DNA of 43,933 nucleotides from Akkermansia muciniphila (GTDB lineage Bacteria; Verrucomicrobiota; Verrucomicrobiia; Limisphaerales; UBA11320), in contig CAMAVD010000013.1 of the NCBI GenBank assembly GCA_945861575.1, positions 1-43,933 on the forward strand. Direction: 5' to 3'. Shown in pieces: positions 1 to 43,933 of this stretch. The notes below the pieces were generated by a model, which had not been told where the DNA came from, made no database searches, and saw nothing but the letters and a program-made list of their open reading frames with translations. Within the stretch, counting starts at the first letter, position 1; the number at the start of each line of letters is the position of its first letter. A program made the position numbers and the translations under genes.

Positions 1-3
1 GCC

Positions 4-858
4 CTAAGCGTCGTTTCTAGGCTGAACCTCCCACCTCTCTCCGGCTTCCATCACCCGATAGGGCTGGGACAGTCGGTAGCACTCGTCCTTGAATGCCTGA
101 GGCGAGGCGGTGTTGAACTCAAAGAGGTCGTAATGGCAGGGAATCACCAACCCTGCGTCGATCTCCTTTGCGAGCCTCGCCGCTTGGGGCCCGTCCAGGT
201 TGCCTGCGACCCGGCGCTCAGGCCTGTCTCCATTGATCGGAAGCAGGGCCACGTTCACCTTCCATTTTTGCAGCCACGCCTCCATGCCTGGATAGTGCAA
301 GGTGTCCCCTGAATGGTAGATGACCCAGGGACCGAACGTAACCACATAACCCATATAGCGATGGTTACCTTGCTCATCTGTGTCGAGGGTGTTGTGTGCG
401 GCGGGAACACCGTGGAAGGTGAAGCCGTGTAGGGAGGCCGCGCTGCCGGCTCTGAGTCCGATCGGCCATCCGACGGGAGTGCTCAGCCGCTCCGCAACGA
501 ATTGGCGGTTGGCCTCGGGGATGATGAGCGCCAGGTCGGGGTTCGCTTGTCGGAGCGGCAGCAGCGTTTCTGCGTCGAGGTGATCGGTGTGATTGTGGCT
601 GGAGGTGGCGACCTGAACGAAGCCGAGGCTGTCCGGCGAGACCACCCGTTCCGTCATCCGCACATGCGGTTTGTCGGTGCCTGCGTATTTTCGAGTGAGG
701 GAGTCGGACAGGTAGGGGTCGAGTAGGAGGAATCGGCCTTGCCAATGGATCAGAAAGCCACTCTGCCCCAGCCACCAGAGGACGAGAGAGTGCGATTGAG
801 GATCGATGGAGCGAACATCTTTAAGAAAAGCCGCATCCGCCTGCTTAGGGCGGATCAT
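4..858 (-). CDS. MBL-fold metal-dependent hydrolase (UlaG-like)
   Basis: A 284-residue metallo-beta-lactamase-fold hydrolase, predicted cytoplasmic because no signal peptide is visible. The metal-binding signature HNHTDH is at residues 88-93. Further ligand-type residues are H136 in AAHN, the HSGD motif near 182-185 and CHYD near 241. This arrangement matches the UlaG/NAPE-PLD-like branch, whose members cleave lactones or phosphodiesters, but the substrate cannot be read from the sequence. The ATG is preceded by a strong AGGAGG five bases upstream, which fixes the start. The stop codon lies at the window edge but the gene is complete. The upstream neighbour on the same strand is the sulfotransferase-like gene, 179 bases away, so an operon is uncertain. 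Fold assignment is secure; function is open. Confidence 0.88.
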   Translation of the reverse strand: MIRPKQADAAFLKDVRSIDPQSHSLVLWWLGQSGFLIHWQGRFLLLDPYLSDSLTRKYAGTDKPHVRMTERVVSPDSLGFVQVATSSHNHTDHLDAETLLPLRQANPDLALIIPEANRQFVAERLSTPVGWPIGLRAGSAASLHGFTFHGVPAAHNTLDTDEQGNHRYMGYVVTFGPWVIYHSGDTLHYPGMEAWLQKWKVNVALLPINGDRPERRVAGNLDGPQAARLAKEIDAGLVIPCHYDLFEFNTASPQAFKDECYRLSQPYRVMEAGERWEVQPRNDA

Positions 859-1037
859 CGGGTCCTCCTACGGTCGGGCAAGGCTGGCGTCGGAAGCAGG
901 TCCCGGCCGGAGCGTTTGGGCGTGAGAGAGCGAACAGGCATGACCCTGTTTAACGAACCAACGCCCTTTGATTCAAGGGCCGACAGTCAATTTACAGCAT
1001 TTCATGGACGTGACGGTTTCTGAATCCCGTCGGGGGA

Positions 1038-2111
1038 TTAGCGCATTTGATTAAAAAGGGCCGGGGCTATGATGGCGGGTTTTCTGCTCCGGACGTAGCG
1101 ATTGCCGCGACCGGGATGCTGGGGAGGCGGTAGATCCTTAACAAAACTAAAGTCATAGCCATGAGCCTCGTAGTCTGGGCGCAGACTAGCTCGGATCATC
1201 GCCACCTGAAATACTCGGCGCTGCCAGTCCTCCCAAGCCTCCCATTGCTCAAGCGGAGACTCCGGAGGGCGCTTCCCGGTGGGCCCGATGCTAAAGCGCT
1301 TCTCGTTGCTATGGGCATCGGAGAACACCCAATCGAGGTAGGTGGAATCGACGGCGAGAGCTCCCCCGGTGATGTACGTCATGAGATCGAGGAACTGGTC
1401 AGGTTCGGTCTTGATGCGCTCGATACAAAAGTGCGGGATCGCCTCACTGAGCCCTGGGGTTCTGAAGTCGTCCAGTCCGTCCAGGGTGTCTAGGACTGCG
1501 TTGACGAAGGTCTTTTGGATCGGGTTCTCTTCAAAGTCTCCAATTTGATCCCCGATTTCGGCGACGATACTTTCATACTGACCGACACGCGCATCAAACT
1601 GCATGCGATACACCTCCATCATGCCTTGGCTCTCGGCCTGTTGGGTTTGGATGATGCGGGCCTTAGCGGCGATGCGAGGGATGGGGTGACGAATGAGGTT
1701 TGCGACCCGAATCGAGCGACGGAGCTCCGAGCCTTGGCTGTGAAGATTATTGCGCAGGGTGGCTACCGTCTCGTGGTGGACGTTCCCATAATACGTCGCG
1801 GGCCTAGCCTGCTCCAAGTCGTCGAAGAGAGAATCCAGAGTTCGACTTTCTGCCGAGTCGTTGACAAAGTGATTTTTGAGATAAATGGCTGTGAGCTCTG
1901 CCTCGGACGCATTCCCGACCTCGGGGGGCTTGGCTTCATAGTTGAGAGTGAAGGACAATTCTCCGACCCCCGAGCTGCAGACGATCTGCGGGTGGCGACT
2001 GAGCGTGGCCCCTAGCCATCGGGTGGCGCAGGCTCCGGTGGAAGTGATCAGAAAGTAGCGGTGTGGGCAGGGGGAGCCCGCCTGGTCAGCGTCTTTGGAT
2101 TTTATAATCAT
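1038..2111 (-). CDS. Sulfotransferase-like protein
   Basis: About 357 residues. The N-terminal segment near residues 19-35 (YFLITSTGACATRWLGATL) resembles the 5'-phosphosulfate-binding loop of PAPS-dependent sulfotransferases. A later RVANLIRHPIPRI resembles the 3'-phosphate-binding helix region (R-x-P motif). The rest is rich in Trp and charged residues and has no membrane segments. Sulfotransferases of this type move sulfate from PAPS to carbohydrate or other hydroxyl acceptors; the acceptor here is unknown. I chose the ATG at 2111 over one at 2141 because GGAG lies nine bases before it and the conserved loop begins only about 18 residues later. It is divergent from the oxidoreductase at 2212, with about 100 bases between starts. 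The match to canonical motifs is partial, so the family call is moderate. Confidence 0.6.
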   Translation of the reverse strand: MIIKSKDADQAGSPCPHRYFLITSTGACATRWLGATLSRHPQIVCSSGVGELSFTLNYEAKPPEVGNASEAELTAIYLKNHFVNDSAESRTLDSLFDDLEQARPATYYGNVHHETVATLRNNLHSQGSELRRSIRVANLIRHPIPRIAAKARIIQTQQAESQGMMEVYRMQFDARVGQYESIVAEIGDQIGDFEENPIQKTFVNAVLDTLDGLDDFRTPGLSEAIPHFCIERIKTEPDQFLDLMTYITGGALAVDSTYLDWVFSDAHSNEKRFSIGPTGKRPPESPLEQWEAWEDWQRRVFQVAMIRASLRPDYEAHGYDFSFVKDLPPPQHPGRGNRYVRSRKPAIIAPALFNQMR

Positions 2112-2211
2112 GGTCTCTTGCTCCAGAAAACTGATCGGCATGGCTGGCCGTTTCTTGACTGAGCTGGATTCCAGCCTAGGCTCCTCTCAGATCAACTTTA
2201 GCTGACGCTTT

Positions 2212-3288
2212 ATGAAACGCTGGAAAATTGCCGGTATCAATTTCGATCACTTCCATATGGGGGATCTTCTCCGCATGGCTGCGAATCATCCCGACGTCCA
2301 GATTGTGGGAATCTCGGATGAGCAACCGGGGCGGATGCTCGAGGCTGCCCGCAATTTTGGATTCTCAGAGGCGCAGGTCTTCACTGATTACCGTGCCTGT
2401 CTGGAAAAGGCGCAGCCAGATCTGGTGATCCTCTGCCCCGCCGCCGCCAAGCATGGGGAATGGGTGGAAAAAGTGGCTCCGTACGGCGTCGCTGTGATGG
2501 TCGAGAAACCCTTTGCAGGTTCTCTCGCAGAGGCTGACTCCATGGTGGCCGCCATGGCGAAAACCGGCAAGGAGTTGATGATCAACTGGCCTCTGGCCTG
2601 GGACCCCGGAATCAGAACCTGCAAGCGCCTGATCGACGAGGGGAGAATCGGTGAGGTGCTGGAGGTTCATTCTTACGGAGGAAACCGAGGCCCTCTATGG
2701 CACGGAGCTGATAAAGTGGAGAAAACTGCGGCGCAGGTACAGGCCGAGAAACCGTCCAGCTGGTTCTATCAAAAAGCGGCCGGCGGCGGTTCCCTGCAGG
2801 ATTATGCCGGATACGGCACCACCCTTGGCACTTGGTTTCAAGGGGGACGTAAGCCGATCGAGGTGACCTGCGTCATGGACGAGCCGGCGGGTCTCGAGGT
2901 GGATGAGCACAGCATCACGATTGCTCGCTATGCTCATGGACTTTCTAAGTTCGAAACCCGTTGGGGCACCTTCACAGATCCATGGATTACGCAGCCCCAG
3001 CCCAAGTGTGGATTCGTGGTGTCCGGTACAGAGGGGACGCTGGCCGCTTGGAACTACGATCCGTTCGTCACCCTGCAAACTCGGCAAAAGAAGGAGATCC
3101 ACGAGCATGCGTCGGATACCGTCCAATCGCCTTTTCAGGATCCCGTGCAGTATTTCATCCACTGTCTCTCGACGGGTGAGAAGCTGTCGGGGCCCGTCTC
3201 CGTGGAGATCAGCCGCATCGGCCAGCAGATTGTGGATACCGCTGCGCTCAGCGCCCGAGAGAAGCGCACAGTGCGGCTTCTCGCTTGA
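2212..3288 (+). CDS. Gfo/Idh/MocA family oxidoreductase
   Basis: A 358-residue NAD(P)-dependent oxidoreductase with an N-terminal Rossmann domain (about 1-125) and a C-terminal alpha/beta domain. The family signature EKP is at residues 98-100 (VMVEKPFAG). The dinucleotide-binding turn is unusual: where GxGxxG is normal the protein reads GINFDHFHMG (8-17). The family acts on sugars, inositols and sugar-derived groups; the substrate cannot be assigned. No signal peptide is seen, so it is probably cytoplasmic, although related proteins in this phylum are often exported by Tat. It is followed after 41 bases by tyrS on the same strand. Confidence 0.85.
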   Translation: MKRWKIAGINFDHFHMGDLLRMAANHPDVQIVGISDEQPGRMLEAARNFGFSEAQVFTDYRACLEKAQPDLVILCPAAAKHGEWVEKVAPYGVAVMVEKPFAGSLAEADSMVAAMAKTGKELMINWPLAWDPGIRTCKRLIDEGRIGEVLEVHSYGGNRGPLWHGADKVEKTAAQVQAEKPSSWFYQKAAGGGSLQDYAGYGTTLGTWFQGGRKPIEVTCVMDEPAGLEVDEHSITIARYAHGLSKFETRWGTFTDPWITQPQPKCGFVVSGTEGTLAAWNYDPFVTLQTRQKKEIHEHASDTVQSPFQDPVQYFIHCLSTGEKLSGPVSVEISRIGQQIVDTAALSAREKRTVRLLA

Positions 3289-3329
3289 GGGTTGAACACG
3301 GCTCGTGTCTCGCCTAGGCTGGGGCCTGA

Positions 3330-4622
3330 ATGAGCAGCGGCATTTACGATGATTTGCAGTGGCGCGGGTTGGTGGCGGATTGCACGGACACCCCGCAGTT
3401 AACCCAGCGTCTGTCCACCAGCCCGGTGGTGTTATACTGTGGCTTTGACCCTACAGCCGATAGCCTTCACGTGGGGAATTTAGTCCCGCTGCTTGCGCTG
3501 CGTCGCTTTCAGAACTACGGGCATCATCCGATTGCTGTGGCGGGTGGAGCCACCGGGTCCATTGGGGATCCAAGCGGGAAGACCCAGGAGCGCCCATTGC
3601 TCACCCAGGACATCCTGGAGGCTAATATCGCAGCAGTGAAGGTGCAGTTGGCGAAGTTGCTGGACTTCGACTCTTCGTCCAACCCCGCCCGCCTGTTGGA
3701 TAATGCGAGTTGGACCGGCTCGGTTCGCTTCATCGATTTCCTCCGCGACATCGGGAAGCACTTTTCGGTCAATATGATGATCTCCAAGGAGAGCGTGCGC
3801 GCTCGGATGGAGGACCGGGAGACGGGCATCAGCTACACGGAGTTCAGCTACATGCTGCTCCAGGCGTTTGACTTCTATCATCTTCGCAAGGAGCTGAACT
3901 GCGAACTGCAGATCGGTGGCAGCGATCAGTGGGGGAACATCACCGCGGGTACGGACCTTTGCCGGAAGAAGTTGGTCGCAACCTGCTTTGGGCTCACCTT
4001 GCCGCTCATCACCAACGCCGATGGCAGCAAGTTTGGCAAGACAGTGGCAGGTGCCATCTGGATGGATGCCAAGAAGACCAGCGTTTACCGCTTCTACCAG
4101 TTTTGGATTCGGACGGACGATCGAGATGTGGTGCGGTATCTGAAGTATTTCACCTTCCTGAGTCGGAGCGAGGTTGAGGCGTTGGAGCGTCAGCATTTAG
4201 AGCGACCCGAGGGCCGGGTCGCCCACAAGGCCCTCGCCAAGGCTGTGACCGATCTGATCCATGGGGAACAGGCGACGCAGGAGGCGATGCGCGCCAGTGA
4301 GATCCTCTTCGGCGGCGGTCTGGAAGGGATATCGGAGAGCACGTTTAATGATCTGTTGGGAGAAGTTCCGACCAAGGCTCTGCAACCCACTCAGATTGCG
4401 GATCCCGGGATCGCACTCTTGGACCTGCTGGTCGTTTCAGGCTTGTGCGCCTCCAAGGGTCAGGCGCGCAAGGATTTGGAAGGGGGCGGAATTTCACTGA
4501 ACACTGTCCGGGTGACCGAGTTGAGTCGTCAGGTGACCCGTGCAGATCTGCTTTTCGGCAAGCATTTGCTCTTACGAAAGGGTAAACGAAACTACGCATG
4601 TGTCACCCTGGCCACGACATAG
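3330..4622 (+). CDS. tyrS: Tyrosyl-tRNA synthetase
   Basis: 430 residues, the usual size for bacterial TyrRS. It charges tRNA-Tyr with tyrosine in the cytoplasm. The class I HIGH motif appears as HVGN (47-50) after the tyrosine-binding CGFDPTADSL segment, and the KMSKS loop appears as KFGKT (234-238). The GGSDQWGN tyrosine and tRNA-binding segment is near 196-203. The last 70 residues form an S4 RNA-binding domain (LLVVSGLCASKGQARKDLE). KFGKT rather than KMSKS is the normal form of the TyrS type found in most bacteria. Its end is close to rpoZ and smpB, so this is a translation/transcription housekeeping cluster. Confidence 0.97.
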   Translation: MSSGIYDDLQWRGLVADCTDTPQLTQRLSTSPVVLYCGFDPTADSLHVGNLVPLLALRRFQNYGHHPIAVAGGATGSIGDPSGKTQERPLLTQDILEANIAAVKVQLAKLLDFDSSSNPARLLDNASWTGSVRFIDFLRDIGKHFSVNMMISKESVRARMEDRETGISYTEFSYMLLQAFDFYHLRKELNCELQIGGSDQWGNITAGTDLCRKKLVATCFGLTLPLITNADGSKFGKTVAGAIWMDAKKTSVYRFYQFWIRTDDRDVVRYLKYFTFLSRSEVEALERQHLERPEGRVAHKALAKAVTDLIHGEQATQEAMRASEILFGGGLEGISESTFNDLLGEVPTKALQPTQIADPGIALLDLLVVSGLCASKGQARKDLEGGGISLNTVRVTELSRQVTRADLLFGKHLLLRKGKRNYACVTLATT

Positions 4623-4699
4623 TCATAGAATCTTATTGCCACGCTGGTCGCAGCGGCTACTTTCAACCGCTCGATCGTCACTTTAAACCGAACTCTCAC

Positions 4700-4969
4700 G
4701 TGAACAGCGAATTTTGCAAACAGGCGTTGGCCAAGGTTGGAAACCCTAACATTTTGATTAACATCGTCTCGCGTCGTGTTCGACAGCTCACCACCGGCGG
4801 GGGCTCTGGAAGTCGGCCGCTGATCCTGGACGTGCAGAACTTGGGGGCAGCTGATATTGCTCTGCTTGAGTTGGTGGAAGACAAGATGGCTTGGGAAACC
4901 CCGACTCTCGACAAGGTTGCCGCAGGCGCGATCATTCCTCCCAAGAAGCGCCGCAGCAAGAATCACTAA
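4700..4969 (+). CDS. rpoZ: RNA polymerase omega subunit
   Basis: From the GTG at 4700 the product is 89 residues, right for omega, which helps assemble and stabilise RNA polymerase through the beta' subunit. The diagnostic stretch is NPNILINIVSRRVRQL, followed by RPLILDV and a C-terminal region with LLELVEDKMAWE. The basic tail ends in KKRRSKNH. The frame stays open upstream to an ATG at 4598 that overlaps tyrS by 25 bases, but that extension has no omega-like sequence, so GTG is preferred. No Shine-Dalgarno sequence precedes either start. The gene is easily missed because of its short length and non-ATG start. Confidence 0.85.
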   Translation: MNSEFCKQALAKVGNPNILINIVSRRVRQLTTGGGSGSRPLILDVQNLGAADIALLELVEDKMAWETPTLDKVAAGAIIPPKKRRSKNH

Positions 4970-5091
4970 TTCTTGCCTGTCGGGGGTGGGTGGCCGTATT
5001 TCCATGAAATGCCTCCACTCTCCTCCCCAAGGGCCTAGATTTGGTTTTCCAGGGTCTACTGCTCGGATTCCCTGCTCGACTCTCGCGGTCT

Positions 5092-5547
5092 ATGGCTGAC
5101 ATCGTTTCCAATCCAAAAGCACGTCGGGATCTCCACATCCTGGATACCTTCGAGAGTGGGATTGTGCTTCGAGGCACCGAGGTGAAAGCCTTGCGAGCGG
5201 GAAAGGCTCAGATCAGTGACGCGTTCGTGCGGGTGGATAAAGACGAGGCCTATCTTCACAACGCCCACCTGGACGAATACAGCTTCGGAAATCGAGAGAA
5301 TCATATCCCCAAGGCTGTCCGTAAGCTGCTGCTTCACAAGAGCGAGATCCGCAAGATCGCAGAGTATGGATCACAGAAAGGGCATGCGATCGTGCCGCTT
5401 TCATTCTATTGGAAAAGCGGTAAGGTCAAGGTGTTGGTGGCGGTCGGGAAGGGGAAAGCGGAGTTCGACAAGCGCGACGATATCAAGCAGCGGGAATCTG
5501 ACCGTGAACTGAGGCGAGCGACGATGAAGTATCACAAGGGACGGTAG
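5092..5547 (+). CDS. smpB: SsrA-binding protein SmpB
   Basis: From the ATG at 5092, 151 residues, typical for SmpB, which carries tmRNA to stalled ribosomes in trans-translation. Recognisable blocks are NPKARRDLHILDTFESGIVL, GTEVKALRAGKAQISDAFV, the central HIPKAVRKLLLHKSEI region and the basic C-terminal tail beginning DKRDDIKQRESDRELRRA, which enters the mRNA channel of the ribosome. An upstream TTG at 5041 would add 17 residues that do not look like SmpB, so the ATG is used. No tmRNA gene is visible in this window. A half copy of the CTAG repeat begins 12 bases after the stop. Confidence 0.96.
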   Translation: MADIVSNPKARRDLHILDTFESGIVLRGTEVKALRAGKAQISDAFVRVDKDEAYLHNAHLDEYSFGNRENHIPKAVRKLLLHKSEIRKIAEYGSQKGHAIVPLSFYWKSGKVKVLVAVGKGKAEFDKRDDIKQRESDRELRRATMKYHKGR

Positions 5548-5558
5548 CCCCTTGCTGC

Positions 5559-5590
5559 CTAGCAGGCCCTTGGACTTAGAGTGTTTTCAG
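5559..5590 (+). repeat. Half copy of CTAG element (copy A)
   Basis: Starts CTAGCAGGCCC and continues GGACTTAGAGTGTTTTC, which matches the first 30 or so bases of copy B at 20937 with a few substitutions. The second inverted arm is absent, so this is a truncated copy. It fills the gap between the convergent smpB and NYN genes. Confidence 0.6.
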
Positions 5591-6063
5591 CTGCCCTTGC
5601 CCCGTTTGAAACGGTTCCGTTCCTTCAGATTTCGACCTTGGATCTGGCCTCGCATCTCTTTGCTGGCGATTTGCATGGTTTGGATGAAGTTCCAGCAGTT
5701 GCTGGTCATGGCTCCTACGGCGCTCGCGGTATCCCTCTCGGCATGGTCTTCGGTGACCACGAGCACCTCCCCATACGCACTCAGCCGATGTGCCGCACGC
5801 TCTATAAGCTGGTCTGCGGTCTGACCTGCCTTGCTGTAGAGGATCTCCACTTCGCGAGTTGACGTTTCACAGCTCAAGCCACCGGAAGGGCGGTTTCCGT
5901 CGAAAACCACGGTGATGGGGACACCGCTCGCATCGTGGTAGGCGGTGAGTTGACGAATCAGTTCATCCCGGGCTGCCGCGCTGTAGCGTGCTTTTCCAGG
6001 GGCCAATTCTGGCCACTGGTGGAGCAGGCTATAGCCATCCACAAGAATTCGTACCAACGCCAT
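5587..6063 (-). CDS. NYN-domain ribonuclease (YacP/Rae1-like)
   Basis: 158 residues, covering a single NYN/PIN-like domain of the YacP type. Acidic residues expected for metal-dependent RNA cleavage are D9 in ILVDGYSLLH, D55 in VVFDGNRP, D84 in QTADQLIE and the VVTEDHAERD cluster (D106, D111). The C-terminal tail is basic. Bacillus YacP (Rae1) is a ribosome-associated endoribonuclease; a role in RNA decay is inferred by family only. The gene is divergent from the CvpA-like gene, and the 93-base spacer contains an inverted repeat at 6095-6121. Its 3' end touches the half repeat copy A. Confidence 0.83.
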   Translation of the reverse strand: MALVRILVDGYSLLHQWPELAPGKARYSAAARDELIRQLTAYHDASGVPITVVFDGNRPSGGLSCETSTREVEILYSKAGQTADQLIERAAHRLSAYGEVLVVTEDHAERDTASAVGAMTSNCWNFIQTMQIASKEMRGQIQGRNLKERNRFKRGKGS

Positions 6064-6094
6064 GCCTCATAGCAAAGCGAGGGTTCTGGAGAAT

Positions 6095-6121
6095 ACGAAC
6101 AACAAACTCATTTTTGTTCGT
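6095..6121. promoter_or_regulatory. Inverted repeat in divergent promoter region
   Basis: Perfect 8-base arms ACGAACAA (6095-6102) and TTGTTCGT (6114-6121), with 11 bases between them, lie between the divergent NYN and CvpA-like genes. This could be an operator or a small hairpin. No regulator is identified. Confidence 0.35.
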
Positions 6122-6156
6122 GCGTTTTTCGCAGTGGTTTCGGTAGCTTCCAGGCC

Positions 6157-7359
6157 ATGCTCGTCTGGTCCATAGCACTTATTCTGGCCATCTCCTGTGG
6201 GATATTCGGCTTTTATGTGGGGGCGATTCGATGCGCCATCACCACCATCGCCCTGATCCTCAACCTTCTTCTACTGATTCCGTTGTCGAATCTCGTGGGG
6301 AAGATTCTCCCCAACCTAGGGATTAGCCATCCTGGCATGATTTGCGTTGTGGCACCTTTTGTCGTTTTTCTGCTCTTTCAGATCCTCGCGAAGGCCATCG
6401 CTCATTCAAGCCAGGCCCCGATTGAGAACTACTACAAGTACAAGGCCTCTGATACACAGCGTATGCTTTTCGAGCGTATGAATCAGCGTTTGGGACCCTG
6501 CGTTGCCATCCTGAACGCGCTTTTCTATACCGTTTTCGTGGCCATCGCGGGTTTGGGCTTGGGCTACGCGACGGTCCCACTAAGCCGTGGAGGGGAAAAG
6601 GACTCCTTCCTCTTCAAATCAGTGAACTTGCTGGCTCGCGGAGTGCAGTCCACGGGGATGGCAAGGGTTGCAAGTCCCTACGTGCCCGCTGCGCCGATCT
6701 ACTTCGAACTGGTGGATGTCATCGCGGAATGGTTTCACCAGCCCTTGGTTCAAAGCGGCTTCTCCACCTATCCTCCGTTCATTCCCTTGGCCGAGAAGAA
6801 GGAGTTTGAAAGCATGGGCAATGATGTGAAGCTGCCCGACTTTCTGCTGAAATCCCCTTCCTATACCGACATTCTTGAACATCCCAAGCTGGGGCCGATC
6901 TTCACGGATGTGACCTTCCTGGATACGGCTCTTAAAAGCCTGGGGGGAGATCTGTCCGATCTCTCGACCTACATCAAGACAGGGCAATCCCCGAAGTATG
7001 ATGATGAAAAGATCCTGGGACGCTGGGACTTCAACTTGCCTGCGAGCGTCGGGGAGAGCAAGAAGCTGAAGCGGATGAGCGCATTGGAGGTGAACCGGCT
7101 TTCCGTTCAGCTTTCGAGTTTGATGCAAGATGTGACGCTGCTTGCCACGGTTGATCACAAGATCATTCTCCGGAAAGGCTCGACGCAGACCGGGAATTTC
7201 GTGCGGCGTGAGGGAACCTGGAAGACTGACGGGGGTGGTAAGTATCAGATCAGCCTGCCGGTGGCAGATGATCGAAGCCTGGAAACGTCCGGTTCGGTTG
7301 AGGGGAGAAGGCTTCACCTGTCGTGGACGGGTGTCCGAGCCCTATTTGATCGCTGGTAG
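6157..7359 (+). CDS. CvpA-family membrane protein with long C-terminal domain
   Basis: 400 residues. The N-terminal half has about four hydrophobic segments (roughly 1-25, 28-50, 60-85 and 115-140) in a CvpA-like arrangement, starting with a short GxxxGxxxGA-type helix (GIFGFYVGAIRCA). The region from about 150 to 400 is soluble, with charged helices and a C-terminal beta-rich part (VDHKIILRKGSTQTGNF onward) that looks like a small lipocalin- or META-like sheet. CvpA proteins are linked to membrane stress and colicin V production in enterobacteria; the function of this extended form is unknown. The start follows a divergent promoter region and no close homologue can be named. Confidence 0.55.
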   Translation: MLVWSIALILAISCGIFGFYVGAIRCAITTIALILNLLLLIPLSNLVGKILPNLGISHPGMICVVAPFVVFLLFQILAKAIAHSSQAPIENYYKYKASDTQRMLFERMNQRLGPCVAILNALFYTVFVAIAGLGLGYATVPLSRGGEKDSFLFKSVNLLARGVQSTGMARVASPYVPAAPIYFELVDVIAEWFHQPLVQSGFSTYPPFIPLAEKKEFESMGNDVKLPDFLLKSPSYTDILEHPKLGPIFTDVTFLDTALKSLGGDLSDLSTYIKTGQSPKYDDEKILGRWDFNLPASVGESKKLKRMSALEVNRLSVQLSSLMQDVTLLATVDHKIILRKGSTQTGNFVRREGTWKTDGGGKYQISLPVADDRSLETSGSVEGRRLHLSWTGVRALFDRW

Positions 7360-7386
7360 GTCGGCTTCGAACGGCTGGGGGTCCTC

Positions 7387-7761
7387 CTAAGGAGGGCTTC
7401 CCACGCAGAAGTTTTCCATGAAAAGGAATTCGTTGAGTAGCTGCTCCACCTCAGACCGGGGCACCAGCTGCTCGTCGCGTGATACGTAGAGACCTAGAAC
7501 CGTGGTGTCCATCCTCTGAGCGGCGTACAGACAGGCGTGCTCATAGACCCAGCGCAAGGAAAGGGAGTCGAACTGCTGACCATCACGCACGGCCTGGAAG
7601 GTTTCTCTGAGTGAGCGCCAGCTGTTGTTGAGGAAGAGTGGCTGGTAGATGCTGGAGCAGCTTTGGCCGAAAAAGGTGTTGTCGAAGTGGATGACCCCGA
7701 TGGCGAAAAGCCCGGTACGCTGTGCCTGCTGACTAACCCAACCGTTGATATGCTCTTTCAT
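7387..7761 (-). CDS. Small protein, possible roadblock/LC7-like fold
   Basis: 124 residues, last gene of the four-gene signalling operon, 18 bases after the receiver/DUF4388 gene. I do not recognise a named family. The predicted order is helix (KEHINGWVSQQAQR), strand pair (GLFAIGVIHFDNTFFGQSC), helix (NNSWRSLRETFQAVRDG), three strands (SLRWVYEHACLYAAQRMDTTVLGLYVSRD), helix (RSEVEQLLNEFLF). That order is what a roadblock/LC7 domain has, and such domains partner with small GTPases or with each other. The assignment is inference from pattern. The context makes a signalling partner of the upstream proteins likely. Its 3' end is 27 bases from the convergent CvpA-like gene. Confidence 0.6.
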   Translation of the reverse strand: MKEHINGWVSQQAQRTGLFAIGVIHFDNTFFGQSCSSIYQPLFLNNSWRSLRETFQAVRDGQQFDSLSLRWVYEHACLYAAQRMDTTVLGLYVSRDEQLVPRSEVEQLLNEFLFMENFCVGSPP

Positions 7762-7779
7762 CGGATACGCACGAGTGGA

Positions 7780-8985
7780 TCACGCCACGGCTGTGGAAAG
7801 TTGGACGCCGGGTTTTTCCCGATTGGCCTTGAGTAGGTAGCTGTGCTCCTCCTCTACACGAATGATCAACCGAGATTCCATCCCTTCCATCTCCAAACGT
7901 TCGAACGCGCCCACCGGCAGACCTTGGCAAACTTGGCGTGCTTTCTGACGGACGAAATCCATGAACTGCACCCGCTCCGCCGGGGCCATGCATTGCCAGC
8001 AGTGAATCACCTCCCCGCGGTTTCCCACGATCAAGAACTCGTCTACAGAGGGAGGTACGGCTGGGGTAGGTTCCGAGAACGCGGTGGTGGGGTTTCCGGG
8101 GTCATACTCTACCAAAGCTGGGACTTGCTCGGCCTGGTCTCCATCGGCCACGGCTGTCGCGTTCCCTGTCTGCGAGACGTCTGGAGGCGTTGCGGAAAGT
8201 GGGTCAGAGGTGAGGGCTTCGGGTGAGGATGGATTTGCGGCTTCTGCGGCCGCAGCTTGAGCCTCCACATTGAGTTCCTCGTCGCGCATTCGCGCCGCCT
8301 CCATGAGGAGGAACTCCCAGGAGCCATTGATACTTCGGTCCGGGGGTTCGCTAAAGCCCTTCAGATTGAACTGCCCGCCCGTGAAACCGAGCAGTCGATT
8401 GAAGGCGGTCTCACCGGTCATGTCGGAGACCTGCGCGTGTACTATGGATCCCTGCTCGATGAAAATCTGCCCGGTCTCGCCATTGGCCTCGATCTCCAGA
8501 ATGACCGAGCTCCTGGCCAGGCATTCCATCTGCAGGACATCTTGAATACCAACCCGGCGCAGCACTCCCTGAAAGCCGCTTTCCGGCTGCCACTTTGAGA
8601 GTTCATCGAGAGTGGCGTAGACAATTTCAAGCGCTTCCGGGCAGCGCGGCTTCTCCATGAACAATTCCACACCATTTGCCTGGCAGGCCTGGCGGTATTC
8701 TTCGGAGGCGTCTCCCGTCAGCACCGCGCGTGGAATGCTTGGGTATTTGCGCTGGAGCAGTTTGAGAAACTGGATGCCATCCACCACCGGCATGTGGATA
8801 TCGACCACCACCAGATGGGCAGGACTTTGCTGAAGCAGCGCCAGCGCTTTGCTGGTTGTGGAGGCGAGCAGGACCTCCCAGGCACCTGCGCTGTAGGTCT
8901 CCATCGCTTGGCCCACCACCTCCAAGAAAGCTGGCTCGTCGTCCACGAACAGGACGCGGCGCTTGCTCTGGATGGGGAGGGACAT
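7780..8985 (-). CDS. Response regulator with DUF4388 (PATAN) and C-terminal roadblock-like domain
   Basis: 401 residues in four parts. Residues 10-128 are a complete receiver domain: acidic pair D15/D16, phosphoacceptor D62 (VVDIHMPVVDG), T90 and K112. Residues about 136-215 are a DUF4388/PATAN domain (GFQGVLRRVGIQDVLQM, then GQIFIEQGSIVHAQV). Residues about 240-312 are a low-complexity Ala/Pro/Thr linker. Residues about 313-390 (DEFLIVGNRGEVIHCW onward) look like a roadblock/LC7 domain by predicted strand and helix order. PATAN response regulators control type IV pilus motility in cyanobacteria by binding the pilus motor, so regulation of motility or polarity is a reasonable guess only. It starts 12 bases after the HDOD gene ends. 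No sensor kinase is encoded nearby. Confidence 0.85.
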   Translation of the reverse strand: MSLPIQSKRRVLFVDDEPAFLEVVGQAMETYSAGAWEVLLASTTSKALALLQQSPAHLVVVDIHMPVVDGIQFLKLLQRKYPSIPRAVLTGDASEEYRQACQANGVELFMEKPRCPEALEIVYATLDELSKWQPESGFQGVLRRVGIQDVLQMECLARSSVILEIEANGETGQIFIEQGSIVHAQVSDMTGETAFNRLLGFTGGQFNLKGFSEPPDRSINGSWEFLLMEAARMRDEELNVEAQAAAAEAANPSSPEALTSDPLSATPPDVSQTGNATAVADGDQAEQVPALVEYDPGNPTTAFSEPTPAVPPSVDEFLIVGNRGEVIHCWQCMAPAERVQFMDFVRQKARQVCQGLPVGAFERLEMEGMESRLIIRVEEEHSYLLKANREKPGVQLSTAVA

Positions 8986-8997
8986 GGTGAGAGACGG

Positions 8998-10305
8998 TCA
9001 GGCCGCAGCAGCGATGGGAGCACCGGTCAGCACAGGTGTGTTCGCAGTATTTATCAAGGTGGTGGTATCCGGTGTTGCCGCGGGCAGCTCCTGCTTCTCC
9101 TCGATGGGCGGGAGCTTGCAGGCGGCTCTCCAGTTGGGAAGGCTATCGATCAACTCGAGCTCCTGGATATAATTGAGATCCACCTCGGGCAGCATGCGGT
9201 TCTGCACCTTGCCCTTGCCTCGCTGCTCCTGATCCCAGGCGTTGGCAATGTGGACGGCCGTCAGGGGGGAGAAGCTCTTGCTGAGGAAGCGACTCGGATA
9301 GTGATGCAAGGCCACCGCCTCAATAATGGTGACCGGCAGGCCCCAGATGCCGAGGACGCAGGCACCTACCTCCGCATGTGTGAGTGAAAACACCTCCTCC
9401 TCAACTAACCATAGGGGCCTCCCCTCCCGGTGTGCTGTCTGGAGAACTGAAATGTAGTCCGAGGTCAGATTGCAGGCGATGACGAGTTTGCCAATGTCGT
9501 GCAGAAGCCCGGCTGTGAAGGACTCCTCAACCATGTCGGGTGGTGCCCCTTGGTTGACCGCGATGGTCCTTGCGAGCGAGCCGGTGGCCAGGGCGTGTTC
9601 CCAGAGCCTCTCAACACTGAAGGAGGACGACTTGATCTTGTCAAAGTAGGAGAAGGTGTGGGCCAGCAGGAGGACGGACTTCGTTGTCTCTGCGCCTAGG
9701 CACAGCACGGCTTCGGTGGGGCTGGCAATCTGGCGGCGAAGGCCAAAGACGGCGGAGTTGATCAGTTGAAGCAGCTTGGCCGTCATCACAAGATCTTTGG
9801 CGATGAGTCCTCCGATGGTTTCCAGGCTCGAAGTCGGGGATTGCAGCTCCTTGACCACCTGGAAATAGAGAGCAGGAATACTGGGGAGCTTCTGCATCTG
9901 CGAGATGAAGCGCTTCACCCGCTCGTTCATCAGCCAGACGTCCAGGCTGAAGGCGCGGTCCAGCGCTGCCTTGAGCGTCTCTGGATCGCAGGGGGTTGCC
10001 AGGTAGTGATGCGAGGTGCCGACGCATTTGGTGACCGCCTGTTTGTCTGAGAGGTCGGCTAGAAGGAATCGCTGCGTTCTGGGGTGCTGTTCCGTCAGCT
10101 GGTTCAGAAACTGCAATCCGCTGGCGCAACCGACGCGGAGCTCGGTGACCACGGCGTCGAAGCCGTTCTGGCCCAGGGAACATTGGGCCTCCACGATTCC
10201 CGGGACCCCAACCACTTCCCAGTTGGGGCCGAGGCCGGAGGCCAGAGGCTTCAATGAGTGGAGGCCGTTAGGCCCATCTCCGACAAGCAAGAGGCGACGT
10301 TTCAT
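8998..10305 (-). CDS. HDOD-domain protein with degenerate receiver
   Basis: 435 residues. Residues 1-120 have the length and strand/helix pattern of a receiver, but the phosphoacceptor position is E55 (AVVTELRVG), the conserved Lys before Pro is T104 (LATPCDP), and only one residue of the acidic pair remains (D10). It is therefore probably a pseudo-receiver. Residues about 135-340 form an HDOD domain (LPSIPALYFQVVKEL, LLQLINSAVFG) that keeps a GLLHDIGKL motif with H269/D270. The C-terminal 90 residues are variable and end in a Thr/Ala-rich tail. HDOD proteins relay signals in motility, stress and cyclic nucleotide pathways. It is second in the operon, 34 bases after the HEAT gene and 12 before the response regulator. 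Confidence 0.87.
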   Translation of the reverse strand: MKRRLLLVGDGPNGLHSLKPLASGLGPNWEVVGVPGIVEAQCSLGQNGFDAVVTELRVGCASGLQFLNQLTEQHPRTQRFLLADLSDKQAVTKCVGTSHHYLATPCDPETLKAALDRAFSLDVWLMNERVKRFISQMQKLPSIPALYFQVVKELQSPTSSLETIGGLIAKDLVMTAKLLQLINSAVFGLRRQIASPTEAVLCLGAETTKSVLLLAHTFSYFDKIKSSSFSVERLWEHALATGSLARTIAVNQGAPPDMVEESFTAGLLHDIGKLVIACNLTSDYISVLQTAHREGRPLWLVEEEVFSLTHAEVGACVLGIWGLPVTIIEAVALHHYPSRFLSKSFSPLTAVHIANAWDQEQRGKGKVQNRMLPEVDLNYIQELELIDSLPNWRAACKLPPIEEKQELPAATPDTTTLINTANTPVLTGAPIAAAA

Positions 10306-10339
10306 AACTCAAAGCAATCCATTGCCAGATCTTCTATCG

Positions 10340-11719
10340 TCATCTTCGGTCCACTCGCCTCTGAATTTCCTCCCAAGAATGGTTGGCAGATGCCTGAACC
10401 CATGGGTCGATGTCCTGGCGAGCGCTGCCTAGGGCAATTGCCACCCGGGCATCGCCGAGGCGTCCGAGTGCTTCAGCAGCAGCGAGACGAAAATCACGAT
10501 CGGAATCGCGGAGCAGCTTGACGAGAATCTGAACGGTGCGAGGGGCGGAAGCCATGGCCGCTGTGGCTGCGGTTTCTTCGGGCTGTTCGAAACGCCCGCG
10601 AGCCGCAGCGATTCGCGCCAGGACGTCGGCGGCTGCCTGGCGCACCCAATAGTCACGACTCCGATGGGCCGCTTCCAGCTCGCTGATGACGCCCTGCGCT
10701 CCTTCCCCTGCGTCCCAGTTCGGCTCCAGGCGTTGTAGCGTGCTCAGGGCGGCGTTCCGGATTGAGCGGACCTCATCGGTCAGAAGAACGATCAGTCCCG
10801 GCACCGCTCGGAGATCCGCCAAGCAGGTCAAGGATCGTAACGCGGTCAGCCGGACATCGGGGTCTTTGTCCCTCAGCAGCGGGAGGAGAGGGTCCACCGC
10901 ACGAGGATCATTGCTTTTGCCCAGGGCTTCCACGGCGGAGCGTCGTACGTCCCAGGACTTGTCGCGGAGAGCCACCGTGAGCGGCGTAAGCGCCTTGGAT
11001 CCACCGATCTTTCCTAACACTTCCGCCGCGGTGGCTCGGACCGGCACAAACTCATCCTTCAGCGCCATGATCAGCGCGTCGATCGCCTCCGGATTACCGA
11101 GTCGGCTGAGTGCTTCGACCACGGAAACTCGAACATGGCTATCCGGATCTCGGAGAGCGCTGACGAGGGGGCGCAGGGCGCGGGGGTCCTCCAGTCGTGA
11201 TAGGGCATCGACTGCTGCTTTGCGCTGCTGGTACGAATCGGATTTCAGGGCTGCCACCAAGGGCAGGAACGCGTGGTCGCCCTCCTGGGTGGCCTGCATG
11301 AACTTGCCCGTGGCGATGGATTGCACCGCGCGCTCATCGGAGGTTTGCGGTTGCCATCCCAATTGGTCCAGCGCCCGTGCGGCCGCTTTGCGGACCTCCG
11401 TGCTTGGATCCTTGAGCGCGGCGATCAGGGGGCGTTCTGCACACTGAGCGTGGGCTTGGCCAAGAGCCAGGGCGGCGGCTTCTCTGACCTCTGGGGCAAA
11501 GTCGTTGAGAAGACCTGTCAGCGGGATGGCCACGCTATCGTGCCGGAAGGCACCCAAAGCGGACGTGACCGCCCGGCGGACCGCGATCTCGGGATCTGCG
11601 GATGCCTCGGCCAACGCATCGATCGCCTCGGGCTTGCCGGAGGCAGCCAGCTTCTCAGCGGCCGCGATCCGAGCCTCGGGCTTTCGGGACTTCAACTGTT
11701 GTATGAACCACCAGAGCAT
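10340..11719 (-). CDS. HEAT/PBS-lyase repeat scaffold protein
   Basis: 459 residues built almost wholly from about twelve HEAT-like repeats of roughly 31 residues. Each has a motif like DPDSHVRVSVVEALSRLGN followed by a second helix such as EAIDALIMALKD. Such solenoids bind other proteins. An upstream TTG at 11740 would add seven residues, but the ATG at 11719 is more natural because the repeat pattern begins soon after it. It is the first gene of the signalling operon and is divergent from transaldolase, with a spacer of about 290 bases in which I see no clear operator. A scaffold role for the downstream HDOD and receiver proteins is inferred from position only. Confidence 0.85.
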   Translation of the reverse strand: MLWWFIQQLKSRKPEARIAAAEKLAASGKPEAIDALAEASADPEIAVRRAVTSALGAFRHDSVAIPLTGLLNDFAPEVREAAALALGQAHAQCAERPLIAALKDPSTEVRKAAARALDQLGWQPQTSDERAVQSIATGKFMQATQEGDHAFLPLVAALKSDSYQQRKAAVDALSRLEDPRALRPLVSALRDPDSHVRVSVVEALSRLGNPEAIDALIMALKDEFVPVRATAAEVLGKIGGSKALTPLTVALRDKSWDVRRSAVEALGKSNDPRAVDPLLPLLRDKDPDVRLTALRSLTCLADLRAVPGLIVLLTDEVRSIRNAALSTLQRLEPNWDAGEGAQGVISELEAAHRSRDYWVRQAAADVLARIAAARGRFEQPEETAATAAMASAPRTVQILVKLLRDSDRDFRLAAAEALGRLGDARVAIALGSARQDIDPWVQASANHSWEEIQRRVDRR

Positions 11720-12009
11720 GGGGGAATCCCCAAAAACCAACGTTTATTGAGCTGTCGCACTTCCATCTACCACCGGAACAGGGAACCAGATTCTGTGGGT
11801 GCTTTCTGCACCTGTCCTAAATCGGGACTTCAGTCCTTCCCAAATCAAACGATCAAGTCCTAGGTATGCATTCGGCCTGCGGCGCCTTTCGCTTCAATCC
11901 CACGCCGCCTATGAAGCAGGACTCGTGCACATTCACATTGGCAACGGAATCGCTGTCTGTTCCTATCACCTCCGGCCGTGATTGCGGCGCTGCTTTAATC
12001 CATTACACT

Positions 12010-12996
12010 ATGAGCTCCACCATTTCCCCTTCGCCTACCTCCTCCAATCAGCTGGAACAACTCAAACGCTTGACCACTGTGGTGGCCGATACCGGAGACT
12101 TCGCATCGCTGAAACAGTTTGCTCCGCAGGATGCTACAACGAATCCGTCCCTGATCCTGAAGGCCGCGCAGATGCCGGAGTACGCCTCGCTAGTCGCGAA
12201 GGCCATTCAGGACGGGTCATCGGCTTCGGTATCAGGGTCCGCGAAGGTGGGAGAGATCATCGATCGGCTCCTGGTGCTTTTTGGAATGGAAATTCTCAAG
12301 ATCGTCCCTGGTAGGGTGTCGACTGAGACAGACGCTGCCCTGTCTTTTGACACTCAGGGCATTCTGGCCAAGTCACGGCGGTTGATCGAGATGTATGCGA
12401 GCAACGGGATTCCACGCGAGCGCATCTTGATCAAGATCGCGACCACTTGGGAGGGAGTGAAAGCCTCCGAGGTTCTTCAGAAAGAGGGGATTCGTTGCAA
12501 TATGACCCTCTTGTTTTCCTTGCCGCAGGCCGTCGCTTGCGCGGACGCCAAGGCGACGCTGATTTCTCCCTTCGTAGGTCGTATTCTGGACTGGCACAAA
12601 GCGAAAACGGGTAAGGACTTCGCCCCCGCCGAGGATCCTGGGGTGCTGTCCGTAGGACGGATCTATCAGTATTACAAGAAGTTTGGGCATGCCACCGAAG
12701 TCATGGGTGCGAGTTTCCGCAATGTGGGCGAGGTGCTGGAGTTGGCCGGTTGCGATCTGCTGACCATTAGCCCAAACCTGCTGGCTGAACTTCAGAAAAG
12801 CACGGCTCCGGTGACCCGCAAATTGGATCCTGCCGCGGCAGCGTCGGCGTCCATGGAACCGCTGACGCTAGATGAGAAGCGCTTTCGATTCCTGTTCAAT
12901 GAGGATGCGATGGCCACCGAAAAGACTTCGGAGGGAATCCGTAGCTTCGTGGCGGACACTGTCAAGTTGGAGCAGTTCATCGCTGCCAAGCTCTAG
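12010..12996 (+). CDS. tal: Transaldolase (TalB type)
   Basis: 328 residues from the ATG at 12010. It transfers dihydroxyacetone units between sedoheptulose 7-phosphate and glyceraldehyde 3-phosphate in the non-oxidative pentose phosphate pathway. Visible features are [12 protein letters not shown] (41-52), the [18 protein letters not shown] region and the Schiff-base lysine K142 in [11 protein letters not shown]. The C-terminal part ([27 protein letters not shown], about 285-310) is the classical TalB ending, which separates it from the short fructose-6-phosphate aldolase-like forms. The open frame extends upstream to 11866, but that stretch shows no family similarity. It is a monocistronic-looking gene. 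Confidence 0.95.
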
Positions 12997-13049
12997 GGTT
13001 TTCCGAACCGTGAAAGGCGCCGTGCTGGCTGCCTGTTTTTCTCGATCGC

Positions 13050-14261
13050 ATGGGCCAGGAGTCGCAGACGGGGTATGTGCATCAGAGCTATGTGTCGCGG
13101 ATCGACGACACGGATCAGCCCTTTGCCCTTTGGGTTCCTCGTACCTACACGCCGCGTCGCCAGTATCCCCTCATTGTCGCCCTCCATGGCATGGACGGGG
13201 ATGAGAGAATGATCCCTGAACAGTGCTTCGAGATTCCTGAGCGAGGATTCAGCGAGGAGGCGATTCTTCTGAGCGTTTATGGCCGAGGGGACCTGGGTTA
13301 TGAAGGGCCTGGGGAGGCGGACGTTTGGGATACGGTAAGTTGGGTGCAGGATCACTATCGCATCAATCCACATCGCCACTATCTCACCGGTCTGTCCATG
13401 GGTGGCTATGGCACCTGGCGGCTCGCGTCGGATTATCCTGAGCAATGGGCAGCGATCGCCCCGATTTGTGGGGGAGGGGATATCAATGCTCTGATCGCCC
13501 TTCGTGACGTGCCGGTTTGGTGTGTGCATGGTGAAAAGGACGAGTTTGTGGGCGTGAATGAATCCCGGAGGTTGGTGCAGGAGCTTCGGCATCTAGGCTA
13601 CGTGCATCGCTATGACGAGTTGGCAGGGTGGGGGCACAACGCCTGGGACTGGCTGTATGATCCAGATCGTACAGAGGACAGCCTGCTGGCTTGGTTTCTG
13701 AAGCATCGCAAGGAGCGGCCCGCCCCTTTGGTTCGCAGGCCTAAGCGACAGGGCGGATTCAAGGATCTCTTCCAAGAACGCCTGCTCATCAGCTATCCGT
13801 CGGTCACGCCTGTGCCAGGCGAGGCAGAGCTCTTAAGGATCGAAGCGGAGCGTATTGCGCGTTACTCCTTTGGTGATTTTGCCATGCGCTCGGGCCGACT
13901 GATCGTCCGTAGTGACCTCGAGATCAGCCCGTCAGATTTGGTAGGGGCCAATCATCTCATGCTAGGGCGCGTGGACAATCATCAGTGGCTTGGGAAAGTG
14001 GATCGCAAGTTGTTGGCGCGCCACTCCAAGGGAACTTTGAAACTTCGAGGTGAGACTTTCCTCGGAAAGTCCCTCGTGGCCGCCACCTGTCAGACCAGTC
14101 CTTGGAATCGGGACAAGCTGCTCGGCGTTCTCACCTACCAGCAGTACCATCATGTGCGGGGAATCAGCGACCGGCTGTGTGGCCCCGCCAATGATCCGCT
14201 CGCCCTGAATCTCTTCGATACCCAGCGTCGCCGGTTCATCCTCCAGGAAAGCGAGGGCTGA
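13050..14261 (+). CDS. Two-domain alpha/beta-hydrolase (PHB-depolymerase-like esterase)
   Basis: 403 residues without a signal peptide. Residues about 25-215 form an alpha/beta-hydrolase domain. The strand LIVALHGMDGDE carries the oxyanion region, the nucleophile is S116 in GLSMGGYG, the acid is probably D164 (HGEKDEFV) and the base H196 (GWGHNAW). Residues about 230-403 (FKDLFQERLLISYPS onward) form a separate C-terminal domain of the kind that follows the hydrolase in many planctomycete and verrucomicrobial members. It contains a GANHLMLGRVDNHQW segment whose role is unknown. Substrate is unknown; peptide, ester or polyhydroxybutyrate-type cleavage is possible. It starts 53 bases after tal and is followed by a hairpin at 14282-14316. 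Confidence 0.8.
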   Translation: MGQESQTGYVHQSYVSRIDDTDQPFALWVPRTYTPRRQYPLIVALHGMDGDERMIPEQCFEIPERGFSEEAILLSVYGRGDLGYEGPGEADVWDTVSWVQDHYRINPHRHYLTGLSMGGYGTWRLASDYPEQWAAIAPICGGGDINALIALRDVPVWCVHGEKDEFVGVNESRRLVQELRHLGYVHRYDELAGWGHNAWDWLYDPDRTEDSLLAWFLKHRKERPAPLVRRPKRQGGFKDLFQERLLISYPSVTPVPGEAELLRIEAERIARYSFGDFAMRSGRLIVRSDLEISPSDLVGANHLMLGRVDNHQWLGKVDRKLLARHSKGTLKLRGETFLGKSLVAATCQTSPWNRDKLLGVLTYQQYHHVRGISDRLCGPANDPLALNLFDTQRRRFILQESEG

Positions 14262-14281
14262 CTGCGGCCTTGTCTGCGGGT

Positions 14282-14316
14282 GACAACGGCCTTCCCGGCG
14301 ATGGGAAGGAGTTGTC
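14282..14316 (+). terminator. Strong hairpin after esterase gene
   Basis: Arms GACAAC (14282-14287) with GTTGTC (14311-14316) and CCTTCCC (14290-14296) with GGGAAGG (14303-14309) form an interrupted 13-pair stem. It lies 20 bases after the esterase stop. There is no T-run, so termination may be Rho-dependent, or the hairpin may only protect the 3' end. Confidence 0.45.
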
Positions 14317-14378
14317 GCAATCTACGCTTATTGCACCGAGCTTAACCGCAAAGCGTGACTCGCCGCGAATCGGACGCA

Positions 14379-14465
14379 TCAGCGTCCACGTCGGCTGACA
14401 AAGTAGCCGCCGCCACCGAACAATAGAAACAGAACAACGATGATGAGTAGGGTTTGTGTTGACAT
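14379..14465 (-). CDS. 28-residue single-helix membrane peptide
   Basis: A very short open frame with ATG at 14465 and TGA at 14379-14381. The peptide begins MSTQTLLIIVVLFLLFGGGG, then a Tyr-Phe-Val stretch and a basic end SRRGR. This layout (short polar N-terminus, one hydrophobic helix, Gly run, basic cytoplasmic or periplasmic tail) matches a widespread class of tiny bacterial membrane proteins. Function is unknown. No clear ribosome-binding site is seen. It is the only plausible coding signal in the 450-base gap between the esterase and folC; the rest of that gap holds the hairpin above and nothing else I can name. Confidence 0.5.
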   Translation of the reverse strand: MSTQTLLIIVVLFLLFGGGGYFVSRRGR

Positions 14466-14714
14466 ACGTGAACCATCGGTCTGACCACGATTATGCGCAA
14501 TGGGGTGTTCACCCTAGGAGCCTACATGAAGATGTGGCGGAATGTCGGGGTCGGCTCTCGCAGCAATAGGACTGGAAGCCGACAGTCATCCGAACAGTTA
14601 TGCGTACCGGTCCAAGTTCTCGGATTTGCAGTGAGCTGGCGACAGGGGGGAAGCGGGCGGCGACACTATCCGCACGTGGAATCCCACCCCAAGAGCCTGT
14701 CAGCCTAAGTGGGA

Positions 14715-16019
14715 TCATTTCGGGTTTTCCTGAGCGCGAGGAGGCGGTCGCCACTCATTCAAACCTCGTTCCGACACCGCTGCATCTGGATCAACGCCTA
14801 ACTCATTCAAAGCCTGTCCGATGAGGTAGAGAGATCCGGCGATCAGAACGAGGGGCGAGTTCTCCGAGTCTTGGAGGGCTTTGCGCAGGCTGTGGGACAA
14901 CTCCACCTTCAGGGATGGGCAAATGTGTTGGCAGCCCTCCAAGAGTTCCTGGGGAGACGCTCCGCGCTCGCTTTCTACGGGAACCAAGCTGACTCGATGC
15001 GCGTGAGGCAGGAGAGTGCGAAGCATCTCGTTCCAGGTCTTCTCCCGCAAGGTCCCCAAAATCAGATGCACTGCTCTTTTTGGGAAACGTTCGATCAGGG
15101 TCTGGCTAAGGGCCTGAGCGCCTTCGGCGTTGTGGGCGCCGTCCAGCAGGATCGTCCGTCTTTCTTGTCGGAGGATCTGAAAGCGCCCTGGCCAGGCAGC
15201 GCTCGCCAGCCCCAGGCGAAGTGCTTTGTCGTTGACCGGTCGGAGGTTCTGGAGACCTTGGACAACCGCGCAAGCCAAAGCGGCGTTCGTGCGTTGATGT
15301 GGCCCGGCGAGTGGGAGTTCCAGCGTGTCCAGAGGCGGGGAGAGTAGATCCGAGGGACGGACCTGAAGGAGGGGGGCACCGAGGCTGCGTGCCTTCTCCT
15401 GGATCACCTGTAATGCCCCCGGGTGTTCCACAGTGGTGAAGGCCGGAACCTTGGGTTTCAAGATGCCCGCTTTTTCCGAAGCGATGAGCTCATGGGTTTC
15501 CCCCAGCCAAGCCTGGTGGTCGAGTCCAATGTTGGTGATCACCGTGGCGATCGGAGTTACCACATTGGTTGCATCTAGGCGACCTCCAAGTCCCGTTTCC
15601 CAGATCACAAGTTCGCAGCCTTTCTCTCGAAAGTGGAGCAACGCCATAGCGGTGGTGAGTTCGAAAAAGGTGGGAGGATCGTCCTCAGAAAAATGGGCGA
15701 AGAGCGGGCGGATCCTTTCGAACAACGTGACGGTTTCCTCTTCTGAGAGGCGGTGTCGGTCGACCTGAATTCGCTCACCGAAGTGGACAAGGTGGGGGGA
15801 GGTGAACAGCCCTACCCGAAAGCCGGCGGATCGGTAGATGCTTTCAAGCAAAGCGCAGGTCGAGCCTTTGCCGTTCGTTCCCGCGACATGGATGAAGCGA
15901 AGTTCCTGCTCCGGATTTCCCAGCAGAGAAGCCAGGGTACGCATCTTGTCCAGACCCAGCTTCATGCCGAATTGGCGAAGTTGGTACATCTGCTGAATGA
16001 TCTGCGAGTAGGTCATCAT
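14715..16019 (-). CDS. folC: Folylpolyglutamate synthase / dihydrofolate synthase
   Basis: 434 residues, normal for FolC, which joins glutamate to dihydropteroate and extends polyglutamate tails on folates, using ATP. The Mur-ligase-type P-loop is GTNGKGS (47-53), followed by LFTSPHL and HFGERIQV. The central domain has WETGLGGRLDATNVV and NIGLDHQAWLG. The ATP-domain end contains ILLDGAHNAEGAQAL, where the conserved DGAHN motif lies. Two adjacent ATG codons start the protein; either may be used. The upstream region on this strand contains a terminator-like hairpin at 16068-16085 about 40 bases before the start, which could be an attenuator or the end of another transcript. Confidence 0.94.
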   Translation of the reverse strand: MMTYSQIIQQMYQLRQFGMKLGLDKMRTLASLLGNPEQELRFIHVAGTNGKGSTCALLESIYRSAGFRVGLFTSPHLVHFGERIQVDRHRLSEEETVTLFERIRPLFAHFSEDDPPTFFELTTAMALLHFREKGCELVIWETGLGGRLDATNVVTPIATVITNIGLDHQAWLGETHELIASEKAGILKPKVPAFTTVEHPGALQVIQEKARSLGAPLLQVRPSDLLSPPLDTLELPLAGPHQRTNAALACAVVQGLQNLRPVNDKALRLGLASAAWPGRFQILRQERRTILLDGAHNAEGAQALSQTLIERFPKRAVHLILGTLREKTWNEMLRTLLPHAHRVSLVPVESERGASPQELLEGCQHICPSLKVELSHSLRKALQDSENSPLVLIAGSLYLIGQALNELGVDPDAAVSERGLNEWRPPPRAQENPK

Positions 16020-16054
16020 GGCAGTGGAGGTTCTTTATTCGGACAGCGGAGCCG

Positions 16055-16085
16055 TTTAAAAAAGGATGGGGGCCTCCCGGCCCCC
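16055..16085 (-). terminator. Rho-independent-type terminator upstream of folC (minus direction)
   Basis: Arms GGGGGCC (16068-16074) and GGCCCCC (16079-16085) with loop TCCC. Read on the minus strand the hairpin is followed by ATCC and six T residues, then the folC start about 40 bases on. It would end a minus-strand transcript coming from 16086-16344, or act as a folC leader attenuator. Confidence 0.5.
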
Positions 16086-16344
16086 TAACGGCCTCGCGAG
16101 AGTCTCCTTGCGGAGGGAGGCCTTTGAGCCCTCAGAAAAGCAGGGCCACTCTGGTTCGTCAAGCTCGGCGGCTCAGTTTTTCGCGGCCCTGTGTGATGGA
16201 AGGCTCGTGCAATCTGGGGAACGCTCGCAAACGAGTGGTCGGCCATCTGATCCGCTCCACACCCGTCCTCCCAGTTGAGGGAAGGGACGGCTGACGAGAG
16301 GCAGACTGCCTTGCCTTACGGCCTGTTTCGAGGGAGACTGGGGC
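16086..16344. other. Hairpin-rich gap between folC and CusF-SCO gene
   Basis: No protein gene is visible. Near the folC side the sequence can fold as GGCCTC (16091-16096) with a downstream GAGGCC around a nested CTCC-TTGC-GGAG stem. I compared it by eye with tmRNA, SRP and 6S RNA features and found no match. A small RNA ending at the terminator next to folC is possible. The right end must hold the promoter and leader of the SCO gene. Confidence 0.3.
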
Positions 16345-17289
16345 ATGATTTGGTTTCGAACCACCCAGTGCGCCAGGCTGCTAACATGCCTCGGAGTGAT
16401 GGCCCTTGCTTTCACTGGTTGTTCAGTTGCGGAGCCTCCTGCCGCGCCGGCCGCGCAGTCTGCCGCCAAGGCTCCTAACGGAGCGATCCCGCTGACGGCG
16501 GGCACCCAAAGGTATGAGGTGAAAGGGCAAATCAAGGAGATTGATCTAGGCCGTCGTGCTCTGCGCATCCTCCATGAGGAAATCCCCGGCTACATGAAAC
16601 GGATGACCATGGAGTTCGAGGTTCGGGATGAAAGTGACTTGGGAGGGCTCGCGTTGGGAGATGGAGTCGAGTTCAGTCTGTGGGTGACTGCGGACGATGC
16701 TTGGATTGGCAAGCTCCGGCGCATCGCAAGCGCTGTGCCGTCGGAAGCCACCCCTGCCATGGTAGTGAGCGCTGGCCCCTCCCTGCGCGTCGGAGATCTC
16801 CTTCTGGACACACCGCTGACCAATCAGTTGGGAAGGCAGGTCCTGTTCAGCCAGCTTAGAGGTCAGGCATTTGCCTTTACCTTCGTCTTCACTACATGCC
16901 CATTCCCCACCATGTGCCCTCGCATGACCAGCCATTTCAAAGAGGCGTTCGCTGGGCTTTCAATGAGTACAAAGGGGCGGACCAACTGGCTGCTTTTTTC
17001 GATTACCATCGATCCGCGAGTGGATACGCCAGCGGTTTTGTCGAGGTATGCCGAAGCGCATGGTTCAGATCCGGCCAGGTGGAGTTACCTGACAGGGGAA
17101 GAGTCCAACATCGAAGCGCTGGGGAAGAAATTCGGTCTGAGCTTTTTGAGGGAGGGGGGCGCGATCAATCACAATTTGCGGACTGTGGTCGTAGGAGTGG
17201 ATGGTAGAATCCGTAAAATCTTCATCGGGAACGATTGGCAGCCGTCGGCTCTGGTGGAGGAGATGCGTCGAAGCTTGGAGACGCCCTAG
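16345..17289 (+). CDS. Lipoprotein: CusF-like copper-binding domain fused to SCO1/SenC domain
   Basis: 314 residues. The N-terminus is a lipoprotein signal with lipobox AFTGC and acylated C26, so it is probably membrane-anchored outside the cytoplasm. Residues about 56-130 form a CusF-like copper-binding domain with H77, M84 and the MTM segment M87/M89 (HEEIPGYMKRMTMEF). Residues about 145-312 form a SCO1/SenC thioredoxin-like domain: TTCPFPTMCP gives C185 and C191 (CX5C rather than the common CX3C), and the distal ligand is H276 (INHNLRT). SCO proteins deliver copper to the CuA site of cytochrome oxidase or keep its cysteines reduced. No oxidase genes are in the window. AGGGAG eight bases upstream supports the start. 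Confidence 0.88.
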   Translation: MIWFRTTQCARLLTCLGVMALAFTGCSVAEPPAAPAAQSAAKAPNGAIPLTAGTQRYEVKGQIKEIDLGRRALRILHEEIPGYMKRMTMEFEVRDESDLGGLALGDGVEFSLWVTADDAWIGKLRRIASAVPSEATPAMVVSAGPSLRVGDLLLDTPLTNQLGRQVLFSQLRGQAFAFTFVFTTCPFPTMCPRMTSHFKEAFAGLSMSTKGRTNWLLFSITIDPRVDTPAVLSRYAEAHGSDPARWSYLTGEESNIEALGKKFGLSFLREGGAINHNLRTVVVGVDGRIRKIFIGNDWQPSALVEEMRRSLETP

Positions 17290-17336
17290 CCACCTCGACC
17301 CTACCTTATCCCCTACAGACGCGGGTCTGGATGTCG

Positions 17337-17357
17337 AGTGGGTTTGTCCCACTTTAA
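17337..17357 (+). terminator. Weak terminator after CusF-SCO gene
   Basis: Six-base stem AGTGGG (17337-17342) and CCCACT (17348-17353), loop TTTGT, followed by TTAACTCTT. Short and only modestly T-rich. Confidence 0.35.
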
Positions 17358-17393
17358 CTCTTAGGAATCGCCATGCATAGATTCATTTCGCGG

Positions 17394-17423
17394 TTGACCG
17401 TAGTGGAGTCATCCCCCTAAATT
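17394..17423 (+). promoter_or_regulatory. Possible sigma-70-type promoter for DUF5069 gene
   Basis: TTGACC (17394-17399) and TAAATT (17418-17423) with an 18-base spacer lie 38 bases before the ATG at 17462. The boxes are close to consensus, but the call is by eye only. Confidence 0.35.
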
Positions 17424-17461
17424 CTGGCTCAAGTTCGCGACTACAATAACCATAGAGAACC

Positions 17462-17908
17462 ATGTCTAATACGATCGTCCCCCTAATCAGCTCCGGCGTC
17501 GCCGGTCCCCTGGGTGTTTTGCATCTGCCTCGCCTCTGGCTCAAGGTATCCCTCGAGCAGCGTGGTATCTTGGCTGCCGGCTATCCCGGTGCCGGCAAGG
17601 GATATGACCAGATGGTCATCGATGCTCTGGCATTGAACCGTGATGCCGTCATCGCGTTCATCAAGAGCAGCAAGCCCACCTATCCTCAGTTCGAGGCTTG
17701 GGTCAAGTCCCAGCCGGGCGTGAAGCTCGACAAGGCCACTGTGGACACCATCAACGGAGCCATCCGCGGCTACAACCATGACGATGGCACCCGCAAGTCC
17801 ATCCTCTCCGCCAACGGCATTCCTGACGACGCCAACGCCTTCAAGGATGCGATCAATCTAAACAACCTCGACGACTGGAGCGAATTGCACACGGCCGTGC
17901 TCAAGTAG
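17462..17908 (+). CDS. DUF5069 domain-containing protein
   Basis: 148 residues, one DUF5069 domain. The typical segments are LPRLWLKVSLEQRGILAAGY, the GAGKGYDQMVIDALALNRD block and KPTYPQFEAWV, followed by a Gly-Tyr-Asn-His segment (RGYNHDD). There is no signal peptide or membrane segment. The family is common in Verrucomicrobiota and Planctomycetota and has no known role. The gene stands alone, with a candidate promoter before it and a strong terminator after it, which suggests a well-expressed monocistronic transcript. Confidence 0.85.
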   Translation: MSNTIVPLISSGVAGPLGVLHLPRLWLKVSLEQRGILAAGYPGAGKGYDQMVIDALALNRDAVIAFIKSSKPTYPQFEAWVKSQPGVKLDKATVDTINGAIRGYNHDDGTRKSILSANGIPDDANAFKDAINLNNLDDWSELHTAVLK

Positions 17909-17933
17909 GCCTCCTGTCCAGTTTGAACGGTTG

Positions 17934-17969
17934 AAAGCGTCGGTGGGTTTCGTGCCCGCCGGCGCTTTT
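17934..17969 (+). terminator. Rho-independent terminator of DUF5069 gene
   Basis: A 14-pair stem with two G-T pairs: AAAGCGTCGGTGGG (17934-17947) with CCCGCCGGCGCTTT (17955-17968), loop TTTCGTG, ending in TTTT then CCTTT. It lies 25 bases after the stop codon and is the clearest terminator in the window. Confidence 0.8.
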
Positions 17970-17984
17970 CCTTTGGGGCTCAGC

Positions 17985-18205
17985 GGGCCCAGCTTTGGAT
18001 CCTCGACGTGGGCCAACATAAAGGCCTCCTCTGGTGGACTAATCGCTGCGAGTCGCTTGAAGAATGTTCGGGTGGTTTCATTCAGGCGCGTAGGGGGCTG
18101 CCACTCGCCTATCTTGGCCACGGCGGCCGCGAGATGAACGATGGCATTATCCAGCCGTGGTTTTGAGCCATGCCCACTGACGCCATGGCAATGCATGACC
18201 CGCAA
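17985..18205 (-). pseudogene. Remnant of an M20-family metallopeptidase
   Basis: Read on the minus strand the segment encodes GVSGHGSKPRLDNAIVHLAA followed by AVAKIGEWQPPTRLNETTRT and FFKRLAAISP. This looks like the start of the dimerisation domain of M20/M25/M40 peptidases, where GxxGHGSxPxxDNA is characteristic. The catalytic metal-binding halves on both sides are missing. Upstream the frame ends without a credible start (only a TTG), and downstream it runs into the terminator of the DUF5069 gene. It is therefore a fragment of a lost gene of about 450 residues. A similarity search of the translated segment would confirm it. Confidence 0.65.
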
Positions 18206-18289
18206 TTAGCGATGGGTGCCTAGGTTGTCAAGGTCCTCCGCTTCCCGAAACGGCGCCTCTCCCCAGATCACAGAGGCTGGATCGCATGA

Positions 18290-18321
18290 GGCCAAGCCAC
18301 TGTAAGAAAAATGGCTTGGCC
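18290..18321. promoter_or_regulatory. Perfect 10-base inverted repeat upstream of cysK
   Basis: Arms GGCCAAGCCA (18290-18299) and TGGCTTGGCC (18312-18321), loop of 12 bases, 61 bases before the cysK ATG. It may be an operator, a leader hairpin or a transcription end for the opposite strand. Confidence 0.4.
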
Positions 18322-18382
18322 AGGGCCTCGGCTCGGCACACTATCGGGGAGAACATTTTTCATCCATTACGCGATCAACTTT

Positions 18383-19366
18383 ATGGGACGCATCTACAAT
18401 AATATCGTCGAGACCGTCGGACACACCCCGCTGGTTCGCCTTAACCGTGTCACTGAAGGGATTGAAGCGACCCTTTTGCTCAAGTGCGAGTTCTTCAATC
18501 CGCTTGGTAGCGTCAAAGACCGTATCGGTATGGCCATGATTGAGGACGCAGAGCGTCGCGGTATTCTCAAGAAGGACACCATCATCGTCGAGCCGACGAG
18601 TGGAAACACCGGCATCGCGCTGGCATTCGTTGCAGCCGCGAAAGGATACAAGCTCATACTGACCATGCCGGAGACGATGTCCCTGGAACGGCGAACTTTG
18701 CTGGCCATGTTGGGAGCGCGCTTGGTGCTGACCCCTGGAGCTGAAGGGATGAAGGGAGCGATCGCTCGCGCGGAGCAGTTGGCGCGTGAGACCCCCAATT
18801 CGTGGATCCCACAGCAGTTTGAAAACCCTGCGAATCCGCAGGTGCATCGCGATACCACGGCTGTAGAACTTTGGGAGGATACGAACGGGCAGATCGATAT
18901 TTTGGTCGCAGCTGTCGGAACCGGCGGCACGCTTACCGGCTGCTGCGAGGTAATCAAACCCAAGAAGCCCTCGTTCCAAGCGATAGCTGTGGAACCGAAG
19001 GAGTCCCCCGTTATCTCACAAACTCTGGGCGGACAGCCTGTCAAGCCGGGACCCCACAAGATTCAGGGCACTGGTGCCGGATTCGTTCCCAAGAATCTAC
19101 ATCTCCAGGACTCGGCAGGCCATGCGCAAATCCTTGAGGCCGTTCAGGTCAGCAATGACGATGCCTTCGTGATGGCTCGCCGTTTGGCAAAGGAAGAGGG
19201 GATCCTTGTTGGGATTTCCACTGGCGCCAATGTGTGGGCCGCCCTTCAGGTCGCCAAGCGGCCTGAGAATAAGGGGAAAATGATTGTGACCATCGCCTGC
19301 TCGACCGGCGAGCGCTACTTGAGCACGGCGTTGGCCGACGAGGCGCGAGCTCAACTTGCTACCTAG
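18383..19366 (+). CDS. cysK: Cysteine synthase A (O-acetylserine sulfhydrylase)
   Basis: 327 residues from the ATG at 18383. It makes cysteine from O-acetylserine and sulfide with PLP in the cytoplasm. The PLP lysine is K45 in [11 protein letters not shown]. The [12 protein letters not shown] loop binds the substrate, and [13 protein letters not shown] binds the PLP phosphate. The C-terminal part has [19 protein letters not shown]. The open frame extends upstream to 18311 with no family similarity. A 10-base inverted repeat upstream may be regulatory. No serine acetyltransferase gene is nearby. Its stop codon is in a CTAG but no repeat element follows it. Confidence 0.95.
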
Positions 19367-19452
19367 CAGAGATCACCCTCGCACGAGAGGCGTGGTGCGG
19401 TTGTAAGCCCTGAAATAGTTGTGGCTCTTGTGCAGGTGGGGTGCGCCATTTC

Positions 19453-20034
19453 CTAATAATCCAGGACCATCCGGTCGGTCCAAGTTGCCTGGTTGACCCT
19501 CTCCTCCACCTTCTTGCGGAGGGTTTCTCTGTTGAAGTGCGTGGGGCGACAGTCCATTCCGACCGTCTCCAGCCAGTCTTCAGCATGCGCTAGTTCGTCG
19601 GGTTCGGCACCCAGCACGTTTGACACCGATTCAAGGAATGTTTCCAGGGAGCTTACCACTGCAGGACGTTCCATCTTCCGAAAGGCTCGCAAGGTGGAGG
19701 GATGGGGAAAAGGTTGGATCAGGCTGCGACATAAGATTCCTCCATTCGATGTGTCGTAAATACGTTCGAAGAGATACAGCCTCGTGCCATAGCTGAACGT
19801 TAACAGCGCCAGAAGCTCTCTGCTGAGAATAGGTCCGTCCCCGCCGGCATAGAACTCCTCGCAGCGTGGCCTGACGAGGCAGTGCTGTGCCGCCTCGCGG
19901 GCCAGCGTTGCCAAACGAACCCTCGCGGGAGCGCGCAGGATTCGGGGCGTGAAGGGGGCGGCGGCCCTTGATCCTGTCAGCCCCTGGCTGTTCGGGACCG
20001 GTCCTATTGCTTGGAGGAGTGCTGAAGCATCCAT
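19453..20034 (-). CDS. Transposase N-terminal-domain-like protein (orphan)
   Basis: 193 residues. The core, about residues 70-140 (LSRELLALLTFSYGTRLYLF, then PFPHPSTLRAFRKMER), resembles the N-terminal DUF772/InsH-type domain of IS5/IS1182 transposases, in which a helix ending in FPxxxTLRRFR is typical. The catalytic DDE region is absent, and no terminal inverted repeats are seen. It may be a transposase relic or a domesticated DNA-binding protein. The ATG has AGGAG immediately before it with only one base of spacing, so translation start is uncertain. It is convergent with cysK. Confidence 0.55.
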   Translation of the reverse strand: MDASALLQAIGPVPNSQGLTGSRAAAPFTPRILRAPARVRLATLAREAAQHCLVRPRCEEFYAGGDGPILSRELLALLTFSYGTRLYLFERIYDTSNGGILCRSLIQPFPHPSTLRAFRKMERPAVVSSLETFLESVSNVLGAEPDELAHAEDWLETVGMDCRPTHFNRETLRKKVEERVNQATWTDRMVLDY

Positions 20035-20414
20035 TCTCCTATCCCTGTATCACCTCGTGTGCCAAGCGGTCTCAGCTCGCGGCGGGGGATTTACCCTCTG
20101 TGTCGGCGTGAATCCTGTCCGGCTTCTGGGCATGTTTGAGCCGGTCTTAGCCAGAATTATCTCCTGCAGCACAACGCATGAAACGGACCATTCTCGCGCC
20201 TTCGAATCACTCCACTTGGGGGGTGTCCCAGTAACGAACCGACTCAGCCAGCGTCTGGACAGCCAGCGGACATTCTTAAGGAGATTCTCCTCTTTTGAGC
20301 AGCAAGAGCTTGAGGCAGGTAGTAGGTCTGAGTAGTTCCATGCGAATAGAGGAGCGGCCGCCCCCCGGATAGGTCCTCGCGGGGTAGCGGCCGAAAAGAA
20401 AGAGTCGGGGTGGT
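20035..20414. other. Gap of 380 bases, no gene supported
   Basis: Open frames exist on both strands but none shows a recognisable domain, good start or typical composition. Near the right end a hairpin is formed by CGGCCGC (20355-20361) and GCGGCCG (20387-20393) with C/G-rich inner pairs. It lies 21 bases beyond the stop of the YlbF-like gene on the minus strand and may end that transcript, although no T-run follows. Confidence 0.4.
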
Positions 20415-20834
20415 TTAGCCCTTGCAACCGCAGCCCGTGCCGCAATCGCCACCGCCGCCGCCGAAGTCTTCCTCGGAGGGAGGACGGCCCAATTCAAAGG
20501 TCTTGCTCACATAGCTGCCGATGAACTGTTGGATGGTCTGAATCTCCTGTTGCGCGGTGAGGAAGCAACTCACCACCGGGTTCTTCAACACGGTGTCACG
20601 CTGGCTCTCGAAGGCCGCGATATCCGCCTGAGTGATGCTGCCACCCGTCTGCTGTCGATGTTCGAGCATCTGGCTTTGCTCGACCAAACCATTGTAGGCC
20701 GCCTTGGATGCTTCATCTTGCAGGAATCCCTCCACATGGCTGCGCAGGCTCTTAAAATCAGGGTGGGAGATGATGCTCTCACAGAGCTCAAGGGTCTTCT
20801 TTTGAATAGCGGATTCTTCGATGCTCGTCTGCAT
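20415..20834 (-). CDS. YlbF/YmcA-family regulator with Cys-rich tail
   Basis: 139 residues from the ATG at 20834 (an in-frame ATG at 20882 adds 16 poorly conserved residues). The body is all-helical: AIQKKTLELCESIISHPDFK, then SKAAYNGLVEQSQMLEHRQQ and VVSCFLTAQQEIQTIQQFIG, as in the YlbF/YmcA (com_ylbF) family. The end is a Gly-rich stretch followed by DCGTGCGCKG with C131, C135 and C137. In Bacillus the YlbF-YmcA-YaaT complex controls RNase Y activity and carries iron-sulfur clusters. A metal- or cluster-binding role for the tail is inferred. No partner genes are in the window. Confidence 0.75.
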   Translation of the reverse strand: MQTSIEESAIQKKTLELCESIISHPDFKSLRSHVEGFLQDEASKAAYNGLVEQSQMLEHRQQTGGSITQADIAAFESQRDTVLKNPVVSCFLTAQQEIQTIQQFIGSYVSKTFELGRPPSEEDFGGGGGDCGTGCGCKG

Positions 20835-20936
20835 ATGCGTTGGTTCGTGCGGCGCGCAGGCGGCGGCCGTATTGGCTTTCATCGCTGCTGCGCAGTCAGC
20901 AATACACCATATCGACAGCTTCGAGGCAAATCAAAC

Positions 20937-21028
20937 CTAGCAGGCCCTCCGACTTAGAATGTCTTTCTGTGGGGTGCTCGTCTGGGCTATTCCTTGGTTC
21001 CAGGGCTTTCTGGGCGTCGGCCTGCTAG
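20937..21028 (-). repeat. CTAG element copy B (complete, 92 bp)
   Basis: Begins CTAGCAGGCC (20937-20946) and ends GGCCTGCTAG (21019-21028), a perfect 10-base terminal inverted repeat. The reverse complement matches copies C and D over the first 30 bases (GCCGAC..CCAGAAAGCCCTGG) and the last 20. It is given minus strand because it is inverted relative to C and D. Confidence 0.8.
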
Positions 21029-21119
21029 CCCGGATTTTTCATAGTCCCATGCCACGAGGGGCATCCACGCGTCCTCTGTCCCAATGCTGCCAGGCATGGC
21101 GAACCAAAATCCGGGCTTA
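21025..21119. repeat. Adjoining inverted-repeat unit (F) with CCGGATTTT arms
   Basis: Shares the CTAG of copy B, then AGCCCGGATTTT (21027-21038) is perfectly inverted as AAAATCCGGGCT (21106-21117). The unit is about 92 bases long with 67 internal bases. Copies C and D carry the same CCGGATTTT arms with only CAG between them, so those look like deleted forms of this unit. Confidence 0.65.
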
Positions 21120-21159
21120 AGAGCGCTGCGCGCGGGAACACAGAGTGTTGAGTTTCTCC

Positions 21160-21181
21160 CAACTCCGGTCTGCCGGAGTTG
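21160..21181. repeat. Nine-pair perfect hairpin
   Basis: CAACTCCGG (21160-21168) and CCGGAGTTG (21173-21181), loop TCTG. It lies in the repeat cluster downstream of the PVC cytochrome gene and could stabilise or end its transcript. Confidence 0.5.
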
Positions 21182-21184
21182 CTT

Positions 21185-21276
21185 CTAGCCCGCAGCGCGC
21201 TGGTATGATCTGCGGTGACAGGAATGGCTGCGGACGAACCTCAATCGTGTTGCGGGCTATGAAATGTGCGGGCTAG
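21185..21276 (-). repeat. CTAG element copy E (92 bp), ends in stop codon of the cytochrome gene
   Basis: Begins CTAGCCCGCA (21185-21194) and ends TGCGGGCTAG (21267-21276). Length and CTAG ends match copies B, C and D, but the arm sequence differs. The final CTAG contains the TAG stop of the PVC cytochrome gene (21273-21275 on the minus strand). Confidence 0.65.
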
Positions 21277-24200
21277 CGGGACATGAGATAGGCCACCAAG
21301 TCGCGCTGGTCGGTTTCGCCTAGTCCCTCCATCAGCCCTTCGGGCATAATCGATGCCGTCGAAGCAACGACCGATTCGACCTCTTTTCGCTCGAGGGTCA
21401 CTCGTTCTGTTGGGGTCTGGAGGGTCAATGTTTGTTCGGTCGATGTTCCCAGGATCCCGTTGAGGACGCGGTCATCGCGCGTGGTGACCGCGCTGACTCG
21501 GTAGCTCTCGGGCACCACAGCGCTTGGATCCAAGATATTCTCCAGGAGGTAGTCGAGATTCTTGCGGTCCGATCCGGTAAGTTCGGGGCCGATGATGCCG
21601 CCTTCGCCAAAGAGCTTATGGCAAGTCCCGCAGCTCTGATTGAAGAGAGTGCGTCCGCGTTCCAGATTGCCGACGGCCAACGTCTGAGAGTTCAATCGAG
21701 CGCGGTAGAGTCTGAGAAGTCGTTGCTTGTCGTCCGACAGCGGCCGGTATTCCGGCCACAGCTCTGCGACTCGGCGAGTGATATCAGGATCATTCAGGCT
21801 CCGCAGTTGACGGACCTGGAGTGGCCCTACTTCTTTGCGACCGATCTTGCCTGCACCGATGGCCTCTATCAGGTCTTTGGCGAAAGGGGTTCGGGAGGAC
21901 AAGGCATTGATGGCTTCGGCTTTTGCTGCGGAAGACCGGAGACTGCCAAAGCTGGCCAGGAGCAAGGACGGTGTTTCCGCTGCGCCCAGCGCTGCGAGAG
22001 CCCGAATCGCATCTGGTGCGATCTCCATCTCGGTCAGCAAAGGCGGGATCAAGGAAACCAGGGAATTCACTCGGCTCTGCGTCAGAGCATCCAAGGCACG
22101 GCGTCGCGCGCCCAGATCGCCTGCCGGGTTCGCCAGGACTGCTCGTAGTTCGTCCGTGGCGCGGCCATCGCCAAAAACCGTCGACAGCTCCAACAGCCGC
22201 TTTCGCGTGGCTTCGGGCAGTCGTCCGTCCAGGGAAGCTACCAGCGCCTGCCACCCTTGTGGGGCATTGGCTTTCCGGCGTCCTCGGAGTGCTTCCGCCA
22301 TGCCTTCCATCACGTCTGCTGCGAGCGTTGCAGTGTGGTAGGTGGATAGGCTTGCTACCAACCGGTTGATTTGCCCGGTGTGGGTTTCCCAATCCTCGCT
22401 GAGATGGCGGGTGACGAAGCGGCGGAGTTTGGGGATTTTTGTTTTGAGGGCGAGATCGACCGCTTTCTCCGGCGCGCTCAGAACAGCGGGCTGCAGCCCA
22501 TACCAGAGCAGCAAGGGGAAGGTGGGGTCGTTGGCGAGATCGGCGCGCGACCCGAGAGCTGTGGCCAGTGCCCAGCGGCTCTCCCTAGGGGTGTTTCGTA
22601 GGGCCGAGGCGATGAACGCCAATACCAAAGCGGATTTTTCCTCAGCAGCCATCCGCGTGAGCTTGGCGAGGAGGTCTGCGCCTGCGGGCCGCGTGTCTAT
22701 GAGGCAGCGCAGCGCCCAGAGCCGCACATGCTCCTCGGCGTGGTCGAGGTTTTGGAAGAGCCAGGGAATCTCGGCTCCGCCTGTGGCGTTGAGACACCAC
22801 ATCGCCCTGAGCTTTTTGCGCACGTCCGTCTCGCTTTCAAACTGCTGCCGCAGCGCGGGGTGGACATCCGACATGCTTAAGCCTCGCGCGGCCCTTGCCT
22901 GCAGCACGGAGCGGGACTGCCGTACAAACCAATCATTGGCGTGAGTTTGCAGAGCCACTAACTGGCTGTTGCTCAAGGCTGAAAGATTTGTGGCTTTCGC
23001 GGGGCGGGTCTCGCCATAGGTTATTTTGTAAATACGCCCAGAGGTGCGATGGATGCCATCGTTATCGTGGCATTCGCCGATGTCCGACCAATCGCAGAGA
23101 TACACACCTCCATCAGGGCCATAGAGAAGGTCGATCCCGCGGAACCAGGGATCGTCGACTGTGAGCAGGTCAGGCGCATGCCGTCCCACATAGCCGGCTC
23201 CCTTACGTTGCAGGATGTCGTGGTTCACTCGTTTCCCATGATAGTTCACCGCGTAGGCTCCGTTGCGGTAGTCGGAAGGCCAGTTGTCTCCGAGGTAGAT
23301 CATGAAGCCGCAGTGCGCATGCCCACCTCCGGCCTGGGAGGTAGTGGGGCTGACACCGATTTTTCGGATCTCGCTCCACACCTCCCGTGTGTCCCAGTGA
23401 AAGTGGTCAGCGGTCTGCTCGATGAGCTCATATAAATGGGGATTAAAATGTTCGCCATACATCCGGCGGAAATAGGCCCCTGGCACCACGTGCCAGAGAT
23501 GGCCGATGACGGTGTTGATGAAAAAGAGCTGTCCATGATCATCCCAGTCGTGACCCCAGGGGTTGGTGGTACCCTCTGCGACGACCTCGAATTGATGGGT
23601 GATCGGATGGAAGCGCCAGATCCCGGCGTTGAGCCGTGCGCGTTGGTCCCTGGGCGTTCCTGGCTTTCCCACCTCGCTCGTCGCCTGAATGCCCTGACGT
23701 CCGTAGAGCCAGCCGTCTGGTCCCCACTTGAGTCCATTCACGATCGTGTGCCGTGTGCTGAAGTCGTTCCACCCCTCGAGCAGCACCTCTGGGGCGGTAT
23801 CCGGCACATCGTCTTGATTGTGGTCGGGGATAAAAACGAGGTTGGGGGGGCAAAGAGCGTAGACCCCTCCGAACCCTATTGCGATGCTGGTGAGTCGCTT
23901 CGCTTGATCCCAGAAAACCGTGCGTTTGTCGAAGTGACCGTCGTTGTCCACGTCTTCAAAGATCACGATTCTATCCCGGAGGTCGGGGTGATAGTTGACC
24001 GGATTCTCCGAATAGGTGTAGTTCTCCGCGACCCAGAGTCGTCCTCGCTCGTCGGTCGTTATAGCCATCGGTTGTTGAACATCGGGCTCTCCGGCGAAGA
24101 GGGTCGCTTTGAATCCCGGTGGAAGTGTAAACCGTCCCACGGCCTGTGAGGGTGGAACGATGGGGATGTTTTCCACCTGCGTGTCGAAAGGCTTTGGGAA

Positions 24201-24317
24201 TCCTGTCGCTCTCGCCCCAGGGGCGGAGAGGGCCAGGCAGAAGGGGAGGCTGAGGGTCAGCCAAGCGATTTGCCAGTGTTTTGATCGACGCACGCGACAA
24301 CGAATTTGCGGATGCAT
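21273..24317 (-). CDS. PVC-type membrane-bound dehydrogenase with C-terminal cytochrome c domain
   Basis: 1014 residues. A signal peptide (hydrophobic segment about 17-35, ending ARA) exports it. Residues about 50-430 form a propeller-like dehydrogenase domain typical of Planctomycetes/Verrucomicrobia (FTLPPGFKATLFAGEPDVQQ, then GRLWVAENYTY, GPDGWLYGRQGIQ and PDGGVYLCDWSDIGECHDND). Residues about 440-870 are helical and HEAT-like. The C-terminal domain has one heme c site, C896-G-T-C899-H900, with the Met ligand probably in SIMPEGL, where M-P-x-G-L is usual. It likely oxidises a sugar or alcohol in the periplasm and passes electrons to the respiratory chain; the substrate is unknown. Its TAG stop is supplied by the CTAG end of repeat copy E. 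Confidence 0.92.
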   Translation of the reverse strand: MHPQIRCRVRRSKHWQIAWLTLSLPFCLALSAPGARATGFPKPFDTQVENIPIVPPSQAVGRFTLPPGFKATLFAGEPDVQQPMAITTDERGRLWVAENYTYSENPVNYHPDLRDRIVIFEDVDNDGHFDKRTVFWDQAKRLTSIAIGFGGVYALCPPNLVFIPDHNQDDVPDTAPEVLLEGWNDFSTRHTIVNGLKWGPDGWLYGRQGIQATSEVGKPGTPRDQRARLNAGIWRFHPITHQFEVVAEGTTNPWGHDWDDHGQLFFINTVIGHLWHVVPGAYFRRMYGEHFNPHLYELIEQTADHFHWDTREVWSEIRKIGVSPTTSQAGGGHAHCGFMIYLGDNWPSDYRNGAYAVNYHGKRVNHDILQRKGAGYVGRHAPDLLTVDDPWFRGIDLLYGPDGGVYLCDWSDIGECHDNDGIHRTSGRIYKITYGETRPAKATNLSALSNSQLVALQTHANDWFVRQSRSVLQARAARGLSMSDVHPALRQQFESETDVRKKLRAMWCLNATGGAEIPWLFQNLDHAEEHVRLWALRCLIDTRPAGADLLAKLTRMAAEEKSALVLAFIASALRNTPRESRWALATALGSRADLANDPTFPLLLWYGLQPAVLSAPEKAVDLALKTKIPKLRRFVTRHLSEDWETHTGQINRLVASLSTYHTATLAADVMEGMAEALRGRRKANAPQGWQALVASLDGRLPEATRKRLLELSTVFGDGRATDELRAVLANPAGDLGARRRALDALTQSRVNSLVSLIPPLLTEMEIAPDAIRALAALGAAETPSLLLASFGSLRSSAAKAEAINALSSRTPFAKDLIEAIGAGKIGRKEVGPLQVRQLRSLNDPDITRRVAELWPEYRPLSDDKQRLLRLYRARLNSQTLAVGNLERGRTLFNQSCGTCHKLFGEGGIIGPELTGSDRKNLDYLLENILDPSAVVPESYRVSAVTTRDDRVLNGILGTSTEQTLTLQTPTERVTLERKEVESVVASTASIMPEGLMEGLGETDQRDLVAYLMSR

Positions 24318-24413
24318 GCGCCTTTGCTACCAGAGCTGGCTACGTGGGGTCGATGTTTGCATGTGTGCCCTATGTCGGATCCGAGCGTGGTACGGTAGAG
24401 AGAATGGAGGCGT

Positions 24414-24929
24414 TCATGGTTGAAGCTTCGCGCCCTGAATCGTCCTCACATCAACGAACCCGCTCAAATCTAAACGCTGGAACTCGTCAACCGAGATCAA
24501 ACCTGTCGAGCCGTCTGCATACCCAATCGCGTGGGTGAGCGGCGCCTTGCCAAACATTCGTCTGGGCACGTTGTTAAAAGGTCTATCACACGCCGCAATG
24601 ACCACACTGCCGGTCGCCCCGCCAATGCCTACCCTCGTAGGTGAAATGAGAACTTTCGCTTGGCCAAGCCAGCTCAAGCCTGACACATGTTTGAAATACT
24701 CCCGCTCGCTACGACGAAGCTCAGTGATCGACACCGCCTGGTCCCCGCGCTCCGCTCCGATAAGCTGGAAACAATGGGAAATGGTTTTGCATGCAGCCAG
24801 CGCCGCTGAATTCCCTCCGCAATTCGACGGCGGGGCCAGCGCAGGAAACAGAAGTGCGCCGACGAGAGTGAGCGCGGCGCTGATGCTGCCGATTGCGACC
24901 CACCTTTGCTGCGAACGCGTCACGCTCAT
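24414..24929 (-). CDS. Single-pass membrane protein of unknown function
   Basis: 171 residues. I do not recognise the family with confidence. A hydrophobic helix (about 10-32, VAIGSISAALTLVGALLFPALA) near the N-terminus would anchor a soluble domain outside the cytoplasm. That domain starts with a Cys-containing segment (SNCGGNSAALAACKTISHC) and ends with a Gly/Asp-rich beta segment (APLTHAIGYADGSTGLIS). The layout recalls pseudopilin-like proteins, in which a TM helix precedes a domain with a final HxxGYxDGS-type strand, but there is no clear prepilin cleavage site. The ATG at 24929 is chosen over a TTG at 24938. The gene lies about 96 bases upstream of the PVC cytochrome on the same strand. 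Confidence 0.6.
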   Translation of the reverse strand: MSVTRSQQRWVAIGSISAALTLVGALLFPALAPPSNCGGNSAALAACKTISHCFQLIGAERGDQAVSITELRRSEREYFKHVSGLSWLGQAKVLISPTRVGIGGATGSVVIAACDRPFNNVPRRMFGKAPLTHAIGYADGSTGLISVDEFQRLDLSGFVDVRTIQGAKLQP

Positions 24930-25321
24930 CGGATCCAACAGTCTTGGTAAGCTGCGGTCATCACGCAGTCTATCACACGAATGACCTCAGTTGCTGACCT
25001 CATTGGTCCACTTTACTCTCGGCTCCTATTACTGGCAACTCATGTTCTTCGCATGGGGGATGCTAATCCCAACATCGTTTCTGGACCTGTAACCCCACGT
25101 TCCGCTCGGGTCCTAGCACAGCGGATCCCAAGCCAAAACGGAGGCTGCAGGATCAATGCTGCGAGGTCTTTCGCTTCTACGACGTCAGGATGTCTGAGCC
25201 TAGTAAACAACAGCTTAGAAAAGTGCTCCTTAGTAGGGTCTAGAGCCCGCCAAGCCCTTTCCTGGATCAAGGGCTTGATTCGATTCGATGGATCTGGCTT
25301 ATAGGCGGCAGTAAACACTCT
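24930..25321. other. Divergent gap of about 390 bases, no gene supported
   Basis: The minus strand has one frame open from 25321 to about 25040 that continues from inside the BatE-like gene, but no domain or start supports it. No repeat or hairpin stands out. Promoters for the two divergent neighbours must lie here. Confidence 0.35.
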
Positions 25322-26113
25322 GTGATACGCCACCTTTCGATTCAATTGATCCTCCTGAGCTTCTGGCTCTTCGGCGTGCTTGCCTCGTCCGCAACCGCGG
25401 CGGTGGGTGCGGTGTCTGCCGCGGACGCCTTTGATGAGGCTAATAGACTTTTCGAGCAGGGACGCTTCGGGGCAGCAGCCGATGCCTATGAAACCGTTTT
25501 CAAGGGAGGGCAGACGACGGTTGCCGTGCTGTTCAATCTGGGGAATGCCCGTCTCCGGAATGGCGAAGTTGGTCGGGCGATCGCCGCCTACTTGCAGGCG
25601 CAGCGACTTTCCCCGCGCGACGCCGGTGTCCTGTCGAATCTTCAAATCGCACGGCAAGCTGTGAAGGCCTCCGAGGGGAGGGCCTTTTCTCTGCGGCAAA
25701 GGCTGTTGGGCTTCCTGACGGCTGGGGAATGGTCTGCGGCAGCCGCTGCGGCGGCTTGGCTTTTCTTCATAGCTCTCAGTCTTGGGGAGTGGCGTCCGTC
25801 GCTTCGAGCGTCGCTTCGTCTGCCGTCAAAGATCTTTGGTGCTTGCCTGGTTGTTTTTCTGGGCGCCTGGATGCTCGTGGCGTCCGACGCATCAAAGTCG
25901 CATGGGGTGGTGGTGCAGAAGGATGCGCCGGTGCGCTTCACGCCGCTGGAGGAATCTCCGGTTTCCTTTAACGCGCCAGACGGCTTTGAGCTGGAAGTTT
26001 TGGGGCGCAAGGGTGGAAGCGGGTCGGGGGACGAGTGGGTGGAGGTGAAGGATGCTTCGGGTCGCATCGGGTGGATCCGCAGTCGTGCGGTGGCTAGGGT
26101 TGGCTTTTTCTGA
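25322..26113 (+). CDS. BatE-like TPR/SH3 membrane protein
   Basis: 263 residues starting at GTG. An N-terminal signal sequence (about 5-27) is followed by TPR repeats (about 33-110: ADAFDEANRLFEQGRFGAAA, then VLFNLGNARLRNGEVGRAIA). Two hydrophobic segments follow at about 138-158 and 170-190. The rest is an SH3b-like domain (VVVQKDAPVRFTPLEES onward, ending GRIGWIRSRAVARV). This is the architecture of BatE in Bat operons, thought to act with MoxR and VWA proteins in envelope stress. No batA, batB, batC, batD or moxR gene is in the window, so it is an orphan. It is followed after six bases by tlyA. Confidence 0.75.
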   Translation: MIRHLSIQLILLSFWLFGVLASSATAAVGAVSAADAFDEANRLFEQGRFGAAADAYETVFKGGQTTVAVLFNLGNARLRNGEVGRAIAAYLQAQRLSPRDAGVLSNLQIARQAVKASEGRAFSLRQRLLGFLTAGEWSAAAAAAAWLFFIALSLGEWRPSLRASLRLPSKIFGACLVVFLGAWMLVASDASKSHGVVVQKDAPVRFTPLEESPVSFNAPDGFELEVLGRKGGSGSGDEWVEVKDASGRIGWIRSRAVARVGFF

Positions 26114-26119
26114 GCCTGC

Positions 26120-26863
26120 ATGAAACGGCTCGACCAAGCTCTGGTGGACCTGGGGTTCTGCGATAGTCGTGAGAAGGCCAAGCGTGCGGTTATCGCTGGC
26201 GAGGTGCGGCTCAACGATCAGGTGGCGCGTAAACCGAGCGACCCGGTGCGCGATAAGGACGTGGTGACCTTGGCTGCGAAGGAACGCTTTGTTAGCCGCG
26301 GCGGACATAAGCTCGAGCATGCCTTGGTTCATTTTCACCTGGATCCAACCGGTGGGGTTGCATTGGATGTGGGGGCGTCGACGGGTGGGTTCACGGACTG
26401 CCTGCTTCAGCACGGTGCCGCGACCGTGTACTCTGTTGACGTGGGGCAGGGGCAACTTGCCTGGAAACTGCGTCAGGATCCGAGAGTGGTGGTCATGGAG
26501 CGCACCAATGCGCGTCATCTGACGCCTAAATCCTTCCCGGCCGGGGTGGCGCCTTTTGGCTGGATCGTGGTCGATTGTTCCTTTATCTCTCTTAAGCAGA
26601 TTCTTCGCCCCTTAACTTCCTTGCTTGACCCGAAGGGGCATATCGTGGCGTTGATCAAGCCCCAATTCGAAGCCGGGAAGGCCGAGGCTGATCGAGGCCA
26701 GGGGGTGATCACCGATCCCGCCATCCACCAGCGGGTTCTTCAGGAGCTTGAGGCTTTTGTGCGCGGGGATCTGGGATGGGCTTGGCAGGCTGTGGTGGAG
26801 TCGCCCTTGTTGGGGCCTGCGGGAAACAAAGAGTTTTTGGTGCTGATTGAAAAAAACGCTTAA
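26120..26863 (+). CDS. tlyA: TlyA-family rRNA 2'-O-methyltransferase
   Basis: 247 residues. Residues 1-58 are an S4 RNA-binding domain (MKRLDQALVDLGFCDSREKA). SRGGHKLEHAL follows, then a Rossmann methyltransferase domain with the SAM motif DVGASTGGFTDCLL (83-96). Later motifs are VDVGQGQLAWKL, VVDCSFISLK and LIKPQFEAG. TlyA proteins methylate cytidine 2'-OH groups in 16S and 23S rRNA, and some were first called hemolysins. The gene overlaps nadK by 17 bases and follows the BatE-like gene closely, so the three are probably co-transcribed. The tlyA-nadK pairing is common in bacteria. Confidence 0.93.
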   Translation: MKRLDQALVDLGFCDSREKAKRAVIAGEVRLNDQVARKPSDPVRDKDVVTLAAKERFVSRGGHKLEHALVHFHLDPTGGVALDVGASTGGFTDCLLQHGAATVYSVDVGQGQLAWKLRQDPRVVVMERTNARHLTPKSFPAGVAPFGWIVVDCSFISLKQILRPLTSLLDPKGHIVALIKPQFEAGKAEADRGQGVITDPAIHQRVLQELEAFVRGDLGWAWQAVVESPLLGPAGNKEFLVLIEKNA

Positions 26864-27737
26864 AACGATTCGGACTGTCGGGCTCGCTGCCAACTCGCGG
26901 AAGACCGTGAGCCGTGAGCTGATCCAGCGCGCTGCCCGGCTGATCCGACGAAGCGGACGTCAGGTTTGCTGCGATGTGGCCACGTCGGAACAGGCCGGCC
27001 TGTCGGTGACCCAATATAGCGACACGCGTGAGCTCGCGCGGCACTCGGACCTGCTGCTGGTTTTTGGTGGGGACGGCACCATGCTCCGTGTCGCCCGTGA
27101 AACGGCGGGCGTTGGCACCCCGATTCTGGGTGTGAAGGTGGGGGGCTTGGGCTTTCTGACCGCCGTGCAGAGCCCAGACCTTCCAAAGTCTTTGGCTAAG
27201 ATCTGGACCGGTCAGTTTTCCATCGACACCCGCTCCTTGATCGAAGCGCGGATCTGTAATCGTGGCGATCGACTTCCCCAGTTAGCGCTCAACGACTTCG
27301 TCATTGGGCGCGGCGATATCTTTCGTTTGATCGAACTTTCGGTGTCGGTCGATGAGGAGCTCCTCACGCACTATCGTTGTGACGGATTCATCATCTCTTC
27401 CCCCACCGGTTCCACCGCCTATTCCTTGGCGGCAGGCGGGGCGATCGTCAGTCCGAAGGCCGATGTGCTCACCCTCACCCCCATCTGTCCTCACACCCTC
27501 ACGAATCGGTCGGTCATTGTGAACTCACATTCTAGCGTGGTGGTGAAAGTGCTGAGCCAGACGGTCCAAACCATACTAACGGCGGACGGGCAAGTGCAGA
27601 CGCCTCTTGAGGCGGGTGATGAGGTCCATCTCAGTCAGAGTCGACACTCCATCCGGCTCCTCAGGCTGGAGGGGAGCGCGTTTTTTGCGACCTTGCGACA
27701 AAAGCTTAACTGGAGTGGTGGTAGTTTGCCCACCTGA
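26847..27737 (+). CDS. nadK: NAD kinase
   Basis: 296 residues. It phosphorylates NAD to NADP with ATP or polyphosphate. The signature GGDGT is at 74-78 (LVFGGDGTML), the NAD-binding LNDFVIGRGDIFRL follows, and the conserved Gly-rich segment is SSPTGSTAYSLAAGG. The likely start is TTG at 26847, inside the last codons of tlyA, giving a 17-base overlap. No ATG lies near enough upstream of the conserved part, so the TTG is credible but not proven. Last gene of the batE-tlyA-nadK group. A LacI regulator begins 29 bases later on the same strand. Confidence 0.94.
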   Translation: MKKTLKTIRTVGLAANSRKTVSRELIQRAARLIRRSGRQVCCDVATSEQAGLSVTQYSDTRELARHSDLLLVFGGDGTMLRVARETAGVGTPILGVKVGGLGFLTAVQSPDLPKSLAKIWTGQFSIDTRSLIEARICNRGDRLPQLALNDFVIGRGDIFRLIELSVSVDEELLTHYRCDGFIISSPTGSTAYSLAAGGAIVSPKADVLTLTPICPHTLTNRSVIVNSHSSVVVKVLSQTVQTILTADGQVQTPLEAGDEVHLSQSRHSIRLLRLEGSAFFATLRQKLNWSGGSLPT

Positions 27738-27766
27738 GCTTGTGGAGTGATTCGAAGCGAAATGAT

Positions 27767-28786
27767 ATGTTACGTCTGAAGGACATAGCTGAGCGAGCAG
27801 GGGTGTCGATTATGACAGTGTCCAAGGCGCTGCGCGACGCCCCGGATATCTCCAAGTCGACCAAGCACCGCTTGCAGAAACTTGCTGAGGAGCTGGGATA
27901 TGTTCCCAACTCGGCCGCCCAGGGGTTGCGTAATCAGAGGACTCGCCTGCTTGGAGTGATCATCCCCTCGGCCACCGACCCGGTCTTTGCTCGGGTAACC
28001 TTGGCGCTTGAGGATCAGGCCCACGAGAGGGGTTACGATATTCTCTTTGCGCACTCGTTGAACCAGGTAGATCGCGAGGAACGCTGTATTCGGCGGATGC
28101 TCGCACGGAGGGTGGACGGGCTCTTCATCTCCCCGGTTTACCGAATGGCGCAGGAGTCGGCCGTTTATGCGGAGTTGTGGCAGAGGCAAGTGCCCACGGT
28201 TTTGCTGGGCCATCGTGCCGCGTTTTGTCCGAACTTTGCGTCGGTGGAGACGGAGGACATCCTGGGGAGCTACTTGGTGACACGGCATCTGCTCCAGCAG
28301 GGTCATCGGCGGATCGCCTACTTTGCGGGGCATCCCGCGTCTCCAGCGAGTCAGGAGCGCTTGGAAGGGTATCGTCGCGCGATCCGCGAGGGCGGGCGTG
28401 AGGCGGAGGATAGCCTCCTGTTTCAGGCGGGGAGCACCATCGAGGAAGGAGAGAAAGCGGCGTCACAGCTGGCTTCGGAGAAATGCGGTGCGACGGCGAT
28501 CCAGGCGGTGAACGATCTGGTCGCCATCGGCGCTGCCACGTTTCTGCTGGGGCAGGGCTTAAAAATTCCTGAGGACATCTCGGTAGCAGGATTTGGTAAC
28601 ATATTGATCAGTGAGCACTTCCGCGTTCCCCTCACGACGATTCGGCAACCGAAGCACCGCCTGGGGTTGGCGGCGATGGAGATCATGTTACGTCTATTGG
28701 AAGGTGAAATGCCCCCCGTGCGACGTCTGGTGGGAGAGTTGGTCGTTCGTGAGAGCACCGGTCCAGTGCCCAAAGCGTTGATGTGA
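27767..28786 (+). CDS. LacI-family transcriptional regulator
   Basis: 339 residues from the ATG at 27767. The N-terminal helix-turn-helix is RLKDIAERAGVSIMTVSKAL (3-22) and the hinge helix lies in VPNSAAQGLR. The rest is a periplasmic-binding-protein-like sensor domain (LLGVIIPSATDPVFARVTLA, and later DISVAGFGN with PLTTIRQP). LacI proteins usually bind a sugar and repress catabolic genes. No sugar-use operon is adjacent, so the targets are unknown. The downstream olsB-plsC pair follows after about 40 bases and could be under its control, but that is inference. Nine extra residues would be added by a start at 27740. Confidence 0.92.
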   Translation: MLRLKDIAERAGVSIMTVSKALRDAPDISKSTKHRLQKLAEELGYVPNSAAQGLRNQRTRLLGVIIPSATDPVFARVTLALEDQAHERGYDILFAHSLNQVDREERCIRRMLARRVDGLFISPVYRMAQESAVYAELWQRQVPTVLLGHRAAFCPNFASVETEDILGSYLVTRHLLQQGHRRIAYFAGHPASPASQERLEGYRRAIREGGREAEDSLLFQAGSTIEEGEKAASQLASEKCGATAIQAVNDLVAIGAATFLLGQGLKIPEDISVAGFGNILISEHFRVPLTTIRQPKHRLGLAAMEIMLRLLEGEMPPVRRLVGELVVRESTGPVPKALM

Positions 28787-28828
28787 TCCGCTAAACGCCT
28801 ATTGACTAAACACAGCTCGCCGCCAAGG

Positions 28829-29659
28829 ATGATTACCGGTACCGGGCTCGGTGAGTTCGTCATACCCTTACACTTGAAAACCGAAGACTCAAGCAGCGCC
28901 TCCGTGTCCATGGGAGATAGGATTCTCTCCCGGAGTGACCTTCGCTCGCACTACCTGCTCCGGCTGGCGACCAACGAGAAGGATCTGCATGCCGCGCAAG
29001 CCTTGCGCTTTGTGGTGTTCAACCTGGAGCTTCACGAAGGACTGGACAGTTCCTACGCTACCTGCCGGGACGAAGACCCCTTTGACGCCGTCTGTGATCA
29101 TCTGTTGGTCGAAGACACGCGGACGCAGGAGGTGGTGGGAACCTACCGACTTCAGACCGGTCTTTCCGCGGCGTCCCATCTGGGCTACTACAGCGAGCAG
29201 GAGTTTGACTTCAGCCCTTTCGAGAGCCATCGCGATCGGATCATTGAACTGGGGCGTGCCTGCGTTCATGCCGAGCATCGCAATTTGGCGGTCTTGGGCC
29301 TGCTGTGGAAGGGGATCGCAGCCTACGCCCGCGAGCACAAAGGGCGTTACATGATTGGTTGCAGTTCGCTTACCTCCCAAGACCCAGCTCTCGGAGCAAC
29401 GATGTACCTCGATCTGGAGAGAAGCCATTTGGCTCCGCCCGCCTGGAGGACCCTCCCCCAGCCTTCCTATCGCTGCTCATTGGATCAGATAAATGAGCGC
29501 TCTCCCAAGGTGCCGAAGCTGCTTCTGGCTTATCTTTCGCTGGGGGCCAAGATCTGCAGTCCCCCTGCGATTGATCGTGATTTCAAGACGATTGATTTTC
29601 TCACTCTGATGGACCTGGAGGATCTTCCCCAGAACACGGTCCTCAAGTATCTCAGCTGA
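28829..29659 (+). CDS. olsB: Ornithine-lipid N-acyltransferase (OlsB-like, GNAT fold)
   Basis: 276 residues from the ATG at 28829; TTG at 28802 and ATG at 28910 are alternatives. The core starts about residue 40 with LLRLATNEKDLHAAQALRFV and continues with DPFDAVCDHLLVEDTRTQEV and VGTYRLQT, the pattern of OlsB/hemolysin-like acyl-ACP N-acyltransferases. Later IELGRACVHAEHRNLAVLGL matches the acyl-binding region of the family. OlsB attaches a 3-hydroxy fatty acid to ornithine, the first step of ornithine-lipid synthesis. The next gene, 56 bases on, is a PlsC-type O-acyltransferase that could do the second step (OlsA). The pair supports an ornithine- or other aminolipid pathway. The amino acid substrate is not proven. 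Confidence 0.8.
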   Translation: MITGTGLGEFVIPLHLKTEDSSSASVSMGDRILSRSDLRSHYLLRLATNEKDLHAAQALRFVVFNLELHEGLDSSYATCRDEDPFDAVCDHLLVEDTRTQEVVGTYRLQTGLSAASHLGYYSEQEFDFSPFESHRDRIIELGRACVHAEHRNLAVLGLLWKGIAAYAREHKGRYMIGCSSLTSQDPALGATMYLDLERSHLAPPAWRTLPQPSYRCSLDQINERSPKVPKLLLAYLSLGAKICSPPAIDRDFKTIDFLTLMDLEDLPQNTVLKYLS

Positions 29660-29715
29660 TTCATCCTGGCCATGCGGGTCGCCTCTGCGTCCCGCCGCTT
29701 CCCACCTACAGAAAC

Positions 29716-30513
29716 ATGGGCTTCCTGAGGTCTTTTATCCGGCTGATGGCCTTTCTTGTATTCTCGGCCTGCTGCTGTCTGCATTTTCTCTTCACGATGT
29801 GGATGACCGGCCGGTCTCGTGATACACGGAAGCGTGCGGTGTGGTGCCAATTCTGGGCATCGACCCTGCTGAAGCTGCTCGGGGTGAGGGTCACGGTGCA
29901 TGGCTCCTTTCCCACCCAGGGCTTGATGGTCAGCAATCACCTGAGCTATCTTGATATCATCGTCTACGCCTCGTGCCAGCCCTTCATCTTCGTGTCTAAG
30001 AGCGAGGTTAAGCGCTGGCCGATCATTGGGATTATGACACAGTGCGCAGGAACGCTCTTCATCAATCGTGCGGAGCGGGGGGATGTGAAGCGGATGGCCG
30101 AGGCCTTTGCGCCGGTGATCGAGCGAGGTAATGTCATCACCCTTTTCCCCGAGGGCACGAGCACGGGCGGGGATCGGGTGCTGCCCTTCTTTTCCTCCCT
30201 CTTCGAGCCGGCGGCTGTCCATGGATGGTCGGTGTCTCCTTCCTGGATAGGGTATGTGGTGCCGGGTGGGGATGCTTCCGAGGAGGTGGCTTATTGGAAG
30301 GACATGACCTTCTTCCCGCATCTGCTGCATCTGTTCGGTTTGAAAGAAATTCGAGCCATCGTGCGTCCGGGGTTTGCTGCGCCACCGGGATTGAACCGCA
30401 AGCAGATGGCCAAGCGGATGCACGAGCAAGTCTGCCAGTTGGCCTACGACGAGGGACGTTCCCTGGTGGTTCCGCCGCCGGGCCTCTCGACTGCGTCGAT
30501 AACGCGTTCCTGA
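29716..30513 (+). CDS. Lysophospholipid/lyso-ornithine-lipid O-acyltransferase (PlsC/OlsA-like)
   Basis: 265 residues. One N-terminal hydrophobic helix (about 8-30) anchors it to the inner membrane. The catalytic NHxxxxD motif is NHLSYLD (74-80). The second acyltransferase motif is FINRAERGD and the third is FPEGTSTGG (144-152). PlsC proteins acylate lysophosphatidate, and OlsA does the same with lyso-ornithine lipid. Because it follows an OlsB-like gene, the OlsA role is favoured, but PlsC itself cannot be excluded. The C-terminus is about 20 residues past the last clear motif and has no obvious domain. A YkgJ-family remnant begins just beyond its stop on the opposite strand. Confidence 0.85.
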   Translation: MGFLRSFIRLMAFLVFSACCCLHFLFTMWMTGRSRDTRKRAVWCQFWASTLLKLLGVRVTVHGSFPTQGLMVSNHLSYLDIIVYASCQPFIFVSKSEVKRWPIIGIMTQCAGTLFINRAERGDVKRMAEAFAPVIERGNVITLFPEGTSTGGDRVLPFFSSLFEPAAVHGWSVSPSWIGYVVPGGDASEEVAYWKDMTFFPHLLHLFGLKEIRAIVRPGFAAPPGLNRKQMAKRMHEQVCQLAYDEGRSLVVPPPGLSTASITRS

Positions 30514-30514
30514 G

Positions 30515-30655
30515 ATACAGTGTGCCGTTGGATGAACTCCTGATCGGTCAGCCCCAAATGGTCTGCGATCCGGAGGATCTCCGGTTCCGTTAGTCGGACT
30601 TGCCCTGGCCAGCGGCAGCAGGCTGTAGAGCGTTTGCAGTCGAAAAAACGGGCGT
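30515..30655 (-). pseudogene. Remnant of a YkgJ-family Cys-cluster protein
   Basis: The minus strand encodes ARFFDCKRSTACCRWPGQV and then RLTEPEILRIADHLGLTDQE and FIQRHT. This matches the N-terminal part of YkgJ/CxxCxxxxC zinc- or iron-binding proteins, whose usual start is FxCxxCGxCCRWPGxVRLT. The reading frame begins right after the TAA of the acyltransferase gene, in the same frame and with no start codon. The homology stops near the plsC 3' end, and the downstream cysteines are missing. A first-cluster cysteine is also replaced (RSTACC). It is a short decayed fragment. Confidence 0.65.
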
Positions 30656-30665
30656 GATCGGCAGA

Positions 30666-31904
30666 TTACAGGCGGAGGAAGATTTTGCGCTGGTAGAGAA
30701 AACGAACCAGAGCCAAGCCGATGCCCACCGTGACGAGAGCGGCCAGGAGGTCGCCAACCCCCGAATGGACCTTCTCGTTTAGGAAGTTCATTACATCGCC
30801 CCCGGTGAATCGCAGGGAGACTTCTCGGAAGTGGATGAGGTTGTTGGCAAGATAGATTGTGATGGCATTGGATCCAACCCAGACAAAGGGCTGGGCCCAT
30901 CGTTGGTAGCCCCAGACCTCGATGATCTGATAGAAGGCACCTAGAAGCAGGGCACTATAGCCGCCGGCAACCAGAACAAAGGACGAGCTCCAAATCTTTT
31001 TGACTATGGGGAAGTAGGCACCCCAGAGGAACCCCCAGGCCAGAGCGCCCACTCCGGCCATCAGGAGATACTGCACTTTCTTTTGATCCGAGATGGACTG
31101 GTTCTGGATCAGGAGTCCGGCGAAGACGCCTAGCAGGCAGGTGGCGATCGCCGGGAGCGTGCTCAGGAAACCCTCAGGATCCCAGGTGCCATTCCATTTC
31201 TTTCCAGGGAGATACTTCTGGTCCAGGTAGTGGGTGAGATTGAGCCCGGGCTGGTAAACTCCTTTGATGGTATGCTGAGTTCCCCAGTTTAACTCCGTGA
31301 CCGACTTGGCTGTGATCTGCTCGCTGAGGAGAACCCCCTTTGGATCCCGCGTTCGCAGGTCAGGGAAGGGGACCGCGGCCAGCAATGCCCAATAGCCTCC
31401 GAGCAGGACGGTGACAAGTGCCACCAATCCTCGGGTTTTGAGGTGTAGAAAGGCCAGAGAGGTAAAGAGATAGCAGAGGGCTATTCGGTTCAGCACGCCC
31501 ATGAGGCGTATGTCCGGCCACTCTTTGGAAACGCCTCCCGAGTAAACCAGGGCCACAGCATACATGAGAAGGAAACGGCGGCCAATGCGCTTATACGCGG
31601 TCGTCTTGCCCTCGCCGCCTGCCAGGGTCTTGGTGAGGGAGAAGACGATGGAGACGCCGACCAGGAAGACGAAGAGGGGAAAGATCAGATCTTCGAATGC
31701 GAATCCCTCCCACTCCTTGTGTGACAGTTGCTGCGCCAAAAAGTGCAGCAAGCCGGAGCCTTGTTTGCCCGCCATTTTATCCAAAGCCCCGACCAGTCCG
31801 CCGGCTCCAACGATCCACAGCATGTCAAAGCCGCGGAGGGCATCGACGGATACAAAGCGTCTGGGTGGGGCGAGCCGGGCGGGAGGACTTGGTTCGGTTT
31901 GCAT
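30666..31904 (-). CDS. DUF5009 / HGSNAT-like membrane acyltransferase
   Basis: 412 residues with about ten hydrophobic segments. The N-terminus reads FVSVDALRGFDMLWIV (17-32), where the RGFDM segment is typical of heparan-alpha-glucosaminide N-acetyltransferase-like proteins (COG4299/DUF5009). Other family segments are FPLFVFLVGVSIVFSL and RLMGVLNRIALCYL, with a C-terminal NAITIYLANNLIHF. The human relative moves an acetyl group from cytosolic acetyl-CoA across the membrane to a glucosamine residue. Here the substrate is unknown; polysaccharide or cell-wall sugar modification is likely. The stop is 10 bases before the YkgJ remnant. Divergent from the aminotransferase gene. Confidence 0.87.
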   Translation of the reverse strand: MQTEPSPPARLAPPRRFVSVDALRGFDMLWIVGAGGLVGALDKMAGKQGSGLLHFLAQQLSHKEWEGFAFEDLIFPLFVFLVGVSIVFSLTKTLAGGEGKTTAYKRIGRRFLLMYAVALVYSGGVSKEWPDIRLMGVLNRIALCYLFTSLAFLHLKTRGLVALVTVLLGGYWALLAAVPFPDLRTRDPKGVLLSEQITAKSVTELNWGTQHTIKGVYQPGLNLTHYLDQKYLPGKKWNGTWDPEGFLSTLPAIATCLLGVFAGLLIQNQSISDQKKVQYLLMAGVGALAWGFLWGAYFPIVKKIWSSSFVLVAGGYSALLLGAFYQIIEVWGYQRWAQPFVWVGSNAITIYLANNLIHFREVSLRFTGGDVMNFLNEKVHSGVGDLLAALVTVGIGLALVRFLYQRKIFLRL

Positions 31905-32056
31905 GACAGAGTTTCTGAGAGCTACCGAAACACAGCAGGGTGTATCGAGTCGATGCGATTCTCCAGGGGAGCGAGGCCCCCTCCTCTTGTCTTGCTCCCG
32001 ACCTGCTGATCGTTAGATCTTCAGGGGCCTCCGGCCCCGCTGCTGGAATGGCAGAT

Positions 32057-32911
32057 ATGTCCAAACTTGTTTTTCTAAATGGCGCTCTGATTCCTGAGGG
32101 TCAGGCAATGATCCCAGTGCAAGACCGTGGATTTCTCTATGGCGATGGGCTGTTCGAGACCTTGCGTGTTTCCCATGGGCGAGTGTTTCGATGGGGCTCC
32201 CACTGGCAGCGCTTGAGCCGAGGCCTCGATTTGCTCCGTATCCGCCTCCCTTTCGACTCCGAGACTCTCGGTCGGCATGCCGCTGACTTGATCGCTGCGA
32301 ATAGCCTTCAGGATGGGTTGCTCAGGCTGGCGGTATCTCGGGGTATTGGACACCGTGGCTACTCGCCTCGGGGGGCGGATTCGCCCACGTTGGTGATGAC
32401 AGTGACCCCCGCTCTGGCACCGGCCCTGACGCAACCTTTAGCTTGGTGGGTAATTTTAAGCCGTCACAGGCTCCCGGGGGCCACTCCGCTGAGCGAGTGC
32501 AAGACCGCCAACAAGCTGCTGCAGGTGCTGGCCCGGATGGAGGCCGATGATGCAGGGAGGGATGAGGCTCTTCTTACGGATGCCGATGGGTTCCTGGCCG
32601 AAGGGACCAGCGGCAACCTTTTCTGGATTCGCGATGGAGCGGTGGAGCATCCGCCTGAGGAAGTGGGAGCCCTTCCCGGTGTGAGTGGCGGCGTCATTCG
32701 CGAGCTCTGTCTGGCGCGCGGGGTGCCGATACGTTCAGCTCGAATCCGTCCGGCTGATCTCGTGACGACCCAGGGAGCGTTCCTGACCATGAGCACCCTG
32801 GGCGTTGTAAGGCTGGTAGGGTTGGACGGGTTGGATTTGCCCTGCAGTCCCCTGGTCGACGTGCTTTGGCAGGACTATCAGGTTCTGGTCGACGCCGAGA
32901 CGCGAGTTTAG
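32057..32911 (+). CDS. Aminotransferase class IV (PabC/IlvE/Dat-like)
   Basis: 284 residues from the ATG at 32057; ATG at 32048 is nearly as good. A fold-type IV PLP enzyme. The N-terminal block DRGFLYGDGLFETLR (23-37) is typical, the Schiff-base lysine is K149 in SECKTANKLLQVL, and DEALLTDADGFLAEGTSGNL follows. Family members are branched-chain aminotransferase, D-amino acid aminotransferase and 4-amino-4-deoxychorismate lyase. The short length favours PabC, which makes p-aminobenzoate for folate, but this cannot be decided from sequence alone. It has no linked pabA or pabB. Divergent from the DUF5009 gene. Confidence 0.87.
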   Translation: MSKLVFLNGALIPEGQAMIPVQDRGFLYGDGLFETLRVSHGRVFRWGSHWQRLSRGLDLLRIRLPFDSETLGRHAADLIAANSLQDGLLRLAVSRGIGHRGYSPRGADSPTLVMTVTPALAPALTQPLAWWVILSRHRLPGATPLSECKTANKLLQVLARMEADDAGRDEALLTDADGFLAEGTSGNLFWIRDGAVEHPPEEVGALPGVSGGVIRELCLARGVPIRSARIRPADLVTTQGAFLTMSTLGVVRLVGLDGLDLPCSPLVDVLWQDYQVLVDAETRV

Positions 32912-33042
32912 CCCAGAACAGCGAGTTATCCGGCCCTACCGCGGTTGAGGGGCACTGCACTGGCGTCACCGGTGGCCATCACCCTCGCGCCCCGTTTTCC
33001 AACCTCACTAAAGATTCAGCCCTCCTTCTTCCGATGGAAGCA

Positions 33043-33065
33043 GAAGCCCCTGCGTTGGGGGCTTC
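33043..33065 (+). promoter_or_regulatory. Hairpin just before carbonic anhydrase start
   Basis: GAAGCCCC (33043-33050) and GGGGCTTC (33058-33065), loop of seven bases, ends 12 bases before the ATG at 33078. No T-run follows. It would overlap or flank the ribosome-binding region and might limit translation. Confidence 0.4.
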
Positions 33066-33077
33066 ACTGACTGACGA

Positions 33078-34058
33078 ATGAGGACGATGATTCACGGAAT
33101 TGGGAGGGGATTGCTCGCGGGATATCTGAGCACCCTGATTGTGTGCAACCCGGGCAGCGCGTGGGCGGATGGGCATGGTGCGCCGACTTCGGCCGACGCC
33201 CAACCCTCGCGCAAAGGAGTGGACCAGACCCTCTCGCTCATCCGTGAGGCTTCGCTGGCCTTGCTCAAGGAGGGAAATCAGCGTTATGCGGCGGGACAGT
33301 CACGCCACCCCAACCAGGACGCAGCGCGTCGAAGTCTGACGGTTTCGGACGGCCAGAAGCCCTTCGCCAGCATTCTGGCGTGCTCAGACTCTAGGAGTCC
33401 CGTCGAAGTGATATTCGACCGTGGGGTTGGAGAGTTGTTCGTAATCCGGGTGGTCGGCAATGTCGCAGATGAGACCCAAATCGCTACCATCGAGTATGGG
33501 GTGGAGCATCTCGGAACCCCCTTGCTGGTGGTCTTGGGCCATACCGGCTGTGGTGCCGTGGGGGCAGCGTGTAAAGGGGGCAGCTTGCCTGGACATTTGC
33601 CGGCGTTGATCCGACGCATCCAGCCCGCTGTCGACAAGGCTCGCGCGGTGGCAACCACTCCCGAGCGTCTTATTCCCACGGCGATTCAGGCGAATGTGTG
33701 GGTGCAGATTGAGGAGGTCGTTTTTCAGAGCTCGATTGTTCGCGAGAAGCTTAAGGAAGGTGCCCTGCAGATTGTGGGCGGTGTCTACGATTTGGAGAAG
33801 GGCTCCGTGAGTTGGCTGGGGGCGCATCCTGGATTGGATGGCCTGATCGCTAAGGCGGAACTCGCTGAGAAGGAAGCCGCGCTGGCCCAGGCCGCAGGCG
33901 GCAAATCGGGGAACGTGACGCAGGATGGGCCGGGTGACGCTCCTCCTGCTTCGACGCAGGAGACGCCCTTCCGCATTCAGTCCCTGCTCCCGGCGCACGA
34001 CGTCAAGGCCAGGACCCCGGCTCCGAAGGCAGCTGCAGACGAGCATCCTCACCACTGA
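33078..34058 (+). CDS. Exported beta-class carbonic anhydrase
   Basis: 326 residues. A signal peptide (hydrophobic about 8-24, ending near AWA) exports it. The beta-CA core is about 50-270. Zinc ligands are C102, H155 and C158 (ACSDSR and GHTGCGAV), and the D104/R106 dyad is intact. VIRVVGNVADETQIATIEYG lies between. It converts CO2 and bicarbonate. Residues about 270-326 form an unrelated Ala/Pro-rich tail that ends in HPHH, of unknown role. Most beta-CAs are cytoplasmic, so export is notable. The gene is followed by a hairpin with a T-run at 34076-34102. Confidence 0.92.
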   Translation: MRTMIHGIGRGLLAGYLSTLIVCNPGSAWADGHGAPTSADAQPSRKGVDQTLSLIREASLALLKEGNQRYAAGQSRHPNQDAARRSLTVSDGQKPFASILACSDSRSPVEVIFDRGVGELFVIRVVGNVADETQIATIEYGVEHLGTPLLVVLGHTGCGAVGAACKGGSLPGHLPALIRRIQPAVDKARAVATTPERLIPTAIQANVWVQIEEVVFQSSIVREKLKEGALQIVGGVYDLEKGSVSWLGAHPGLDGLIAKAELAEKEAALAQAAGGKSGNVTQDGPGDAPPASTQETPFRIQSLLPAHDVKARTPAPKAAADEHPHH

Positions 34059-34075
34059 GGCTCATTTATTTTAGG

Positions 34076-34102
34076 GGCGGCCGGAGTGCTGCTCCGCCTT
34101 TT
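34076..34102 (+). terminator. Terminator after carbonic anhydrase gene
   Basis: GGCGG (34076-34080) pairs with CCGCC (34094-34098) around a GGAG/CTCC alternative, followed by TTTT. It lies 18 bases after the stop codon. Confidence 0.45.
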
Positions 34103-34226
34103 CGCGCCCGCGCGCTCACCTCGAGCCGCGGGCGTTTTGTCTTTGGGTCTTCCCGAACGCGAGGGGGGGAACGCCTGACGTCGTCGCCTACAGGGGACTT
34201 GGACATTCGGATGTAGGGGACGGCGT

Positions 34227-34486
34227 AAGCGCAAATAGAGGGACAGGTCAGCTGTCGCCTTTCGTTGTCAGGGTTGCTGCTGTTGCGGTTCGCTGCGCGG
34301 CAGTCCCTGCCGTTGTTGTTCCAACTGCCCCTGCGGTTCACGCCTCAGAATATCGAGTTACGCGATCATCGGCATCAAATGCCCATGACGTTTCATACAA
34401 GCGCGCCCCCTGAAAAGCTAGGGACAAGCCAAGACCGTTTATCCGCAGATTTCGCAGATTTACGCAGATGAAGGAACAAGACACGG
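34227..34486 (+). repeat. 260-bp repeat R1
   Basis: From AAGCGCAAATAG to ACAAGACACGG. It matches R2 (38252-38512) in reverse complement over its whole length, with about a dozen mismatches by eye and one indel. Inside are a GCCCCTGCGG-type inverted stem and, near the end, a tandem CGCAGATTT-like motif (three units). It carries a 68-codon frame (34265-34471) that R2 also keeps open, but most differences change the amino acid, so it is probably not coding. Confidence 0.9.
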
Positions 34487-34665
34487 AATTAGGGTGGGGA
34501 GGCAGAGCCGGTACTCAGGTCTTTCTTGATCCAACAACGTTGCCCCCCTTTGCCACGCCTCGTCTATTGCCAAGTGGGCTCAGCCTGAATCCACTCTAGG
34601 TCAGGAGTTCTGAGCCTTGCCGCTTGCCCTGTTCTTCCGAGCCTTTATCTTGCGGCGTGAACCTG
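34487..34665. other. Gap between R1 and DUF255 gene
   Basis: No gene. The 18-base sequence AGGTCAGGAGTTCTGAGC occurs at 34598-34615 and is repeated exactly, same orientation, at 38554-38571 beyond R2. It lies 50 bases before the DUF255 start. Confidence 0.6.
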
Positions 34666-36831
34666 ATGCGTCCTACGCCTTTTGCCTTACCTGTGGTTGC
34701 CGTCTTGCTCTTGGCTTCCGGCTCCCGGGGAGCGGTTCCCGCAACGCCTCCATCTTCAAAGCCCCCTATGAGCACCCGCTCCCATTCCCACACTAATCGA
34801 CTCGCTCTCCAGCAGTCTCCCTACCTCCTGCAACATCAACACAATCCGGTGGACTGGTTCGCCTGGGGAAGCGAGGCGTTCGACAAGGCGAGGCGGGAGA
34901 AGAAGCCGATTTTTCTAAGCATCGGCTATTCCACCTGTCATTGGTGTCATGTGATGGAGCGGGAATCCTTCGAGCAGGAGGAGACCGCCAAGGTGCTCAA
35001 TGAATACTTTGTCTCCATCAAGGTGGATCGTGAGGAGCGACCCGATGTGGATAAGATCTACATGACCTTTGTCCAAGCCACCATCGGAAGCGGGGGATGG
35101 CCGCTCAACGTCTTTCTTACGCCGGATCTGAAACCCTTCTACGGAGGTACCTACTGGCCGCCTGAGCGCAAATACGGTCGTCCCAGCTTTCGCGATGTGC
35201 TCAAGAATGTTCAAGAGGCGTGGTCGGGCAAGCCAGAGCAGATTCTTGAATCCGCCCGATCGATGCATGATCAGCTCTCCGGAATGCTCGCACGAGAGGC
35301 GACCAATGGGCCCGCGCTCACCGTCGCTGACTTGCAGCAGGCCGGGGTGGCTTTGAAGGAGGGCTATGATCGGGTCCATGGCGGTTTCGGTAAGGCCCCC
35401 AAGTTTCCGACTCCAAGCCATCCGCTCTACTTACTTCGATACGCCCGTCGCTTCAACGACGAAGCGGCTCAGAAGATGGTGCTACACACATGCGAACGGA
35501 TGGCAGCCGGCGGGATTTATGATCAGCTGGGTGGCGGGTTCTCTCGCTACTCAGTGGATGAGAAATGGCTTGTGCCTCACTTCGAGAAGATGCTCTACGA
35601 CAACGCCCAATTGGTGAATCTCTACCTGGATGCCTATCTCGTCTCGGGCGAAGCGCGGTTTGGCGACGTGGTCCGGGACATTCTTCGCTATATCCTTCGG
35701 GATATGACGCATCCCGAAGGTGGCTTTTATTCCGCTGAGGACGCGGACAGCGAGGGGAAGGAGGGCAAGTTCTACTGCTGGACGGAGCGTGAGATGAAGG
35801 AGTTGTTGTCGGCCGATGAGTTTAAGGTGGCCGCTCGGTATTTTGGAGTGACACGCGAAGGGAATTTCCACGATCACAGCGATCCTCAGGCTCTGCCCGA
35901 ACAGAATGTCCTTAGTCAGATGCATCCCAAACTGGACGCGCAGGAGCAGAAGCACTTGGCCGCAGCGAAGGAGACGTTGCTCTCGGTGCGAGCCAAGCGG
36001 GTGCGCCCGCACCTGGATGACAAAGTCCTGGCCTCTTGGAACGGGCTTATGCTGGGGGCGATTGCTCGCGCCTACGCCGTGCTGGGGGACGCTGTTTATC
36101 TGGATGCCGCGGTGAAGAATGCCCGCTTCCTGGAGGCGAAGCTTTGGGACCGATCCACGAAAACGTTGTACCATCGCTGGCGTGGCGGTGAGCGCGACCA
36201 GGTGCAGGTGCATGAGGGCTACGCATTTCTGACGCAGGGAGTTCTCGAACTTTACCAGGCCACGCTTGACCCCGCTCATCTCGAGTTTGCTTGCGCGCTG
36301 GCGGAGACGATGTTGAAGAGATTCTACGACCCCAAAGAGGGGGGCTTCTGGCAATCGCCGGAGGGATCCCAGGATCTGATCCTCCGCGTGAAGGAGGACT
36401 ACGATGGTGCCGAGCCTTCGGGGAATTCTGTCGCAGTGGCCCTGCTTTTAAGATTGGGCGCCATCACTGATCGCCGCGATTTTCGCGATGCCGCCGATAA
36501 GACCATTAAGCTCTTCGGCCCCCGGCTGAAGCGGCAGCCGCATGCGGTCGCCAACTTTCTGCTCGCTTTCGATTTTGCCCATGTGGAGCCCAAACGTGTG
36601 GTGATTGCAGGGGCAAGGTCCGGGGCGGAATTCCAGGCGCTCCTGAAGGCGGCGCATTCCGTATATGAGCCGAACAAGGTGGTGCTCGGGGTGGAAGGTT
36701 TGGTGGAGGCGTTTGCCAAAAACCTCCCTGCGAAGGACGGACGCGCTACTGTCTTCCTCTGCACCGGCACCCAATGTCAGCCGCCGACCAGCGATCCTGC
36801 GGTCCTCAAACGAGCGTTGACTGGGCGTTAA
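34666..36831 (+). CDS. DUF255 thioredoxin-fold protein (YyaL/SPATA20-like), exported
   Basis: 721 residues from the ATG at 34666, which gives a signal peptide (about 5-23). The N-terminal thioredoxin-like domain (about 45-210) starts [18 protein letters not shown] and carries the CxxC motif C91-H-W-C94, followed by [14 protein letters not shown] and [19 protein letters not shown]. The rest is an alpha/alpha-toroid domain like those of sugar epimerases ([19 protein letters not shown], then [20 protein letters not shown]). The family is widespread and its activity is unclear. The open frame before the ATG (from 34624) is not family-like. The gene is the first of two between the inverted repeats R1 and R2. 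Confidence 0.9.
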
Positions 36832-36834
36832 GGC

Positions 36835-36956
36835 TCAAAATCCGGCAGCCGGATTTTGAATTCTAGCAGGCCCACGCACAGAAACTCGTGGAACCCATAG
36901 ATCGCTCTTGTCGGGTAGCTCGCGTCGGGATGTTCTAACTCCGAGGGGCCTGCTAG
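36835..36956 (+). repeat. CTAG element copy C with adjoining hairpin
   Basis: TCAAAATCCGG (36835-36845) and CCGGATTTTGA (36849-36859) form an 11-pair hairpin, loop CAG. The 94-bp element follows: CTAGCAGGCC (36863-36872) to GGCCTGCTAG (36947-36956). The final CTAG holds the TAG stop (36953-36955) of the minus-strand oxidoreductase. The hairpin begins right after the DUF255 stop and could terminate both converging transcripts. Confidence 0.85.
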
Positions 36957-38107
36957 CGGCGGAAAGATTTAGCGAAGTCGTCATTCACGATGGCTTCGAC
37001 CTTCTTTTCGAATTTCGAATCCCGGATTAACTCGTTAAGTTTTGCTTCGTAGACTGAGGAGTCGAGCGGGAATTCGACGGTCTGCGCGGTGAGGGAGGAA
37101 TAGAGCATGGCGTTGGCGAGTTCCACGGATCCAACGCCGTCGGCTCCGGGGGTGAGCAGGGGTTTGCCGTCGCGGATCGCTTCGCCGAAATTTTGCATCA
37201 GAGTCGCGTGCTGGGCGGGGGCGTTGGTGAAGGGGACCTCGATGTTCCACATGTCGGGCTTGCCGAATCCGGTCTTAGCTGCACGACTGAACTCCAGGAC
37301 ATCCGACTCGGTGCGGGTGAAGGTCAGTCGATCGTTCTCCAGTACGAGTCGTCCGCGCGTGCCGCAGATCTCGAGACGATTCGTCCCGGGCACCTCGCTG
37401 GTGGACGTCACAAACACGCCGGTCGCGCCGCCCGGCCATTCCAGATACGCTGTGACTTCATCCTCCACCTCGATCGAGTGATAGCCGCCCAGCTTGCAGA
37501 AAGCTCGCACGCGACTGGGCGCTCCAAAGAGCCAGTGGACGGTGTCGAGATTGTGAAGCGCCTGATTGAGCAGCACCCCACCACCCTCGCCCTTCCAGGT
37601 CGCCCGCCATCCTCCACTGGAGTAGTAAGCCTCCGTGCGGAACCAGTCCGTGTTGATCCAATTGACGCGAGTAAGTCGGCCGAGTTCCGCATTCTTCAGC
37701 AGCGATTGGATCTTTAAATAGCGAGGTTCCGTGCGCAGCTGAAACATGGCAGCGAACACTTGATTTGGGTGGGCGTGGGCCGCTGCCACCAGACGTTCCG
37801 CATCGGCTTTGTGTGCGGAGATCGGCTTTTCCACCATGATGTGCAGGCCCGCTTCGAGGGCTGCGATTCCCAGGGTGGTGTGTTGGTAGTGGGGCGTAGC
37901 GATGAGCGCGGCATCGATCTGACCCGATTTGAACAGGGCTAAAGGATCGGAGTAGAGGGCGAGAGGCTTGTAGGCCTCCAGCTTGTCGGGGGAGGTGCTG
38001 CAGACCGCTACCAGTTCACACTGGGGTGCCTGGCCCGCACGCAGATAGCTCGCATGGTGCTTCCCGATGTTTCCCATTCCGACGATGCCGACCCGCACTG
38101 GTTTCAT
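36953..38107 (-). CDS. Gfo/Idh/MocA family oxidoreductase
   Basis: 384 residues. The Rossmann turn is canonical, GIVGMGNIGKHHA (7-19), and the family EKP motif is at 93-95 (HIMVEKPISAHK). The C-terminal domain contains GEGGGVLLNQALHNLDTVHW, where the conserved active-site DxxxH-type segment lies. It likely oxidises or reduces a sugar or sugar-related group with NAD(P); the substrate is not readable. It shows low identity by eye with the oxidoreductase at 2212 and is not a recent duplicate. Its TAG stop is formed by the CTAG end of repeat copy C. It lies in the segment between R1 and R2. Confidence 0.92.
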   Translation of the reverse strand: MKPVRVGIVGMGNIGKHHASYLRAGQAPQCELVAVCSTSPDKLEAYKPLALYSDPLALFKSGQIDAALIATPHYQHTTLGIAALEAGLHIMVEKPISAHKADAERLVAAAHAHPNQVFAAMFQLRTEPRYLKIQSLLKNAELGRLTRVNWINTDWFRTEAYYSSGGWRATWKGEGGGVLLNQALHNLDTVHWLFGAPSRVRAFCKLGGYHSIEVEDEVTAYLEWPGGATGVFVTSTSEVPGTNRLEICGTRGRLVLENDRLTFTRTESDVLEFSRAAKTGFGKPDMWNIEVPFTNAPAQHATLMQNFGEAIRDGKPLLTPGADGVGSVELANAMLYSSLTAQTVEFPLDSSVYEAKLNELIRDSKFEKKVEAIVNDDFAKSFRR

Positions 38108-38191
38108 GGCCTGAGAATGCTCATTTCATCCACAGAGGGGCAACCTCGTAGTTTCACGCTGTGAGAAGCCCCGTTCCAATTTGAAGACCTT

Positions 38192-38227
38192 TGATCCGCA
38201 GATTGCACAGGTTTTCGCAGATTACGG
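38192..38227 (+). repeat. CGCAGATT-type motif facing R2
   Basis: ATCCGCAGATTG near 38193 and TTCGCAGATTAC near 38213 repeat the motif at the end of R2 in opposite orientation (38268-38297). The two could pair across about 40 bases. It may be a decayed end of another repeat copy. Confidence 0.5.
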
Positions 38228-38251
38228 AGAAGGCGTTGGAAGGGAGAGCCG

Positions 38252-38512
38252 CCGTGTCTTGTTCCTTAATCTGTGTAAATCTGCGAAATCTGCGGATAAA
38301 CGGTCTTGTCTTGTCCCTGCCTTTTCAGGGGGCGCGCTTGTATGAAACGTCATGGGCATTTGACGCCGCCGATCGCGCAACTCGATATTCTGAGGCGTGC
38401 CCCGCAGGGGCAGTTGGAACAACAACGGCAGGAGCTGCCGCGCAGCGAACCGCAACAGCAGCAACCCTGACAACGAAAGGCGACAGCTGACCTGTCCCTC
38501 TATTTGCGCTTT
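38252..38512 (-). repeat. 260-bp repeat R2 (inverted copy of R1)
   Basis: Reverse-complement partner of R1 at 34227-34486. Together they flank the DUF255 and oxidoreductase genes, a 3.8-kb segment that recombination between the copies could invert. Confidence 0.9.
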
Positions 38513-38750
38513 GGCTCATCCTCGTTGCACTCTTGCCCACGTGCTCTCGCACGAGGTCAGGAGTTCTGAGCTTAGCGCCCCCGGACGGCCCCCAATGCAG
38601 ATACTTCATACGGGCCACCTCCTCTCGCCGCTCTCGATTCCGAAGGGGGCACAGCTAATACGGTGAGTTGAGGACCAACGGGATGCCTAGATCGATTCGC
38701 CTTGTTGACGGAGGCTTTGCAGCGGCGGGTTTTCCATTTACAGTCTCCCA
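38513..38750. other. Gap between R2 and aroB
   Basis: No gene. It contains the second copy of the 18-base sequence AGGTCAGGAGTTCTGAGC (38554-38571). The remaining bases must hold the aroB promoter; no clear boxes were found. Confidence 0.5.
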
Positions 38751-39836
38751 ATGCAGATCGTTCCTGTCTCTCTCGGTTCCCGAAGCTATCCGATCCAGAT
38801 CGGCTCCGGCCTCCTGTCAGGCTTGGGTCGGGAATGCGTCGCGTTGAAGCTGGGCAAACGCTGCGCGGTCATCACGGACCGAACGGTCGGACCCCTTTAC
38901 GCTGCGGGGGTGCTGAGGAGCCTTTCCCGTGCTGGTTTCGATCCGGTCGCGATCACGATCCCTGCGGGTGAGGCTGCCAAGCGACTGGCCAATGTGGAGC
39001 AGTGCTACAATCAACTCGCGGCCCATCGATTGGAGCGCAAATCATTCATCGTGGCTCTCGGGGGCGGGGTGGTAGGTGATCTGGCTGGCTTTGTCGCTGC
39101 GACCTACTTGCGAGGGATTCCTTTCGTCCAGATCCCCACGACGCTTCTGTCGCAAGTGGACAGCTCCGTGGGAGGTAAGACCGGGGTGAATCTCAAGGCG
39201 GGCAAAAATCTGGTGGGCGCCTTCTACCAACCCCGCCTTGTGCTCTGCGATTTGGCCACGCTGCGTACGCTGCCTTCACGTGAGTTTCGGGCGGGGTTGG
39301 CGGAGATCATCAAATACGGAATCATTTACGATTCCGAGCTCTTCAGCTTTCTGGAGTCTTCCATGTCGAAGATCCTTCGTCGTGATTCGAAAGCCCTCAC
39401 CCATATCATCGCCCGATCCTGCGAGATCAAGGCGGAGGTGGTGAGCCAGGACGAGACCGAGTCCGGCCTTCGCGCGATCTTGAACTACGGCCACACCATT
39501 GGACACGCCATTGAGGCGATCGCGGGCTACGGGAAGTATCTTCACGGAGAGGCCATCGCTATCGGACAGGTGAAGGCGTCTCTTCTCTCCGAACGTTTGG
39601 CTGGCCTGAAGCCCTCCGACACCGACCGTGTGCGCCAGATCTTCGTGAAAGCGGGATTGCCGGTGCAGATCCGTCTGAACGCGGCACAGCGCCGGCGGCT
39701 GTTGGACGCGATGCAGTTGGACAAAAAAGTCAGCGCCGGTGAAGTGAAATTCGTGCTGGCTCGGGCCTTGGGTAAAGTGGAATGGGGCCACAAGGTCCCC
39801 GCCGATTTAATCCATTCGGTCCTCGATCTGCCGTGA
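38751..39836 (+). CDS. aroB: 3-dehydroquinate synthase
   Basis: 361 residues. Second step of the shikimate pathway, converting DAHP to 3-dehydroquinate with NAD and a metal ion. The NAD-binding loop is GGGVVGD (104-110), then PTTLLSQVDSSVGGKTGVN with K143 and GKNLVGAFYQP. Metal ligands lie in AEIIKYGIIYD, GHTIGHAIE and HGEAIAIG. The length and all catalytic residues are normal. Other aromatic pathway genes are absent here. It is convergent with purH, with a palindrome and repeat copy D between the two genes. Confidence 0.97.
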   Translation: MQIVPVSLGSRSYPIQIGSGLLSGLGRECVALKLGKRCAVITDRTVGPLYAAGVLRSLSRAGFDPVAITIPAGEAAKRLANVEQCYNQLAAHRLERKSFIVALGGGVVGDLAGFVAATYLRGIPFVQIPTTLLSQVDSSVGGKTGVNLKAGKNLVGAFYQPRLVLCDLATLRTLPSREFRAGLAEIIKYGIIYDSELFSFLESSMSKILRRDSKALTHIIARSCEIKAEVVSQDETESGLRAILNYGHTIGHAIEAIAGYGKYLHGEAIAIGQVKASLLSERLAGLKPSDTDRVRQIFVKAGLPVQIRLNAAQRRRLLDAMQLDKKVSAGEVKFVLARALGKVEWGHKVPADLIHSVLDLP

Positions 39837-39938
39837 GTCACGGGCGCATCGAACACGGCAGGATAGAGACTCCAAGGATAGGCCGTTGCCTCGTCGCCAG
39901 CTCTGGGGATTGAACCTAGAAACGCCGGATCCTGCGCT

Positions 39939-39954
39939 TCGTCAATATTGACGA
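39939..39954. promoter_or_regulatory. Perfect 16-base palindrome
   Basis: TCGTCAATATTGACGA is an uninterrupted palindrome in the convergent aroB-purH gap. It looks like a regulator site in form, but the place between two gene ends argues against a promoter operator. Confidence 0.4.
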
Positions 39955-39977
39955 CGACACACCGATCCTCTTACTCC

Positions 39978-40098
39978 TCAAAATCCGGCAGCCGGATTTT
40001 GAATGCTAGCAGGCCGACACACAGAAAGCCCTGGGACAATCGAGATCACCAAAGCAGGCACCTCGCTGAAGGATGTTCTACCTTTGACGGCCTGCTAG
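39978..40098 (+). repeat. CTAG element copy D with adjoining hairpin
   Basis: Same layout as copy C: hairpin TCAAAATCCGG (39978-39988) and CCGGATTTTGA (39992-40002), loop CAG, then CTAGCAGGCC (40006-40015) to GGCCTGCTAG (40089-40098), 93 bases. The final CTAG holds the TAG stop of purH (40095-40097). The interior matches copy C less well than the ends do. Confidence 0.85.
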
Positions 40099-41648
40099 TG
40101 GCGGAAGTGTCGGGCCCCGGTGAAGACCATCGCCACGTTATGCTCGTCCGCCGCTGCGATCACCTCTGGATCGCGAACGGATCCGCCTGGCTGAATGGCC
40201 GCAGTAGCGCCTGCCTTCGCGGCAGCGATTAGGCCGTCAGGGAAGGGGAAGAACGCGTCGCTGCACACCACGCTGCCTGCCAGCGCAAGCCCGGCTTCGC
40301 CCGCCTTCCAGACCGCGATGCGGCTGGAATCCACCCGGCTCATCTGGCCGGCTCCCACGCCCAAGGTGCGGTCTGCGGCGCAGTAGACGATCGCATTCGA
40401 TTTCACATGCTTGACCACCCGCCAGCCGAAGAGCATGGCTTTGAGCTCCGCCTCGGTGGGGGGGCGTTTCGAGACGATCTTTAGATCAGCGGCTGTGGTG
40501 CGGCGCATATCACGTTCCTGCCAGAGGAAGGAGTCGGCTCCTACGCTGCGGATGTCCGAGGAGAGCGGTCCCTGGAGGCTTTTGCGGATTCGCAGTAAGC
40601 GTAGATTCTTTTTCTTCTGCAGCAGAGCCAAGGCTTCCGGGGAAAAGGAGGGAGCAATGATGACCTCACTGAAAATCTCGGCCACCGCCTCAGCGCAGCC
40701 GAGGTCCAGAGCGGTGTTCACAGCGATGATCCCCCCGAACGGGGCTTGTCGGTCGGTGGCGAAGGCCTTGTCCCAGGCCTCACGCAGTGTGGCACCCTGA
40801 CCCATCCCACAGGGATTGGTGTGTTTCAGGATTGCGACGGTGGGGCTTTCGCCATCGAACTCGCCGATCAGGGCGGCGGCGGCGGTTAGATCCAGGATAT
40901 TGTTGTAGGACAGTTCCTTGCCGTGCAGCTGCTCGAAGTAGTCTGGGAAACGGCCATAGAGCGACGCGCGTTGATGCGGGTTTTCACCATAGCGAAGCGG
41001 TTGGGCCAGGGGAGCCTGGATGTTGAGCACTGCGGGAGGCGCACCTGCCTCGATCAAACCGAAGGCACCGGAGAGATGATTGGCGATGGCCGCGTCGTAG
41101 GCGGCGGTGCGGGCATACACTTTGGTCGCGAGACGGCGACGTAGGTCCAGGGTGGTTTCGCCTTTCTCGCGTAGCTCTCGAGCCACGACCTCGTAATCTG
41201 CGGGATCCACAATCACCGTCACACTCTCATGGTTTTTCGCCGCGCTTCGGAGCATGGAGGGGCCTCCGATGTCGATGTTCTCGATCGCGTCGTGCAGGGA
41301 CACCCCCGGCTTGGCGATGGTTTGCTCGAAGGGGTAGAGATTCACCACCACCAGATCAATGGCGGCGATCTGGTGAGCGGCCACCGTTTCCTCATGCACG
41401 GGATTGCCTCGGAGATAGAGCAGTCCGCCGTGGACTTTGGGGTGTAGGGTCTTGACCCGGCCATCCAGCATCTCGGGGAATCCCGTGTGGTCACTCAGGT
41501 CCTTCACTTTCAGTCCAGCGTTTCGGAGGGCCAGGGCGGTTCCGCCTGTGGAGATCAGTTCCACCCCAAGATCGGAGAGAACCTGGGCAAAGGGGACCAG
41601 TCCGGTTTTGTCAGAGACAGAGAGTAGGGCTCGGGCGACTTTCGTCAT
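40095..41648 (-). CDS. purH: Bifunctional AICAR formyltransferase / IMP cyclohydrolase
   Basis: 517 residues, standard size. It catalyses the last two steps of IMP synthesis. The N-terminal cyclohydrolase domain (about 1-195) has [17 protein letters not shown] and [16 protein letters not shown] (60-75). The C-terminal transformylase domain has the catalytic pair K275/H276 in [10 protein letters not shown] and a further [10 protein letters not shown] segment near the end. The protein ends GARHFRH, with the TAG stop given by repeat copy D. Divergent from the NfeD gene with a 133-base spacer. No other purine genes are in the window. Confidence 0.97.
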
Positions 41649-41781
41649 AAATGTCGGCCTATTACAGCATGATGTCCGAATCAGGCGTCAATGGCATTCA
41701 CGGGGAACTTACGTTTTCTGCCGTTCCCGTTTCCCGCGACTTGCCCATTTTCAGGGGGGACCCTACTTTGGCCCCGTGCGC

Positions 41782-43203
41782 ATGACCCCATGGATACTTT
41801 GGTGCCTCTTGCTCTTGACGGTCCTTCCATTGCCTGCCGCTCAGACGGCGGGTTCTGGCTCGGTTCAAGGTAAAGTCTGTGTGATCCCCATTCGTGAGGA
41901 CATAGGCACTCCGCTGGTTTTCCTGGTGCGCCGCGGGGTCAAGATGGCCATTCAGGGGGGGGCTGAGGTGCTGGTCCTGGACATGGACACCAATGGAGGA
42001 TCGGTGGATCGGACCGAGGAGATCATTGAGATCCTGGGTCAGTTCAAAGGGCGCACCCTCACCTACGTGAACCGGCGGGCCTTTTCCGCGGGGGCTTTCA
42101 TTGCGCTGGCCACCCAGAAGATCTACATGTCCCCTGAGGGAGTGATTGGGGCAGCGGCACCCATCATGGTGGGGCCGGGGGGAGGCGTGGAGAACTTGAA
42201 CCCGACGGTAGAAGCCAAGATGAGTTCGGCAGTGGCGGCCATGGTACGCGCTAGCGCGGAAAAGAATGGGCACAATCTGGACGTGGCCGACGCCATGGTG
42301 CGGAAGTCCCGCGCTTTGGTGATTGAGGGAGAGGTTTTGAACAAGGAAGGGGAGATCCTTACCCTCACCAGCCAGGGCGCCGCCAAGCGCTATGGGAATC
42401 CTCCGAAGCCCCTGCTGTCTGCGGGCACTTTCCCCACCCTGGACGATTTGCTTAAGAGCGTTGAATCCGGCGTCGAGAGCCGGATTGTGGTGGAGCCGAC
42501 TGGCTGGGAGCAGGTGGGAAGTTTCCTGGGCAGCCAGGCCGTGGCATCCCTCCTTTTGCTCGCCGGGATCGTGGGGCTGTATATCGAGTTCAAGACCCCG
42601 GGATTCGGGCTTCCTGGCATCCTGGGATTAACCTCCTTCGGCCTGTATTTCCTCGGAGGCTATATTGCCGGTTTATCGGGCGCGGGCTGGGCTCTGGTCT
42701 TTTTTCTGGGGGTAGTTTGCGTGGGGCTGGAGCTCTTCGTTTTTCCAGGAACCTTTGTAGCCGGAATCACAGGCGTGCTGCTGATGATTGTCTCCTTGGT
42801 CATGGCCCTGGTTGACACCTATCCTCAGCCTGGGAGTTTGATACCGAGCCTGCCGGAGGGAGACTTTCTGCTCCTGCCCGCAAAAACAGTGGTCATTGCC
42901 TTCCTGGGTGCAGCGGCGGCTATCGCCATTCTAAATCGTTTCCTTCCGAAAACATCCCTTTACGGGCATCTTGTTTCCCACACCGCGAGCGGCTCTGCGA
43001 CCGAACTGGCCTTCGAGCACACTCGCCAGGCCCTGCTTGGGAGGGAGGGTGTGACCACCTCTGCCTTGAGGCCCGGTGGGAAGGGGCGGTTTGGGGATGA
43101 GTGGGTGGATGTGATCAGCCGGGGGGAGATGATCGACAAGGGTGTTCGGGTGAAAATCGTGGGTTTCAGTGGGGTAGAGGCGGTGGTGGAGCCGCTTACC
43201 TAA
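41782..43203 (+). CDS. NfeD-family membrane serine protease (ClpP class)
   Basis: 473 residues from the ATG at 41782. A signal sequence (about 3-20) is followed by a ClpP-like protease domain (about 28-235) with nucleophile S102 in RAFSAGAFIALA and probable general base K146 (EAKMSS), as in the archaeal 1510-N protease dyad. Four or five membrane segments follow (about 255-375), then a C-terminal OB-fold NfeD domain (about 395-473: LLGREGVTTSALRPGGKGRF, then GVRVKIVGFSGVEAVVEPL). These proteins work with SPFH/stomatin partners in membrane quality control; no stomatin gene lies in the window. The open frame continues upstream to 41437 over purH but is not coding there. Confidence 0.92.
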   Translation: MTPWILWCLLLLTVLPLPAAQTAGSGSVQGKVCVIPIREDIGTPLVFLVRRGVKMAIQGGAEVLVLDMDTNGGSVDRTEEIIEILGQFKGRTLTYVNRRAFSAGAFIALATQKIYMSPEGVIGAAAPIMVGPGGGVENLNPTVEAKMSSAVAAMVRASAEKNGHNLDVADAMVRKSRALVIEGEVLNKEGEILTLTSQGAAKRYGNPPKPLLSAGTFPTLDDLLKSVESGVESRIVVEPTGWEQVGSFLGSQAVASLLLLAGIVGLYIEFKTPGFGLPGILGLTSFGLYFLGGYIAGLSGAGWALVFFLGVVCVGLELFVFPGTFVAGITGVLLMIVSLVMALVDTYPQPGSLIPSLPEGDFLLLPAKTVVIAFLGAAAAIAILNRFLPKTSLYGHLVSHTASGSATELAFEHTRQALLGREGVTTSALRPGGKGRFGDEWVDVISRGEMIDKGVRVKIVGFSGVEAVVEPLT

Positions 43204-43222
43204 AGCCGAAGTGAGGCTCACT

Positions 43223-43933
43223 ATGGACTGGTCTAGAACTGGAAGGCTTGTTTCCCTGAATGGCCTGGGAGGTTTTATTTCCGCGTGGCTTGCTGCCCTG
43301 TTGCTGGTTTTGGGTTGGGGGGCGTTGGGTATGGAGGTTTTGGCCGCGGGCGCGCCGCCTTCCGCTCTTCGTGTGGTTACTTTTAACGTCTTCTTTCGGA
43401 ATACGAATCTGGTCTCGCTGAGCGACTTCCTACGGTCCATGAAGGCGGACGTGCTGGCCTTGCAGGAGACCACTCCGAGGATGGAAGAGCAATTCAGGCG
43501 TGAGCTCAAGGGCGTGCTGCCCCACCAGCATTACGTTACGGCGCGTGGTTCAGGGGGATGCGGAGTTCTCAGCCGTTTTCCATTGGAGAGCCTGCGCGAC
43601 TTGGCTCCCACAGGGGCTTATCGAGGGGCGATCATTGGACAGGTGAGGATGAGTCCGACGAGGGCCATTCCCTTCGGTATTGTGCATCTTGTGACCCCGA
43701 AGGTGGGCAAGGTGAACTCGCTGGCTTCGGCACTTCAGGTCTTCCGGGCAGCGGGGGAGGGGCAGGACGAGGAGATACGTCGGATCCATGAGGCGGTGGT
43801 GGCGAAGGGCTCTGGGTTAGGGATTATCTTTGGAGATTTTAACAGTTTCTCCTTCAGCCCTGCTCAGCAGTTCCTCAAGGAACGTGGGTGGGTGGACAGT
43901 CTTTTATCGGTGGACGCTGAGGCCGATCGGAAG
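43223..43933 (+). CDS. Endonuclease/exonuclease/phosphatase (EEP) family protein, partial at window end
   Basis: 237 codons from the ATG at 43223 run open to the last base of the window, so the C-terminus is missing. A signal or membrane segment (about 15-40) is followed by the EEP domain: RVVTFNVFFRN with the metal/substrate Asn, VLALQETTP with the catalytic Glu, and IIFGDFNSFSFSP with the GDFN motif. The final conserved SDH motif must lie beyond the window. The family includes phosphodiesterases that act on nucleic acids, lipids or inositol phosphates. It starts 19 bases after the NfeD gene and may be co-transcribed with it. Confidence 0.85.
   Translation, partial: MDWSRTGRLVSLNGLGGFISAWLAALLLVLGWGALGMEVLAAGAPPSALRVVTFNVFFRNTNLVSLSDFLRSMKADVLALQETTPRMEEQFRRELKGVLPHQHYVTARGSGGCGVLSRFPLESLRDLAPTGAYRGAIIGQVRMSPTRAIPFGIVHLVTPKVGKVNSLASALQVFRAAGEGQDEEIRRIHEAVVAKGSGLGIIFGDFNSFSFSPAQQFLKERGWVDSLLSVDAEADRK

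Follow-up and report, generated by a model that had tools for sequence, protein, structure and literature searches.

Gene content of the operon

The window, i.e. the whole analysed stretch of 43,933 nucleotides, stems from a 5.2-Mb draft genome (377 contigs, about 86% complete) and harbors four co-directional genes on the minus strand, which encode a HEAT-repeat protein, an HDOD protein, a response regulator (RR) and a small protein (RBL) and which are separated by gaps of 34, 12 and 18 bases, respectively. The open reading frames and the Pfam matches agree with the initial annotation with respect to coordinates, orientation and spacing. We consider all four ORFs to be real genes, because a member of the RBL family is located directly downstream of RR in each of the 47 loci described below. 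The genes and their domains are the following:

10340..11719, minus strand: HEAT-repeat protein, first gene, 459 amino acids (Pfam HEAT_2, E 4.5e-69)
8998..10305, minus strand: HDOD protein, 435 amino acids, variable operon member (Pfam HDOD, E 7.8e-51)
9961..10299, minus strand: degenerate receiver-like domain, residues 3-115 of the HDOD protein (Response_reg at 20.3 bits, below the Pfam cut-off of 30 bits)
9295..9888, minus strand: HDOD domain, residues 140-337 of the HDOD protein (Pfam, above cut-off)
7780..8985, minus strand: response regulator RR, 401 amino acids, composed of receiver, DUF4388, linker and predicted roadblock-like domain
8629..8955, minus strand: receiver of RR, residues 11-119, intact (Pfam Response_reg, E 3.9e-19)
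8800-8802, minus strand: phospho-acceptor D62 of RR
8278..8571, minus strand: DUF4388 (PATAN-type) domain, residues 139-236 of RR (Pfam, E 1.2e-16)
7825..8049, minus strand: RRC, predicted short roadblock-like domain, residues ~313-387 of RR, order bb-a-bbb (model of the homologue at locus L023)
7387..7761, minus strand: RBL, predicted small roadblock protein, 124 amino acids, order a-bb-a-bbb-a (AF2 model)

An in-frame TTG at position 11740 represents an alternative start of the HEAT ORF. RBL has no Pfam domain match, and neither a promoter or terminator signal above chance nor an Rfam match was detected.

The two receiver-type domains of the operon differ in their state of conservation. RR can be assigned to the DUF4388 response regulators, as its receiver carries the DD/D/T/K residues and both the receiver and DUF4388 score above cut-off; D15, D16, D62 and K112 are shared by 49-50 of the 50 aligned homologues, and position 90 (T90 in RR) is occupied by T or S. 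The previous designation as a PATAN-type response regulator is thus confirmed. In the HDOD protein, E55, A83 and T104 take the places of the expected D, T/S and K. The three positions vary among 12 homologues, all of which keep the HD-type histidines and aspartate. From this loss of the phospho-site residues and the retention of the HD residues we conclude that the HDOD protein was correctly described as carrying a pseudo-receiver.

Predicted roadblock folds of RBL and of the RR C-terminus

The AF2 model of RBL, which was based on a 48-row alignment, reached a mean pLDDT of 89.6 and a pTM of 0.84. Its top matches in a Foldseek search were roadblock proteins, except for two chains of de novo design further down the ranking. 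In a second structural comparison (VIA), Z scores of up to 13.3 were obtained for roadblock proteins (Streptomyces 3kye 13.3, LAMTOR2 in 6wj2 12.8 and Thermus MglB 1j3w 12.6), and profilins scored below them (Z about 10). RRC was modelled in a natural RR-RBL fusion, a distant relative of the window proteins, using the fragment L023:4924-5559, which comprises RRC and RBL. This model showed a pLDDT of 93.8 and a pTM of 0.88, and the latter value for a two-domain chain suggests that RRC and RBL are packed in one fixed orientation, as in a roadblock dimer. The RRC half (pLDDT about 96, order bb-a-bbb) matched LAMTOR4/5, the dynein roadblock light chain and an Odinarchaeal roadblock protein with Z scores of 8.0-8.7 over 77-84 residues (residues 4-86), and the RBL half matched MglB-like and archaeal roadblock proteins with Z scores of 8-10. 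Mixed alignments of RRC and RBL rows misplaced about 8-17 N-terminal RBL residues, and the least-misplaced alignment was used. Taken together, RBL is predicted to adopt a roadblock/LC7 fold, and RRC, as judged from the L023 homologue, is modelled as a short version of it; the AlphaFold models hence bear out the earlier description of both the 124-residue protein and the C-terminus of RR as roadblock-like.

At the sequence level, no such relationship became apparent. The Pfam family Robl_LC7 (PF03259) includes MglB; it was matched by none of the 48 RBL family members, and its matches in RRC stayed below the cut-off (best E 0.11; window RRC E 0.23 at 11.7 bits, with a cut-off of 23). When RBL and RRC were compared with nine local MglB proteins by hhalign, the probability was below 1%, sequence homology between RBL and RRC was not detected either, and searches of PDB sequences with the two profiles returned nothing meaningful. 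Since RBL, RRC and MglB do not share detectable sequence homology, the assignment as roadblock domains is based on structure prediction. RBL as an orthologue of MglB was also considered and was rejected, as it has no detectable homology to the mglB products encoded beside mglA.

Conservation of the gene neighbourhood in relatives

Relatives of RR were taken from 53 contigs, and RBL was sought in 58 genomes. Wherever the record names a phylum, the close RR relatives belong to the Verrucomicrobiota. A search with the RBL profile located RBL directly 3' of RR in all 47 distinct loci with enough sequence, of which 44 were counted automatically and three (L011, L030 and L032) were taken from the profile list. 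Of 41 distinct loci, 37 encode a HEAT homologue upstream of RR, whereas an HDOD gene directly precedes RR in only eight of the 41 testable ones. The conserved unit therefore consists of HEAT, RR and RBL, and the HDOD gene is a lineage-specific, optional passenger. With regard to the initial annotation, which had named the neighbourhood of the four genes in related genomes as a test, this means that the arrangement of HEAT, RR and RBL holds throughout the order, but that of HDOD does not. In three loci (L023 with its copy L066, L026 and L035), RR and RBL form a single ORF; the tree, on which the fusion label requires two changes, is also compatible with a single origin.

Within the Verrucomicrobiota order of the window, RBL was found in 50 of 146 sampled genomes, and a search of the 288 genomes sampled from the rest of the phylum did not detect it. 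Within this sample, the HEAT-RR-RBL core is thus confined to a single order.

Several further genes were observed in the vicinity. In a few loci, an HDOD gene is located downstream of RBL. In some clades, genes resembling nadC, birA and coaX as well as tyrS, which were identified by eye, are conserved beside the operon; they look like ordinary housekeeping neighbours and were rejected as members of the system. A HisKA-like protein is encoded 3' of RBL in five loci, and a search for it in the window's own genome returned matches only within large ORFs (at least 663 residues).

Linkage to mglA and mglB

The window does not encode a GTPase; a Ras-like MglA is encoded elsewhere in the same genome, on contig C65 (locus L089), where tprRobl, mglA and mglB follow each other on the minus strand. 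The locus is composed as follows:

C65 7135-9654, minus strand: tprRobl, roadblock protein, 839 amino acids
C65 6485-7099, minus strand: MglA, Ras-like
C65 6001-6510, minus strand: MglB
C65 9830-10933, divergent from tprRobl-mglA-mglB: RR2, second REC-DUF4388 regulator, paralogue of RR
C65 10921-11235, overlapping the end of RR2: RBL2, 104 amino acids (RBL HMM, E 3e-5)

The name tprRobl is a working name, and no TPR was found in the protein. RR2 shares 29% identity with RR over 254 amino acids (E 9e-38), and the hhalign probability of RBL2 against RBL is 75. For the C-terminal domain of RR2 as a possible roadblock-like domain, the hhalign probability is 8. The RR2 proteins form a clade of their own apart from the window RR family (support 100/100), and RR2-RBL2 is located beside mglA in L104, L110 and L111 as well.

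In some relatives, the operon itself is contiguous with mglAB. In genome G009 (L102), the genes tprRobl (3576-5471), mglA (5481-6092), mglB (6097-6579), HEAT (6718-8547), RR (8557-9630) and RBL (9692-10051) lie in this order on one strand, with gaps of 9, 4, 138, 9 and 61 bases. In G066, the contig with mglA (L104) ends at about residue 58 of mglB, and L038, the contig that carries HEAT-RR-RBL, picks up mglB roughly two residues later; as the two contigs abut inside mglB, the gene order is probably the same as in G009. The RRs of these two genomes form the sister group of the window RR clade (support 92/92). In G105 (L103), a gene for a DUF4388-containing protein is followed by RBL, tprRobl, mglA and mglB. 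Contiguity of mglAB with RR-RBL was seen in the families f6 and f23. Altogether, mglAB and the operon share a contig in two of the 47 genomes which have both, in addition to the G066 contig pair, and in the genome of the window they are non-adjacent.

The occurrence of mglA, which was found in 79 of the 146 genomes of the order, also follows that of RBL. It is present in 47 of the 50 genomes with RBL and in 32 of the 96 without (Fisher 2e-13), these being raw counts which ignore phylogeny and MAG completeness. Counted by family, with phylogeny and completeness ignored likewise, mglA is found in 25 of 27 families with RBL and in 16 of 35 without (p 1e-4). In three RBL genomes (G032, G111 and G117), two of which are more than 90% complete, mglA was undetected. 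An output in motility or polarity had been put forward as a possibility for the operon, and its polarity part gains support from the gene order in G009 and G105, from RR2-RBL2 facing mglBA in the window's own genome and from the co-occurrence with mglA.

Proposed function and alternative explanations

Based on the predicted folds, the natural fusion genes and the invariable adjacency of RR and RBL, we consider it very probable that RRC pairs with RBL in a roadblock heterodimer. RR would act as a phospho-switch in this complex, and the HEAT solenoid could serve as the scaffold that holds it. The RR/RBL complex may then act on, or localise, a small-GTPase polarity module of the MglA-MglB type that is encoded elsewhere, i.e. 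on contig C65. Phosphorylation of D62 would alter the binding of the heterodimer to MglA, MglB or tprRobl and thereby set the site or the strength of MglA activity; surface motility localised to a pole, or else the activity of type IV pili, is the likely output. We favour this explanation with some reserve, namely a phospho-controlled RR/RBL heterodimer which uses HEAT as a scaffold and regulates or positions the MglA polarity module. Its inferred steps are that the complex touches the GTPase module, that phosphorylation alters this binding, that HEAT acts as the scaffold and that motility or pili are the output. In a more far-reaching version, which we put forward tentatively, the order-specific and hitherto undescribed heterodimer of RRC and RBL would be the phosphorylation-controlled input of a verrucomicrobial MglA and a bacterial counterpart of Ragulator as a platform; with RR2-RBL2 as a further copy at mglAB, a single GTPase might then receive two inputs.

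Alternatively, RR, RBL and HEAT could directly control the motor of a type IV pilus or of a type II secretion system, independently of MglA. PATAN response regulators are reported to control pilus motors in cyanobacteria, and RR combines DUF4388 with an intact receiver; besides, the window's own genome has 13 T2SSE matches (PilB/PilT-type ATPases) and 4 pilT, and some RBL genomes are without mglA. However, no pil gene recurs beside the operon, and the recurrent neighbours of RR-RBL include mglA, mglB and tprRobl, which makes such a direct control unlikely in our view. Because pilT is found in 145 of the 146 genomes of the order, whether RBL is present or absent, its co-occurrence is uninformative on a link to pili, for or against. 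Roadblock folds also represent plain dimerisation modules, and the roadblock pair might be a mere dimerisation or assembly device that ties RR to HEAT, with an unrelated output, for example via HDOD, and an incidental linkage to mglAB. HEAT indeed adjoins RR-RBL far more often than mglAB does, HDOD belongs to the operon in some lineages, and RBL and RRC lack sequence similarity to MglB. Against this stand the lack of HDOD in most loci, the mglAB contiguity in f6 and f23, RR2-RBL2 at the mglAB locus and the co-occurrence with mglA, and we regard this explanation as improbable, too.

A narrower form of control over MglA would be an exchange-factor complex resembling RomR/RomX, in which RR would be the receiver subunit and RBL or the RRC-RBL pair would load GTP on MglA. 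It would likewise be a two-protein complex with a receiver subunit and a linkage to mglAB, and in Myxococcus the GEF for MglA is formed by RomR and RomX (PMC9481161). Among roadblock proteins, however, the one with a known action on MglA, i.e. MglB, is a GAP, and we find this specific form rather doubtful.

Returning to the favoured explanation, in which RR/RBL regulates or localises the MglA module, the operon probably represents a new module that controls the polarity or motility of bacterial cells. RR/RBL may work as a component of a GTPase platform, with RBL outside the MglB sequence family. If this is true, it would represent a second bacterial route from a two-component signal to MglA, via a roadblock domain borne by the response regulator and a dedicated partner. 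To our knowledge, work on polarity control by Ras-like GTPases has centred on Myxococcus, and the Verrucomicrobiota have received very little attention in this respect. The analysis furthermore provides two predicted roadblock families that are unrecognised by Pfam, together with a small set of proteins on which direct binding tests can be made.

Comparison with known systems

RomR consists of a receiver followed by a Pro-rich linker and a Glu-rich C-terminal helix. RR was rejected as a RomR, since it carries DUF4388 and a predicted roadblock-like C-terminal domain instead. As in Myxococcus xanthus, where MglA/MglB is accompanied by RomR/RomX, MglC and RomY, we find a small GTPase, roadblock proteins and a receiver-containing regulator, and the regulators, which act on MglA in M. 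xanthus and may do so here, are separate proteins in both. The operon differs in that RR carries DUF4388 and a putative roadblock domain of its own and is accompanied by a dedicated RBL partner and a HEAT gene, and in that no sequence similarity between RBL and the local MglB proteins can be detected.

Roadblock proteins, PATAN regulators near mglA (PMC4316618) and receiver-containing MglA regulators such as RomR/RomX (PMC9481161) are already known. In the open-access literature, we found only general notes on PATAN and MglA, and no description of a response regulator that combines a roadblock-like domain of its own with a dedicated roadblock partner and a neighbouring HEAT gene. The conservons (Cvn) of Streptomyces likewise combine a roadblock protein, a small GTPase and a two-component element, but they have a histidine kinase and lack a response regulator (PMC4316618), while the operon contains a response regulator and no kinase.

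The Ragulator (LAMTOR) offers a resemblance in its paired roadblock subunits, one of which is long (LAMTOR2/3-like) and one short (LAMTOR4/5-like), and it functions as a platform for small GTPases. The pair proposed here differs in being bacterial and in its putative phospho-control, and the resemblance is confined to the level of the predicted fold. With PatA and the cyanobacterial pilus-motor regulators, RR shares the combination of receiver and DUF4388; a roadblock-like C-terminus, as predicted for RR, a constant RBL partner and a HEAT neighbour were not found for PATAN regulators in the papers searched. That PATAN genes are loosely associated with mglA of Groups 1 and 5 in genomes was noted as early as 2014 (PMC4316618).

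Genes adjoining the operon and the mglAB loci

Behind the operon, five loci of relatives encode a HisKA-like protein (about 215-242 aa), which carries an invariant H within an HDL/HEL box and which could be a phosphotransferase feeding the response regulator RR.

L014:10812-11531, HisKA-like protein
L017:4495-5223, HisKA-like protein
L020:9482-10132, HisKA-like protein
L022:9435-10157, HisKA-like protein
L024:4501-5223, HisKA-like protein

No ATPase domain was recognised in the one member tested, and the genome of the window yielded no orthologue of this protein. Convergent with the operon, the window encodes a 400-aa protein without a Pfam match at E 1e-5, the N-terminus of which is hydrophobic and, by eye, CvpA-like.

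6157-7359 (+), 400-aa protein

Ahead of mglA, all mglAB loci examined encode tprRobl, a long protein rich in Pro and Ala that carries a Robl_LC7 domain at its C-terminus and repeat-like stretches in its N-terminal part. At the mglAB locus, the paralogous pair RR2-RBL2 is adjoined by an ORF of about 134-141 aa, which is probably a helical protein in L104, L110 and L111, where the ORFs resemble one another by eye; the L089 ORF, in the equivalent position, is without Pfam match.

L089:7135-9654 (-), tprRobl
L102:3576-5471 (+), tprRobl
L089:11262-11684 (+), ORF, by position
L104:142-567 (-), ORF, by resemblance
L111:12603-13007 (+), ORF, by resemblance
L110:10784-11194 (+), ORF, by resemblance

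In genome G105, RBL-tprRobl-mglA-mglB is adjoined by a DUF4388 protein of 742 aa, which gave no receiver match and whose long N-terminal extension matches Laminin_G_3 slightly below the cut-off; the 5' end of this gene call may be overextended.

L103:8984-11212 (-), DUF4388 protein

The small genome G111, in which mglA was not detected, harbors two copies of the HEAT-RR-RBL module.

L107:8002-9042 (-), module copy
L108:8427-9433 (-), module copy

One of them is a single ORF combining HEAT-, RRC- (the C-terminal roadblock-like domain of RR) and RBL-like sequence, with hardly any trace of a receiver.
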